This document shows, piece after piece, positions 1 to 55,380 of a stretch of 55,380 nucleotides of DNA. The notes under the pieces were generated by a model that saw nothing but the letters and a program-made list of their open reading frames with translations, was not told the DNA's origin and did not search any database. Position numbers and translations under genes: made by a program. Where the stretch lies: contig NZ_JAQTQR010000006.1 of NCBI RefSeq assembly GCF_028712165.1, forward strand, positions 1-55,380. The letters run 5' to 3'. The number at the start of each line of letters is the position of its first letter. Within the stretch, counting starts at the first letter, position 1. This stretch comes from Sulfuricurvum sp. Lineage in GTDB: Bacteria; Campylobacterota; Campylobacteria; Campylobacterales; Sulfurimonadaceae.

Positions 1-100
1 GGGGGAAACGCCCGGTCCCATTCCGAACCCGGAAGCTAAGACCCTCATCGCTCATAATACTGCATCTTTCAGGTGTGGGAACGTAGGTCGCCGCCTGGCC
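1..100 (+). rRNA. rrf: 5S ribosomal RNA, 3' part
   Basis: The first 100 bases read as the 3' portion of a 5S rRNA. The conserved loop with GGTCCCATTCCGAACCCGG is at about 13-32, followed by GAAGCTAAG. The terminal helix sequence CCGCCTGGCC closes at about 91-100. The 5' end lies before the window. A pyrimidine-rich stretch follows (TTTCTTCTTAA, CCCCCCTCTTC), with no convincing hairpin terminator. It presumably ends a ribosomal RNA operon that enters from the left. Confidence 0.9.
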
Positions 101-191
101 TCAGATTTCTTCTTAACTAACCCCCCTCTTCTTTTAATTCATTAATCGAAAATTTAATCTAATAAACCTATAACCATTTGTTAATCATACT

Positions 192-220
192 TTGCATTTT
201 TATGCTATTCAAGCTATAAT
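192..220 (+). promoter_or_regulatory. candidate sigma-70 promoter for the comEA-like gene
   Basis: TTGCAT at 192-197 and TATAAT at 215-220 are separated by 17 bp. The start codon follows 28 bp after the -10 box. The match to a vegetative promoter is good, but there is no experimental support. Confidence 0.5.
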
Positions 221-247
221 CTAATATTTTATTTATAAAGGTTAGAT

Positions 248-490
248 ATGGTTAAAATAATCACCCTTCTTTTTTTCATTGTTTCTCTCGCATTTGGAAC
301 TATCAATATTAATCGTGCTAATGCTGCACAGTTGCAAACGCTTAATGGAATAGGTCCATCTAAAGCTCAGGAAATCATTAAATATCGAAAAACACATGGT
401 GGCTTTAAAAGTATCGATGAACTCGTTAATGTTAATGGAATCGGTCCAAAAACACTTCAAAAATTAAAGCCGCAAGTGAGTGTTCGTTAA
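248..490 (+). CDS. ComEA-like helix-hairpin-helix DNA-binding protein
   Basis: This 80-residue protein has an N-terminal hydrophobic segment (residues 3-17, signal peptide or anchor). One ComEA-type helix-hairpin-helix domain follows at about 20-77. It has the paired hairpins NGIGPSKAQ and NGIGPKTLQ, with ININRANAAQL at the front. Proteins of this family bind double-stranded DNA non-specifically outside the inner membrane, and ComEA is the periplasmic DNA receptor in natural transformation. This is the minimal form, without the linker domain of Bacillus ComEA. An AAGG sequence just before the ATG could serve as ribosome site. Its stop codon shares TTAA with the stop of the convergent pabB gene. 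A competence role is likely but not proven by the sequence. Confidence 0.85.
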   Translation: MVKIITLLFFIVSLAFGTININRANAAQLQTLNGIGPSKAQEIIKYRKTHGGFKSIDELVNVNGIGPKTLQKLKPQVSVR

Positions 491-1422
491 GGGATATAGA
501 TCTTATCGATCATTTCCGTGTATTCACTTATCACGTTGCTTTCGGAGGTTATACCTCCACCGCTTTTATAGATAAGGCTACCGTTAATCTTTTCTATGAA
601 ACGAATTGCAACTGCGCTGTAGAGATTCTTTCCATCGTAGTATCCGAATACTCCTGTAAAATATCCGCGATCATATTCTTCAACCTCTTTTATAATCTCT
701 ACAGTCTTACGTTTGGGTGTTCCGCTTATACTACCTGCCGGTAATAGTTTACGAAGCAGTTCTCCTGCATTTTCTGTCCAGTTTATATCCAATGTGCCGC
801 AGACATGGGAACTTACTTGATGCAATTTTTTATTTCCGGTGTCAATAGTGGTTATAAAGCGAAATTTTTCAACTTTTATATCCTTGGCTACAATTCCTAA
901 ATCATTACGAAGTAGATCTACAATCATTGTATGTTCTGCAAGCTCTTTCGGATCATTTAATATGGTATTGATTGAATCAGGTACAGATGCGTCTATTGTC
1001 CCTTTCATTGGATAGGTATGGATGATATTGTCAACAATGGTAATAAAAGGTTCAGGTGAGAAACAGACAAATGTATCTTTTACGCGCATTTTATATGGCG
1101 CATGTGCCATCGTATAGATTTCATTAAGTGTATAGTCCGTTTTAATTACGGAGGGTTGTGTAAGATTTAGGAGATAGGTATTTCCGCTCCGAATATGACT
1201 TTGTACGGTTTCAAATTTTTGGGAGTAGTGCTCAAAGGCTACAGGAATATAAAGTGGTTTATGCGGTGAATTTGTACTGTCGCTTTCATTGTTGAAAGAA
1301 AACTCAATATCTTCTTTCTCAAGCTCTTCCAGTGTAAAACACTGGAGATTCTCTCCCGTGAAATTTGTGAAAAAAAAGCACTTCACTCCTGATGATACGA
1401 GCTCAGTGAAACGTTGATACAT
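487..1422 (-). CDS. pabB: aminodeoxychorismate synthase component I (chorismate-binding)
   Basis: PabB aminates chorismate to 4-amino-4-deoxychorismate for folate synthesis, using ammonia from a glutaminase subunit. The 311 residues cover the chorismate-binding fold: PMKGT with Lys140, EHTMIVDLLRNDL at 163-175, PAGSISGTPK at 228-237 and GGGIT at 288-292. A lysine in P-x-KGT is the residue that separates PabB from anthranilate synthase TrpE. The protein is shorter than E. coli PabB (about 450) and lacks most of the N-terminal subdomain, as do other short PabB proteins. Its ATG overlaps the pyrB stop by one base (TGATG), so it is the last gene of bioD-pyrB-pabB. No pabA or pabC is present here. 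Confidence 0.85.
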   Translation of the reverse strand: MYQRFTELVSSGVKCFFFTNFTGENLQCFTLEELEKEDIEFSFNNESDSTNSPHKPLYIPVAFEHYSQKFETVQSHIRSGNTYLLNLTQPSVIKTDYTLNEIYTMAHAPYKMRVKDTFVCFSPEPFITIVDNIIHTYPMKGTIDASVPDSINTILNDPKELAEHTMIVDLLRNDLGIVAKDIKVEKFRFITTIDTGNKKLHQVSSHVCGTLDINWTENAGELLRKLLPAGSISGTPKRKTVEIIKEVEEYDRGYFTGVFGYYDGKNLYSAVAIRFIEKINGSLIYKSGGGITSESNVISEYTEMIDKIYIP

Positions 1423-2291
1423 CAGGCTATAAGTGCTTTGAGAACTGCCATCCGGATGGCAACGCCGTTGCGTACTTGTTCCAATACTTTGCAGCGAGGG
1501 TCTTTGAGCATCATATCATCGATATCGATATTGCGATGTACCGGTCCCGGATGAAGGAGAATCAAATCACGATCTCCGACAAGTTCCTGTGTGATACAAA
1601 AATCGCTGGCGTAATCTTTGAGTGAACCGTAGGTTTGATGTGAATGGCGTTCGGTTTGGGTACGAAGGCTCATGATAGCATCGACGTTATCAATGACATC
1701 ACGGAGATTATGAGTCGTTTTGAGATTACTGTCCGGGAGAAAATGCGGAGGGGCTACAAGAGTGATCTCCATTCCAAAACGGGTCAATAATTCGATATTG
1801 CTGTTGGCTACACGAGAATTTTTGATATCCCCTACGATAGCGATTTTTTTGCCTTTAACATCCCCAAAATGGCGGCGGAGGGTAAAGAGATCGAGTAAGG
1901 CCTGCGTCGGATGGGCATGAGCTCCGTCGCCGGCATTGATGATTGAAGCATGGGTATTTTGCGCAAGGATATTGGGAACTCCCGCATGGGCATGGCGGAC
2001 GATCATCGCGTGAGGTCCCATTGCATCGAGATTAGCCGCCGTATCGACTAGACTTTCCCCTTTTTGGGTAGAACTTTTTTGCACATCAAGATGAACCACT
2101 TCGGCGCCTAAGCGTTTTGCTGCAATTTCAAAAGAGCTTTTGGTTCGGGTTGAGTTTTCAAAAAAGAGGGTAATGATGATTTTTTCTTTGAGGATTGGGT
2201 CAAACTGTCCCGCTAGATAGTGTTCCGCATCTCGTAAAACCTGAAGAATTTGGTCCGTCGTAAAATCATCCGTTCGAATCAGGTGTTTCAT
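1422..2291 (-). CDS. pyrB: aspartate carbamoyltransferase catalytic subunit
   Basis: PyrB condenses carbamoyl phosphate with L-aspartate, the first committed step of pyrimidine synthesis in the cytoplasm. The 289-residue protein has the carbamoyl-phosphate motif STRT (47-50) in [13 protein letters not shown], the HPTQALLDL segment, and HPGPVHRN near the C terminus in the aspartate half. GAGGAG lies upstream of the ATG. The start overlaps the bioD stop by four bases (ATGA), and the stop overlaps pabB by one base. The length is slightly below the usual 300-310. No regulatory pyrI gene is nearby. Confidence 0.95.
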
Positions 2292-2959
2292 GCTATCTCC
2301 TCATTTTGTAGTGAAATTGTATCCAAAAGTACTTTGGCTATGGTATCAATATCTTTCTCGATTAGGAAGAGCGGATTAAAGCGATGACTAAAATAAGGGA
2401 GGGATACGGTTTCAAAACTTGTATCCTCAGATCGGCAATTCAGTCCCCATACATAAGGCAATGCAGCACTGTCAAGTGCATTGATGCTTAAGAGTGTGTC
2501 ATTAATGCATCCGAGATTGCAGTGGGTGACTAATAATGTTACGGCATTAAAGTGTCTGGGCAGATCGATCATCATTTTTTCAGAATCGATCGGAACCATT
2601 AGCCCGCCGGCCCCTTCAATGATGACGATATCACACAGAGTTTCGATTTTTGCTAATGCGGTATCAAAGAGGCTGAAATCTATATTTTTCCCATCATTGG
2701 CCACAAAAGGTGCCGCAGGGAGGGGAAGTTGAAGGGTGACGATATCATTTAACGTTAATGAGGTGAGTGCCGGATTATAGGATAATGCGGTTTTGAAAAG
2801 CGTATTGCCATCCGATGGCAGGGTTGTGACTCCGGTTTCAACCGGTTTGTAGACACCTACCCGCAGTCCCATACGGCTGAATGCTCTGATAAGAAGTTGA
2901 GAGGAATAAGTTTTGCCGATATTGGTGTTAGTTGCGGTTACGAAAATTCGTTTAGACAA
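2288..2959 (-). CDS. bioD: dethiobiotin synthetase
   Basis: BioD is an ATP-dependent cytoplasmic enzyme that closes the ureido ring of dethiobiotin from diaminopelargonic acid and CO2, the penultimate step of biotin synthesis. The 223-residue sequence has a modified P-loop at 9-18 ([10 protein letters not shown]), the substrate-binding KPVETG at 38-43 and [10 protein letters not shown] at 115-124. It is the first gene of a minus-strand operon with pyrB and pabB and diverges from the PLP enzyme across 47 bp. No other biotin gene is in the window. Confidence 0.93.
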
Positions 2960-3006
2960 GGAGAGAGCCTTTTTGGTTATAATTGTCCAATTTTAATACA
3001 GGTTAG

Positions 3007-4248
3007 ATGATGAATCGCTTTGAAGAGTTTACAACACGTATAGTCCAGCAAGTCGGGAAAAAAGAGGGACCGGTCAGCCCGGTCATGGTGAATTCGGCTT
3101 CTTTCGGATATGGCAGCAGCGAAACGGGCGAAGGGATATTTGACGGATCTGTGAAAAAACCGTTATATGCTCGTGTCGGCAATCCTACATCGGCGCAGCT
3201 GGAACAGATTTTAGCTTCAATGGACGGCGGAATCGGTGCGGTCGCGGCTTCTTCTGGTATGGGTGCGACAGCTATGGCTACCTTGAGCCTTTTGAGAGCG
3301 GGTGATGAAATTATCAGTATCGGCGGACTTTTCGGAGGTACCTATTCGTATTTTACAGAGACGCTGGTGCGCTTTGGGATTACGACGCACTTTTTTGATG
3401 TGGATGCATTAGATGCTATCGAAGAAGCAATCAATACGGCTACCAAAATTATTTTTTTGGAGAGTGTCGGCAATCCGAATATGCGCCTTCCTGATATTGC
3501 AAAAATTGCCGAGATTGCCAATCGTTACGGAGTAGTCTTGATGGTGGATAATACGATTACTCCGCTGAGTGTAGTGCCGATAGCATTGGGTGCCGATATC
3601 GTTGTCTATTCAACGACTAAAATTATCACGGGAAATGCTTCGGCTCTTGGCGGTGCCGTGATTTTCCGCGCGATCGCTGAGGGTGAGGATAAGTTTAAAG
3701 GTGAGCGTTATCGTGATGTACATCCGTTCATCAAAAAGATGGGCTCTATGGCATTGGTTGCGAATGCCAAAAAACGGGCATTGCGTGATTTTGGGATGTC
3801 GGCAAACGGATTTGGAAGCTACCTGACGATGTTAGGATTGGAGACGTTGCCGTTACGTATGGATCGGATCGTTACAACGGTGGAAACAGTGGCTAAAGCT
3901 CTAAATGAGAAGGGATTGAGCGTTAATCATCCGTGTTTGCCGCACCATCCTCACCATGAGCGCTATTTGAGTCAATTTGCAAATGGGTGCGGAACCATTC
4001 TCACGATCGATATGGGGAGTAAAGAGAGAGCTTTTGAGTTCTTAAACCGTTCCAAATTGATAACGATTACGGCTAATATCGGCGATAGCCGTACTCTCGG
4101 ATTGCACATGGCTTCGACCATTTATCGCGATTTTGATGAAGCGACACGTGAGTTTTTAGGGATCACACCGGGGCTTGTTCGTGTCTCGATTGGCTTGGAA
4201 AGTGCTGAAGCGATTATTGCTGACTTTGTAAACGCGGCAAACCTTTAA
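3007..4248 (+). CDS. Cys/Met metabolism PLP-dependent enzyme (trans-sulfuration family)
   Basis: This 413-residue fold-type I PLP enzyme belongs to the family of cystathionine gamma-synthase, O-acetylhomoserine sulfhydrylase and methionine gamma-lyase. Visible features are YARVGNPT (54-61), the phosphate-binding SSGMGA (82-87), VDNT with Asp181, and STTKIITG with the Schiff-base Lys205. These residues show chemistry at the beta or gamma carbon of a sulfur amino acid, but not which reaction. O-acetylhomoserine sulfhydrylase (MetY) or methionine gamma-lyase are the leading options. A second ATG follows immediately (MMN), so the start may be one codon later. It is followed at short distance by clpS on the same strand. 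Confidence 0.8.
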   Translation: MMNRFEEFTTRIVQQVGKKEGPVSPVMVNSASFGYGSSETGEGIFDGSVKKPLYARVGNPTSAQLEQILASMDGGIGAVAASSGMGATAMATLSLLRAGDEIISIGGLFGGTYSYFTETLVRFGITTHFFDVDALDAIEEAINTATKIIFLESVGNPNMRLPDIAKIAEIANRYGVVLMVDNTITPLSVVPIALGADIVVYSTTKIITGNASALGGAVIFRAIAEGEDKFKGERYRDVHPFIKKMGSMALVANAKKRALRDFGMSANGFGSYLTMLGLETLPLRMDRIVTTVETVAKALNEKGLSVNHPCLPHHPHHERYLSQFANGCGTILTIDMGSKERAFEFLNRSKLITITANIGDSRTLGLHMASTIYRDFDEATREFLGITPGLVRVSIGLESAEAIIADFVNAANL

Positions 4249-4269
4249 AAAGATAAGGTATAGTTGCGT

Positions 4270-4569
4270 ATGGCTACAAAACACGAACACTCAACACAGT
4301 TAGATCTTTTGGTGGAACATCCAAAGCAGTACAATGTTTTTTTGCTCAATGACGATTACACGTCAATGGATTTTGTCGTTGAAATTTTGATGAAATTGTT
4401 TCGGAAAAATTTTCAGGATGCTCACGCTATCATGATTGAAGTACATCAAAAAGGGCGTGGCTTATGCGGAGTATATCCGTTTGAAGTAGCCGAAACAAAG
4501 GTACATCAAGTGGGTACACTGGCTAGAGAAAACGGATTTCCCCTTAAAGCGGTAATGGAGGAAGCATAA
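4270..4569 (+). CDS. clpS: ATP-dependent Clp protease adaptor ClpS
   Basis: ClpS binds N-terminal Leu, Phe, Tyr or Trp residues and hands such proteins to ClpA. The 99-residue protein shows the N-degron pocket motif NDDYTSMDFV (27-36), with Asn27, Asp28, Asp29 and Met33, then VHQKGRGLCGVYPFEVAETK. The ATG at 4270 is chosen. An in-frame TTG at 4264 is closer to the AAGG at 4255-4258 and would add two residues. clpA starts 2 bp after the stop. The gene is the first of the clpS-clpA-aat operon. Confidence 0.93.
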   Translation: MATKHEHSTQLDLLVEHPKQYNVFLLNDDYTSMDFVVEILMKLFRKNFQDAHAIMIEVHQKGRGLCGVYPFEVAETKVHQVGTLARENGFPLKAVMEEA

Positions 4570-4571
4570 TC

Positions 4572-6752
4572 ATGGTAAGTACAGAACTGAATGCAATTTT
4601 TCAAAAAGCGATCGCGTTTGCACGACATCAGCGTCATGAATATCTAACCATTGAACACGTTATGTTGGCATTGCTCAACTCACCTGACGGTGAGGCCATC
4701 ATCAAGTCTTGCGGTGCGGACGTGGAGCTTATCCGCGAAGCACTGGGTGCGTATTTGATGCAGACAATGGAGCCGTTACCGGACGATGCGGAACAAGATC
4801 CTTTTGAGACGGTCGCATTGGCTCGGATGATTGACGGAATGATGCACCATGTACGAAGTGCCCAAAAAGAGTATGCGGATGTAGGCGATCTTATCGCAGC
4901 AGTGTATGAAGAACATCATACGTATGCGTGTATGCTGCTCGAAGAGTATGGAATCAGTCGTGTCGATGTACTCGAAGCAATTTCACATCGGGATATGGAT
5001 ACTGCGCAGGATGAGTCCCAAAATGAAGGGGCATTGCAAAAATACTCGATCAACCTGATTGCCCAGGCACGTAAAGGGAAGATTGATCCCGTTATCGGAC
5101 GGGTTAATGAAATTGAACGTACGATTCAAACTCTCTGCCGTCGAAAGAAAAACAATCCGCTCTTAATTGGTGAACCGGGAGTGGGTAAAACAGCGATTGC
5201 TGAAGGGTTGGCATTACGGATTCTCTCAGGAGATGTTCCTAAAATTTTGGAAAATGCCGAAGTTTTTGCTCTGGATTTAGGGGCGATGCTTGCGGGAACC
5301 AAATACCGCGGAGATTTTGAAAAACGGCTCAAAGCCGTGATGGATGAGGCAGCCGAACATCCGAATGCTATTTTATTTATCGATGAAATTCACACGATTG
5401 TAGGCGCTGGAGCTGTCGGCGGCGGAAGTATGGATGCGTCTAATCAGCTCAAACCCGCTCTTGCTTCCGGTATTTTGAAATGTATGGGGGCAACGACTCA
5501 TGCGGAATACCGAAGCGTTTTTGAAAAAGATCGTGCCCTTAGCCGCCGTTTTGCCCGTATTGAAGTGGGCGAACCTTCGGATGAAGAGAGTTTTTTGATT
5601 CTCAAAGGGCTCCGAGAACGGTATGAAAAACACCATGGAGTGAAATACACCGATAAAGCGCTTCGCTCTGCGGTTGAACTCTCCAAAAAATACATTACCG
5701 ATCGCTTTTTACCGGATGTCGCGATTGATTTGATCGATGAAGCCGGAGCATCGTTTCATCTCAAAACCCATAAACGCACGACGATCACTCCCCACGATAT
5801 CGAAGCGATTATTTCGAAAATGACGGGAGTACCCACTTCGAAAATGGGGACAGACGTACGCGAAAAACTCTCTTCGCTGGAATCGGATTTGAAAGCACTT
5901 GTTATCGGACAGGATCATGCCGTTAGCCAAGTGGTCAAGTCGATCAAACGTTCGTATGCCGGTTTGAGTGCAGAACATAAGCCGATTGCATCTTTTCTCT
6001 TTTCCGGCCCTACGGGCGTTGGAAAAACAGAATTGGCGAAATCATTGGCTCAGACTTTGGGAATTTATTTCGAGCGGTTCGATATGTCCGAATATATGGA
6101 AAAACACGCTATTAGCCGTCTCATCGGGTCACCTCCGGGATATGTGGGATTTGAGCAGGGAGGATTGCTGGTCGAAACGGTTCGAAAACACCCTTATATG
6201 GTGTTATTGCTCGATGAGATCGAAAAAGCGCATCCCGATTTGATCAATGTTCTTTTACAGGTAATGGACAGTGCGACACTCACCGATAATACAGGATTTA
6301 AAGCGAATTTTTCGAATGTCGTATTGGTTATGACCTCAAATATCGGGGCAACAGAGCGGAACGTTATGGGATTCAATGCAGACAGTTCTATTTCACGTCA
6401 TGAAGCGCTAAAATCATTTTTTACTCCGGAATTCCGTAATCGGCTGGATGGGGTTGTTGAGTTTGCGGCATTGCCTATGAATGTTGTCGAGGGGATCGTT
6501 GATAAATTCATTAGAGAACTCAATATACAGCTCAAACCAAAAAAAGTCAGCGTGGCTCTCAGCGACAAAGCAAAAGTGTATATTGCAAAAATCGGATATG
6601 ACAAAGCGATGGGGGCACGTCCGCTTGGGCGCGTTATTTCTGAAAAAATCAAAGATTCATTGGTAGATGAAATGCTCTTTGGCCGTTTGGCACAAGGGGG
6701 GAAAGTTTTCGTCGATTATACGGATCAACTTGTTTTTGATTATGCTGAATGA
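4572..6752 (+). CDS. clpA: ATP-dependent Clp protease ATP-binding subunit ClpA
   Basis: ClpA is a hexameric AAA+ unfoldase that feeds substrates to ClpP. The 726-residue protein has a Clp_N repeat domain (1 to about 140) for ClpS docking. The first AAA module has Walker A GEPGVGKT (about 200-207) and Walker B FIDEIHTI. The second has Walker A GPTGVGKT (about 479-486), Walker [13 protein letters not shown] and the pore-loop context [13 protein letters not shown]. There is no ClpB-type middle coiled coil. A strong GGAGGAAG ribosome site lies 7 bp before the ATG, inside the end of clpS. Its stop overlaps the aat start (ATGA). No clpP is in the window. Confidence 0.95.
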
Positions 6753-7426
6753 TTCCAAAACTCACCTATCACCTCTCTTTTCCTAATCCTGCAGATGCAT
6801 CCAAAGAGGGAGTCGTAGCCTACGGCGGCGATCTCTCCCCTTCACGTTTAATGATGGCGTATCGTTTGGGTATATTTCCCTGGTATAGCAAGGGAGATCC
6901 TATCCTCTGGTGGTCACCGGATCCTAGACTCATATTGGAGTTGGATGATTTTAAATTGAGCCGCTCTTTACGGAAAAAACGTGCTCATTTTGAAGTTCGT
7001 TTTGACACGGCTTTCTCTCAGGTTATTCGTGAATGCAGTATGGCACCTCGCCGTGGTCAAAAAGGAAGCTGGATTGTACCGGATATGATAGAAGCCTATG
7101 AAACACTTCACGCACTTGGGCATGCACACAGTGTCGAAGCGTATCAAAACGGTATGTTAGTCGGTGGACTGTACGGTGTGAGTGTCGGAGGGGTATTTTG
7201 CGGCGAATCGATGTTTGCCAAAGTGTCCGATGCTTCCAAAGTAGCTTTTGCAGTGCTTGTTGAACATTTACGCAAATGGGGATACTCTTTTATCGATTGC
7301 CAGGTTCCGACGAATCATCTCAAAAGTTTGGGTGCAAAAGAAGTTTCAAGAGAGCATTTTTTGGAGCGTCTTAAAACAGCGGTAGAGCAAATCGATGCCA
7401 ATTGTTGGAATGTGAGAGATGTTTAA
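6749..7426 (+). CDS. aat: leucyl/phenylalanyl-tRNA--protein transferase
   Basis: Aat transfers Leu or Phe from charged tRNA to proteins that begin with Lys or Arg, making N-degrons for ClpS. The 225-residue sequence carries the family blocks GIFPWYSKGDPILWWSPDPR, SVEAYQNGMLVGGLYGVSVG, GVFCGESMF and FIDCQVPTNHLKSLGA. The start overlaps the clpA stop by four bases (ATGA), so the two are translationally coupled. The operon thus encodes residue addition, recognition and unfolding for one degradation pathway. Confidence 0.95.
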   Translation: MIPKLTYHLSFPNPADASKEGVVAYGGDLSPSRLMMAYRLGIFPWYSKGDPILWWSPDPRLILELDDFKLSRSLRKKRAHFEVRFDTAFSQVIRECSMAPRRGQKGSWIVPDMIEAYETLHALGHAHSVEAYQNGMLVGGLYGVSVGGVFCGESMFAKVSDASKVAFAVLVEHLRKWGYSFIDCQVPTNHLKSLGAKEVSREHFLERLKTAVEQIDANCWNVRDV

Positions 7427-7475
7427 GGTTTTTTTACTTATACTCTCTGTTAATTCTTATGAAAAAGGGGTCTAT

Positions 7476-7922
7476 ATGAAAAAAGTTTTAATCAGTATCG
7501 CAGCAGTCGCTGCACTTAGTACGGCAGGTTTTGCAACAGTTAACAGCCAAACAGGGTGTGGTCTTGGGTCACAAATTATTCACGATGACAGTTCAGCCGT
7601 TATGTTGGCACTTCAGGCAACAACCAATGGAACACTCGGGAACCAAACGTTTGGTGTTACATCAGGAACTTCTGGATGTAAAAAATCAAAATTGGTATTG
7701 AATGAGCGTGCAGCAGAGTTCGTTGCTTCCAATATGGATCAACTTTCTCGTGAGATCGCTATCGGACACGGTGAAAGTGTTTCAACATTGGCAGAACTTT
7801 TGAACGTTCAAGACAAAGCGGCATTCGCATCGGCTCTTCAAGCAAATTACAACGCTATCTATAGCAGTGATAAAGCGGACATGGCTACCGTGTTGGATAA
7901 CGTTTCAACAATCGCCGGATAA
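7476..7922 (+). CDS. exported DUF3015-family protein
   Basis: This 148-residue protein starts at 7476, where AAGGGG lies 5 bp upstream and a clear signal peptide follows (MKKVLISIAAVAALSTAGFA, cleavage after about residue 20). The mature part begins near an early GCGLGS motif and has a second cysteine pair region (SGCKKSK), which suggests a disulfide. The rest is predicted helical. The pattern resembles DUF3015, a family of unknown function seen in Gram-negative bacteria. It lies directly upstream of a DUF4105 gene, and the two may act together in the periplasm. A longer in-frame reading from 7419 has no ribosome site and would hide the signal peptide. Confidence 0.75.
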   Translation: MKKVLISIAAVAALSTAGFATVNSQTGCGLGSQIIHDDSSAVMLALQATTNGTLGNQTFGVTSGTSGCKKSKLVLNERAAEFVASNMDQLSREIAIGHGESVSTLAELLNVQDKAAFASALQANYNAIYSSDKADMATVLDNVSTIAG

Positions 7923-7941
7923 TAGCTATTTTTAAATGTGT

Positions 7942-7961
7942 ATTCCCGCTTTTGCGGGAAT
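7942..7961. repeat. perfect 8-bp inverted repeat (REP-like or terminator-like hairpin)
   Basis: ATTCCCGC, a TTTT loop and GCGGGAAT form a perfect stem between the DUF3015 and DUF4105 genes. Palindromes of this consensus are common intergenic repeats in many bacteria. Only GACGAATC follows, not a T-run, so intrinsic termination is doubtful. It may instead act as an mRNA-stabilising or attenuating hairpin between the two genes. Confidence 0.7.
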
Positions 7962-7979
7962 GACGAATCTGAGGTTTTT

Positions 7980-9776
7980 TTGCCCTTTCTTCTTTTCTTA
8001 TGTGCATTGACTTTATCGCTCTTCGCGAGTACGACCGATGAATTGATTGCACAAGCTCACACGAAACATCTTTCTGATACACGTTACTGGCATCTTTTGA
8101 TGCACACTCCGCACAATGAAAGTGAAATTGATGATGAGGCTTTTTTTTTAGCTCCAAACGGTAAAAGCGATATTTCAAGTGAATTGGATGAGACAATTAC
8201 CCATTTTGCTAATGATTTGAATCAAAGTGACGGAAGTGTTTTTTGCCGTTTTCCTGCTCGACGGGCATGGTTGGAAAATGAGCTGAATACATCATTCGGA
8301 GAGGGTGACTGCAGAGAATATAATATACTTGTCGCGAAGATGGATCCCCAAAAAGTGACGCTTGTTTTTCCGAGTGCCCATATAAACTCTCCTGCATCGA
8401 TGTTCGGGCATACCTTTTTACGGATCGATTCGTCGATGGACTCTAAACTCATGTCATATGCGATCAATTATGCGGCGTTTACGGAAGATACAAATGGATT
8501 ATTATTTGCCTATAAAGGTCTTTTTGGGGGATACCATGGATTTTATTCGATGCTCCCTTACTATGAAAAACTCAAAGAATATCGTGACAGCGAATCTCGA
8601 GATGTATGGGAATACGATTTAAATCTCACACATGATGAAGTAATGGCAATGGTACGTCATATCTGGGAATTACAGCATATCAATTCCTGGTACTATTTTT
8701 TCGATGAAAACTGCTCGTACCATATGCTGTGGTTGACTGAAATTGCCCGTCCAAGTGTCCATCTTCGGGATCATTTTTTTTATTATGTCATTCCGCCTGA
8801 AACGGTTCGTGCATTTGAAGATGAGGCTTTGGTCGAGGAAAAACATTTCCGACCTTCAAAACGGACAAAACTCTTGGCGTATGAGCGTCAGCTAACTCCT
8901 CGGGGAATCGATGCGGTTCGATCCCTTACAATCGGTACAATACGTGGAAATGATCTAAAAGGGATCGAGCTGAGTGACCAGGAACGTCGTTTTGTTCTCG
9001 AAGCTTCTGCTGAACTCGTGGAGTACGACTACATCGAAGGGAAGATCTCCAAGGATGAATATGCCGCACGTTATCATGAACTTCTTGTAGCGCGTGCGGC
9101 ATTGGGAGAGGGTAAAGAACTTCCGATACCGAGTAAATCCAATCCCGACACGGCGCATCACTCCGCTCGTATAGAGGTGGCACAGGGGTGGTTTGAACAT
9201 CGTTCTCCATTGCTTATCGGATGGCGTCCGGCTTTTCATGATCTCACTGAAGATGATACGGGACACCTTTCCGGAGCACAGATTGAATTTTTAGATACGT
9301 TGATCGGAATCGATAAAGAGAAAGTGAATTTGGAGAAATTCACGATTCTCTCGTTGGCTTCTATTGCACCTGTCAGCCATTTTTTTAAGCCGCTTTCATG
9401 GCGAATGAAAAGTGGATGGGATCGCGACTATGGAGACGATCGACTTAGTTTCGTCACTCGTGTCGGGGCAGGAGCTGCAATCGGAGACGAACGGATGTTC
9501 GGATACCTCTTAAGCGAACCGGAAATAAGACTCGGCTTTAATGCAGATGCAGGACTCGGATTTAGTGCCGGTGCAGGGATGAATTGGGGATATCGGATGA
9601 AAAGCAGTATTGAAGCGGGTCATATTTTGTATCTTGACGGAGCTGATCGAAGCCGTATGATACTTTCTCATGTATGGCAGTGGAACACGATGGGAGCACT
9701 CTCTTTTAACTATGAGGTATTCAACCAATATCATCGTGAAGATCGATATAAAGTCGGTGTTAACATCTATTTTTAA
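7980..9776 (+). CDS. DUF4105 domain protein, exported
   Basis: A protein of about 598 residues of the DUF4105 family, whose function is unknown. The TTG at 7980 is the likely start: GAGG at 7971-7974 is 5 bp upstream, and a signal peptide (PFLLFLCALTLSLFA) begins at once. The longer frame from 7938 would translate the upstream hairpin repeat and is not credible. Visible in the family core are FPSAHINSPASMFGHTFLRID, YHGFYSMLPYYEKLKEY, WEYDLNL, and WYYFFDENCSYHMLWL with its Asn-Cys-Ser segment, reminiscent of NlpC/P60-like hydrolases. The C-terminal 200 residues alternate glycine-rich and aromatic strands and may form an outer-membrane beta structure. It follows the DUF3015 gene and may share its transcript. 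Confidence 0.8.
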   Translation: MPFLLFLCALTLSLFASTTDELIAQAHTKHLSDTRYWHLLMHTPHNESEIDDEAFFLAPNGKSDISSELDETITHFANDLNQSDGSVFCRFPARRAWLENELNTSFGEGDCREYNILVAKMDPQKVTLVFPSAHINSPASMFGHTFLRIDSSMDSKLMSYAINYAAFTEDTNGLLFAYKGLFGGYHGFYSMLPYYEKLKEYRDSESRDVWEYDLNLTHDEVMAMVRHIWELQHINSWYYFFDENCSYHMLWLTEIARPSVHLRDHFFYYVIPPETVRAFEDEALVEEKHFRPSKRTKLLAYERQLTPRGIDAVRSLTIGTIRGNDLKGIELSDQERRFVLEASAELVEYDYIEGKISKDEYAARYHELLVARAALGEGKELPIPSKSNPDTAHHSARIEVAQGWFEHRSPLLIGWRPAFHDLTEDDTGHLSGAQIEFLDTLIGIDKEKVNLEKFTILSLASIAPVSHFFKPLSWRMKSGWDRDYGDDRLSFVTRVGAGAAIGDERMFGYLLSEPEIRLGFNADAGLGFSAGAGMNWGYRMKSSIEAGHILYLDGADRSRMILSHVWQWNTMGALSFNYEVFNQYHREDRYKVGVNIYF

Positions 9777-9820
9777 TTATTTTTCGGCATAATAGTTTAC
9801 CTTTTTGTCACGGAGTTATA

Positions 9821-10798
9821 ATGTATCTAGCGGAAGCTCGTTTTGCCCTTTGGGCTGACTTTATCGAACGGACCTTTTTAGATGAAGGCTTTAAAGAGTT
9901 AATCGCCAAAGGGATCATTAACGGAGCCACATCGAACCCTGCAATATTTAAAAATGCGATTCTCACATCTGCCGCGTATAAAGAGCAGCTTTCAACACTG
10001 GGTTCTCTTTCCCCAAAAGAAAAATATGAAGCATTGGCTATTTACGATATTCAAAAAGCCGCCGATATATTGCGACCGTTATACGATGCCGGAGATGACG
10101 GATACGTCAGTATCGAAGTCGACCCGTTTTTGTGCGATGATACAAAAGCAACGGTTGCAGAGGGAGAACGGCTTCATCATAGTATCAATCGTCCGAATGT
10201 GATGATCAAAGTACCGGCTACTGAAGCCGGATATTTGGCTATGGAAGCCCTGGCATCGCAAGGTATCGCTGTCAATGCAACGTTGATTTTTTCCGTTGAT
10301 CAGGCAGTGAAATGCGCAGCCGCATTTGAGAGAGCATCTCACAAAGCAAGTGTTGATACGGTCATCAGCGTATTTGTCAGTCGTATTGATCGTGCCATTG
10401 ATGAAACGCTTCGAGCTGCCGGAGTTCGTACCGGATTAATGGGGATACTCAATGCAGCGGAGATTTATAACCGTGTAGAAGCTATGAAAGTTCCAAAATG
10501 CCGTGTACTGTTTGCCAGTACCGGAGTAAAAGGGGATGAATTTAGAGCTTCTTATTATATCGATGAGCTTTTAGCTCCGAATAGTGTGAATACTGCTCCC
10601 ATCGCTACCATTGACGCATATGTTCAAGGGGGAGACAGAACGGTGAAACTCCCTCTCTCAGCTGAGATAATTCGGGAACATCAAAGCCGTGTTGCCGGTG
10701 CGGGTGTTGTGATGGAAGCGATTATTGAACAGCAGATTGTCGAAGGGCTTGAAGCGTTTAAAATTGCATTTACTGAAATCTTGAGTGAATTGGAGTAA
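9821..10798 (+). CDS. tal: transaldolase
   Basis: Transaldolase moves a dihydroxyacetone unit between sugar phosphates in the non-oxidative pentose phosphate pathway. The 325-residue sequence has GATSNPAIFKNAI near the N terminus, VSIEVDPFL, and the Schiff-base lysine Lys130 in MIKVPAT. NATLIFSVDQA and SRIDRAID follow. This is the Campylobacterota/actinobacterial Tal subfamily in length and motifs, rather than the short TalC type. CACGGAG precedes the ATG. The stop is followed 3 bp later by the PilT-like gene. Confidence 0.93.
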   Translation: MYLAEARFALWADFIERTFLDEGFKELIAKGIINGATSNPAIFKNAILTSAAYKEQLSTLGSLSPKEKYEALAIYDIQKAADILRPLYDAGDDGYVSIEVDPFLCDDTKATVAEGERLHHSINRPNVMIKVPATEAGYLAMEALASQGIAVNATLIFSVDQAVKCAAAFERASHKASVDTVISVFVSRIDRAIDETLRAAGVRTGLMGILNAAEIYNRVEAMKVPKCRVLFASTGVKGDEFRASYYIDELLAPNSVNTAPIATIDAYVQGGDRTVKLPLSAEIIREHQSRVAGAGVVMEAIIEQQIVEGLEAFKIAFTEILSELE

Positions 10799-10801
10799 AA
10801 A

Positions 10802-12007
10802 ATGAATGAAAATATTCGACAAAGTGTCCATCAACCCGATTTAGGGGAGTTGAATTTTGAGGTTTTGAAAAAAATCCGGGGTTATCTGCGTCGGATGGTC
10901 GATGCAGGCGGAAGTGACTTGCACATTAAAGCCAACGCCGTGGTACGAGCTCGTATTAACGGAGAGATCATCCCCCTTTCGGGAGAAATTTTTTCCAAAG
11001 ACGATGCCCTCATTTTTGCCAAAGAGTTACTTCGTACCCGATTTCCGGAGTTAGTAGAGAAAAAAGAGCTTGACCTTGTTTATCCGTTTGATGAAAACAC
11101 CCGTTTTCGTATCAATATCTTTTTTCAAATGGAGGGAATATCCGCCGTATTCCGTCTGATTCCGGTCAAAATTTTAACGGTAGATGAATTAGAATTACCA
11201 AATGTTGTTCATAGTTTCGCGGAAATGGAACGGGGATTGGTTTTGGTGACCGGTGTAACCGGAAGCGGAAAATCGACAACACTAGCGGCTCTCATCAATG
11301 AAATCAATTGGAAACGACGAAAGCACATCATCACGATTGAAGATCCGATTGAATTTGTCCATAAAGACCGCAAATGCATCGTCAATCAACGCAGTATCGG
11401 TCAAGATACCCATAGTTTTGGTTCTGCTCTGCGTGCGGCACTGCGCGAAGATCCGGATATTATCCTAGTCGGGGAAATGAGGGATATGGAGACAATTGAG
11501 ATTGCACTTCATGCGGCGGATACCGGACATTTGGTTTTCTCTACTCTGCATACGCTTGATGCAAAAGAGACAGTTAACCGTATCATCTCCGTATTTCCGA
11601 CAGGTGAACAAAACCGTATTCGTATGACCCTTGCCTCGGTCTTAAAAGGGGTTATTTCCCAGCGTCTGATACCTACTGTAACAGGGAAACGTACCGCTGC
11701 ACTGGAAATTTTGATCCGAACGCCGCGGATTGAGCAGTTGATTGCTGAAAATCGTGATATTGAGATCCCCGATACGATTGCTGAGGGTAAAGAGCTCTAT
11801 AAATCGCAAACGTTTGACCAGGGGATTTTGGATCTGTATTTATCCGGGAAAATTACACGAGAAGATGCCTTGGCATTTGCAACATCCGCATCCGATTTAA
11901 GACTCCGAATGGAAGGATTGAGTACCACGGTTTCTAAAGAAAAACTGGGGGTTGACGATGGTCCGAAAGAGTTTAAATCAGAAGATTTTATTGAGTTAAA
12001 AGTATAA
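10802..12007 (+). CDS. pilT: PilT-type type IV pilus retraction ATPase
   Basis: PilT hexamers retract type IV pili at the inner membrane. The 401-residue protein has an N-terminal PAS-like domain (GGSDLHIKANAVVRARINGE), Walker A GVTGSGKS (about 151-158), the Asp box ITIEDPIEFVH, Walker B DIILVGEMRD and the His box STLHTLDAKETVNRI. There is no N-terminal GspE_N domain, which argues against PilB. No other pilus gene is in the window, so the machine it serves is unknown. It starts 3 bp after tal, and a TATAAT for rplY follows it. Confidence 0.85.
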   Translation: MNENIRQSVHQPDLGELNFEVLKKIRGYLRRMVDAGGSDLHIKANAVVRARINGEIIPLSGEIFSKDDALIFAKELLRTRFPELVEKKELDLVYPFDENTRFRINIFFQMEGISAVFRLIPVKILTVDELELPNVVHSFAEMERGLVLVTGVTGSGKSTTLAALINEINWKRRKHIITIEDPIEFVHKDRKCIVNQRSIGQDTHSFGSALRAALREDPDIILVGEMRDMETIEIALHAADTGHLVFSTLHTLDAKETVNRIISVFPTGEQNRIRMTLASVLKGVISQRLIPTVTGKRTAALEILIRTPRIEQLIAENRDIEIPDTIAEGKELYKSQTFDQGILDLYLSGKITREDALAFATSASDLRLRMEGLSTTVSKEKLGVDDGPKEFKSEDFIELKV

Positions 12008-12039
12008 GATAATTTAGGATATTTTAAACTATTTTTAAG

Positions 12040-12045
12040 TATAAT
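12040..12045 (+). promoter_or_regulatory. candidate -10 box for rplY
   Basis: TATAAT at 12040-12045 sits 31 bp before the rplY start, in the 69-bp gap after pilT. No -35 match is visible upstream. This is usual for Campylobacterota vegetative promoters, which depend mainly on the -10 region and T-rich upstream DNA. Confidence 0.45.
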
Positions 12046-12076
12046 CCGTCCCATTTTATTTTTGAAGGACATGATT

Positions 12077-12613
12077 ATGTTAGAAGGCATTGTAAGAGAG
12101 AGTATTGGCAAAGCTGCTACAAAAGCGTATCGCCGTGATGGTTATCTTATTGCTAACATCTATGGAAAAGGGCTTGACAACGTTCACGCTGCGTTCAAAA
12201 TGAACGACTTTATCCGTACTGTGCGCAACAAAGAGAGCGTAGCATTTGCTGTAAACGTTGGCGGAACAGAGATGAACCTTGTAGTTCAAGGGTATGAGTC
12301 TCATCCGGTATCGGGCAATTTGTTACACGTTGATTTGATGGTTGCACAACCGAATGTTGTCACTCACTACCATGTTCCGGTTAAAACAGTCGGTACTCCG
12401 ATCGGTTTGAAAAACAAAGGGATGTTATTCATCGCGAAAAAACGTCTTCGTGTTAAAGCAACAATTGAAAACTTACCAGCTAGCGTTACAGTTGATGTTG
12501 CTGCACTTGATCTAGGTGATTCAGTATTGGTTCGTGATCTTCCACGTGTTGAGAACGTAACGTTTACTGATTCCGATCGCGTATCGGTTCTTAGTATCAT
12601 TAAAGCGAAATAA
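12077..12613 (+). CDS. rplY: 50S ribosomal protein L25/general stress protein Ctc
   Basis: L25 binds 5S rRNA in the large ribosomal subunit. The 178-residue long (Ctc/TL5) form has the N-terminal L25 domain (to about residue 90) and a C-terminal beta domain. The ATG at 12077 is chosen because GAAGGA lies 7 bp upstream; the ATG at 12071 would be only 1 bp from it. pth starts 2 bp after the stop, the order common in bacteria. Confidence 0.93.
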   Translation: MLEGIVRESIGKAATKAYRRDGYLIANIYGKGLDNVHAAFKMNDFIRTVRNKESVAFAVNVGGTEMNLVVQGYESHPVSGNLLHVDLMVAQPNVVTHYHVPVKTVGTPIGLKNKGMLFIAKKRLRVKATIENLPASVTVDVAALDLGDSVLVRDLPRVENVTFTDSDRVSVLSIIKAK

Positions 12614-12615
12614 TT

Positions 12616-13164
12616 ATGCTTATTGTCGGACTGGGCAATCCCGGCTCGGCATATGCATCGACCCGTCATAACATCGGTTTTATGGTTATTGACGAACTTT
12701 GTCGACGCCATAGTGTGCAAAATATTTCAAAGAGCTCCTTTGAAGGGGAGTTGTTTAAAATGGGATCGCACTTTCTTCTCAAACCTACTACCTATATGAA
12801 TCTCTCCGGTCGTTCTATCCTAGCCGTTAAAAATTTTTATAAAATCGATGAGGTCATTGTTATCCATGATGATTTGGATCTTCCGTTCGGGGCGTTGCGC
12901 TTTAAAAACGGCGGCGGTCATGGAGGGCACAACGGATTAAAATCTGCCGATGCCGCTATCGGTGCCGATTATACCCGTGTCCGGATGGGGATTGGTAAGC
13001 CCGAGCATAAATCACAGGTTGCCGATTATGTTTTGCATCCGTTTAGTACAGAAGAACAGTCCAAACTTTCAAGTTGGATTGCCGCATCAGCCGATGCTGT
13101 TGAGATGCTGTTGAAACACAGTTGCAGCGATGTGGCCGCAAAATGTTCGAGTAAGGGTTTTTAA
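12616..13164 (+). CDS. pth: peptidyl-tRNA hydrolase
   Basis: Pth releases tRNA from peptidyl-tRNA that drops off the ribosome. The 182-residue protein shows GLGNPGSAYASTRHNIGF with the catalytic His18, TYMNLSGRS, the HDDLDLPFG block with the catalytic Asp, and GGGHGGHNGLKS. Length and motifs are typical. It follows rplY by 2 bp and touches the LptG/F-like gene, which begins 1 bp after its stop. Confidence 0.95.
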   Translation: MLIVGLGNPGSAYASTRHNIGFMVIDELCRRHSVQNISKSSFEGELFKMGSHFLLKPTTYMNLSGRSILAVKNFYKIDEVIVIHDDLDLPFGALRFKNGGGHGGHNGLKSADAAIGADYTRVRMGIGKPEHKSQVADYVLHPFSTEEQSKLSSWIAASADAVEMLLKHSCSDVAAKCSSKGF

Positions 13165-13165
13165 G

Positions 13166-14254
13166 ATGCTTGCTTTTACGACGCTTTCGTCTCTTTATAT
13201 ACGCTATTTTTTGATTGTTTTGACCGCACTCAGCAGTTTTATGGTTGGATTTGATTTAATGGATAATGCAGCTGGCCTTCCGGCATCCGCGAATCTTGTT
13301 TTGATTTACATTATGTATAAATTTTTTTATGCGATAGACATGATGCTGCCGATTTCATTGGTATTTGCAATGATTGCTTCGTTGGTCGAATTGGTTCGTT
13401 CCAATGCATTGGCGGCCTACTATGCAATAGGGTATTCCAAAGCTCGAATTCTAGCCCCTTTTTTAAGTGTAGCGGGTGGGCTGATCGGAATTTATATTGC
13501 ATTGCATACGACCAATTTCGCGCGGGCTAATGAATTTTCGGATAATCTTCGAGAAACATCCGAGTTTATCCGTCCGACAAGCAATCTTTTTTTTACCCAT
13601 GAGGGAAATTATATCTATTTCGGCAATCTGTATCCTCTTAGTAAAAGGGCGGAAGATATCCGTATTTTCACGTTTAATCAGGGACATTTAAAAGAGGCGT
13701 TGAGTGCAACGGAAGCGGTGTATGACAACGGATATTGGAATATTAAAAAAGCCCATTTGATTCATCCTCCACAAACGGTTGATCTTAAAGCAATTGGAAT
13801 TGAGAGTGAAGATCGTGAAAATTTGAAAGTGCTTCGTGATTTTAAACCTAAAATCTTGGATCAGGTTTATGAAGGGAAAGCGAATTTTACGATCGGCGAC
13901 GGATTGGATGCACTGAGTCTTTTAAAAAATCAAAATGTTGATATTGCAAAGATTACAAGCGGAATGTATCGTATGTTTATCACCCCTTGGTTCGCACTGA
14001 TTCTAATCGTGATTTGTTTTTCATATGCACCGGTAAGTGCCCGATTTTTAAATCTTTCCTTTTTCAGTTTTGGAGCTATTCTAATCACCTTGATTGTATG
14101 GGGATTGCTCTTTATGATGGGAGAGCTTTCTAATAACAAAACGCTCTCCCCTGAAATAGGGATAATCGTTCCGATTATACTCTTGAGCGGTGTGATGTTT
14201 TGGCGACTTGGAAATCCCCTAAGGAGAGTTAGGGTAAAATCGCGACAAAACTAA
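13166..14254 (+). CDS. LptF/LptG-family lipopolysaccharide export permease
   Basis: LptF and LptG are inner-membrane permeases that, with LptB, extract LPS toward the periplasmic bridge. The 362-residue protein has three N-terminal membrane segments (about 6-28, 45-68, 90-110). A periplasmic beta-jellyroll domain follows (about 115-265), and three C-terminal membrane segments. This is the YjgP/YjgQ topology. The ATG at 13166 is preferred (GTAAGGG 8 bp upstream) over an in-frame ATG at 13130 inside pth. Sequence alone does not separate LptF from LptG; position after pth matches the Campylobacter homologue. Confidence 0.82.
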   Translation: MLAFTTLSSLYIRYFLIVLTALSSFMVGFDLMDNAAGLPASANLVLIYIMYKFFYAIDMMLPISLVFAMIASLVELVRSNALAAYYAIGYSKARILAPFLSVAGGLIGIYIALHTTNFARANEFSDNLRETSEFIRPTSNLFFTHEGNYIYFGNLYPLSKRAEDIRIFTFNQGHLKEALSATEAVYDNGYWNIKKAHLIHPPQTVDLKAIGIESEDRENLKVLRDFKPKILDQVYEGKANFTIGDGLDALSLLKNQNVDIAKITSGMYRMFITPWFALILIVICFSYAPVSARFLNLSFFSFGAILITLIVWGLLFMMGELSNNKTLSPEIGIIVPIILLSGVMFWRLGNPLRRVRVKSRQN

Positions 14255-14270
14255 TCAACGAGGATTAAGA

Positions 14271-15473
14271 GTGATCGATTTTAAAGCTCTGGCAGAAACC
14301 TACGGAACACCATTGTATGTGTACGATTTTGATGCGATGAAAACGCAGTTCGAATCTTTGAAAGAGGCGTTTCGCGGGCGTAAATCGATTTTGGCGTATG
14401 CAGTTAAAGCCAATTCCAATCTTAGTGTTGTCAAGCATTTTGCACAGTTAGGTTCCGGTGCGGATTGTGTCTCTATCGGAGAAGTCCGTCGTGCCTTGAT
14501 GGCCGGAATTCCAAAATACCGTATACTTTTCAGCGGTGTCGGCAAACGGGATGATGAAATCCGTGAAGCGATTGAATCGGATATCCTTTACATCAACGTA
14601 GAGAGCGAAGCAGAACTCGGACGTGTCGAGATGATTGCACGTGAGTTGAATGCCAAAGCTCGTATCAGTATCCGTGTGAATCCGAATATCGATCCAAAAA
14701 CCCATCCGTATATTTCAACCGGACTGCATGATAATAAATTCGGTGTAGAAATTGTTGCGGCGAAGCGGATGTACATTCAGGCTAAAAATTCCGATCATCT
14801 TGACCCTGTTGGTATCCATTTTCATATCGGAAGCCAGCTGACAGAATTGGAACCGATTTATGAAGCTGCCGTTATTGTTGCCGATTTGCTTCGATCTCTC
14901 CAAGCTATCGATATCGAGTTGAAATTTTTTGATATCGGTGGAGGGTTGGGTGTCCGTTACGATAACGAGACGACGATTGAACCGTACGATTATGCGCAAG
15001 CAATTCTTTCAGCACTCAAAGGGATTGATGTGACCATCATTTGCGAGCCTGGTCGATTTTTGACGGCAAATGCCGGATATTTCCTGACAAAAGTACTGTA
15101 CGAAAAAAACAACGGTGAGAAGCGTTTTGTAATGGTTGACGGAGCAATGAACGATCTTATCCGACCGAGCCTGTATAAAGCATATCACCGCATTGAAGCA
15201 CTGGATAAAACGGGTGAAGAGAGTGCGGCGGATGTCGTCGGTCCGGTATGTGAAAGCGGCGACTTTTTAGCCAAAAACTATCCGCTTCCACCTATGGAAC
15301 ACAATGATTTGCTTATTGTACACAGTGCCGGAGCCTATGGTTTCGGAATGGGGAGCAACTACAATACCCGAGGACGTTCTGCCGAGATCGCTGTTGAAGC
15401 GGGTAATGAACGGCTTATCCGACGTCGTGAAAATTTTGAGGATGTTATTGCGCTAGAGCGTGAGTACCTGTAG
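14271..15473 (+). CDS. lysA: diaminopimelate decarboxylase
   Basis: LysA decarboxylates meso-diaminopimelate to L-lysine with PLP. The 400-residue protein begins with GTG, with GAGG 8 bp upstream. It has the PLP Lys47 in YAVKANSN, FHIGSQL, the GGGLGV phosphate loop, EPGRFLTANAGYF, and the dimer-interface cysteine in GPVCESGDFLAK. HSAGAYGFGMGSNYNTRGR closes the active site. It is in the same-strand run between the LPS permease and the HAD protein. Confidence 0.95.
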   Translation: MIDFKALAETYGTPLYVYDFDAMKTQFESLKEAFRGRKSILAYAVKANSNLSVVKHFAQLGSGADCVSIGEVRRALMAGIPKYRILFSGVGKRDDEIREAIESDILYINVESEAELGRVEMIARELNAKARISIRVNPNIDPKTHPYISTGLHDNKFGVEIVAAKRMYIQAKNSDHLDPVGIHFHIGSQLTELEPIYEAAVIVADLLRSLQAIDIELKFFDIGGGLGVRYDNETTIEPYDYAQAILSALKGIDVTIICEPGRFLTANAGYFLTKVLYEKNNGEKRFVMVDGAMNDLIRPSLYKAYHRIEALDKTGEESAADVVGPVCESGDFLAKNYPLPPMEHNDLLIVHSAGAYGFGMGSNYNTRGRSAEIAVEAGNERLIRRRENFEDVIALEREYL

Positions 15474-15478
15474 GAATT

Positions 15479-16261
15479 ATGATGTATTTTATCGACGTAC
15501 AAGGGACATTAATCGAAGATAACACCAAGCTTCCCACTCGCGGTGCGGTTGCTTTTATCGATTTCCTGAACACTCGTAAAATACCGTATATGGTTATTAC
15601 CAACAGTACTAAAAGCCCGAGCAACGAATTTTTAGGGTATTTAAATTCGATAGGACTTAATATCCCGAGAGAACACTATCTAGATCCGTTGATGATGCTG
15701 GAAAGCCACATTGATAAGAGTAAAAAGATTGCTGCGTACGGCTCAGAACCTTTCTTGGGTGTATTGCATTCTATGGGATACCGTCTTGATTATACGACTC
15801 CGGATGTTGTACTCATCGCGATCAAAGAGAACTTTTTACCGGATGAATATGCTGCGATGATTGAATTTCTTCTTGGCGGAGCGGAACTCGTAGGGATGCA
15901 TGAAACGACGTTGTATGTAAAAAATCATAAACGTTATCCTGGAGTCGGAGCAATTTTGAAAATGCTTGAGTTCGCAACATCAACTCCGTATATTGTTGTC
16001 GGTAAACCGAGTGTTTCATTTTTTAATGAGGCATTAGAGCGTTTAACGGCTCAAAAAGCGGGAGCTGGATTTCGTGATATTACGATCATCAGTGATGACG
16101 TCAAAGGGGATCTCATCGGAGCACAATCATTGGGGATGAAAGGGGTATTTGTACTCAGCGGAAAATACCGTTCGGCGGAGGAAATTATCCCATCTTTGGA
16201 ACTTTCTCAGCGTCCGGCAGAGATTTATGCGGATATGCAAGAGATATTGGAGAGGCTATGA
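15479..16261 (+). CDS. HAD-IIA (NagD-like) hydrolase-family protein with altered motif I
   Basis: This 260-residue HAD-superfamily protein has the IIA cap type. Motif I reads FIDVQGTL, so the nucleophile Asp is kept but the usual second Asp (D-x-D) is Gln. Motif II is VITNST, the conserved Lys is in VVGKPS, and motif IV is ISDDVKGD. In HAD phosphatases the second Asp is the general acid/base, so ordinary phosphatase activity is uncertain. Its stop overlaps the pheA start (ATGA), so it is translationally coupled to aromatic amino acid synthesis. I do not know its substrate. Confidence 0.8.
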   Translation: MMYFIDVQGTLIEDNTKLPTRGAVAFIDFLNTRKIPYMVITNSTKSPSNEFLGYLNSIGLNIPREHYLDPLMMLESHIDKSKKIAAYGSEPFLGVLHSMGYRLDYTTPDVVLIAIKENFLPDEYAAMIEFLLGGAELVGMHETTLYVKNHKRYPGVGAILKMLEFATSTPYIVVGKPSVSFFNEALERLTAQKAGAGFRDITIISDDVKGDLIGAQSLGMKGVFVLSGKYRSAEEIIPSLELSQRPAEIYADMQEILERL

Positions 16262-17340
16262 ATACTTTAGAAGAGTGCAGAGCACGAATTGATGAGATAG
16301 ATAACGAAGTCGTTTCACTGTTAAATCGCCGCATGGAAGTGGTTCGTCGTGTCGGTGAAATCAAACATGAGAGCAAGACGGCCGTTTACCGTCCGGAGCG
16401 TGAAAAAGCGATAATCGATCGTTTAACGCTGCTGAGTAAACAGTCCGGAGGGTTGCTGAATGCCCAAGCGATTGAAGCGGTTTTTCTGGAAATTTTTGCC
16501 GTTGCACGTAATCTTGAGCTTCCTGAACGTATTGCGTATCTCGGACCTGAGGGGAGTTTTACCCATCAGGCAGCGGAGTCCCGTTTTGGAGCAATGAGCG
16601 ATTATCTTTCCCTCGGTTCGATTGAAGCGGTATTTAAAACACTCGAAGCAGGCCGTGCAAAATTCGGCGTTGTTCCAATCGAAAATTCACGAGACGGTGT
16701 TGTGGGTGAGACTCTGGATCTGCTCGGTAAAAGTACTATGAAAATCGTAGCGGAATTGTATATGCCGATCCATATGGCATTTGCGACAAAATCGGAAAAA
16801 ATTCAGGATATCAAACGGATCTATTCGAAAGATAAAGGATTCGGTCAGTGTCGAGAGTTTTTGCAAGAACACGGGCTGAATATGGTTGAACATATTCCGG
16901 TGGAATCAACGGCAAAAGCGGCTATATTGGCTTCCAAAGATCCTCAGGCCGCGGCTATATGTTCACATATTGCGGCAAAGCTGTATAGTGTACCGACACT
17001 GTTTGAAAATATTGAAGATGCTCATAATAACGCAACACGCTTTTTTATTTTGAGTGATTTCAAAAACGCTATCAGCGATGATGATAAAACCTCAATTCTT
17101 GTGCGTTTGAAAGATGCGCAAAAAGCTGGGGCACTGGTTCATTTTCTGGAAGATTTCAATAATGCCGAAATCAATCTGAGTAAAATTGAGAGTCGTCCTT
17201 CACGAGATAATGACGGCTTCGGTTATTGGTTCTTCATCGACTTTTTCGGTCATATCGATGAGCCTCAAGTTCAAGAATTAATCCAAAAACATACAGAAGA
17301 AGTAACATGGTTAGGCAGCTATGTTAAGGGAGAGTTATGA
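16258..17340 (+). CDS. pheA: bifunctional chorismate mutase/prephenate dehydratase (P-protein)
   Basis: PheA converts chorismate to prephenate and then to phenylpyruvate. The 360-residue protein has an AroQ-type chorismate mutase domain (1 to about 85), a prephenate dehydratase domain (about 92-270; [27 protein letters not shown]) and a C-terminal ACT domain with IESRPSRDN. The ESRP motif is the phenylalanine-binding site, so feedback inhibition by Phe is expected. It overlaps both neighbours by ATGA. The coupling to hisC suggests HisC supplies the final transamination to phenylalanine. Confidence 0.95.
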
Positions 17341-18431
17341 AATTTAACAGTGCATTAGAAAATATTAAATCGTACGAGGCAGGTAAGCCAATCGAATTGG
17401 TGGTTCGTGAATACGGAATTACCAAAGAAGATATTGTTAAGTTGGCAAGTAATGAAAATCCGTTCGGATGTTCACCGAAAGTCAAAGATGCGGTACGTGC
17501 TATCATCGATAATATGGCGTTGTATCCGGATGATTCGATGGTAAAACTCAAAACGGCTTTATCCGATAAATACGCGATTAAAAGCAATGAGTTGATTATC
17601 GGGGCGGGCAGTGATCAGGTGATCGAATTTGCGATCCATGCCAAAGCACATACGGGCAGTAAAGTACTGATGAACAGCGTGACTTTCGCAATGTATGAGA
17701 TTTATGCCAAACAAGTCGGGGCAGAAATTATTCGTACCGCATCACGCGAACATAAGATGGAAGAATTTTATGCTCTATACCAAGAACATAAGCCATCCAT
17801 CATTTTCCTTTGTACTCCGAATAACCCTACGGGTAATGGACTTAAAGCGGAAGAGATGATTTCATTCATCGAAAAAGTGGACAATGATACTTTGGTGATT
17901 GTAGATGGTGCGTACATGGAGTATGCCCGTTTTAAAAATCCGGCATATGCAGTAGAACCACGAGATTTGATCGCACAATTTGATAATGTTCTCTTTTTGG
18001 GGACTTTTTCAAAAGCATACGGATTAGGGGGGATGCGTGTCGGTTATGGAATAGCTCAGGTACCTATTATTGAAGCCCTTTATAAAGTTCGACCGCCGTT
18101 TAATATAACGACTCTTTCGCTTGAAGCGGCATCGACTGCCCTTGAAGATGAAGCTTTTGTTCAAGCGTGTATTGCCGATAATTTCGAGCAAATGAAACGA
18201 TATGAAGAATTTGCACGCAAGAAGGGGATCGATGTGATTGATAGTTATACCAATTTCGTCACTTTATCGCTTCCTGAAGAAAAAAATTCATCAAAAATTG
18301 CGCAAGAACTCTTAAAAAAGGGTATGATTGTACGTGATTTAAGCAGTTACGGATTGAATGCGATTCGCGTTACAATCGGAACATCGATTCAGAATGATCG
18401 ATTTTTTGAACTCACCGATCCTTTATTATAA
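17337..18431 (+). CDS. hisC: histidinol-phosphate aminotransferase
   Basis: HisC makes histidinol phosphate from imidazole acetol phosphate and glutamate. The 364-residue PLP enzyme shows [39 protein letters not shown] and the Schiff-base Lys226 in [17 protein letters not shown]. Its ATG overlaps the pheA stop. HisC enzymes of this group often also accept aromatic 2-oxoacids, and the pheA coupling fits a dual histidine/phenylalanine role. That second role is inference. Confidence 0.92.
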
Positions 18432-18443
18432 AAATAGGTAACA

Positions 18444-20165
18444 ATGGATTTTAAGGCCCTTTTCTCGCAACTTGTTGTTTTTTTCGGAAAGCTCAATCAA
18501 GCACAAAAAACTATTATTGGTGCGGCAGTTGCAGGGATAGTGGCATTTTTAGTTTTTTTGGTCGTTTATACCTCGGAGGGTAGCAGCGGTGAAAATAGTG
18601 GCTATCAAGTCCTATTTGATTCACTAAGTCCGCAAGATGCGGCACAAGTGGTGCAGCAACTCGAAAAAGATAAAATCCCTTATAAAATCCCTCGTGACAA
18701 CGTTATTGAAGTTCCTAAAGATGTTGTGTACAAAGAACGTATTACGATTGCTTCTATGGGAATTCCAAAAGAGGGGCATGTCGGTTTTGAGCTTTTTGAC
18801 AAACAAGAGTTCGGCGCAACTAATTTTGATCAAGAGGTGAAATTTCGACGAGCATTGGAAGGGGAACTTGCCCGTTCGATTGACTCCTTGGCACCGGTTG
18901 AAAAATCAAGTGTCTCTCTCGCTTTGCCCAAAGAAACACTTTTTGTTTCAGAAGCAGTCCCCCCTTCTGCCTCGGTTATGGTACAGTTAAGTGCGGATCA
19001 AAAACTCTCACCTAAGCAAATCCGAGGGATCAAAAAATTGGTCGCTTCGGCAGTTCCTAAGCTGACGCCAGAAAATGTTGCTTTGATTAATTCTGAGGGA
19101 GAAACACTCGGCGATGATGATGCGGCATCGGCTATGGGTGAACTCTCTTCTATGCAGCAGCAGTATAAAAGCAAAGAAGAGAAAAAGCAGGAAGAAAAAA
19201 TCCTAAATGTTCTTGCCCCATTCATCGGTGGAAAAGATCGCATTGTTGCCAAAGTAACGATAGAGTACGATTTTTCGGAGCAAAGTTCCACGTCTGAAAA
19301 ATATGATCCTGACAATGTCGTCCGAAGCGAACAGACCAGCGAAGAGAAACGTGACGGAGGAACTCCCGCTTCCGCAGTAGGAGGGGTTCCGGGTGCAGTC
19401 AGCAATATCGGACCGGTTCAAGGACTGGGCGGAAATGCAACCGGTGAAAAATACGAAAAAACAACCGGAACAACCAATTACGAAATTTCTAAAACCGTAT
19501 CTACTACTAAAATGGAATTTGCCCGTATCAAACGGATGACAGCTGCCGTTGCGGTAGATGGGAAATATGAAGCTAAAAAAGGTGCTGACGGACAACCGAC
19601 GGAAGAAAAAGAATATATTCCATTGGATGAAACGCAGCTTCAGGCGATCGATGCCTTGGTCAAACAATCGATCGGTGTGGATGAAAAACGGGGAGATCTG
19701 GTTACGGTACGGAACTTTGAGTTCCAGACGACCAAAGAGGGTGATACTAAGACACCTGTCACTAAGACAACAGCATTTATTGATACCTATTTGGCGCCAT
19801 TCTCAACCTTATTCAAATATTTGTTTGTCGCTGTGATTTTGTTTATCGCGTACAAAAAAATCATCATTCCGTTCGCAGAGCGTATGCTTGAATTTAGCCG
19901 TGATGAAGAAGAGTTCGAAAAACCGAATCTGGAAATCGCAGACGATGAGGATGAAGACTTGGTAGAAAAAGTTCAGCAAATGCGGAAAAAAGTGGAAAGT
20001 CAGCTTGGACTTGGGGAAAGTTTCAACGAAGATGAGCTTAAATACGATGTATTGCTTGAAAAAGTACGTGAAATTGCTGAAGAGCATGCCGAAGAAATTG
20101 CTTCGCTGATTCAGACGTTGATTGATGAAGAAACAGTCCCCAGCGACATAATGAATAAGCGATAG
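18444..20165 (+). CDS. fliF: flagellar MS-ring protein FliF
   Basis: FliF forms the membrane/supramembrane ring on which the flagellar motor and export gate assemble. The 573-residue protein has a membrane segment at about 24-43 and YscJ/FliF ring-building domains to about 230. A periplasmic insert rich in Lys, Glu, Gly and Thr follows, then a second membrane segment at about 447-466. The acidic cytoplasmic tail ends in the FliG-binding helices. It follows hisC by 12 bp and starts the fliF-fliG-fliH-dxs run known from Campylobacter. Confidence 0.95.
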   Translation: MDFKALFSQLVVFFGKLNQAQKTIIGAAVAGIVAFLVFLVVYTSEGSSGENSGYQVLFDSLSPQDAAQVVQQLEKDKIPYKIPRDNVIEVPKDVVYKERITIASMGIPKEGHVGFELFDKQEFGATNFDQEVKFRRALEGELARSIDSLAPVEKSSVSLALPKETLFVSEAVPPSASVMVQLSADQKLSPKQIRGIKKLVASAVPKLTPENVALINSEGETLGDDDAASAMGELSSMQQQYKSKEEKKQEEKILNVLAPFIGGKDRIVAKVTIEYDFSEQSSTSEKYDPDNVVRSEQTSEEKRDGGTPASAVGGVPGAVSNIGPVQGLGGNATGEKYEKTTGTTNYEISKTVSTTKMEFARIKRMTAAVAVDGKYEAKKGADGQPTEEKEYIPLDETQLQAIDALVKQSIGVDEKRGDLVTVRNFEFQTTKEGDTKTPVTKTTAFIDTYLAPFSTLFKYLFVAVILFIAYKKIIIPFAERMLEFSRDEEEFEKPNLEIADDEDEDLVEKVQQMRKKVESQLGLGESFNEDELKYDVLLEKVREIAEEHAEEIASLIQTLIDEETVPSDIMNKR

Positions 20166-20174
20166 GAGGGAAAT

Positions 20175-21200
20175 ATGAATTTAACACCGTCCCAGCAAGC
20201 AAATTTCGATGAAATGAGTATGACTCAAAAAATTGCAATTTTATTGGTTCAATTAGGCGAAGATGTTACCGCTACCATTTTTGCACGTATGAATGTTGAA
20301 GCGATTACCGAAATATCCAAATACATTGCGAATAACCGCTCTATCGAGAAAAATTTGGGTGCTGCCGTATTGGAAGAATTTTATGCGATTGTTCAATCCA
20401 ATCAATATCTCAATACCGGCGGTCTTGAATACGCCCGCGAAATTTTATACAAAGCTCTGGGGCCTGATGAGGCAAAAAAAGTCTTGGAGCGTTTAAGCAA
20501 AACAATGCAAAATACCCAAAACTTTGCCTATTTGTCTAAGATCAAACCGCAGCAATTGGCCGATTTTATTATGACGGAGCATCCTCAGACTATTGCACTT
20601 ATTTTAGCGCATATGGATCCTTCCGCAGCGGCGGAAACTTTGTATATTTTCTCGGATGATCTTCGTGCGGAAGTGGCGATGAGGATGGCAAAATTGGGTG
20701 ATATTTCACCGTCCATCATTAAGCGGGTCAGTGCCGTATTGGAGTCCAAACTCGAATCGTTGGCAAGTTACAAAGTGGAAGTGGGCGGACCTCGTGCCGT
20801 TGCCGATGTATTCAACCGCTTGGGTTCCAAAGCATCGAAAGCGACACTCTCACAAATCGAGCAGCTTGACCAAGAACTTGCTGCATCGATCAAAGAGATG
20901 ATGTTTACGTTTGAAGATATCGTGGATCTTGACGGCAACAGTGTTCGCGAAATTCTCAAATCGGTTGATAAAAACGATCTCATGCTGGCACTCAAAAGTT
21001 CTGCGGATGAGCTCAAAGAGAAATTTTATGCCAATATGTCGCAGCGAGCGAAAGACTCCTTTATCGAAGAGATGCAATTTTTGGGTGCTGTCAAAGTCAA
21101 AGAAGTGGAAGGTGCTCAACGTAAAATCGTCGATGCCGTTCAGGCATTGGCAGAGCAGGGTGTTCTGCAATTGGGTGAATCCGAAGAGCTGGTGGAGTAA
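20175..21200 (+). CDS. fliG: flagellar motor switch protein FliG
   Basis: FliG sits on FliF and interacts with the stator to generate torque. The 341-residue protein has the usual three parts. The N-terminal FliF-binding domain includes MSMTQKIAILLVQLGEDV, the middle domain has the EHPQTIALILAHM segment, and the C-terminal charged domain has DIVDLDGNSVREILKSVD. AGGAGGGAA lies 5 bp before the ATG. fliH follows 5 bp after the stop. Confidence 0.96.
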   Translation: MNLTPSQQANFDEMSMTQKIAILLVQLGEDVTATIFARMNVEAITEISKYIANNRSIEKNLGAAVLEEFYAIVQSNQYLNTGGLEYAREILYKALGPDEAKKVLERLSKTMQNTQNFAYLSKIKPQQLADFIMTEHPQTIALILAHMDPSAAAETLYIFSDDLRAEVAMRMAKLGDISPSIIKRVSAVLESKLESLASYKVEVGGPRAVADVFNRLGSKASKATLSQIEQLDQELAASIKEMMFTFEDIVDLDGNSVREILKSVDKNDLMLALKSSADELKEKFYANMSQRAKDSFIEEMQFLGAVKVKEVEGAQRKIVDAVQALAEQGVLQLGESEELVE

Positions 21201-21205
21201 CGTAG

Positions 21206-21973
21206 ATGGATGTGGTTATTCAACATGATCGTTCCGGTGCCCATAACATCAGCAAATACCAATTTAAAATTCTCTCTTCCTTGGCGGGTGCAAGTATTGC
21301 AGAAGCGAGAGAAGAACTTGGAGTTCATGAGGGTGTTGTAGAACGTCGCAAAGAGAGTTCTGCCACTCCTAAAGATGAACTGATCGAATCGCTTATGAAA
21401 AAAGCGGACGAGATGAGCTCCAATGTGATAAAAATGCAAATGCGAATCGAAGCAATGCAAGAAGATCACGCTCAAGCCCTTGAAGAGGCTAGAAAAGCCG
21501 GTTATGAAGAGGGAATTGCAGCCGGGATTGCACAGGAACAGGCACAACGGGCAGGACAAAACGCACAGTCACATGATCAGCTCGCCCAATCGGTTAAAAC
21601 GCTTGAATATGCAGCGACCGAATTCGTAACGGCATTGGTATCGATTCAAAAAGAGTTGACCCATACGGCGTTAGAGATTGCGAAAGAAGTGATCGGTATT
21701 GAAACGCATGACAACAGTTCGAAAATAGCCGCCAAACTTTCAGGCGATTTGATTGAAGAGCTCAAAGATGCTTCCAAAATTACCCTTCGGGTGAACCCGA
21801 TCGATCATGGGTTTATATCGGAAAAAGTAGGTTCTCTTTCACATGTCGAAGTATTGTCCGATCGTGCTATCAGCCCTGGCGGAGTAGTAGCGATCAGCGA
21901 TGCGGGGAATATCGACTCCGAGATAAAAAAGCGTTACGAGAGACTTAAACGATCACTTTTACTCGAATCCTAA
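21206..21973 (+). CDS. fliH: flagellar export apparatus protein FliH
   Basis: FliH is the peripheral-stalk-like regulator of the flagellar export ATPase FliI. The 255-residue protein has a variable N terminus and a long Gln/Glu/Ala-rich coiled coil (about 65-130) with GYEEGIAAGIAQEQAQ, a GxxxG-like pattern typical of FliH. Its C-terminal domain resembles V-ATPase subunit E (TALEIAKEVIG, LRVNPIDHGFI). Assignment rests on this layout and position after fliG. Confidence 0.88.
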   Translation: MDVVIQHDRSGAHNISKYQFKILSSLAGASIAEAREELGVHEGVVERRKESSATPKDELIESLMKKADEMSSNVIKMQMRIEAMQEDHAQALEEARKAGYEEGIAAGIAQEQAQRAGQNAQSHDQLAQSVKTLEYAATEFVTALVSIQKELTHTALEIAKEVIGIETHDNSSKIAAKLSGDLIEELKDASKITLRVNPIDHGFISEKVGSLSHVEVLSDRAISPGGVVAISDAGNIDSEIKKRYERLKRSLLLES

Positions 21974-21981
21974 AGCCTTTT

Positions 21982-22003
21982 GGTGAGGATTCACCTTTAT
22001 AAT
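21982..22003 (+). promoter_or_regulatory. short hairpin and candidate -10 box between fliH and dxs
   Basis: GGTGA at 21982-21986 and TCACC at 21991-21995 form a short stem with loop GGAT. TATAAT follows at 21998-22003, and a second possible -10 (TACAAT) lies at 22025-22030. The 77-bp gap may therefore carry a weak terminator and a dxs promoter, so that dxs need not depend on flagellar transcription. Both readings are tentative. Confidence 0.3.
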
Positions 22004-22050
22004 AGAAATACTTTTAGTGTTAGATACAATAGTTAGGACAGTGCCAGACG

Positions 22051-23868
22051 ATGAATATCAAAAATTTTACTTTGAGCGAACTTGAAGCGTTATCCCAAAA
22101 AATACGAGATCGTATTTTAGAAGTGGTAAGTACAAACGGCGGACATTTAAGCTCTACTTTGGGTGCAACCGAAATTATTGTTGCGATGCACAAAGTATTT
22201 GATTCCACAAAAGACCCTTTTATTTTTGATGTTTCACACCAATCCTATGCGCACAAACTCCTTACCGATCGGTGGGAAGAATTTACAACACTTCGTCAAT
22301 TCAATGGATTGAGCGGGTATACAAAGCCCTCAGAATCTGCAAGCGATTATTTTGTAGCGGGGCACAGTTCAACCTCCATTTCCCTCGGTGTCGGTGCCGC
22401 AAAAGCAATAGCACTTAAAAATGAGCAAGAGAGCCGTATTCCCGTCGTTGTGATCGGTGATGGGGCAATGTCAGCCGGAATGGCGTATGAAGCGCTCAAT
22501 GAGCTGGGTGATCGTAAGTATCCGATGGTGATTATCCTAAATGACAATGAGATGAGCATTGCCAAACCGATCGGGGCGATCAGCCGAATGCTCAGTTCTG
22601 CCATGGCGAGTCCCTTTTATCAGCGTTTCAAACGCAAAACCGAGCAGTTCGTTGATAATTTCGGCGAAGGTGCCCATTATTTGGCAAAACGGTTTGAAGA
22701 ATCATTTAAACTTATTACCCCGGGGATATTGTTTGAAGAGATGGGGATTGAGTATATCGGCCCGGTTGACGGACATGATTTAAAATCGCTGATTGAGATT
22801 TTGAGCATGGCAAAAGCAATGGGCAAGCCCGTATTGGTTCACGTTCAGACGATTAAGGGCAAAGGGTATGAGATTGCCGAGGGGAAACACGAAAAATGGC
22901 ATGGTGTTTCACCGTTTGATCTCAAAAGCGGTACGGCTAATACCAAAAGTTCAACCAAAAGTGCTACCCAGATCTATGCGGATGCCCTGATGGAACAGGC
23001 GCTCAAAAATGAGAAGATCGTTGGGGTTACTGCCGCTATGCCGAGTGGAACGGGATTAACACAGCTTATGGAGAAATTCCCGGATCGCTTTTGGGATGTT
23101 GCTATAGCGGAACAGCACGCTGTCACCTCAATGGGAGCATTGGCAAAAGAAGGGTTTAAGCCGTTTTGTACGATTTATTCCACCTTTATGCAGCGCGGAT
23201 ACGATCAAGTAATCCATGATGTGTGCTTGATGGATCTGCCGGTGGTATTTGCAATGGATCGCGCAGGTATCGTCGGTGAAGACGGCGAAACTCATCAGGG
23301 TGCCTTTGATATCAGCTTTTTACGGCTGATCCCTAATATGACGCTGTGCGCTCCGCGTGATGAAAAATCTTTTTATCACCTCATAGACTATGTAGCCGGA
23401 TATGATCGCCCATGCGCAATTCGTTATCCTAGAGGTTCATTTTTAGAAGCCGAATTGCCGGAATCGGTTCCGTATGAAACCGGGAAATCACAAATGCTTA
23501 TTTCGAATGATTCAAACCGATTGTTTATCGGATATGGCAGCGGTGTAGGACGTGCTGCACAGACGATAGAACTTATGGAGGATAAACCTTCCTTACTCGA
23601 TTTACGTTTTGTGAAACCATTGGATAGTGATATGTTGGCACAAATGGCACAAAAGTATAAACAATGGTATGTGTTTAGTGACTCTGCCCGTATGGGCGGT
23701 GTCGGGAGTGCTTTGCTTGAATGGTTATCGGAAGCAAAAATTACCGATGTCCAGGTTGTCAGCTTCGAATATGCGGATGAGTTTATTAAACACGGCAATA
23801 CCAAGCTTGTGGAAGAGTCATTGGAGCTGCTTCCTGAGCAGTTAGCACAGCGGATTATCGGAGCATAA
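22051..23868 (+). CDS. dxs: 1-deoxy-D-xylulose-5-phosphate synthase
   Basis: Dxs condenses pyruvate and glyceraldehyde 3-phosphate, the first step of the MEP isoprenoid pathway, using thiamine diphosphate. The 605-residue protein has VSHQSYAHKLLT and the ThDP motif beginning GDGAMSAG and ending NDNEMSI. GPVDGHD, the proton-relay EQHAVTSMGALA and DRAGIVGEDGETHQG follow. The start has only a weak AGGA about 13 bp upstream. The 3' end overlaps the convergent pgeF by 14 bp. Confidence 0.95.
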   Translation: MNIKNFTLSELEALSQKIRDRILEVVSTNGGHLSSTLGATEIIVAMHKVFDSTKDPFIFDVSHQSYAHKLLTDRWEEFTTLRQFNGLSGYTKPSESASDYFVAGHSSTSISLGVGAAKAIALKNEQESRIPVVVIGDGAMSAGMAYEALNELGDRKYPMVIILNDNEMSIAKPIGAISRMLSSAMASPFYQRFKRKTEQFVDNFGEGAHYLAKRFEESFKLITPGILFEEMGIEYIGPVDGHDLKSLIEILSMAKAMGKPVLVHVQTIKGKGYEIAEGKHEKWHGVSPFDLKSGTANTKSSTKSATQIYADALMEQALKNEKIVGVTAAMPSGTGLTQLMEKFPDRFWDVAIAEQHAVTSMGALAKEGFKPFCTIYSTFMQRGYDQVIHDVCLMDLPVVFAMDRAGIVGEDGETHQGAFDISFLRLIPNMTLCAPRDEKSFYHLIDYVAGYDRPCAIRYPRGSFLEAELPESVPYETGKSQMLISNDSNRLFIGYGSGVGRAAQTIELMEDKPSLLDLRFVKPLDSDMLAQMAQKYKQWYVFSDSARMGGVGSALLEWLSEAKITDVQVVSFEYADEFIKHGNTKLVEESLELLPEQLAQRIIGA

Positions 23869-24604
23869 TCACTCCGGCAATACGCCCCGTATGCTGCAGA
23901 TCTGCCCTATAGGAAAAATAGAGCTCATTTTGGCAAGAGGTGCACACGTCTATCACTTCAACGTTCTTCATCCTCAAGCGGTTTAATTGTGCAATCAGAA
24001 TCGTATTAACATCCAAAAATATTTTTTCGTTTTCATATCGCAGCGATTCGGGATATCCTTTTGAGGCAGTTTCCTCGGCAATAGCGGAATTGATTTCATA
24101 GCAGCACCCGCTGATGGAAGGGCCTAAAACAGCATGAATCTCATCTGGACTTGAACCGAAGTTTTCCCTCATGGCTTGAATGGTTTTCGGAACGATTTCA
24201 TTAAGTGCTCCTGCGCGTCCGGCATGAACGGCACCGATCGCTTTATGAACCGGATCATAGAGGAGTATAGGGGTACAATCGGCACTCATCACCATTAAAG
24301 GTTTGCTGAGACGGTCGGTTATCACTGCATCGCATTCTGGCGGTGTATCAAAAGTGTAGGTTTCATCGATAATGGTGATTCGATCCGAATGGATTTGGCG
24401 CATATGGATCAGGGATTTTCGATCATAGCCTATTTTGTGCGCGAGTAAATCATGGTTTTCCAAAACACTTTTAGGATCGTCTCCGACATGAAATGCTAGA
24501 TTTGCATTGCTATAGGGTATTTTGGAAACTCCGCCCAGTCGTGTCGTGAAACAGGCGGAAATATCGGTAAATGCGGATAAAAGAGTTGACTCGATTGTTT
24601 TCAT
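23855..24604 (-). CDS. pgeF: PgeF/YfiH-family protein (laccase-domain purine nucleoside phosphorylase-like)
   Basis: This 249-residue protein belongs to the YfiH family, formerly called multicopper polyphenol oxidase. It is now linked to purine nucleoside phosphorylase/adenosine deaminase activity and to peptidoglycan editing. Conserved zinc-site segments are visible: QIHSDRI, SADCTPILLYDP, GAVHAGRAGALNEIV and GPSISGCCYEI. Its 3' end overlaps dxs by 14 bp on the opposite strand. It lies 50 bp downstream of the TonB-receptor gene on the same strand, and co-transcription is possible but unproven. Confidence 0.85.
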   Translation of the reverse strand: MKTIESTLLSAFTDISACFTTRLGGVSKIPYSNANLAFHVGDDPKSVLENHDLLAHKIGYDRKSLIHMRQIHSDRITIIDETYTFDTPPECDAVITDRLSKPLMVMSADCTPILLYDPVHKAIGAVHAGRAGALNEIVPKTIQAMRENFGSSPDEIHAVLGPSISGCCYEINSAIAEETASKGYPESLRYENEKIFLDVNTILIAQLNRLRMKNVEVIDVCTSCQNELYFSYRADLQHTGRIAGVIMLR

Positions 24605-24654
24605 ACAAAGAGTATAGTGAGTGAGTCTTTTAGGAGGGATAAATCAAGTCGGCC

Positions 24655-26796
24655 TTAAAACCTTTGCACATAGCTAAAGAGATAGTTTCGTCCTTCTCTT
24701 TTGATCCCGCCGTCTGTATTATAGTAATAGCTCGGTTGTCTGATGTCTTCATTAAATAGGTTTTTAACCGTCGCTCGGATCTCGTTTGAAGCAGAAAATT
24801 TATAGGTGAGTGTTTCATCAACGAGATGTTGCTGATGCACGGTCGTGTTCACCCCATCATCTATGATCCATCCCAACTGCGATTGGGTTGTTTGTGAATA
24901 ATATTGCCATGTAGTACCGAAAGAGAGAGCATCGATCGGTCGATAGATATACATAGCTTTGAGCATAATTTTGGATATGTCAGGCATAGACTGGTTCACT
25001 GAAACGGGATAATCGTTTTCCGGTGGAACGGTGTAACCTGTTTCGACATAGGAAGCATTGAAATAGAAGTTATGTTTGGGTTTTGATTGAAAGTTGTATT
25101 CAAACTCTACCCCTTTGCTGGTTCTATCGTTATAGTTTTGGTATCCGGGAATCGTATCGGAAAACTCTTCCAAGTCAATGACGTTCTTAAGTTGAGAATA
25201 GAAAAAATCCAATGAGAATTTATTATTAAAATCCGGTGCATAGAGTGCAACAGCCTCATAAGTATCAGTCTCTTCGGGTTTGATATTCTCTGTTCCGGCA
25301 CGGTAGTTGATATGTCCGTTTGCGTATGCTTCGGTAAAGGTCGGAGCACGGAATGCAGAACCGTAAAGGAGTTTAAAGATTGTTTTGTCATCCGCTCGAT
25401 ACACCACAGCGGCTCTTTGGCTCATTTTTGTTCCGATATCGGAGTAGTCATCGATACGTGCACCCAAAATAACATCCATTTTTGGAGTAAGCGAGATCAA
25501 ATCTTGAATATACCCATAACCGATTGTCCGGGTTTGGTTTGCACGGATGAAAGTTGTGGTCGGGTCTGCCCAAAATGCCGGTTCCCGTTCTTCTCTATAA
25601 CGGAATGAATTGTAATTCGGACTTGCCAAAATGGTAGTGAGATTTTGAGTAATGGCATTTTCAACGCTGTTAAAATAGTTATCCTGAGGTAGTTTTACAT
25701 AGCGTGCTCCGACGCCGGCTACGATCTCGTTTGAGTAGATTTTTGGAAGAGTAAAGATACTCTCAGCTTCAAAGTTTTGTTCTCTCATTTTTTCGGTGAA
25801 ATAAAAACCGTCTTGCATATCGGTAATACCCACCGACGCAAATCTGCTTGCAGTTACTGCGACACCGCTAATAAAGCTGCCTTCGTTTAGTTCCCTATCC
25901 GAAAAATTCACCTTTGTTTCGATCCCGACTTCATTACTGTTTGTTTTATACGAAGCTTGTGCAAAAAAATAGGAGTTTGTATGTTCATTCGGGCTGAGTG
26001 AAATTAGACTCGGATCTTCTTCAAAACCGTAAAAATTTCCATATCTGCTTCGTTTATAGCGCGTTGTAAAATCGAAACCGCCGTTTAGGGCTTTTAATCC
26101 TATAGAAAAGTCTTTCATACCTTCATTTGTGCTTGCAGAGTACCCTTCAAAAGGGGGGAGTGATTTCTCATTGTGTGCTATGTAGCCATCAGAAAAAATT
26201 TTCCAGTTATTTGATAGTGTATAGACATTCGCTCCGGCGCTCAATGTACTATAGCTGCCTGTACCGAGAAAAATTTTGTTTTCTTCTTTTGAATTTCCTA
26301 GCTTCGTAACAATGTTAACGGTTCCGTAAAAAGCACCGGAACCTTGGGTTGTAGAGTTTGGTCCCCGCAGCACTTCTATTCGATCAACAAGTTGCAGAGG
26401 GAAGTCCATATAAAAATCACCGGAACCGGAAACCTCATTGTTGATCGCTACACCGTCAATCAATATTTTTATTTTATCTGAGAGGTAGGCATTTGGGTTT
26501 TTAAAACCTCTTACTGTCGCCATACTATAACCCATGGGACTAAGCTGCATTTGGATACCGGGTAGCATCCCAAGCGCTTCACCGACATTTTGTATCCCTG
26601 CATCGATATAGGTTTGTGCGTCGACAATACTGACAACAGAGGGCATGTAATCCACATTGAGGGATTTTTTCGTTGCTAAAGTGCTTACGTTTTCTAAAAG
26701 GGACTCAAAATCATTGATTTCAGCTGCGTTTTCTGAAGCGTGGGATGCAGTTAGAGATGAGAATAATATAGCATGTAATAGAATCTTTTTGGACAT
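24655..26796 (-). CDS. TonB-dependent outer-membrane receptor
   Basis: This receptor of about 713 residues has a signal peptide, an N-terminal plug domain and a 22-stranded barrel pattern. In the plug, VGEALGMLPGIQ, ATVRGF, IKILIDGV, IEVLRGPNST and GSGAFYGTVNIVTK are visible. The last residues (YLFSYVQRF) end with the aromatic that BAM recognises. The ATG at 26796 is chosen (AAAAGG 9 bp upstream); a GTG three codons earlier overlaps that site. It diverges from a YfiR-like/diguanylate cyclase pair, which suggests a sensory as well as a transport role. The ligand cannot be told from the sequence. Confidence 0.9.
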   Translation of the reverse strand: MSKKILLHAILFSSLTASHASENAAEINDFESLLENVSTLATKKSLNVDYMPSVVSIVDAQTYIDAGIQNVGEALGMLPGIQMQLSPMGYSMATVRGFKNPNAYLSDKIKILIDGVAINNEVSGSGDFYMDFPLQLVDRIEVLRGPNSTTQGSGAFYGTVNIVTKLGNSKEENKIFLGTGSYSTLSAGANVYTLSNNWKIFSDGYIAHNEKSLPPFEGYSASTNEGMKDFSIGLKALNGGFDFTTRYKRSRYGNFYGFEEDPSLISLSPNEHTNSYFFAQASYKTNSNEVGIETKVNFSDRELNEGSFISGVAVTASRFASVGITDMQDGFYFTEKMREQNFEAESIFTLPKIYSNEIVAGVGARYVKLPQDNYFNSVENAITQNLTTILASPNYNSFRYREEREPAFWADPTTTFIRANQTRTIGYGYIQDLISLTPKMDVILGARIDDYSDIGTKMSQRAAVVYRADDKTIFKLLYGSAFRAPTFTEAYANGHINYRAGTENIKPEETDTYEAVALYAPDFNNKFSLDFFYSQLKNVIDLEEFSDTIPGYQNYNDRTSKGVEFEYNFQSKPKHNFYFNASYVETGYTVPPENDYPVSVNQSMPDISKIMLKAMYIYRPIDALSFGTTWQYYSQTTQSQLGWIIDDGVNTTVHQQHLVDETLTYKFSASNEIRATVKNLFNEDIRQPSYYYNTDGGIKREGRNYLFSYVQRF

Positions 26797-26842
26797 AAAA
26801 AACACCTTTTCTTCTCTACAATTTGCTATACTGATGGTTTGG

Positions 26843-26853
26843 GTATACTATAC
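26843..26853. promoter_or_regulatory. short palindrome in the divergent TonB-receptor/YfiR promoter region
   Basis: GTATA-C-TATAC is an inverted repeat with a one-base centre. It is roughly in the middle of the 104-bp region between the divergent TonB-receptor and YfiR-like genes. It could be an operator or overlapping -10 elements for both directions. No known regulator consensus is recognised. Confidence 0.3.
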
Positions 26854-26900
26854 AAATTTTTATAACAGTTCCGTTAAACAGAGTAATTAGAGAGGCAAAA

Positions 26901-27461
26901 TTGATAAACAACATTTTCTTTTTATCAATTTTTATTATTTTATTGTATCCCTTCACACTATCTGCATCCACCTATGACGATGATACATTGGAAATCTTTT
27001 CAAAAATTATTCCCCGTTTTGTTTTAATGAGCTCTCAAAAAAAGACCATTCAAACTAAAATAGAGATCTGTATTCTGCATGACAAACTGGATGAGAGGAT
27101 AGTATCGTCATTAATTGATAAAATCCAGAATAATTATCCAAACGGGATTAAAAACTATAGACTGAAAGTGATCAGCAGTAATTATTCGGATATAGATATG
27201 TGCTATAAGTCTCAATTGGCATTTTTATTTGATACAGATGAGAAAAATATGGACAATTCTATTCGTGTTTTAAATAAAAACAGTGTTTTTACCATGTCTT
27301 ATGATGCAAAATATCTGGCAAACGGTGTTGAATCAACCTTATTTTTAGGGAGAAAAGTGGTTCCTTATATGAATATGAGTGCGTTGCGTCAAAATGGAAT
27401 GGAGATAGATAATACTTTGGTACAAATATCTAAAATTTATTTGCAGGGAGAGGGCAAATAA
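26901..27461 (+). CDS. YfiR-like (DUF4154) periplasmic protein
   Basis: This 186-residue protein starts at TTG, with AGAGG 5 bp upstream and no later good start. A signal peptide (about 1-22) precedes a domain that fits the YfiR/DUF4154 pattern. It has a strand ending EICIL with Cys57, a central segment MCYKSQLAFLF with Cys101, and a C terminus reading NGVESTLFLGRKVVPYMNMSA then LVQISKIY. The two cysteines match the position of one YfiR redox pair. In Pseudomonas, YfiR holds the diguanylate cyclase YfiN inactive from the periplasm. Here the stop overlaps the next GGDEF gene by one base, so the pair is coupled. The family call is from pattern only. Confidence 0.65.
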   Translation: MINNIFFLSIFIILLYPFTLSASTYDDDTLEIFSKIIPRFVLMSSQKKTIQTKIEICILHDKLDERIVSSLIDKIQNNYPNGIKNYRLKVISSNYSDIDMCYKSQLAFLFDTDEKNMDNSIRVLNKNSVFTMSYDAKYLANGVESTLFLGRKVVPYMNMSALRQNGMEIDNTLVQISKIYLQGEGK

Positions 27462-28735
27462 TGCGAGGTATAAGTATCGAGCTAAAAATGATAATAGGTG
27501 CGATTTTATTTGCCATGTTCCTGGTTGGATATGAGCGGTTTCAATTTTCGGAAAATATCGTTCAGCAATTCCTTGAATCTAAAAAATCAAAAAACAAATT
27601 ATTAATCGACACTATTTCCCCTGTTATAGGTTTGAATATTTCTTTGGGTTTAAATGATGCGAATACGGAATATTTGAATCAAATTGTCAAGCAGAACAGT
27701 GATTTGCTTAATTTTGATCTTATCGATTCAAATGGATTTACAATCTTCCATTTTGAAAAAAATCCATTATCCGAATCCCAAAAAATTGTTGACGGTATCC
27801 GTTATGCTAGCCAAATTATTAAAGATCCCGTTACCGGAGAAAGTGTCGGCACTGTACATTTATACTTTGACGATCATGAGTATCAGGCGATGATGCAAAA
27901 AAATAGAGAGATTACGTTAAAAATTTTCGGGATCAGTTTTGTTATGCTCATGATTTTTATTTTATTCGTTAAGAAAGAGTTTAAGTTTTTAAAAAAACTG
28001 AGTGAACATGTGTTGCAATATGACCCGCAGATCAATAATTTCACCCTTCAAAAATCAGATCGGACCGATGAAGTCGGTGTAATCCATAATGCCATTATCT
28101 CCATGGTGGACAAGATCAACGGTTATGCAACACTTTTAGATGATTTGAATCATTCATTGGCCATAAAAGTTGAGGAAAGAACACAAGAGTTACAAGAAGC
28201 AAACTTACAACTTAAAGAGCTCTCCCTGACGGATTCGCTGACCCATTTATCAAACAGACGAAGTCTAGCAATCCATTTGCAAGAGATATGGGAACTTGCG
28301 AAACGCCATCGCAGTATTGTATCGATCATTATGTGTGATATCGATCATTTTAAACAGGTTAACGATAAGTATGGACACATAGTCGGAGATACGGTATTAA
28401 AAGATATTGCCAACATATTGCAAGTTTCACTCAAGAGAAAAAGCGATTTTCTTGCTCGATACGGCGGGGAAGAATTTATGATCGTTTTATATGAAGTAGA
28501 TATTCATGCTGCGGAAGAACTGTGTATAAGTATCCAAAAAAATCTTAAAAATATCGGTAAATTCGAATACAAAGAGGTCAAATTAAACCCTATCACTATG
28601 AGTTTTGGAATTAGCAGCACTGTTCCTGATGAAGCGAGTGAATATAATGATTTGATAAAACTTGCAGATACGGCTTTGTACCAAGCAAAAAAATCGGGTC
28701 GAAATCGTTTTATCTCCATGAATCAAAAGAATTGA
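27461..28735 (+). CDS. membrane diguanylate cyclase (YfiN-like layout)
   Basis: This 424-residue inner-membrane protein has a membrane segment near 8-20, a periplasmic sensor region (about 30-145), a second membrane segment (about 148-168), a HAMP-like linker with coiled coil to about 255, and a GGDEF domain. The active site is GGEEF (334-338). An RxxD inhibitory site (RKSD, 325-328) lies exactly five residues before it, so it should make c-di-GMP with product inhibition. DSLTHLSNRRS and DIDHFKQVNDKYGH are present. Coupled to the YfiR-like gene, it is probably the partner that protein restrains. Confidence 0.9.
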   Translation: MRGISIELKMIIGAILFAMFLVGYERFQFSENIVQQFLESKKSKNKLLIDTISPVIGLNISLGLNDANTEYLNQIVKQNSDLLNFDLIDSNGFTIFHFEKNPLSESQKIVDGIRYASQIIKDPVTGESVGTVHLYFDDHEYQAMMQKNREITLKIFGISFVMLMIFILFVKKEFKFLKKLSEHVLQYDPQINNFTLQKSDRTDEVGVIHNAIISMVDKINGYATLLDDLNHSLAIKVEERTQELQEANLQLKELSLTDSLTHLSNRRSLAIHLQEIWELAKRHRSIVSIIMCDIDHFKQVNDKYGHIVGDTVLKDIANILQVSLKRKSDFLARYGGEEFMIVLYEVDIHAAEELCISIQKNLKNIGKFEYKEVKLNPITMSFGISSTVPDEASEYNDLIKLADTALYQAKKSGRNRFISMNQKN

Positions 28736-28896
28736 AGGTTAGCTACTGCACGTCTTCTTAGAAATTTCGAAATCAAGTATAAAAATTGCATTGATATAGC
28801 AAATTTGTGTCTCAAAAAGATTAGTGAAACATCATAATTAGCGGCTTTAGAAAAAAAAGTTTTTCAATCAACATATTTGTCGCCGTTATATTCAGA

Positions 28897-28902
28897 TATA
28901 AT
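28897..28902 (+). promoter_or_regulatory. candidate -10 box upstream of the cetB-like gene
   Basis: TATAAT at 28897-28902 lies 41 bp before the PAS gene, in a 208-bp A+T-rich gap after the diguanylate cyclase. A TTGTCG lies 14 bp upstream, too close for a good -35 box. Nothing else was recognised in this gap. Confidence 0.4.
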
Positions 28903-28943
28903 TGTCCGATTTAAAGCTAATCTCAATGAGAAAAAGGAATTGA

Positions 28944-29324
28944 ATGGAACGTATTCTCAATGATACCGATTTTTTAGTATCTCAAACAGATTCGAAAGGG
29001 ATAATTCTTTTTGCCAATGAAGACTTTTGTAATATCGCCGGATACACTCTCGAAGAGTTGATAGGAAAGCCCCACAGTATTGTCCGCCATCCCGATATGC
29101 CCAAAGCGGCTTTCAAAGATTTATGGGACACCGTTAAAAGCGAAAAAGTGTGGAAGGGGTATGTAAAGAATGCCACTAAAAACGGGGGTTTTTATTGGGT
29201 ATTTGCCACCGTTTATCCAAATATTGCATGCGGAGATGGAAACAGCGGATATATGTCGTGCCGTCGTAAAGCTTCACCCGATGAAATCAAAAAAGCCGAA
29301 GCGCTTTATAAAACCATGCGTTAA
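28944..29324 (+). CDS. CetB/Aer-type PAS domain protein
   Basis: This 126-residue soluble protein is a single Aer-type PAS domain. The segment VRHPDMPKAAF holds RHPD at 48-51, the residues that in Aer contribute to FAD binding. KVWKGYVKN (Trp70) and YWVFATVYP follow. In Campylobacter jejuni CetB is such a lone PAS protein that reports redox state to the membrane protein CetA. The next gene, 18 bp downstream, encodes a CetA-like transducer, so the two likely form a split energy-taxis receptor. FAD binding is inferred. Confidence 0.82.
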   Translation: MERILNDTDFLVSQTDSKGIILFANEDFCNIAGYTLEELIGKPHSIVRHPDMPKAAFKDLWDTVKSEKVWKGYVKNATKNGGFYWVFATVYPNIACGDGNSGYMSCRRKASPDEIKKAEALYKTMR

Positions 29325-29342
29325 TCCAAGGGCAAAAGAAAT

Positions 29343-30452
29343 ATGAAAAACAGTACAAAAATAATTATTCTTTCGATTTTAGGTATTGCGGGTTTGGGCT
29401 TAACAATGGCTATCGCATCTCCATGGATGAGTGCGGGTATTATTGTTGTTTTAATGGGTGCAGCGATAGGGTTGAGCGTTATATCATCGTCAAATTCTGC
29501 GGTGTTAGAGCAACAATTGAGCGAACTTGAAGAGTTAATGCAATTTAAGCGTAATCAGATCGAACCTGTGAAAGCTGAATTTGGAAGCATTGAAGAGAAA
29601 CTCAATCATCTAACAAAAACACATGAAGGGATATTGGAGCAAGATACGAAAGTAGCCGGTGAAATGGTTCTGCTTGCGGATAAAGTTCGCCGTGGGCATT
29701 ATATTTGCCGTGTTGCAAGTGATTCAAAAACTCCTCATGTCCATTTGTTGAAAAAAACGATGAACGCCATGCTCGATGCGACCGAAAAAAATCTCGATCA
29801 GGCCATTAGCGTATTGGAAGCATTGAGTGAAGGGAAATTCTCGACACGGGCGCAAGTCAACGTCGAAGGCAAAATGGCTCAAGTATTGGAAAAGATCAAC
29901 GATTTGGCGACAGCACTCCAATCTATGGAAGAACAAAATGTTGAATCAAAAGAGGTATTACATAATAATACGCAGCAACTTAGAGATACGATTGAATCTC
30001 TTCGCAAAAAAGAGTTTGTTGAACTCAACGAAATGATCAATACGACTGTGGAACGAATCCAAAGAGTGGCTAACAAAGAGCATGAACTCTCCGGAAATCT
30101 TCAATCACTTGCCGGGAACGCGCAGGAGACAAAACAAATTTTGACGACTATTGGGGATATTGCCGACCAAACCAACCTACTGGCACTGAATGCGGCGATT
30201 GAAGCGGCACGTGCAGGCGAACACGGACGAGGATTCGCCGTTGTTGCGGATGAAGTACGAAAACTCGCCGAACGTACACAAAAAAGTTTGGCGGAAACCT
30301 CAGCGACTATCAATATTTTGATTCAGGCCATCACTGACAACAGTGATTCACTCAACAAAAATATGGATGAGATGATGGATCTGACAACGTACATAGGAAG
30401 TGTAGATAACAAAATGGAAGAACTGCTCCATACGATGGATCGGTTGAGCTAA
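29343..30452 (+). CDS. CetA-like methyl-accepting chemotaxis protein
   Basis: This 369-residue transducer has two adjacent membrane segments (about 7-26 and 29-48) with almost no periplasmic loop, so it has no ligand-binding domain of its own. A HAMP-like and helical region follows, with repeated Leu/Glu heptads. The signalling tip is at about 272-312 ([18 protein letters not shown], then [15 protein letters not shown]). The protein ends soon after the tip, shorter than most MCPs. With the Aer-like PAS protein just upstream it matches the CetA/CetB arrangement, in which the PAS protein provides the input. Confidence 0.85.
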
Positions 30453-30455
30453 ACT

Positions 30456-32384
30456 TTATGTGCAGATCCAATAATGCTCTTGTGTATGATGTTTTGCAAA
30501 ATACATCGCTTTGTCGGCATTTTTGAGTAATGTTGTTGCGTCATTTCCGTGTTCCGGATAAAAAGCGATTCCGATACTGATGGAAGGTAAAATTTCCATA
30601 TCGTTGATAAGAAGCGGTTGTTTGCTCTTGGCAATAAGATTTTTTGCTACAGCGATAGCTTCATCTTTTTGATGAATAGATTCAAAAATAATGACAAATT
30701 CATCCCCTCCCAAACGAGCCGCAAAATCTTCAGCGCGTATGTTTTCCTGCAAATGGTTTGCTACTGTTTTCAAAAGTTCATCTCCGATATCATGGCCATA
30801 GGTATCGTTGATCTCTTTAAACTGATTAAGGTCTATGAAAAACAGTGCAAATACTTTATGTGAACGCTGGGCACGTGAGAGTGCCTGGTGAAAGATTTGA
30901 TTGAAAAACAGCCGATTCGGCAGTTCTGTCAACGAATCATGATGGGAATGTTTTAAGAGTTGTTCTTCATACTCTTTTTGCAGCGTAATATCACTCAGTA
31001 TTGAGACGTATCGGATAAGCTTTCCGGAGTTATCGTAAACAGCGGAGATACTTTGCAATGAGGGGTAGATTTCGCCATTTTTTCTTTTATTCCATATTTC
31101 TCCGTGCCATTTGCCTGTTGTATTAATAAGTTTTGACATCTCTTCGTAAAAATGGCTATCGTGTCTTCCCGATTTAAGTATTTTCGGATTTTTCCCAATG
31201 ACTTCTTCCGGTGTATACCCAGTCACTTCGGTAAACGCTTCATTGACTTTGACGATATTTTTATTGGCATCGGTAATAAAAATCACTTCGCTTGTGTTAT
31301 GAAATACCGCATCTGAAAGTAAGAGTTTGGCTTCTCGTGCTTTAAACTCTTTGATATTATCGATACTGAGCCATACGTATGGAACTTTGAGTATGGTGAG
31401 TAGTTTTCCGGAGATTTTAACTGGAACAGCTTGTCCGTTTCGATCGATGTAGAGACTCTCATAAGGGCCGATGGAGTCATTATATTTGAGTGATTGAAGC
31501 TGTTGTGTCTCAAATACTTTATACTCATCGGCAATGAGATCTAAATAGTTTAAATCCTCAAGATCCTCTTTGTGAAGAGCGACGATTTGTAAAAAACTGT
31601 TATTAGCATCAACAATTTTTCCCGCTATTGTGCATAAGAGCAATCCTGTAGATGAATTGTCTATCAGCATACGGTTGAACCGGCGGGAGTCTTCGATATC
31701 TTGTACCAACGGTTTGAGAAAATACCAAAAAATGATACTTCCCATCAATGCCAAAAGGATAGTGAGCCCAAGTGCGTATTCCGCTGCTTTGATATAGGGA
31801 GCGCGTATTTCTGAGAGGTCGATTTTGGCAACGATTCCCCATCCGAGATCTTTGATAGGTTCATATGCGGCGAGAACAACGGCCCCTCGGTAATCTTGTG
31901 CGACAACAATCCCTTTCTGCCCTTTAAGTGCACGTCGCATCGGTTCGGCCAGATTTGAATTCCAAGGAACGGTGTCCAATTTTTCCATATTGACATGACG
32001 CTGTTTAATAAGGAATTGTATAGAATCACCCTCATGCTTTCCAAGTGTTATTTCACCGGTTTTTTCAAGTCCCCCATATTTGTAATGTGCCTCCGTAACT
32101 TTTAAAATGATATTTTCGGCAATTTGTTTTGTCATTAATGGAGAGATGTTTTTGTGGAGGAGAAGTTCTTGCTCTGTTACGATATGTATCATTACGGATT
32201 GGGTTTCTACCAGTTCGATAAGGCGATTTTTTTGGCGTTCAAATCCTACGTTGTACAAAAGAAAGATCGTGATCATCACGATAAAAAGCATATTGAAAAT
32301 GAGAAGTGAAATGAGATAATAAGGGGTATGCTGAATACGTCCATGCGAAAAACATTCGATAAAGGAATTTTTTATTCTGTTCAT
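30456..32384 (-). CDS. PAS-PAS-GGDEF membrane diguanylate cyclase
   Basis: This membrane sensor of about 642 residues has TM1 (about 25-47), a periplasmic cache-like domain of about 160 residues (AAYEPIKDLGWGIVAKIDLSE is typical), and TM2 (about 205-227). Two PAS domains follow (the second has FITDANKNIVKVNEAFTEVT) and then a C-terminal GGDEF domain. The catalytic GGDEF is intact, and an RxxD I-site (RAED) lies five residues upstream. There is no EAL domain, so synthesis only is expected. The ATG at 32384 (GAGG 7 bp upstream) is preferred over an ATG 19 codons earlier. It converges on the cetA-like gene with only 3 bp between the stops. Confidence 0.88.
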   Translation of the reverse strand: MNRIKNSFIECFSHGRIQHTPYYLISLLIFNMLFIVMITIFLLYNVGFERQKNRLIELVETQSVMIHIVTEQELLLHKNISPLMTKQIAENIILKVTEAHYKYGGLEKTGEITLGKHEGDSIQFLIKQRHVNMEKLDTVPWNSNLAEPMRRALKGQKGIVVAQDYRGAVVLAAYEPIKDLGWGIVAKIDLSEIRAPYIKAAEYALGLTILLALMGSIIFWYFLKPLVQDIEDSRRFNRMLIDNSSTGLLLCTIAGKIVDANNSFLQIVALHKEDLEDLNYLDLIADEYKVFETQQLQSLKYNDSIGPYESLYIDRNGQAVPVKISGKLLTILKVPYVWLSIDNIKEFKAREAKLLLSDAVFHNTSEVIFITDANKNIVKVNEAFTEVTGYTPEEVIGKNPKILKSGRHDSHFYEEMSKLINTTGKWHGEIWNKRKNGEIYPSLQSISAVYDNSGKLIRYVSILSDITLQKEYEEQLLKHSHHDSLTELPNRLFFNQIFHQALSRAQRSHKVFALFFIDLNQFKEINDTYGHDIGDELLKTVANHLQENIRAEDFAARLGGDEFVIIFESIHQKDEAIAVAKNLIAKSKQPLLINDMEILPSISIGIAFYPEHGNDATTLLKNADKAMYFAKHHTQEHYWICT

Positions 32385-32592
32385 CACATGCCTCTTCAAC
32401 CTCTTTGTGAATGCGAATTGAATTTTATGACAAAGTATCATAACGGAGAATAGTCATAAAAAAATCATATTGTAAAATTAGATCATTTTTTTTTATAAAA
32501 TATACAGTGTTAACCGATTAAATTGTCCCGTTTAGCTTTGAGCCAGCTATAAATTGGATAAAATAACTCAAAACGGTTTGAAGGATCAAGTT

Positions 32593-34011
32593 GTGTTACA
32601 CAGACAAATGAAATCGGTACGATTGGAAGGGGAAAGTATAACCGCCAAACGTGAAGAGCTTCGGCTCTATTTCCGAGCGAGTTTTGATTTGTTTGAATCG
32701 CTGTTTGAATTATTTGTCTCGGATGAGGTTTTTTATCGCCAATCAGAGCCTACACGCCACCCGATGATTTTCTATTTTGGGCATACGGCGATTTTTTATA
32801 TCAATAAGCTCATCTCAGCAGGGGTACTAACAGAACGGATCGATCCTCATTTCGAATCGCTGTTTGCCGTAGGGGTCGATGAGATGACATGGGATGCCAG
32901 CAGCGATTCTCTGAGATGGCCGAGTATTCATGAAGTTCGTGTGTATCGTCAAAAAGTTCGACATATTGTGGAAGAGACCATTACAACACTCCCGATGAAT
33001 CTTCCTATCACCAAAGAAGACCCGTTTTGGGCGATATGGATGGGAATCGAACATGAACGAATCCATATCGAAACTTCCAGTGTCTTGCACCGTCAAATGC
33101 CTCTAAAATACATGAGAGCAAATGAGAATTTCCCCATCTGTCCGGTACAGGGCGATGCTGTAGAGAACGCCATGGTCGCTTTTTCGGCTAGAGAGATCCG
33201 TATGGGGAAAGGTTCCGGTGATAACGGCTTATACGGATGGGATAATGAATACGGCAGTCTCATTGTGAATGTCGAAGAGTTTCAAGCCTCAAAATATCTC
33301 GTCAGCAACGGCGAATTTATGGATTTTGTCCAGGCCAACGGTTACGGTGTGCCGAGATGGTGGGATGAAGAGGGCTTGAAGTTTCTTTCTATACGCAAGG
33401 CTGTTTGTCCGCCGTTTTGGGTTCCTCAGAGTGACGGAACCTATACCTATCGGGCGTTGGCACAGGAGATACCGATGCCGTACAATTGGCCGGTTGAGGT
33501 TAATGCGCTCGAAGCGGAAGCTTTTTGCCGATGGAAAAGTGCCCAGGATGGAGAGACCTACCGTCTTCCAACCGAAGCAGAGTGGAGAGTGATGGCAGAA
33601 GCGGGCGGTATGAATCAGGAGATTTTTGACGATTCACGCTCAAACATCAATCTCGCCCATTTTGCTTCGTCTGTCCCAGTCGACACCTTTGCACACGGTG
33701 AACTCTATGATGTCGTAGGAAATGTATGGCAATGGACGCAAACCCAGATGGATTCATTTGAGGGATTTGCAACACATCCGTGGTACGATGATTTTTCCGA
33801 GCCGACGTTTGACGGGAAACACAATCTCATCAAAGGGGGATCATGGATTTCGACCGGTAATGAGATTATGATGGAGTCTCGTTATGCGTTCCGACGCCAT
33901 TTTATCCAGCATGCGGGATTCCGATATGTCATCGGCGAGGGTGAGACCGAAGCGCAAAAATATACCCGTATAGAGCAAATGTTTAAAAAGTGGAAACAGC
34001 GGTATGGGTGA
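32593..34011 (+). CDS. ovoA: 5-histidylcysteine sulfoxide synthase, OvoA without methyltransferase domain
   Basis: OvoA is a non-haem iron enzyme that joins cysteine to C5 of histidine with O2, the first step of ovothiol synthesis. The 472-residue protein has the DinB-like iron domain with His64 (FYFGHTAIF), His154 and His158 (GIEHERIHIETSS), and OvoA-typical VGVDEMTWD. The formylglycine-enzyme-like domain follows, with YGWDNEYG, VSNGEFMDF, RLPTEAEW, GNVWQWT, GGSWISTGNE and RYAFRRHF. It ends there, so the third, SAM-dependent methyltransferase domain of the roughly 700-residue OvoA proteins is absent. GTG at 32593 is chosen (AAGGA 7 bp upstream). It overlaps the lyase gene by 8 bp. EgtB or SenA are less likely because of these OvoA-specific motifs. 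Confidence 0.85.
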   Translation: MLHRQMKSVRLEGESITAKREELRLYFRASFDLFESLFELFVSDEVFYRQSEPTRHPMIFYFGHTAIFYINKLISAGVLTERIDPHFESLFAVGVDEMTWDASSDSLRWPSIHEVRVYRQKVRHIVEETITTLPMNLPITKEDPFWAIWMGIEHERIHIETSSVLHRQMPLKYMRANENFPICPVQGDAVENAMVAFSAREIRMGKGSGDNGLYGWDNEYGSLIVNVEEFQASKYLVSNGEFMDFVQANGYGVPRWWDEEGLKFLSIRKAVCPPFWVPQSDGTYTYRALAQEIPMPYNWPVEVNALEAEAFCRWKSAQDGETYRLPTEAEWRVMAEAGGMNQEIFDDSRSNINLAHFASSVPVDTFAHGELYDVVGNVWQWTQTQMDSFEGFATHPWYDDFSEPTFDGKHNLIKGGSWISTGNEIMMESRYAFRRHFIQHAGFRYVIGEGETEAQKYTRIEQMFKKWKQRYG

Positions 34012-35167
34012 GTTTGATACCATCGACCGCACATCGAGTAACGCCGAAAAGTATACCCTGCGGCAAAAGCTTTTCGGTACAGAAGCCGTTCAGCCGATGT
34101 GGGTGGCCGATATGGATATCGCAACACCCTCTTGTGTAATTGCAGCGGTACAGGAACGTTTGAATCACCCGATCATAGGATATGAGATTATGCCTGAGAG
34201 TGCTTTTGAAGCGCAAATGGCATGGGTGAGTGAACACCACACATTTTTGATACGGCGCGAATGGCTCAGCTATTCCCCCTCCGTTGTTGCATCGATCGGA
34301 TGTGCGATTCGTGCTTTGAGCGAGGAGGGAGATGAAGTGATCGTTATGGATCCCGTCTATCCTCCGTTTTATTCGATGGTCAAAGAGAATAACCGCCGTC
34401 TTATCATTCATCCGCTTCGACAAGACAAAGAGGGAGTTTACCGTTTCGATATTGAAGTCTTGCGTACGCAGATAACGGATAAAACGAAACTTTTATTGTT
34501 GTGTTCCCCCCATAATCCTGTCGGACGGGTATGGAACCGTGATGAACTCAGTGTATTGGGATCATTGTGTCTGGAATACGGCATTGTGATCATCAGCGAT
34601 GAGATTCATTCGGATATTGTATTCCAACCCCATTCGCATATTCCGATGGCATCATTGTCCGAAGCGCTTTTAAACAACACGGTTACCTTGATGGGACCGG
34701 GAAAAACGTTCAATATGGCCGGTTTTTCGATCTCTACGGTATGTATACCCTCTGAGGAATTGCGCTCATTGTACAATGAAGAATATCATCGGGTGCATTG
34801 GGGAGACGGGGCTGCATTGTCGCATGTGGCGTTTGAAGCCGCGTATAAGAATGGATCACCGTGGCATCAGAGACTCATCGAGCATTTGAACCGTAATGCT
34901 CAACTCATAGAAGAATGGGCTGCCAAGCACCCTTCGATTTGCTATTTTCGCCCTGAGGGGACCTATTTGGCATGGCTGGGTTGCAGAGCACTCGGACTGG
35001 GAGATAGGGAACTCAGAGACTTTTTTGTCCAAAAGGCAGGATTGGGTTTGAGTCCCGGTCTTAGTTTCGGCAAAGAGGGATCAGGATTTATGCGGCTCAA
35101 TTTCGCAGTTCCGACACCGGTTTTGACTCAAGCGTTGGAGCAGTTGGGACAGGCGCTCAATGATTGA
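34004..35167 (+). CDS. PatB/MalY-family PLP C-S lyase, probable OvoB function
   Basis: This 387-residue fold-type I PLP enzyme belongs to the MalY/PatB cystathionine beta-lyase family. It shows MWVADMD (32-38), SPHNPVGR with Asn171, ISDEIHSDI with Asp199, and the Schiff-base Lys234 in GPGKTFNMAG. Family members cleave C-S bonds of cysteine conjugates. It overlaps ovoA by 8 bp. It is therefore the natural candidate for the PLP sulfoxide lyase (OvoB) that releases 5-thiohistidine from the OvoA product. The family is secure; the OvoB role is inferred from position. Confidence 0.85.
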   Translation: MGEFDTIDRTSSNAEKYTLRQKLFGTEAVQPMWVADMDIATPSCVIAAVQERLNHPIIGYEIMPESAFEAQMAWVSEHHTFLIRREWLSYSPSVVASIGCAIRALSEEGDEVIVMDPVYPPFYSMVKENNRRLIIHPLRQDKEGVYRFDIEVLRTQITDKTKLLLLCSPHNPVGRVWNRDELSVLGSLCLEYGIVIISDEIHSDIVFQPHSHIPMASLSEALLNNTVTLMGPGKTFNMAGFSISTVCIPSEELRSLYNEEYHRVHWGDGAALSHVAFEAAYKNGSPWHQRLIEHLNRNAQLIEEWAAKHPSICYFRPEGTYLAWLGCRALGLGDRELRDFFVQKAGLGLSPGLSFGKEGSGFMRLNFAVPTPVLTQALEQLGQALND

Positions 35168-35567
35168 AAAAATTGAGCGTTTTATCCGCGAACATCATCT
35201 CCTCTCACTGGCAACGATGGGAGAAAGACTCTGGTGTTGTTCGATGTTTTATGCATACGATCACGAAAGTGTCTCCTTTATCGTCGCATCGGATGAGACG
35301 ACGGAACATATGAACAATGTGGTAAAAAACCTTCATGTCGCCGGAACGGTAGCTTTGGAGACCAAAACCGTGGGGAAGATTCAGGGGATACAGTTTGTCG
35401 GGGAGATGGAAAGATGTCCTGAAGGGTTGAAAACTCTCTATTTTGAAACATTCCCATATGCACGCATTATGAACCCGACTCTATGGATCATACGGCTCGA
35501 TGAGGTCAAAATGACCGATAATACTCTTGGATTCGGAAAAAAGATTACTTGGAAACGGGAGCTTTGA
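35160..35567 (+). CDS. UPF0306 (YhbP-like) split-barrel flavin-binding-type protein
   Basis: This 135-residue protein matches the YhbP/UPF0306 family, related to pyridoxamine-phosphate-oxidase-like split barrels. HHLLSLAT, LWCCSMFYAYD, VAGTVALETKTVGKIQG, GVQF-like IQFVGEM and LDEVKMTDNTLGFGKKITW are visible. The last is a strong family signature. The function is unknown; relatives bind flavin or haem. It overlaps the lyase gene by 8 bp (ATGATTGA), so it is the third gene of the ovo operon. A redox role on the thiol product is possible but unsupported. Confidence 0.78.
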   Translation: MIEKIERFIREHHLLSLATMGERLWCCSMFYAYDHESVSFIVASDETTEHMNNVVKNLHVAGTVALETKTVGKIQGIQFVGEMERCPEGLKTLYFETFPYARIMNPTLWIIRLDEVKMTDNTLGFGKKITWKREL

Positions 35568-35721
35568 GCTGAAATAAATTGCACGCTTTTCCGCTCGAAT
35601 TTTGAACAACCATTGAGGGGATCATCTTTGCTTTAAACCCGTACGCTTTGCAACCGTGTGGCTGATTTGCTTCCCACGTGACAAAATAATAGATGCATCG
35701 ATGACAATTTATTTTTTCCAT
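35545..35721 (-). CDS. small four-cysteine protein, probable zinc-binding
   Basis: This 58-residue reading frame on the minus strand fills the gap before dut. It begins MEKINCHRCIYYFVTWE, with CxxC at Cys6/Cys9, continues with PHGCKAYGFK (Cys24) and NSSGKACNLF (Cys47), and ends at TAA at 35545-35547. Four spaced cysteines, a CYYY-like aromatic run and no low-complexity bias look like a real zinc-ribbon-type protein, and similar short proteins are familiar from Campylobacterota. It overlaps the 3' end of the UPF0306 gene by 23 bp. No clear ribosome site precedes the ATG. Function unknown. Confidence 0.65.
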   Translation of the reverse strand: MEKINCHRCIYYFVTWEANQPHGCKAYGFKAKMIPSMVVQNSSGKACNLFQLKAPVSK

Positions 35722-35737
35722 GGATGGAATATTACCG

Positions 35738-35743
35738 TATAAT
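35738..35743 (+). promoter_or_regulatory. candidate -10 box for dut
   Basis: TATAAT at 35738-35743 is 23 bp before the dut start and is followed by AAAGGA as ribosome site. It overlaps the region just upstream of the small minus-strand gene, so the two would be divergently transcribed. Confidence 0.45.
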
Positions 35744-35766
35744 TAGAAACTTTTTAAAGGACGAAG

Positions 35767-36453
35767 ATGAACAAATTACTCTGCATGCTCGAATTGCAAC
35801 AAACATTGAACGATGCCACAAACGGCAAAGGATGGGAAAAAGGGACGACCAAAGAGGGAAAATTGATCAATTGGCGTCGCTGTATCTACATGGAATCGGC
35901 AGAGATGATTGACTCATTCGGATGGAAACACTGGAAAAGTATCGCACAGCCGACCGATTATGCCAATCTTCAAATCGAGATAGTCGATGTATGGCATTTT
36001 GTGATGAGTCTGGTTTTGGAGTTTACTCATACTAACGGTGCTGAGAGTATCCAAGAATTGGCGATGCGAATATCTCAAACGCCGGAGTTTCAAAAATTAA
36101 ATAAAGACGAAGCTCTTAGCTTTGGGACGGATGCACTGTTGATGACCAAAATCGAAAACGTTATGCGTCTTTCACTGATCCCTATATCTGCCGAAATGGT
36201 GGGTGCATTGATCGAGGAGTTTTTTGAACTGGCACATATGGGAGCATTGAATATGACTCAGCTGTATCGTTTGTATGTCGGTAAAAACATTCTAAACCAG
36301 TTCCGTCAGGATCATGGATATAAAGAGGGGACGTACCTCAAAATGTGGAACGGTCAGGAAGATAATGCGGTCATGAAACTGGCATGGGAAACTAATCCTG
36401 AAATGACTCCCGAGGAACTTTATACGGCGTTAAAAACAGCTTATCCGGCATAA
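35767..36453 (+). CDS. dut: dimeric (all-alpha) dUTPase
   Basis: dUTPase hydrolyses dUTP to dUMP and keeps uracil out of DNA. The 228-residue protein is of the dimeric all-alpha NTP-pyrophosphatase type, found in Campylobacter, and unrelated to trimeric Dut. The metal-binding helices show CIYMESAEMIDSFGWKHWK and EIVDVWHFVMSL, and a later YVGKNILNQFRQDHGYKEG block is typical. AAAGGACG precedes the ATG. Its 3' end overlaps the convergent lpxL gene by 13 bp. Confidence 0.92.
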   Translation: MNKLLCMLELQQTLNDATNGKGWEKGTTKEGKLINWRRCIYMESAEMIDSFGWKHWKSIAQPTDYANLQIEIVDVWHFVMSLVLEFTHTNGAESIQELAMRISQTPEFQKLNKDEALSFGTDALLMTKIENVMRLSLIPISAEMVGALIEEFFELAHMGALNMTQLYRLYVGKNILNQFRQDHGYKEGTYLKMWNGQEDNAVMKLAWETNPEMTPEELYTALKTAYPA

Positions 36454-37322
36454 ATTTCCGGATAATCGCTTTTCCACCGCTTGTGACACCAAAACCAAAA
36501 TTTCGGGTTAGCCCGAATGACTTTTTCTAATGTGTTCGCCTGCTCTTGCGTCGCTTTTAGAATCCCCTGCGCATCATCGCTTTCAACTTCGATCGGATTT
36601 TCAAATCGGATCGTGAAATTTTCCTCATCATCCGTAAAGATATAGAGTGGCACGATCGGAGCGTTGTATTTGTACGATAAAATGGCCGGTGTCGAGGAGT
36701 GGTAGGTCGGATGAGAGAAAAAATCAACGGCGACACCGTGACGGGAATTGCTCGACTGATCGATCATCAATGAGACTGAATTGCCGTTTTTGAGCGCGCG
36801 GGCGAGGTGTTTTAGCGCACCGCTTTTTTCAGCGAGATCCATCCCGTGCGGAGTACGTGATTCGAGGAGATAGGGATCAAATTCTTCTCGTTTAAACGCC
36901 TTGTAAATCGATGTCGTAGGGGAAATCAGTGCGGAGAGGGCGGTTGCTCCCATCTCCCAGTTTCCGAAATGGGCAGAGACGAAAATAATGCTTCTATCTT
37001 GTGCTAAAAGCTCATCCACCTGTTCTCGGTTTTCAAAGCGCACCCGTTTGGTAAAATCTTCCGTTGTATAGTGCCGATTCTCCATGACTTGCAAAAGATT
37101 GAGTCCCAGATTGCGGTAACAATAGTACTCAATCGCATTTATCTCTTCTTCAGTGAGAGTATCGGCAAAAGCAAAACGGAGATTTTGACGGATGACACGG
37201 TTGCGTGAGGGTGCAAAAAATCGGGCAAGCCGCGCAAGAGAAGTAAACAATGCACGGCGCCAGCTGTGCGGCAAACGCATCAGAACTGCATCCAGTAATA
37301 AAAACAAACGAAACAAAATCAT
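36441..37322 (-). CDS. lipid A biosynthesis acyltransferase (LpxL/HtrB family)
   Basis: These inner-membrane enzymes add a secondary acyl chain to the lipid A precursor. The 293-residue protein has an N-terminal hydrophobic anchor (about 1-20) and the catalytic H-x4-D/E motif in SAHFGNWEMG. MIDQSSNSRHGVAVDFF, the substrate block with Arg, and a C-terminal WFWCHKRWK follow. All are typical of LpxL/LpxM, and the gene is called waaM in Campylobacter. Its ATG overlaps the waaC stop by 4 bp, so the two form a core-LPS operon. Confidence 0.9.
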   Translation of the reverse strand: MILFRLFLLLDAVLMRLPHSWRRALFTSLARLARFFAPSRNRVIRQNLRFAFADTLTEEEINAIEYYCYRNLGLNLLQVMENRHYTTEDFTKRVRFENREQVDELLAQDRSIIFVSAHFGNWEMGATALSALISPTTSIYKAFKREEFDPYLLESRTPHGMDLAEKSGALKHLARALKNGNSVSLMIDQSSNSRHGVAVDFFSHPTYHSSTPAILSYKYNAPIVPLYIFTDDEENFTIRFENPIEVESDDAQGILKATQEQANTLEKVIRANPKFWFWCHKRWKSDYPEIYAG

Positions 37323-38317
37323 GCTAAAAGTTCCTTGGCTTTTTGGATAATAATATCGGGATTGATCTCTTTTATGGAAAAATCATTTCGGTCAATCTTC
37401 ATAATATTAACGGAAGAGGGAGATTTGATTCCGATATTTTTGGGTGTCGGAAAAATCATACGCTCATTGGTCGGACCGAAAAGGGTGATCGAGGGAGTAT
37501 TCATTGCCCATGCCATATGGGTTGGTCCTGTATCATTGCCGATGGTGAGATCACAATGGGCGATAAAAGTAACCAACTCCTTCAAAGACATTTTCGGAGC
37601 AATAAGTGCATTCTCTGAATGTTCGGCAATCCATTGGGCATCTTTGTATTCTGCATCACTTCCCCAGATCAAATAGCAGGGGTAGGGAAGCTTCGAGCAA
37701 ACAGCCGTAAAATGCTCTTTCGGGTAGCATTTACTCGGCCATGAGGCTCCGATCACACAGGCGATTGCCTTTCCCTCATGCGGAAGGGATACCGGTTTGA
37801 GCCCTTTCTCAAACACATCTTCTTTGGTGAGAATGTCGTTTTCATCATAGGGGATGTTCAATGCCTCCGTAATGACCAAAACGTTGCGTTTAACCACTCC
37901 CGTCTCATACGCGATGGCAGACGAGGTATCGTAAAAGCGTGCCGCAATCCCTTCTCTCGCACTGTTACGGTCGAATCCGTGTACGTTTCCGCGTAGAAAA
38001 TAGGTGACAAATGCCGACTTTAGCAGTCCCTGAGCATCAATAATGTGATCGTAGGCAGGACGGCTTTTGAGAGAGTGGATCGTCTCTTTTAGGAGAGTGA
38101 AACTTTTCGTTTTTTTGATTCGCTTGATCGGTACACTGATCACTTCATTGATGAGAGGATGATCTTTTAAAAGTGGTGCAAAGGCCTCTTCGACAAACCA
38201 GTCAATCGTTGCATCGGGGTAATGTTTTCGGATGATTTGCAAAACAACGGCAGTATTGACAATGTCGCCCAGTGCGCTAAGACGAACAATTGCAATTCGG
38301 ATATTAGACCTTTTCAT
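37319..38317 (-). CDS. waaC: lipopolysaccharide heptosyltransferase I
   Basis: WaaC adds the first L-glycero-D-manno-heptose to Kdo in the LPS inner core. The 332-residue GT-9 enzyme shows IRIAIVRLSALGDIVNT, PDATIDWFVEE, a central ACVIGASWPSKCYP block and GNDTGPTHMAWAMNTP with TLFGPTNERM. These are the heptosyltransferase signatures. It precedes lpxL with a 4-bp overlap and diverges from the PDC-sensor gene across 65 bp. WaaC rather than WaaF is chosen from the waaC-waaM order in Campylobacter. Confidence 0.9.
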   Translation of the reverse strand: MKRSNIRIAIVRLSALGDIVNTAVVLQIIRKHYPDATIDWFVEEAFAPLLKDHPLINEVISVPIKRIKKTKSFTLLKETIHSLKSRPAYDHIIDAQGLLKSAFVTYFLRGNVHGFDRNSAREGIAARFYDTSSAIAYETGVVKRNVLVITEALNIPYDENDILTKEDVFEKGLKPVSLPHEGKAIACVIGASWPSKCYPKEHFTAVCSKLPYPCYLIWGSDAEYKDAQWIAEHSENALIAPKMSLKELVTFIAHCDLTIGNDTGPTHMAWAMNTPSITLFGPTNERMIFPTPKNIGIKSPSSVNIMKIDRNDFSIKEINPDIIIQKAKELLA

Positions 38318-38382
38318 AAGCGTAACTATAGCGCAACTAAGCTACAATCACCCTCAAAATACAAGAGAAGCTAGGAGTCGAA

Positions 38383-39291
38383 ATGGTTGTTCAAGACATT
38401 CGCCAATATTCCGAAATCCGCCCAAAAGCGCGTGCCTATTTTTGTTATCTGTTTCACAAAAATCTTCCGAATCATCTTCCGTCTGTCTCCGTTGAATCGA
38501 TTACCTCCCGTCTTCTCAAAATCCGCGGCGATCTGCAAGGTCTTGATGCCACGTATCTTCTTGATGCCAAGGGGAATCAAGTCGGACCGACCTATTTAAA
38601 AAACGGGAAAAGAGAGGAAGACATAGGGGTCAGCCGTTCTACCCGAGCCTACTACTATCGGGCAATGAACGAACACCGATGTACGATTACCGATCCGTAT
38701 CCTTCATTGCTGAATGATGAGCTCACGGTAACGGCATCTCAGCCGATTTTTGATGAGCATGGGGAAATTGTTTACGTTGCCTGTATCGATATGCCCTTAG
38801 CCGAGGTTCTTCGTATTGCGCATCCTCTTGCATCGGAATCGATTGCGGGGAAATTTTTTCGAATCGCGTACGCAGTTTTTACCCTCGCGCTGGCATTTGT
38901 CTCATTGCTGCTTTTTGTAAAAGGGATCGAAGGGTTTTTGGCATACGGCTTTGGCCATTATGCGAAGATTGAAATCAAAGATATTTTTGAAGCGACCATT
39001 CTATTGACATTGTCATTAGCGATATTCGATTTAGTCAAAACCCTTTTTGAGGAGGAGGTCCTAGGACGTCCGAAACATGATCCCTCATCCGATATGCATA
39101 AAACGATGGTTCGATTTTTGGGATCGATTATTATCGCTCTCTCCATCGAGGCGCTAATGCTGGTCTTTAAATTTGCGATGACGGAGCCTGCAATGCTGAT
39201 CAACGCAATTTATATTATCGGGGCAGTTGCCCTATTGCTGGTTGGACTGGCTATTTATATTCATTTTACCCATACGAAGGAAATCTCTTGA
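38383..39291 (+). CDS. PDC/cache sensor-domain membrane protein
   Basis: This 302-residue protein has an N-terminal cache (PDC) domain (about 1-160): ATYLLDAKGNQVGPTYL, SRSTRAYYYRAM and TASQPIFDEHGEIVYVACIDM are typical. Four membrane segments follow (about 166-187, 210-230, 247-268, 274-294). It has no kinase, GGDEF or MCP output domain and no signal peptide. The output path is therefore unclear; similar proteins are annotated only as PDC sensor-domain proteins in this phylum. AGGAG lies 5 bp before the ATG. Its stop overlaps the hisH TTG start, so translation is coupled. A link to histidine synthesis is not evident. Confidence 0.75.
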   Translation: MVVQDIRQYSEIRPKARAYFCYLFHKNLPNHLPSVSVESITSRLLKIRGDLQGLDATYLLDAKGNQVGPTYLKNGKREEDIGVSRSTRAYYYRAMNEHRCTITDPYPSLLNDELTVTASQPIFDEHGEIVYVACIDMPLAEVLRIAHPLASESIAGKFFRIAYAVFTLALAFVSLLLFVKGIEGFLAYGFGHYAKIEIKDIFEATILLTLSLAIFDLVKTLFEEEVLGRPKHDPSSDMHKTMVRFLGSIIIALSIEALMLVFKFAMTEPAMLINAIYIIGAVALLLVGLAIYIHFTHTKEIS

Positions 39292-39899
39292 TAGGAATAG
39301 TCGATTATAACATGGGCAATCTCGCCAGTGTCAAAAATGCTTTTGATTTGCTGGGGGAGAAAGTAGTCGTAGAATCGGATCCCGATAAACTGCGTACATA
39401 CGATCGTATCATCTTGCCGGGAGTAGGAGCATTTGGGGATGCAATGGAGCATCTCAAAGCTCGAGGAATGGATCAGGCCGTACGAGAATATGCAGCGAGC
39501 GGAAAGTATTTGCTGGGCATTTGTTTAGGAATGCAGCTTCTGTTTGAGTCGAGTGAAGAGTTTGGAATCAGCGATGGTTTGGGATTAATAAAGGGTCGGG
39601 TGGTTGCATTTGACACCAGCCGTTTTTCGACACCGCTTAAAGTGCCGCACATGGGATGGAATCGGATGTTTACTTCGCATCATCCGTTGTTTGAGGGGTT
39701 GGATGAAGCACATTATCTTTATTTTGTCCACTCCTACCATGCCTTGTGTGCCTCTGATAGTGACAGTATCGGAGAGAGTGTCTACGGATACCGATTTACG
39801 AGTGCCGTTGCCCATGAAAACGTGATGGGGATTCAGCCCCATCCCGAGAAGAGCCATCAAAACGGCCTCAGCATTCTCAAAAACTTTATTAATCTCTAA
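39288..39899 (+). CDS. hisH: imidazole glycerol phosphate synthase glutaminase subunit
   Basis: HisH supplies ammonia to HisF for imidazole glycerol phosphate formation. The 203-residue class I glutaminase has IVDYNMGNL at the start, the nucleophile Cys in LLGICLGMQLLFE, and His/Glu of the triad in HPEKSHQNG. TTG at 39288 is the start, with GAAGGA upstream; the frame then reads IGIVDYN directly. It overlaps the previous stop (TTGA). hisA follows 15 bp downstream. No hisF is in the window. Confidence 0.93.
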   Translation: MIGIVDYNMGNLASVKNAFDLLGEKVVVESDPDKLRTYDRIILPGVGAFGDAMEHLKARGMDQAVREYAASGKYLLGICLGMQLLFESSEEFGISDGLGLIKGRVVAFDTSRFSTPLKVPHMGWNRMFTSHHPLFEGLDEAHYLYFVHSYHALCASDSDSIGESVYGYRFTSAVAHENVMGIQPHPEKSHQNGLSILKNFINL

Positions 39900-39914
39900 A
39901 AGGATATCTATATT

Positions 39915-40613
39915 ATGACTATTTTTCCGGCAATCGATCTTAAAGACGGCAAAGCGGTACGTCTGACCAAAGGGCTTATGGATAGCGCCAAAGTGTACTC
40001 CGATACTCCGTGGGAATTGGTTAAAACTTTTGAAGAGATGGGTGCATCATGGGTCCATCTTGTCGATCTTAACGGTGCGTTTGCAGGCGAACCTAAAAAC
40101 TTGGAACAAATCCGTGCTATTCGTGAAAACTGCAATGTCAAACTCCAGTTAGGCGGTGGGATTCGGGATGAAGCAACCATTCAGCGTTATCTTGATCTTG
40201 GGATTGACCGGTTGATCTTGGGATCAATTGCACTGCGTGATCCGGAATTTGTGAAATCAATGGCGGCAAAATATCCGATTGTTGTCGGGATAGACGCGAT
40301 TGACGGCTATGTTGCCGTTGAAGGATGGGGCGAAGTGAGTACGATGAAGGCGACGGATTTGGCCCGTGCGTTTGCCGATGCGGGGGTAGAAGCGATTATC
40401 TGCACGGATGTAGGACGCGACGGTACACTTTCTGGGGTAAATGTCGATTTTACCCTTGAAATTTCAAGAGCATCGGGTATACCGACGATTGCCAGCGGCG
40501 GTGTGAAAGATGAGGGCGATATTGAAGCGTTGCTTCAAAGCGGCGAAGTTTCCGGTGTTATCGTCGGGAAAGCATTTTATGAGGGGCGAATTGATCTCAA
40601 AAAGTTTTTTTAA
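39915..40613 (+). CDS. hisA: phosphoribosylformimino-5-aminoimidazole carboxamide ribotide isomerase
   Basis: HisA opens the ribose of ProFAR to PRFAR in histidine synthesis. The 232-residue (beta-alpha)8 barrel has the catalytic Asp in [35 protein letters not shown], and the second half [14 protein letters not shown] with the other catalytic Asp. [11 protein letters not shown] and [10 protein letters not shown] bind the phosphate. AGGA precedes the ATG. With hisH it is part of a split histidine operon. Confidence 0.94.
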
Positions 40614-40690
40614 TCTTTCCACAAAGTTGGTTAGGTTATCATTGGGCATTTATTCTATACAGAAATTGAGAATCAACTAAAGGACGTACA

Positions 40691-41065
40691 TTGAAATTAT
40701 TGGTTGTAGATGATAGTTCGACTATGCGCCGTATTATTAAAAATACACTTTCCCGTCTTGGATATGAAGATGTTTTAGAAGGTGAAGACGGTCTGCAAGG
40801 TTGGACGGTTCTAAATGAGAACACCGATATCGGAATGCTGATTACCGACTGGAATATGCCGGAAATGAATGGTTTGGAATTGGTCAAAAAAGTGCGTGCA
40901 GATGCCCGTTTTAGCGATCTCCCAATCATCATGGTAACAACTGAAGGCGGAAAAGCGGAAGTCATCACGGCTCTTAAAGCGGGGGTTAATAACTACATTG
41001 TTAAACCTTTTACCCCTCAAGTCTTAAAAGAAAAACTTGCCGCTGTCCTTGGTACTGAGGGTTAA
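40691..41065 (+). CDS. cheY: chemotaxis response regulator CheY
   Basis: CheY is a single-domain response regulator that binds the flagellar switch when phosphorylated. The 124-residue protein starts at TTG with AAAGGA 7 bp upstream. It shows the acidic pair VVDDSS, the phosphoacceptor Asp in LITDWNMPEMNG, MVTTEGG with the switch Thr, and VKPFTP with the conserved Lys. No output domain is present. Its stop overlaps prmA by one base (TAATG). The order cheY-prmA-ftsH is that of Helicobacter and Campylobacter. Confidence 0.95.
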   Translation: MKLLVVDDSSTMRRIIKNTLSRLGYEDVLEGEDGLQGWTVLNENTDIGMLITDWNMPEMNGLELVKKVRADARFSDLPIIMVTTEGGKAEVITALKAGVNNYIVKPFTPQVLKEKLAAVLGTEG

Positions 41066-41901
41066 TGCAAGATTATTATTATATGTTGGTGGTCAAACCA
41101 TCATCGCATTTAGAATTATTTAGCGATTTTTTGGTCGATATTCTTCCTGTCGGGTTTGAAGAGATTGATGATGGATTTATTATCCGAAGCGAAGAAGACC
41201 TCGAAACGGTTTCGTGGGGAATTGAACAGTTTGCCGAAGCATTACAACGGGCATTAGGCTCAGTGGTTGATGTCGAACTAACCCTGAGCAAAGAGAAAAA
41301 CGATGACTGGATCGCACAATATCAGCAAGGCGTTACTCCGGTACAAATCGATCCTTTTTATATCCATCCTACCTGGGAAGCACCGAAAGAAGGGATGCTG
41401 AACATCGCTATCAATCCGGCCTTGGCTTTTGGGACGGGACATCATCCGACAACTGCTTCTTGTCTGCGCGCTGTAGCCAAATACGTTAAAGCAGGCAATG
41501 AAGTGATGGATGTCGGATGCGGCAGCGGGATATTGGCCATTGCTGCGATCAAACAAGGCGCTGTTGTCGATGCATGCGATACTGATCCCCTTTCCGTAGA
41601 AAATTCGATTGTCAATGCGGAACAAAATAATATTTCGTATCGACGATTGTGGGAAGGTCCTGTTCAAGAGAGCACAGAACAATACGATGTAATCATCGCC
41701 AATATTGTCGCCGATGTCTTAGTATTTATTGCGAGTGATCTTAAAAAACGGTTACGCGACGGCGGCATTTTGATCCTCTCAGGGATTATGGACAAATATG
41801 AAGATAAAGTTTTGCGCGCATACAAAACGTTTGAACTTACCGAGCGTTTTGTTGAAAATGAATGGGTAACCTTAGTGGTAACCAAAAAAGGAAATGAATA
41901 A
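41065..41901 (+). CDS. prmA: ribosomal protein L11 methyltransferase
   Basis: PrmA trimethylates L11 using SAM. The 278-residue protein has an N-terminal L11-recognition domain, the linker DWIAQYQQGVTPVQI, AFGTGHHPTTASCL, the SAM motif VMDVGCGSGILAIAA, and the catalytic-loop motif IIANIVADVL. It is coupled to cheY at the 5' end, and its last codons overlap the nominal ATG of ftsH. Confidence 0.93.
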   Translation: MQDYYYMLVVKPSSHLELFSDFLVDILPVGFEEIDDGFIIRSEEDLETVSWGIEQFAEALQRALGSVVDVELTLSKEKNDDWIAQYQQGVTPVQIDPFYIHPTWEAPKEGMLNIAINPALAFGTGHHPTTASCLRAVAKYVKAGNEVMDVGCGSGILAIAAIKQGAVVDACDTDPLSVENSIVNAEQNNISYRRLWEGPVQESTEQYDVIIANIVADVLVFIASDLKKRLRDGGILILSGIMDKYEDKVLRAYKTFELTERFVENEWVTLVVTKKGNE

Positions 41902-41902
41902 C

Positions 41903-43855
41903 ATGAGTAAACCTGAGTCCAATCCGACCCCGGACAAAAACGGTAATTTTTTTAATAAAAATCCTCTAATCACTTTTGCTATTTTTTCGATTGTCGTGAT
42001 TGTCTTGTTTAAAGCGGTAATCGGTGATGAAAATGATTTGGCCGGAAAAATTAACGGTCAAAATGTAACCCGAACTCAAGAGATCAGCTATGCCGATCTG
42101 AAAAAATTGATTCAGAATAAAGAGGTTGAAAAAGTCTCTATCGGGCAAACCTATATTCGGGCAATCGGAGATACGACGAATGGCAAAGTAGCCTATACGA
42201 CCCGTATTGTCGGGCCTGATTCGACTCTTATCCCTTTGTTGGATGAGAAAAAGATCAATTATACGGGTTTTAGCGAGAGCAACTGGTTTACCGAAATGTT
42301 CGGATGGCTTTTCCCGTTCTTGATTATTATCGCGATCTGGATGTTTTTTGCAGGTAGAATGCAAAAAAGTATGGGCGGCGGAATCCTAGGGATGGGCAGT
42401 TCGAAGAAACTGGTCAATTCCGAAAAACCGAAAACGAAATTCGATGATGTTGCCGGTGTTCAGGAAGCGAAAGAAGAGGTTCAGGAAATTGTTGATTTCT
42501 TGAAATTTCCGGATCGTTATGTTGAATTGGGTGCCAAAATTCCTAAAGGGGTATTGCTTGTCGGTAGCCCCGGAACCGGTAAAACACTTCTTGCCAAAGC
42601 GGTAGCGGGAGAGGCAGAAGTTCCTTTCTTCTCTGTTTCGGGTTCGAGTTTCATCGAAATGTTTGTCGGTGTCGGTGCCGCACGTGTCCGTGATTTGTTT
42701 GAGCAGGCAAAAAAAGATGCACCTTCGATTATCTTTATCGATGAGATTGATGCTATCGGTAAAAGTCGTGCCGCAGGCGGTGTAATGGGAGGGAATGATG
42801 AGCGTGAACAAACCCTCAATCAGCTTCTTGCAGAGATGGACGGTTTCGGTACCGATACTCCGATCATTATTCTCGCCGCGACTAACCGGCCTGAGATTCT
42901 CGATCCGGCATTGCTCCGTCCGGGACGTTTTGACCGCCAAGTTTTGGTTGATAAACCGGATTTTCAAGGGCGTATCGATATCCTCAACGTGCATATCAAA
43001 GGGGTCAAACGTGACAGTGATACCGATGTTGAAGAGATTGCACGTCTTACTGCCGGTCTTGCAGGAGCGGATCTTGCCAATATCATTAATGAAGCGGCAT
43101 TGCTTGCAGGACGAAAAAGCCAAAAAACGGTTAAACAAACCGATTTACGTGAAGCGGTAGAACGGGCAATCGCAGGGCTCTCTAAAAAGAGCCGACGCAT
43201 TGATGAAAAAGAGAAGCGTATTGTCGCGTATCATGAAAGCGGACATGCGTTGATAGCAGAGACGACGAAGGGAGCTAAAAAAGTTTCAAAAGTCTCTATC
43301 GTCCCTCGCGGTTTAGCGGCACTCGGATATACTCTGAATACTCCTGAAGAGAACAAATACCTCATGCAGCGTCATGAACTCTGGGCAGAAGTGGATGTGT
43401 TATTGGGCGGCCGTGCGGCTGAAGAGGTCTTTATCGGTGAAATTTCTACCGGTGCAGCTAACGATTTGGAACGTTCTACCGACATTATCAAATCGATGGT
43501 TCAGATGTACGGTATGAGCGATGTGGCCGGTCTTATGGTTCTTGAAAAACAGCGTAACTCCTTTTTGGGCGGCGGTATGAGTCAAGGACGCGAATACAGC
43601 GATAAAATGGCTGAAGATATGGATACTTTTATTAAAGATTCACTCCAAGCACGCTATTTGGATGTTAAAGGGCGTTTGGAAGAGTATCGTGAAGCGATTG
43701 AAAAAATTGTGGGACTTCTTTACGAGAAAGAGAATATTTCCGGGGATCAGGTACGTGAAATTATTGAAGTGTTTGAGAATGAAAATAATATCGAAACAAA
43801 ACTTGAACCGCGTAAAGAGACACCTTCGAGCAGAACAATAATTATCGACGAATAA
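41903..43855 (+). CDS. ftsH: ATP-dependent zinc metalloprotease FtsH
   Basis: FtsH is a membrane-anchored AAA+ protease for membrane and regulatory proteins. The protein of about 650 residues has TM1 (about 21-40), a periplasmic domain (about 41-130), and TM2 (about 135-155). The AAA domain has Walker A GSPGTGKT (about 221-228), Walker [12 protein letters not shown] and the [12 protein letters not shown]. The zinc site HESGH is at about 444-448. The ATG at 41903 is preferred (AAGGA 10 bp upstream) over one at 41894 only 1 bp from that site. The C-terminal tail is Glu/Lys rich. Confidence 0.95.
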
Positions 43856-43867
43856 AAGGAGAACCAG

Positions 43868-44515
43868 ATGAGCGTTCAAAATGATACTTTTATCCTATCA
43901 AAACGGGGATGGCTACTATCCGGCGTGATCGGAGCGCTCTTTTTATTTTTTATGATGACAGGTTTACATCTGTTTGAATTCATTACAGGTGCGTTGTTAT
44001 TGGCTGTTTTGATCATTTTCCGAAATCCGGAACGTAATACGACCGCGACGGAAGCCGAGGGGATTATCAGCAGTGTTGACGGTGTCGTTTTATCGGTTGA
44101 AGAGACACTTATCGATAACCAAAAAATGATCAAAGTGACTATCATGAATTCACTTTGGGATGTTTCAATGCTTCGTGCTCCGTTTGACGGAGTGGTTGAA
44201 GGGTTTAAAATTCGTCACGGTGCTTCATTGCCGCTTTATAATCCTATGGCGGATACGCTTAATGAAAAAGCGGTTATTTCATTCCGATCTCTCAAAGGTG
44301 ATGAAATCTTTATTGAACACCTGAGTGAGCAAAGCTGTTTTCCGATCGGGATTGAATTGGAAAAAAGCCAAAAGCTCAAAGAGGGGAGCCGTTATGGCTT
44401 TTTAGCCAAAGGGCGCAGTATCTTGTATCTTCCCGAAACAACACGCGTATCGGTAAATGCCGGTATTACTGTCCGCGCGGGTGAAAGTGTTATCGGATAC
44501 ATGAATGCGGCTTAA
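43868..44515 (+). CDS. phosphatidylserine decarboxylase-like membrane protein lacking catalytic residues
   Basis: This 215-residue protein aligns by eye with short (type II) phosphatidylserine decarboxylases. It has a hydrophobic N terminus (about 14-50), IIFRNPER (49-56), SSVDGVV with Asp71, RAPFDGVV (103-110) and GESVIGYM at the end. Active enzymes have a His just before the RAP motif and a G-S bond that self-cleaves to form the pyruvoyl group (FGSR..LP). Here the His is missing (SLWDVSMLRAP), and the cleavage region reads KGRSILYLP, one residue short. It is therefore probably not a decarboxylase. Its place between ftsH and pssA is conserved in Helicobacter and Campylobacter as I recall. 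Confidence 0.78.
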   Translation: MSVQNDTFILSKRGWLLSGVIGALFLFFMMTGLHLFEFITGALLLAVLIIFRNPERNTTATEAEGIISSVDGVVLSVEETLIDNQKMIKVTIMNSLWDVSMLRAPFDGVVEGFKIRHGASLPLYNPMADTLNEKAVISFRSLKGDEIFIEHLSEQSCFPIGIELEKSQKLKEGSRYGFLAKGRSILYLPETTRVSVNAGITVRAGESVIGYMNAA

Positions 44516-44533
44516 GCGCATCTCTATGCGCTT
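44514..44533. repeat. 8-bp hairpin after the psd-like gene
   Basis: AAGCGCAT, loop CTCT, and ATGCGCTT form a perfect stem starting at the stop codon of the psd-like gene. No T-run follows (CTTCGC), so it is more likely a processing or attenuation hairpin than a full terminator. pssA starts 33 bp downstream. Confidence 0.5.
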
Positions 44534-44565
44534 CTTCGCTCTATTCGCCTGAAAGGAAATTTCCT

Positions 44566-45291
44566 ATGCGTCAATCTCCTCCTCCTATCGCGTATATCCT
44601 CCCCAATATGTTCACCGCAGCTTCCATTTTTACCGGTTTTTATGCGATATCTCTATCTCTTACACATGAATTTAGCACCGCGGCATGGTTTATCTTTTTA
44701 GCACTGATATTTGACGGGTTGGATGGGCGTGTTGCCAGGATGACCAATACGGCAAGTCATTTTGGTGTTGAATTCGATTCGTTGGCAGATATTGTAGCGT
44801 TCGGCGTCGCTCCTGCATTTATTTTGTATTTATACGTTGGAGATATGTATGGTCGGATAGGAATCGTGGTGAGTGCTCTCTTTATTATTTTCGGAGCGGT
44901 TCGCCTCGCCCGTTTTAATGTAACAACATCCCGAATAGAGCCGAGCGTATTTATCGGACTGCCGATCCCAACTGCAGCTATTATGATCTCAATCGCAATC
45001 TTGCTTTTAGAACATTATCCTCAATATGATCATTATAAGGTTTTTATCCTCCCTTTTGCTGTCATACTGTCAATTTTAATGGTCAGCAATATCCGCTATC
45101 CCAGTTTTAAAAAGATCAATTTTCATACCTTTCATTTTATGCGTTTTTTAATCAGTTTGATCGTTGTCGCTTTGGGAGTCTTTGTTTATCCGATTGACGG
45201 GATGGCTATTTTAGCAGTTGGATATTTACTTTACGGACCGTTGCGCGCCGCTTTTTATCTCTTACGCCGTTTAATCGGTCACAGAGGGTGA
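44566..45291 (+). CDS. pssA: CDP-diacylglycerol--serine O-phosphatidyltransferase
   Basis: PssA makes phosphatidylserine from CDP-diacylglycerol and serine in the inner membrane, the route to phosphatidylethanolamine. The 241-residue protein has the CDP-alcohol phosphotransferase motif spread over about residues 48-73, from DGLDGRVAR to FDSLAD with all three key Asp positions, and about six membrane segments. The ribosome site AGGA is within a perfect 12-bp palindrome, AGGAAATTTCCT, touching the ATG. The 3' end overlaps the convergent pflB by 13 bp. Confidence 0.93.
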   Translation: MRQSPPPIAYILPNMFTAASIFTGFYAISLSLTHEFSTAAWFIFLALIFDGLDGRVARMTNTASHFGVEFDSLADIVAFGVAPAFILYLYVGDMYGRIGIVVSALFIIFGAVRLARFNVTTSRIEPSVFIGLPIPTAAIMISIAILLLEHYPQYDHYKVFILPFAVILSILMVSNIRYPSFKKINFHTFHFMRFLISLIVVALGVFVYPIDGMAILAVGYLLYGPLRAAFYLLRRLIGHRG

Positions 45292-47633
45292 TATTTTTTA
45301 GGTTCGTTAACGAGTTTGTCTGTATCGATTCCAAAGTCGAAATAGCGTGAAACAAAGCCCGTATTTCCCATTTTGGCAAATTGGGAAACGGATCCCGGAT
45401 TGTTGCGGATTTGCAGATAGAGTACTCCAAGGGCATAGCGGCTCTCCGGGAAACTCGGATTTTTGAGTTTTGAGAGCTCTAAAAGGGCAATGGCATTTTC
45501 ATAATGTTCAGCACCGATGGAAGCACAGGCTCCCATAAACAAAGTATGTTCATCGCGTATTTTATACTCATCAATCAGCTGGTTGTAAAGTGTATAGGAC
45601 TTTTCAAAATCTTGATTGTAAAAATACGATTGTGCCAATGCCCCTAAAATATCGACTGTATGATCCGTAGTCGTTTGCAGCCGATTTTCAAGCCGTTGTA
45701 TAAACGGGGTGAGTTGACCGGTCATCATGGCTATCAAAATGGCACGGTCACGGGTGATCTGCGGTCCGAAATCCAGATCATCATAGTGGAATGTTTGTTT
45801 TTTGAGATAATTGATGGCGGATGAAGCATACGCTTTCGTTTTTTGGTCTTGGAAGTGGGTATCAATATAGATCATATGAGGGAAAATATCGTTGGGCTGG
45901 AGTTTGACGAGTCTTTCGGAACTTGCACGTACGATGTCCTCTTTTCCTAACTCAGATGCGATGATAAGTTTAAGTGCGAGATAAAGGGAACGCTCTTTAT
46001 ACGTATTCTCGAGCCATTTTCCGGCACTTGGAAAATTATTTTGGGCGATGTCATTTAAAGTACGGTAGAGCTGAAATTCTTCCGTAGCAGGTTCTTGTGA
46101 GAGATTGTCCTGGAGGATAGAGATCAGTTTAGGATTCTTTTTACCGATAATGTCGGAACTCATAATCGCAAAAATCCCTGCCATATAATTATTGGCATCG
46201 AGATGATAGGCACGTAAAAAATGGTCATATGCATCGGAAAAATCACCCAATTGGGCATAGGTGAGTGCTAAATTATAATGCAATATAGAGTGTTGGGGAT
46301 TGGTTTTAAGCAGATCTAATAATTGTTGGTTTGCATCCCGCAGACGAAATTTAAGCGCTTTTTGAACAGCAAGTGCAATCCCGTAATCGACAGTGGAAGC
46401 ACGTGTGCTTTTTTGGAGATACTCTTTAGCGCTTTGAATATCATCGATATAGATATTGGCATTCCCTTTGCGGATATAGTTGATCGTTTGATCTGCATTG
46501 TAAATTTTGTACGGTGCGAAATAAAGGATCGTTTGATAGGTTTTGAGATTGGAATTGCTTTTTTTGTCTCGGTAGAGGTGTTGAATGGAATCCGGATCGA
46601 AAAGTGAAGATTTAAGAGAAACCCGAATAGGATAGGGGGTATAGACTTGATCAGGATAAGCTTCCGTTGTTTGTTTAATCAGATTTGCACCATCTTCCTG
46701 GGACCCCGATTTTAGATTGATAAACGCCAGCGCGAGCTGTTCTTGAATCGGCTGTTTGTTTTGGATGATGGCGTCATTGAGATATTTCTTTGCTAAATCA
46801 ACTTTGCCGAGATTGGCATACAACAAACCAAGAGAGAAGGAGTCTTCTTCCTGGAAAGGGTTTTCCAATGTATCGATTGCATCTTTATAGCTTCCGAACA
46901 TCGCGCTGATTTTTGCTCGGAGTTTTTTTTGTATTTCCTGATACTCTGAAGTAGTCGGATGTTTGAGGGCGCTGAGCGCTTCGAGATAACGACCTTTGTA
47001 GTAGTTAATCAGCGTGTAATAGTACGAATACATTGGTGCATTACTCTCTTGCGGGAGATAGCTTTGCGCCATATCGATATAGGTGTTAAAATCGGTTTCA
47101 CGTCCGAGATACAAACAGCATACCGCAGCATTGATGGCACTGACACACTGGTTTTCATGATTGTCGATAGAGCGTTTAAAGTTTTCCAACGCCCCCTCAT
47201 ACTCACCCTCTTTGAGCTGAACGACACCTAGATTGTATTGGGATATCGCCTCGGAGTAGAGGGCAATTTTTTCATAGAGTTTCAATGCCTCAATCGGGTT
47301 GCCGTTGGTATAGAGATAGTTGGCCCGTTGAATCATATTTTCGAGTTCGCTCGGCTCGATTATCGCTTCTTTAGGCTTGTGAGGCCGTTCGACGGTTATG
47401 GGTTCTTCGGGCTGCTTCTCTTTTGACGTACCATGTAGGGCGAAGAAAAGCCATGTTCCTCCGCCTGCAGCTAAAATCAGAGTGAGAAGAGAAGCGATGA
47501 TAATTATGAACCGTTTATTCTTTAGAATGCTCGGTTTTTCATTTGAAGGTTCAGAAACGGCCTCAGCCGTTTTCTCGACGCCTGCGGCATCGGACTCTTC
47601 GATGATGATTATCTCTTCTTGCTCTTCAGCCAT
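45279..47633 (-). CDS. pflB: PflB-like TPR protein of the flagellar motor scaffold
   Basis: This 784-residue protein has an acidic cytoplasmic N terminus (about 1-42), one membrane segment (about 43-67) and then a long periplasmic array of TPR helices. Clear repeats include QYNLGVVQLKEGEYEGALEN and ILHYNLALTYAQLGDFSDAY. In Campylobacter jejuni the gene next to serS encodes PflB, which has this topology and, with PflA, builds the periplasmic scaffold that recruits stators. I assign pflB on architecture plus that adjacency. It follows serS by 17 bp on the same strand. A generic TPR protein is the alternative. Confidence 0.75.
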   Translation of the reverse strand: MAEEQEEIIIIEESDAAGVEKTAEAVSEPSNEKPSILKNKRFIIIIASLLTLILAAGGGTWLFFALHGTSKEKQPEEPITVERPHKPKEAIIEPSELENMIQRANYLYTNGNPIEALKLYEKIALYSEAISQYNLGVVQLKEGEYEGALENFKRSIDNHENQCVSAINAAVCCLYLGRETDFNTYIDMAQSYLPQESNAPMYSYYYTLINYYKGRYLEALSALKHPTTSEYQEIQKKLRAKISAMFGSYKDAIDTLENPFQEEDSFSLGLLYANLGKVDLAKKYLNDAIIQNKQPIQEQLALAFINLKSGSQEDGANLIKQTTEAYPDQVYTPYPIRVSLKSSLFDPDSIQHLYRDKKSNSNLKTYQTILYFAPYKIYNADQTINYIRKGNANIYIDDIQSAKEYLQKSTRASTVDYGIALAVQKALKFRLRDANQQLLDLLKTNPQHSILHYNLALTYAQLGDFSDAYDHFLRAYHLDANNYMAGIFAIMSSDIIGKKNPKLISILQDNLSQEPATEEFQLYRTLNDIAQNNFPSAGKWLENTYKERSLYLALKLIIASELGKEDIVRASSERLVKLQPNDIFPHMIYIDTHFQDQKTKAYASSAINYLKKQTFHYDDLDFGPQITRDRAILIAMMTGQLTPFIQRLENRLQTTTDHTVDILGALAQSYFYNQDFEKSYTLYNQLIDEYKIRDEHTLFMGACASIGAEHYENAIALLELSKLKNPSFPESRYALGVLYLQIRNNPGSVSQFAKMGNTGFVSRYFDFGIDTDKLVNEPKKYHPL

Positions 47634-47650
47634 GGGCTCTCTTTAACCTT

Positions 47651-48895
47651 TTAGAGGTATTTTTGCAATACGGCAGGGATAACGATCGTGCCGTCTTCCT
47701 GCTGGAAATTTTCCATAATAGCTATCATCGTCCGTCCGACCGCTAAACTTGAACCGTTTAGGGTATGTGCGAGGATGTTTTTGCCTTCTTCTTTGTATCG
47801 GATCTTTGCACGACGGGCTTGGAAATCCCGTGTATTGGAGACGGAGCTGATTTCACGATAGGTATTTTGTCCCGGAAGCCACACTTCGAGATCGACGGTA
47901 CGCGCTGCACCGAATCCCAAATCACCCGTACAGAGGGTAACGAGACGGTGCGGAAGACCAAGCGCTGCGAGAAGATCGGAGGCACATGCAACCATCTCTT
48001 CAAAGACCGCGTCGCTTTGATCGGCACGGGTGATACTGACGAGTTCCACTTTATGAAATTGATGCTGACGGATCATGCCGCGTACGTCACGTCCGCCGCT
48101 TCCCGCTTCTTTGCGGAAGCATGAGGTATAACCGGTCATTTTGATCGGAAGATCGGCACCGTTGATGATCTCGTCTTGGAAGAGGTTTGTGAGAGGAACT
48201 TCCGCCGTCGGGATCAAATAGAGCTCTTCTTCTTCGACTTTGAAGAGATCCTCTTCGAATTTCGGAAGCTGCCCCGTCCCCTCTAGTGCTCGGCGATTGA
48301 CGAGCATCGGAACGCTATACTCTTCGAAGCCGCGTTCACGGTTGAAATCGAGCATAAAGTTGATGAGGGCACGTTCTAAACGGGCACCCATCCCGCCCAC
48401 GACGCTAAAACGGCTTTTAGCGAGTTTGACACCGCGCTCAAAATCGATCCAGCCGTTTTGTTCGGCGAGTTCCCAGTGCTCTTTTGGGGTAAACGTAAAG
48501 GTCGGAGGAGTGAGCACTTTGCGTAGCTCGATATTGTCGTTTTCATCTTCACCGTCCGGCACATCGGCATCGGGGATGTTTGGGACACGCATGATGATCG
48601 CATCGAGGGCTTCTTCGGCGGAGCGTTGTGTATCGAGGAGATCATTTAGGGTTGCTTTGTTCGCATCGACCTCGATTTTCAGCTCATCCGTACTTTTCCC
48701 CTCTTTTTTGTACTGACCGAAAAGACGGCTGAGTTCATTTTGTTTGGCTTGCAATGTCTCGTAAGCAAGTTTGGCAGTTTTGAGGGTTTCGTTTGCAATT
48801 TTAAGTTCGTTGATTACGGAAGCGTCCACTTTTTTACGCATAAGAGCGGCTGCGGTTTCGTCAAAATTTTTCTGGAGAAGTTTTACATCGATCAT
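47651..48895 (-). CDS. serS: seryl-tRNA synthetase
   Basis: SerS charges tRNA-Ser (and tRNA-Sec) with serine. The 414-residue protein has the N-terminal coiled-coil tRNA arm (about 1-105), the [10 protein letters not shown] block, class II motif 2 ([20 protein letters not shown]) and motif 3 ([19 protein letters not shown]). The length is typical. It is the upstream gene of serS-pflB and diverges from the KAP NTPase across about 200 bp of A+T-rich DNA. Confidence 0.96.
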
Positions 48896-49000
48896 AAAGG
48901 GTCATTCCTGCAATTATATAGTGATCGATTATAGCCAAAAGAGGCTGAAATTTGTTCTCTCTAAGATCCTAATGAAGGCATATTTGAATAAGTGAAATCA

Positions 49001-49054
49001 GACAATATTTATTTTGTCACAACAATTGACAAATTATTTTTTGTCTTATATAAC
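49001..49054 (+). promoter_or_regulatory. consensus promoter with two 18-bp operator-like palindromes, upstream of KAP NTPase
   Basis: TTGACA (49026-49031), a 17-bp spacer and TATAAC (49049-49054) form a near-perfect sigma-70 promoter. Two 18-bp sites of the form GACAA-N8-TTGTC lie at 49001-49018 and 49028-49045. They match at 14 of 18 positions, and their starts are 27 bp apart. The second covers the -35/-10 spacer. They look like tandem operators for a repressor. The regulator is not identified. Confidence 0.6.
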
Positions 49055-49111
49055 AAGCATGATTTTATTGTAAACTATCTGCACTAAAATACAATGCTAA
49101 CGAGATGTAAA

Positions 49112-50587
49112 ATGGAACAAAAACTAGCTATTTGGGAAGATGATTTACTAAACCGAAAGAAGGAGGGCAAGTTCCTTTCCGAATATCTTTTAAAACGTTA
49201 TTCAAATACTCCAAATAAGCCTTTTGTATTAAATATCAATGCCGAATGGGGATTTGGAAAAACCTATTTTTTAAAAAACCTTTCCAAAGAACTTGCAACA
49301 CAAAAACATCCTGTCATCTATTTTGATGCATGGCAAAACGATTATTCAGATCAGCCGCTTTTAGCTTTTATCTCAGAAATGAATACATCATTAAAACCTT
49401 TTCTTAGCAAAAGTGCTCAGGGAAAAAAATTATTTGATAAAGCATGGAATACATCAAAAAAACTGTTAATGCCAATACTTGTTAAAAAGTTTACAGGATT
49501 AACATATGATCAATTAATGGGAGAGTTTGATGGCAGTACCGAAAACATAAAAAATGAGAATGATACAGAAGATGATGCAACAAAAAATGAAGTCGAATCA
49601 GTACTGTCAAAATTAGCTGAATCAGCATTGTCAGATCATGAAACTGTTCGAAAAAGCATCACTACATTTAAAGAGAATATGGCGAAATTATTAAGTTATA
49701 TTGATAAAAATATTTCATCTAAACAATTGCCTATGTTTATCTTTATTGATGAATTAGATCGATGCCGTCCTAATTATGCGATTGAGTTACTCGAAAATAT
49801 CAAACATATCTTTGATATTCCCGGAATCATGTTTGTTATTGCAACTGATTCGAAACAACTTTCACATTCTATCAATGCTGTATATGGTCAGAACTTCGCA
49901 TCCGAACGCTATTTAAAGCGTTTTTTCGATCAAGAATACAACCTAACTAAACCGGATAATTATGCCTTTGCTCAGTATCTTTTTGAACTTCATGGTATTA
50001 CCAAAGATGAAAAACTATTTTCACCTTTAGAGCAAGAGGTTTATAAAGACAAAGACATCAATGTTGAGCTTTTTACCCTTTATGCCAGTTTTTTCAAATT
50101 GGGGCTAAGAGATCAGGAACAAGTAGCTACAGTTTTATCTGCGATTGTGTTGACATGGCAAACGACTGATTCAATACACTTAGGCTATTTGCTATTTTTG
50201 ATTATGTTAAAACAATGTTCTAATAGTTACTTTTATAATTTTAAAGAAACCGTCAACACGAAAAAAGGATCATTTATCAAGAATAATTTAGATCAATTGA
50301 ATATAGATATATCGTTTCAATATAAGTCAAACTTTGAAAGCAGAAATTCCATGATATCTACTCCAAAGTTTGAACTAAATTTATATTCATTAAACAATTT
50401 AATCGAATTGTATACTTCCTTATTAGACATAGACGTTATGCAATTATATAATCTAAAATACAATAATATTTCGGTACATTCTAATGTCATTGAAAAAATG
50501 ATTTCAGATACTCAGAAAAATAATCAATCAGTACCTAATCTAAATATTTATCTTAATCTTGTTTTACAAGCGGGACAGTTTTCGTAA
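49112..50587 (+). CDS. KAP-family P-loop NTPase
   Basis: This protein of about 491 residues belongs to the KAP NTPases (Kidins220/PifA type). It has Walker A AEWGFGKT (44-51), the KAP signature FDAWQNDYSDQPLLAF, and Walker B FIFIDELDRCRP near 209-220. VIATDSKQL, NFASERYLKRFFDQ and the C-terminal helical part follow. Most KAP proteins have two membrane segments between Walker A and B; here that region is charged and helical, so a cytoplasmic form is likely. PifA excludes phage T7, and many bacterial KAP genes sit in defence islands. An in-frame ATG at 49094 would add six residues but has no ribosome site. Base composition is visibly A+T-richer than the neighbours. Confidence 0.85.
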   Translation: MEQKLAIWEDDLLNRKKEGKFLSEYLLKRYSNTPNKPFVLNINAEWGFGKTYFLKNLSKELATQKHPVIYFDAWQNDYSDQPLLAFISEMNTSLKPFLSKSAQGKKLFDKAWNTSKKLLMPILVKKFTGLTYDQLMGEFDGSTENIKNENDTEDDATKNEVESVLSKLAESALSDHETVRKSITTFKENMAKLLSYIDKNISSKQLPMFIFIDELDRCRPNYAIELLENIKHIFDIPGIMFVIATDSKQLSHSINAVYGQNFASERYLKRFFDQEYNLTKPDNYAFAQYLFELHGITKDEKLFSPLEQEVYKDKDINVELFTLYASFFKLGLRDQEQVATVLSAIVLTWQTTDSIHLGYLLFLIMLKQCSNSYFYNFKETVNTKKGSFIKNNLDQLNIDISFQYKSNFESRNSMISTPKFELNLYSLNNLIELYTSLLDIDVMQLYNLKYNNISVHSNVIEKMISDTQKNNQSVPNLNIYLNLVLQAGQFS

Positions 50588-50610
50588 AATATATGAAAAA
50601 TCTTTATTGC

Positions 50611-50667
50611 CAATATATTGACAAAATTACATTTATACGACATAATGACAATATATTGACAAAATTA
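50611..50667 (+). promoter_or_regulatory. yefM-yoeB promoter with twin palindromic operator repeats
   Basis: A 19-bp sequence, caatatattgacaaaatta, occurs twice (50611-50629 and 50649-50667), 38 bp apart. Each copy begins with the perfect palindrome CAATATATTG. TTGACA at 50618-50623, a 17-bp spacer and CATAAT at 50641-50646 make a good promoter. One palindrome overlaps the -35 and the other the expected transcription start. This suits autorepression by the YefM-YoeB complex. Confidence 0.65.
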
Positions 50668-50682
50668 AAAAAGGAGTTTGCG

Positions 50683-50934
50683 ATGCAAGCCATGTTTTAT
50701 TCTACGGCACGTAATAACCTGCGAAGTATGATCGATAGCGTGTGTAAGGACTGTGAAGAGTACATCATCACGACCAAAGACAACCAAAGTGCGGTGCTGA
50801 TCTCGTATGAAGAGTATGCTTCGATGAAAGAGACGATGTACCTCCTTTCATCTAAAACTAATCGTGATCGTTTGCTGGATTCCATTGAAGAGATCGAAAA
50901 CGGTCATTTCACCGTGCAAGAGATAGCCAGTTGA
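50683..50934 (+). CDS. yefM: YefM-type antitoxin (Phd/YefM family)
   Basis: This 83-residue antitoxin has an N-terminal DNA-binding fold, FYSTARNNLRSMIDSVCKD, and ITTKDNQSAVLISYEEYASM, then the toxin-wrapping tail LLSSKTNRDRLLDSIEEIE. All match YefM. The ATG at 50683 is chosen, with AAAAAAGGAG 7 bp upstream; a longer frame from 50593 would translate the promoter repeats. It neutralises YoeB and, with it, should bind the upstream palindromes. The stop overlaps the toxin start (TGATG). Confidence 0.9.
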   Translation: MQAMFYSTARNNLRSMIDSVCKDCEEYIITTKDNQSAVLISYEEYASMKETMYLLSSKTNRDRLLDSIEEIENGHFTVQEIAS

Positions 50935-51185
50935 TGATCGCGTTTTCGACCAACGGATGGGAAGATTATCTCTATTGGCAATACAATGATAAAAAGATTC
51001 TAAAGAGGATCAATACGCTGTTGGAAGATATTCGCCGAAACCCTGATGAGGGGTTAGGGAAACCTGAACGGTTAAAAGAGAATTTATCGGGATATTTGTC
51101 CCGACGGATTACTGCTGAGCATCGATTGATCTATACAATCAAGAATGATCTTATCATCGTAGCGCAGTGTCGATATCACTATTAA
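50934..51185 (+). CDS. yoeB: YoeB-type mRNA interferase toxin
   Basis: YoeB is a ribosome-dependent endoribonuclease that cleaves mRNA in the A site. The 83-residue protein has DYLYWQ, GKPERLKENLSGYLSRRI, EHRLIYTI and the C-terminal CRYHY. The catalytic residues of E. coli YoeB (Glu46, Arg65, His83, Tyr84) correspond to Glu45, Arg64, His82 and Tyr83 here, so it should be active. ATG at 50934 overlaps the antitoxin stop by one base. A TTG one codon earlier is possible. Confidence 0.93.
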   Translation: MIAFSTNGWEDYLYWQYNDKKILKRINTLLEDIRRNPDEGLGKPERLKENLSGYLSRRITAEHRLIYTIKNDLIIVAQCRYHY

Positions 51186-51189
51186 AATA

Positions 51190-51253
51190 GTTCCGCTCGT
51201 GGTGAGCTTGTCGAACCATGAAAATACCCTTCGATAGGCTCAGGACGAACGGA
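51190..51253. repeat. REP-like imperfect inverted repeat
   Basis: The arms TCCGCTCGTGGTGAGCTTG (from 51191) and the complement of CTCAGGACGAACGGA (to 51253) pair over about 24 bp with a few mismatches, around a loop containing ATGAAAATAC. The core GTCGAA/TTCGAT with GAGC/GGCTC resembles a widespread intergenic repeat family (TTCGTCCTGAGC...TCGAAGG). It sits exactly between convergent yoeB and metF, where it could stop transcription from both sides. Confidence 0.65.
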
Positions 51254-51256
51254 AGA

Positions 51257-52159
51257 TTAGCTCAAAATCGCCTTTGCAAGTTCAAACTGATTGGCGGTCA
51301 TGATGTGGATTTTCGGATGGAGCGCTTTGAGCTCTTCGAAAAGGTTTTTGCTGAGTTCAAATCCGACTCGGTACTCTTCCTCAGGGCTGATGAGTGAAGC
51401 GGCTTCGAGGGCTTCGACCCACTCGCTCGGCACAAATATTCCCGGAACATTTTCATCTAAAAATCGGGCGGTGCGGAGTTTCGTAATCGGAAAATAGCCT
51501 AAAACTAGTACGCACTCAGCATTGTTTTCACTGTTGGCGTTTTCCATCATTTCCAATAGTTTTTTTGCATTTTCGAGATCATAAACCGGTTGGGAGACGA
51601 TTGCGATTGCTCCGTGGGCTACTTTTTTCGACATCTTTTTTTGCAATGTTGCAGAGCTTTTGGCATAGGCATCGATAACGGCAAAGGGGAAAATCTCTTG
51701 GACGGGAGCGAGGAGCTTTTGTTCTGCGAGATCGGTTCCGTTGTTCAGGGTAGCAATGATATCGAGGAGGAGTTTACTGTTCCCTTCGAATACCCCTTTT
51801 GCATGAGGCTGATCGGAGTTGTGCGCGCTGTCACCCGTGAGGGCGAGGATGGCGCGGACGTTGGCTTCGTTGGCTCCGAGGAGATCGGATTGCAATGCGA
51901 TACGGTTGCGGTCGCGCATACTCATGGTTGCGAGTGTCGGTTTTCCGAAACGCTCTTGGAGTTTTACTGCAGCAAAGAGGGCGTTGTATTTGAGTTTGGC
52001 AAGAGGATTATCGGTAGTGCTGAAACCGTCTACGAGTTTATCAAGACCCAAAGCGGCAATTTTTTCAATCGTAGGGGCAAACTGTGCCGATCGTGACGGT
52101 GTGGTCTCAAGGGTGATATAGGTTCCGTGACGGAGTTTATGGATAAATGATTCGAACAA
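51257..52159 (-). CDS. metF: methylenetetrahydrofolate reductase
   Basis: MetF reduces 5,10-methylene-THF to 5-methyl-THF for methionine synthesis. The 300-residue FAD-dependent barrel has TLETTPSRSAQF with the catalytic Glu, DRNRIALQSDLLGA and LALTGDSAHN, AIVSQPVYD and LGYFPITKLRTARFL. The early region (LVDGFSTTDNP) departs from the Enterobacteria pattern, so it may be a divergent subtype. It diverges from serB by 51 bp and converges on the yoeB toxin across the REP-like repeat. Confidence 0.85.
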   Translation of the reverse strand: MFESFIHKLRHGTYITLETTPSRSAQFAPTIEKIAALGLDKLVDGFSTTDNPLAKLKYNALFAAVKLQERFGKPTLATMSMRDRNRIALQSDLLGANEANVRAILALTGDSAHNSDQPHAKGVFEGNSKLLLDIIATLNNGTDLAEQKLLAPVQEIFPFAVIDAYAKSSATLQKKMSKKVAHGAIAIVSQPVYDLENAKKLLEMMENANSENNAECVLVLGYFPITKLRTARFLDENVPGIFVPSEWVEALEAASLISPEEEYRVGFELSKNLFEELKALHPKIHIMTANQFELAKAILS

Positions 52160-52173
52160 AAGCTACCCTTGGA

Positions 52174-52179
52174 TATAAT
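52174..52179 (+). promoter_or_regulatory. candidate -10 box for serB
   Basis: TATAAT at 52174-52179 lies 31 bp before the serB TTG start in the short region divergent from metF. No -35 match is apparent. Confidence 0.45.
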
Positions 52180-52210
52180 TGCGTCATTATAACAAACAGG
52201 ATAGGCTCTT

Positions 52211-52837
52211 TTGATTAAATTAGCAGTATTTGATTTTGATTCAACCCTAATGGATGGGGAAACAATCGATTTTTTTGCAGAAGCACTCGGAATCGGTGAG
52301 CAAGTAAGTGCGATAACCGAGCGGGCGATGAACGGGGAACTCGATTTTTTTGAGAGTTTACAACAGCGGGTGGGACTTTTAAGAGGGCTTCAATTTGCTC
52401 AGGTGGAAGAAATTTGTCAAAATCTCCCTTATATGCCAGGAGCGGTAGAAACGATTGCCGCACTTAAAGAACGGGGCATTAAAGTCGTCTGTTTCAGCGG
52501 AGGATTTCGTACCGCAACGTCGTATGCGAAAAACATCCTCGGATACGATGCCGATTTCTCAAATGTTCTGCATGCTAAAGAGGGCAAGCTAACCGGACTC
52601 GTCGGCGGAGATATGATGTTTGATTTTTCCAAAGGGGATATGTTGCAGCGTCTTCAAGGACTTTTTGGAGTTAGTGAAGACGAGACAATGGTAATCGGAG
52701 ACGGTGCGAATGATCGTTCGATGTTTGCCCATGCCGGAACTCGTGTAGCTTTTTGTGCCAAAGAGATTCTCAAAAAAGAGGCAAATGTTATCATCGATAC
52801 CAAAGACCTCACCCAAATTATTACAAAGGTGTTTTAA
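52211..52837 (+). CDS. serB: phosphoserine phosphatase
   Basis: SerB removes phosphate from O-phosphoserine, the last step of serine synthesis. The 208-residue HAD protein has motif I FDFDST (Asp8, Asp10), motif II FSGGF, the Lys in SKGDML, and motif III/IV IGDGANDRSM. It lacks the N-terminal ACT domain found in longer SerB proteins. The start is TTG, with AGGATAGG upstream. The stop overlaps the next gene by one base (TAATG). Confidence 0.9.
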   Translation: MIKLAVFDFDSTLMDGETIDFFAEALGIGEQVSAITERAMNGELDFFESLQQRVGLLRGLQFAQVEEICQNLPYMPGAVETIAALKERGIKVVCFSGGFRTATSYAKNILGYDADFSNVLHAKEGKLTGLVGGDMMFDFSKGDMLQRLQGLFGVSEDETMVIGDGANDRSMFAHAGTRVAFCAKEILKKEANVIIDTKDLTQIITKVF

Positions 52838-53178
52838 TGCTCGAAAATTCTTTATGGTTGCGTTACAACCCTACAAAAACAATCCGCGAAGTCTTGGCAC
52901 GTTTGTATGAGTGCAGTGCGGTAGAGATCGGTGATGACGAACGTGAGCTATATGCGTCGCTCAAACGTCATTTGACGAAAAAAGAGTTTCGTATGATTAT
53001 GATGAACGAAGCGGGACTTTCATCCGAAGAAATCGGTGCGGAAGTAGGGTTGGAAGGTGAGGCTCTTGCCAAGGCACAATACAAAGCATACCGCAAAGTT
53101 CGCCAGGATAAAATCCGTTTGGAAGTTCGTGCGAGTAAAACAAAAGAAGAAGTTCCTTCAGAGGATGATGAAGCGTAA
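52837..53178 (+). CDS. small conserved protein with helix-turn-helix-like segment
   Basis: This 113-residue basic protein is coupled to serB by a 1-bp overlap. Its N terminus (SLWLRYNPTKTIREVLARLY) and the middle segment LTKKEFRMIMMNEAGLSSEEIGAEVGLEG look like a sigma-factor region 4-type helix-turn-helix. A charged tail rich in Lys, then Glu and Asp, follows. The start at 52837 is used; an earlier in-frame start would lie inside serB. I do not recognise a named family. A DNA- or RNA-binding role is possible. Confidence 0.6.
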   Translation: MLENSLWLRYNPTKTIREVLARLYECSAVEIGDDERELYASLKRHLTKKEFRMIMMNEAGLSSEEIGAEVGLEGEALAKAQYKAYRKVRQDKIRLEVRASKTKEEVPSEDDEA

Positions 53179-53281
53179 AATGTGTTTTTTTGATACATTT
53201 TTGATAAAATTGTGCTGTTATTAAATATTTTTTTGTTTATTAAACATCTGTTTATTGTTTCTAAGTTATCATTAAACCGAT

Positions 53282-53325
53282 CAAGGCATCTTCACCTTTT
53301 CTTCGGAAATGCTGTAGGTGCCTTG
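53282..53325 (+). promoter_or_regulatory. inverted repeat in the leader of the cytochrome c gene
   Basis: CAAGGCA (53282-53288) and TGCCTTG (53319-53325) can pair around a 30-base loop, 22 bp before the cytochrome c start. The 169-bp gap is otherwise A+T-rich, with no clear promoter pair. It may be a leader hairpin or operator; the support is weak. Confidence 0.3.
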
Positions 53326-53347
53326 CACTAACTTCAAGGAGAACGAT

Positions 53348-53680
53348 ATGACAAAGTCTATTTCATTCCTTCTTGCGGCTGTAATTGCTGCAGGGATGAT
53401 GAGTACAACTGCATCTGCTGATGACAAAAAAGGTCAAAAAGCCTATTTGAAAACGTGTAAAAACTGCCATGGTAATGGTACAAAAGGTGCAGCAATGCAT
53501 ACACAAGACGAATGGGATGATCTATTTGCTAACGGCGGTGCAGCTATTATTAAAAAACATGCCGGAACAAAAGCGGAACCTTTCTTTAACGGTGATGCAT
53601 TCAAAGGTTATGCTCCAGATCTTCGAGATTTCTTGTTTATGTACGGTTCAGATTCAGGAAACGTTCCTTCTTGCGGCTGA
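53348..53680 (+). CDS. small periplasmic cytochrome c
   Basis: This 110-residue protein has a signal peptide (about 1-24, ending TASA) and one haem-binding CKNCH motif (37-41) in a class I cytochrome c-like context (KKGQKAYLKTCKNCHGNG). The distal ligand may be Met50 or none. TQDEWDDLF and FKGYAPDLRDFLFMYGS follow. The ATG at 53348 with AAGGAGAA upstream is used; an earlier start lacks a ribosome site. It would carry electrons in the periplasm, partner unknown. It appears to be a single-gene transcript. Confidence 0.85.
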   Translation: MTKSISFLLAAVIAAGMMSTTASADDKKGQKAYLKTCKNCHGNGTKGAAMHTQDEWDDLFANGGAAIIKKHAGTKAEPFFNGDAFKGYAPDLRDFLFMYGSDSGNVPSCG

Positions 53681-53686
53681 TGCCAT

Positions 53687-53703
53687 TTCCCCGTTGTGGG
53701 GAA
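53687..53703. terminator. hairpin between convergent genes, possible terminator
   Basis: TTCCCC, loop GTTGT and GGGGAA form a 6-bp stem 7 bp after the cytochrome c stop and 5 bp before the stop of the convergent NIF3-like gene. The flanks are T- and A-rich but lack a clean T-run. Bidirectional termination is plausible. Confidence 0.5.
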
Positions 53704-53707
53704 TATC

Positions 53708-54031
53708 TTAAAAATCTTCGATTGTTTTAAATTCCATCACTCCATACGCCGGTTCTTCATACGGATGCACCTCTTTTAATCTTTTTAGCACTTTTTTGAG
53801 TATTGCAGCTTCGCAGATCATTTCTATTTTTATCTCTTCCACTTTTTCGAGTATCTCTAAAGTTCCTAAAAAAGGGTTTGATCCTTCACGCGGTCTAAAC
53901 TGCCCGATTCCCGAACTTTCCCAACTGCATTGATCGTAGTTTTCATAACGGCCGGCACCGGCATCAAAGAGAGCATTTTTTAATTCTTCAGAAGCGGTGA
54001 GCGGAACATAAACGAAGAGTTGATAGAGCAT
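53708..54031 (-). CDS. NIF3/CutA-like small protein
   Basis: This 107-residue protein matches the small NIF3-associated family, an alpha-beta domain like the insert of YqfO. It has LFVYVPLTASEELKNALFDA, GAGRYENYDQCSWESSG, GQFRPREGSNPFLG, and the signature HPYEEPAYGVMEF at the C terminus. The biochemical role is unknown, and PII/CutA-like trimer formation is typical of the fold. The ATG at 54031 is preferred (GAGGAAG 7 bp upstream) to an in-frame start 14 codons earlier. Confidence 0.8.
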   Translation of the reverse strand: MLYQLFVYVPLTASEELKNALFDAGAGRYENYDQCSWESSGIGQFRPREGSNPFLGTLEILEKVEEIKIEMICEAAILKKVLKRLKEVHPYEEPAYGVMEFKTIEDF

Positions 54032-54142
54032 TTGATCTTCCTCTATTAGAATTTCATTAAACATGACTGTCAATTATATCTTTAATCCTTCCATGCACCC
54101 TTTAAGCTACAATCGTATGATGCAATAGACAAGGGTACAATT

Positions 54143-55006
54143 ATGAAGATAGTCATTTGCGGGATGAGCGGATTTGTGGGAAATGCATTGGAGCATTTTT
54201 TCACGGAGCGCGGAGATACGGTAGCTTCAGTAAGTGTACGATCCTCGACTTCGATTGAATCACTGGTGCAAAAAATCGAAGATTCGGATGTCATCATAAA
54301 TCTTGCCGGTGCCAATATTTTGGGGCGTTGGAGCAATGTATATAAAAATACGTTGCGTCAGAGCCGTTTGGAAACAACGACTAAATTAGTCGAAGCACTA
54401 AAACAGTGCATGAATCCTCCTGATACATGGCTCAATGCGTCTGCCGTAGGGATTTATGATGCGTATCATCAGCATGATGAATCTTCCCAAAATATGGGAG
54501 ATGATTTTTTGGCATCGTTAGTCCGTGATTGGGAATATGCCATTATGAAAGCCGAATCGGAGTTAACTCGGGTGTGTGTTATGCGTTTTGGAGTCGTATA
54601 CGGCAAAGGGGGTGGTGCGATGGCTAAAATGCTTCCCCCTTTTCAAATGGGGCTGGGTGGAAAGATGGGGGACGGATTTCAGATGATATCCTGGATCCAT
54701 TTGGATGATCTGATACGTGCTGCAGCCTTTTTGATCGACCATAAAGAGATTCGCGGCGTAGTGAATCTCACTTCACCCGAACCGATCAATAATTTAGAAC
54801 AGACGAAGGCGATGGGGAGAATTTTACATCGTCCTACTTTTTTTGATCTTCCTGCCTGGGTGGTCAAGCTCGCTTTTGGCGAGGGTTCAATCGTTATGCT
54901 CGATTCCAAAGAAGTTTACCCGAGAGTCCTCCAAGAAAACGGATTCGAATTCCGTTACCCTACATTTGACAGTGCGATGGAAGAAATTGTTCACGTCCTA
55001 GAATGA
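54143..55006 (+). CDS. TIGR01777-family NAD-dependent epimerase-like protein
   Basis: This 287-residue extended short-chain dehydrogenase has a slightly modified glycine motif at the N terminus (VICGMSGFVGNAL), VIINLAGANILGRW, NASAVGIYDAY (the usual Tyr-x3-Lys is not intact), MRFGVVYGKGGGAM and SWIHLDDL with VVNLTSPEP. These match the TIGR01777/YfcH family, whose substrate is unknown. The 3' end overlaps the convergent pfkA by 47 bp. Confidence 0.88.
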   Translation: MKIVICGMSGFVGNALEHFFTERGDTVASVSVRSSTSIESLVQKIEDSDVIINLAGANILGRWSNVYKNTLRQSRLETTTKLVEALKQCMNPPDTWLNASAVGIYDAYHQHDESSQNMGDDFLASLVRDWEYAIMKAESELTRVCVMRFGVVYGKGGGAMAKMLPPFQMGLGGKMGDGFQMISWIHLDDLIRAAAFLIDHKEIRGVVNLTSPEPINNLEQTKAMGRILHRPTFFDLPAWVVKLAFGEGSIVMLDSKEVYPRVLQENGFEFRYPTFDSAMEEIVHVLE

Positions 55007-55380
55007 GGAGCTCTTCATCCAGACGATAAGGGTGAAGTGCTACCTCATCAATTGTTTTAAAATTGAAATGGCTTTTGTTATAGCAGATAACTGAATGAGT
55101 TTTACCTTCTAGTAATGCATCAATGGCATGCGTAACGAATTTATAAGCCATTAATCGGTCGTAAACGCTTGGATTCCCACCTCGTTGTGTGTGTCCCAAA
55201 ACATTAACCCGTGACTCAAATCCCAATTCTTTTTCAAACCATTGAGAAATATTTTCACTGTTCTGCAGTGCTTCGGAGACGATGGCGATAAAATAATCGC
55301 GCCCTTTTGCTATTTGAGACTGAAAACACCCTTTGTAATCCTCGATATTGATCGGAATTTCAGGAATCATACATAGCTCT
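54960..55380 (-). CDS. pfkA: 6-phosphofructokinase, C-terminal part
   Basis: The frame runs off the right edge of the window. The visible 140 residues begin ELCMIPEIP and contain GRDYFIAIVSEAL, then VNVLGHTQRGGNPSVYDRLMAYKF and HAIDALLEGK. These are the C-terminal active-site blocks of ATP-dependent phosphofructokinase, which makes fructose 1,6-bisphosphate in glycolysis. Both catalytic Asp residues lie in the missing half. The last 47 bp overlap the epimerase gene on the other strand. PPi-dependent PFK cannot be fully ruled out from this part. Confidence 0.88.
   Translation of the reverse strand, partial: ELCMIPEIPINIEDYKGCFQSQIAKGRDYFIAIVSEALQNSENISQWFEKELGFESRVNVLGHTQRGGNPSVYDRLMAYKFVTHAIDALLEGKTHSVICYNKSHFNFKTIDEVALHPYRLDEELLILGREQFLPSHCQM

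Follow-up and report, generated by a model that had tools for sequence, protein, structure and literature searches.

A candidate anti-phage KAP NTPase gene in the metF-serS junction of Sulfuricurvum sp. and its promoter with two phased palindromes

KAP NTPases of phage defence and the repressors of defence genes

PifA of plasmid F, which has a KAP NTPase domain, blocks T7-like phages (PMC11990801), and QatA, itself a KAP NTPase, is reported to bind DNA, to form a heptamer or octamer and to be dispensable for part of the defence conferred by qatABCD (PMC13279940). In addition to such systems there are the PDC families, which were put forward because they are embedded in known defence loci and which are for the most part yet to be validated (PMC12988326). 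PDC-S20 is listed in PADLOC as a single-gene phage defence candidate; its members are soluble proteins of about 450–490 amino acids that are found solitary or within defence loci. As to the control of defence genes, the CapW repressor of CBASS acts at a palindrome that covers the −10 box (PMC9122588), and RptR requires at least two sites (PMC12255303). The operators of CapW, BrxR and RptR are palindromes that cover core promoter sequences of defence genes, and each of these repressors has its own gene next to those under its control.

The gene considered here lies in a window of 55,380 nucleotides, the whole stretch of DNA analysed, from Sulfuricurvum sp. (contig NZ_JAQTQR010000006.1; the source genome is G000). 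On the forward strand (49112..50587) it codes for a KAP P-loop NTPase of 491 amino acids, assigned to the PDC-S20 family from profile matches. The PDC-S20 profile (PDLC04959) matches practically the full length of the protein (residues 6–470 on model positions 14–443 of 464; E 1.4e-96), and there is no essential difference from this family, to which the present copy adds a promoter with tandem operators and the position in a metF-serS hotspot. The preliminary description had named PifA as a relative, which is correct for the KAP NTPase domain; the nearest defence family, however, is PDC-S20, the PifA profile aligning with E 5e-21 at residues 34–377 (model positions 37–345 of 720), so that the protein is not a member of PifA, whose 720-position model has a long extra C-terminus. 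The QatA profile matches with E 8e-17, but neither qatB, qatC nor qatD is found beside the gene, its neighbours being serS, yefM, yoeB and metF. The same holds for RADAR: RdrA chains have about 800 residues as compared to 491, and no gene for the RdrB deaminase adjoins. With respect to its promoter the gene resembles those controlled by CapW, BrxR and RptR in that one palindrome (49028..49045) overlaps the −35 box. It differs from them in that its insert contains no linked gene for a WYL or other helix-turn-helix repressor and in the sites themselves, which have 11-bp arms and a 5-bp spacer in the case of BrxR, the sequence TAGCTA in the case of RptR, and consist here of a 27-bp phased pair of GACAA-N8-TTGTC.

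The KAP protein and its place in a cargo hotspot

The ATG at 49112 is taken as the start because it aligns with the start of the orthologue in G016; a second in-frame ATG is at 49094, and the stop codon ends at 50587. PF07693 is matched with E 1.5e-38 (133 bits versus a cut-off of 20). The Walker A motif is at about residues 46–53, with W46, G47, G49, K50 and T51 invariant, and the Walker B motif FIDELDRCRP at residues 211–220, with IDELDRC (212–218) invariant. The transmembrane insert that many PF07693 members have in the NTPase domain, and which membership does not require, is absent, as had been noted before; indeed, there is no membrane-like segment in the protein, the mean hydropathy over 19 residues peaking at 1.26. 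In an AlphaFold model calculated from 13 aligned sequences (mean pLDDT 70) the NTPase core is usable, and residues 121–173, helices within 102–200 and parts of the C-terminus are of low confidence, the C-terminus not being resolved. Compared by VIA-align with solved structures, the model is closest in fold to RdrA of RADAR (Z 17.9; 226 aligned residues, rmsd 3.1, 17% identity), followed by Orc/Cdc6 (Z 13.9). It should be noted that the Foldseek TM-scores with RdrA are low (0.36–0.46), the chains differing in length, and that the VIA-align ranking is the clearer one.

The orthologue in G016 is 78% identical and occupies the same metF-serS slot without yefM-yoeB. The differences between the two proteins are concentrated in residues 401–450 (50312..50461, forward strand), which are only 30% identical with a dN of 0.69, whereas dN of the other blocks of 50 residues is 0.02–0.20 and the final 30 residues are almost identical. 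Such variability could reflect a recognition surface or an exchange by recombination or gene conversion. Rfam and tRNA scans of this region gave no matches.

The gene is flanked on one side by serS (47651..48895, reverse strand) and on the other by the antitoxin gene yefM (50683..50934, forward strand; PF02604, E 2.9e-20) and the toxin gene yoeB (50931..51185, forward strand; PF06769, E 2.4e-36), the start of which lies within the end of yefM; then follows metF (51257..52159, reverse strand). The KAP gene thus does stand alone between serS and a toxin-antitoxin pair, as proposed in the preliminary description. When compared with the empty metF-serS site of G035, which measures 58 bp, and with other empty sites, KAP and yefM-yoeB together form an insert of 2,304 bp (48953..51256, the edges being accurate to within a few bases). 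The G+C content of the insert is 32.7% versus 43.1% for the rest of the window and is 30% in the KAP gene, which bears out the earlier view that A+T-rich DNA breaks a region of core genes here. The insert ends towards metF with a REP-like inverted repeat (51190..51255; GAGCTTGTCGAA / TTCGATAGGCTCA), and REP-like repeats are similarly found at the edges of the inserts in G016, G026, G029, G020 and G018. The promoter of yefM-yoeB (50604..50670) is composed of CAATATATTG, present twice, and TTGACA-17-CATAAT; it is conserved upstream of yefM in G026, G029, G013 and G030, and its repeats differ in core and spacing from the palindromes in front of the KAP gene.

A comparison of the serS-metF interval among relatives, recommended at the outset, revealed that the gap is empty (57–60 bp) in 20 genomes of the genus and filled in 12, including the source genome; at nine further genomes the site could not be judged. 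At the 12 filled sites the cargo is mostly different between genomes. It includes yefM-yoeB with a membrane gene, a BrnTA-like pair, methylase/HNH-like genes, an ATPase and polysaccharide-type genes, all of which, yefM-yoeB and KAP excepted, were named by eye from the translations. Close KAP copies were found in only two of the 37 genus genomes searched (G000 and G016). Because of the empty sites, the differing cargo and the REP-like edges, the metF-serS junction is a cargo hotspot and the KAP gene an accessory gene therein. As a gene it adds one more member to a family already listed as a defence candidate, and its hotspot is of an ordinary kind. At this junction (L081–L100 and the window) yefM-yoeB recurs with varying companion genes.

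The assignment to a defence-type gene family, already made in the preliminary description, is in line with where other PDC-S20 members are found. For example, G012, which belongs to the same genus, has a relative within a type I restriction-modification operon in the order hsdM, hsdS, KAP, PDC-M04A, hsdR (L018, 640–11588); another immediately follows the S24 repressor gene of a Helicobacter prophage, and a third is solitary in a Vibrio prophage. Plasmid records with relatives number 159, and 68 of these plasmids are predicted to be conjugative. From this context a defence role of the KAP protein is likely. The function of most KAP proteins is not known, and the hotspot also harbours genes that do not look like defence genes (G009 and G060, for example, have genes of the polysaccharide and membrane type there), so one could think of a protein for signalling or for DNA or membrane maintenance in a slot that is merely permissive; in view of the association of PDC-S20 with restriction-modification systems, prophages and plasmids, of the predicted RdrA-like fold and of the patchy distribution, we regard this as improbable.

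The phased palindromes and their occurrence in other genomes

The consensus promoter and the two palindromes on which the preliminary description was built were found exactly where it had placed them. The promoter TTGACA-17-TATAAC (49026..49054, forward strand) has its −35 box at 49026–49031 and its −10 box at 49049–49054. Both palindromes are exact matches to GACAA-N8-TTGTC, the first (49001..49018) being upstream of the −35 box and the second (49028..49045) overlapping the −35 box and the spacer. A weaker promoter-like site, TTGTAA-16-TACAAT (49068..49095, forward strand), is situated within the DNA that is conserved with the G016 orthologue and may or may not be used.

Among 5,000 dinucleotide shuffles of the 216-bp intergenic region, none contained two such palindromes; a repeated dyad of any sequence with equal arm length (5 nt) and spacing arose in 22 of 5,000 shuffles and, if the arms were to contain at least two G/C, in none of 3,000. 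By these shuffles, and by the spacing-specific recurrence of the pair in 399 genomes, a chance origin is rejected. Enrichment is seen for the tandem but not for single palindromes, of which the source genome has 6 versus 11 for a reversed control, and the evidence therefore rests on the pair.

A lack of palindrome conservation had been named in the preliminary description as speaking against its reading. At the orthologous locus in G016 they are indeed not conserved, since homology with the window ends near the −10 box: the −10 region is kept, the −35 box and the operators are not, and a REP-like element replaces the upstream part, so that the palindromes have not been retained with the KAP gene. 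Upstream of the other PDC-S20 relatives examined no convincing palindromes were seen either. Conservation is found only in the form of sharing across unrelated loci. Since they are absent from the orthologue, the palindromes are not intrinsic to the KAP gene but a promoter module common to unrelated genes elsewhere.

In 399 genomes of the order, exact GACAA-N8-TTGTC pairs with any spacer of 1–25 were found at nine loci, in all of which the spacer is 9 (a 27-bp repeat), the reversed control giving none. In 397 genomes of the class, a sample that overlaps with the former and is thus not independent of it, pairs were searched with up to two mismatches; those with none or one are intergenic, and most matches with two are inside genes. 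The pairs with none or one mismatch precede a two-ATPase operon (seven genomes), the gene of a TPR protein (two), the intergenic region between an ORF and higA (two) and the KAP gene.

In the seven genomes with the two-ATPase operon (G007, G355, G387, G276, G392, G524 and G556) a GACAA-N8-TTGTC palindrome lies over TTGACA-17-TATAAT. In most of these promoters TTGACA and its 17-nt spacer are covered by one palindrome, with the other placed after the −10 box, whereas in the KAP promoter one is on TTGACA and the other 27 bp upstream; G355 combines all three positions. This placement over core promoters favours a function in repression, as judged from the sequences. The operon (L179, L183–L186, L231, L232) codes for an AAA/ATPase_2 protein of about 385 amino acids and a NACHT-like ATPase of about 650 amino acids, with a weak winged-helix match, and is possibly an uncharacterised defence or stress module.

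The second tandem pair of the source genome has an identical 27-bp repeat and is located directly upstream of higBA (C86), between higBA and an uncharacterised ORF. All 20 specified bases are matched in both pairs of this genome; in G023 the pair at the ORF/higBA region is kept with one mismatch. In this region (L107, 5283–6664; L164) the pair separates higA, with or without higB, from the ORF, which codes for 102–111 amino acids with, by eye, a rhodanese-like loop, is without Pfam match and is followed in the source genome by a DUF309 ORF. In front of the TPR protein the tandem operator is exact in G382 and G100, which belong to two genera; this protein (L182, 3697–4875; L112) has an N-terminal hydrophobic stretch, and in L182 genes resembling, by eye, those for arsenic resistance adjoin. 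In G405 the tandem operator is 3′ of a DinD-like PDC-S13 gene; PDC-M04AB is part of the same locus. In G037 (L230, about 1400–1545) an exact tandem operator is situated just 3′ of what reads as the end of a tRNA gene; the following stretch of about 700 bp seems to contain no genes and is possibly a decayed cassette. No exact tandem match was found in viral contigs, in which the single extended palindrome is mostly at coding or unrelated places. A literature search on the operator itself and on PDC-S20 yielded nothing.

Proposed control of the KAP gene

Taken together, we put the probability at roughly one half that the KAP gene encodes a mobile, probably anti-phage NTPase, which is repressed by an unlinked dimeric regulator common to other accessory ATPase genes. 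As long as the cell is not infected, a dimeric repressor from another locus would occupy the two phased palindromes, one of them on the −35 box, and would keep the strong KAP promoter off. A signal would then release, via one regulator or one family of regulators, several accessory ATPase modules in Campylobacterota, since the same operator module precedes other accessory ATPase genes. Like RdrA and QatA, to which it is structurally related, the KAP protein may assemble into a ring that depends on ATP; by analogy with QatA, which is reported to be a heptamer or octamer and to bind DNA, ring assembly is a reasonable expectation. The variable C-terminal region would be used for target recognition, and the NTPase would either block infection or arrest the infected cell.

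It is also conceivable, if unlikely, that the promoter module with the palindromes was captured, for instance from a two-ATPase cassette or another operator-bearing one since lost, that the source genome has no matching regulator and that the KAP gene is constitutive. This would agree with the confinement of the operator to that intergenic part which is not common with the G016 orthologue, and with the finding that ATPase1 of the two-ATPase operon is not detected in the source genome, where only two tandem sites are known. These two pairs are, however, exact, and the second is nearly so in G023, which is another species; this suggests that a regulator is present which maintains the operators.

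Autorepression is usual among antitoxins of the YefM and HigA types. Control by one of these antitoxins, the loss of which during infection would switch the KAP gene on, is the least probable reading: although yefM comes next after KAP within the same insert and the second tandem pair is immediately upstream of higBA, the yefM repeats are of another core and spacing, and in G021, whose HigA is 91% identical, TTTAACGTYATAGG remains by higA and the GACAA-N8-TTGTC pair is gone, while G023 retains the pair without higB and HigA is undetected in the tandem-bearing G007.

What is surprising is the operator, which is shared between loci with exact phasing; it makes the search for a regulator direct. 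Known defence-gene repressors are mostly encoded beside the genes they control. We tentatively propose that a hitherto undescribed dimeric regulator of Campylobacterota reads the 27-bp phased GACAA-N8-TTGTC pair and that this module may have spread onto unrelated accessory NTPase genes (KAP/PDC-S20, the two-ATPase operon with its NACHT-like protein, and others), which would make up a signal-controlled accessory or defence regulon across genera. If so, unrelated accessory ATPases in several genera can plug into one common control circuit. The operator DNA offers a ready bait for finding the regulator and the signal to which it would respond; SOS-type control is poorly understood in this phylum. 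KAP and the two-ATPase operon are testable defence candidates.

ORF and profile searches of the insert revealed no regulator gene besides that of the YefM antitoxin. YefM and HigA are disfavoured as the regulator for the reasons given above, and ATPase1 by its not being detected in the source genome; these judgements, like the one that follows, are drawn from few sequences. A core S24/CI-like repressor (L200–L223) is present in all 24 genomes searched, with one copy in the source genome. The motif upstream of its own gene, conserved in the nearer genomes and read by eye as TATKNCAA-W-TTGNCATA, has another half-site spacing, which argues against this repressor as the regulator of KAP. This motif is probably autoregulatory, and the S24 repressor is possibly an SOS-like regulator of the phylum.
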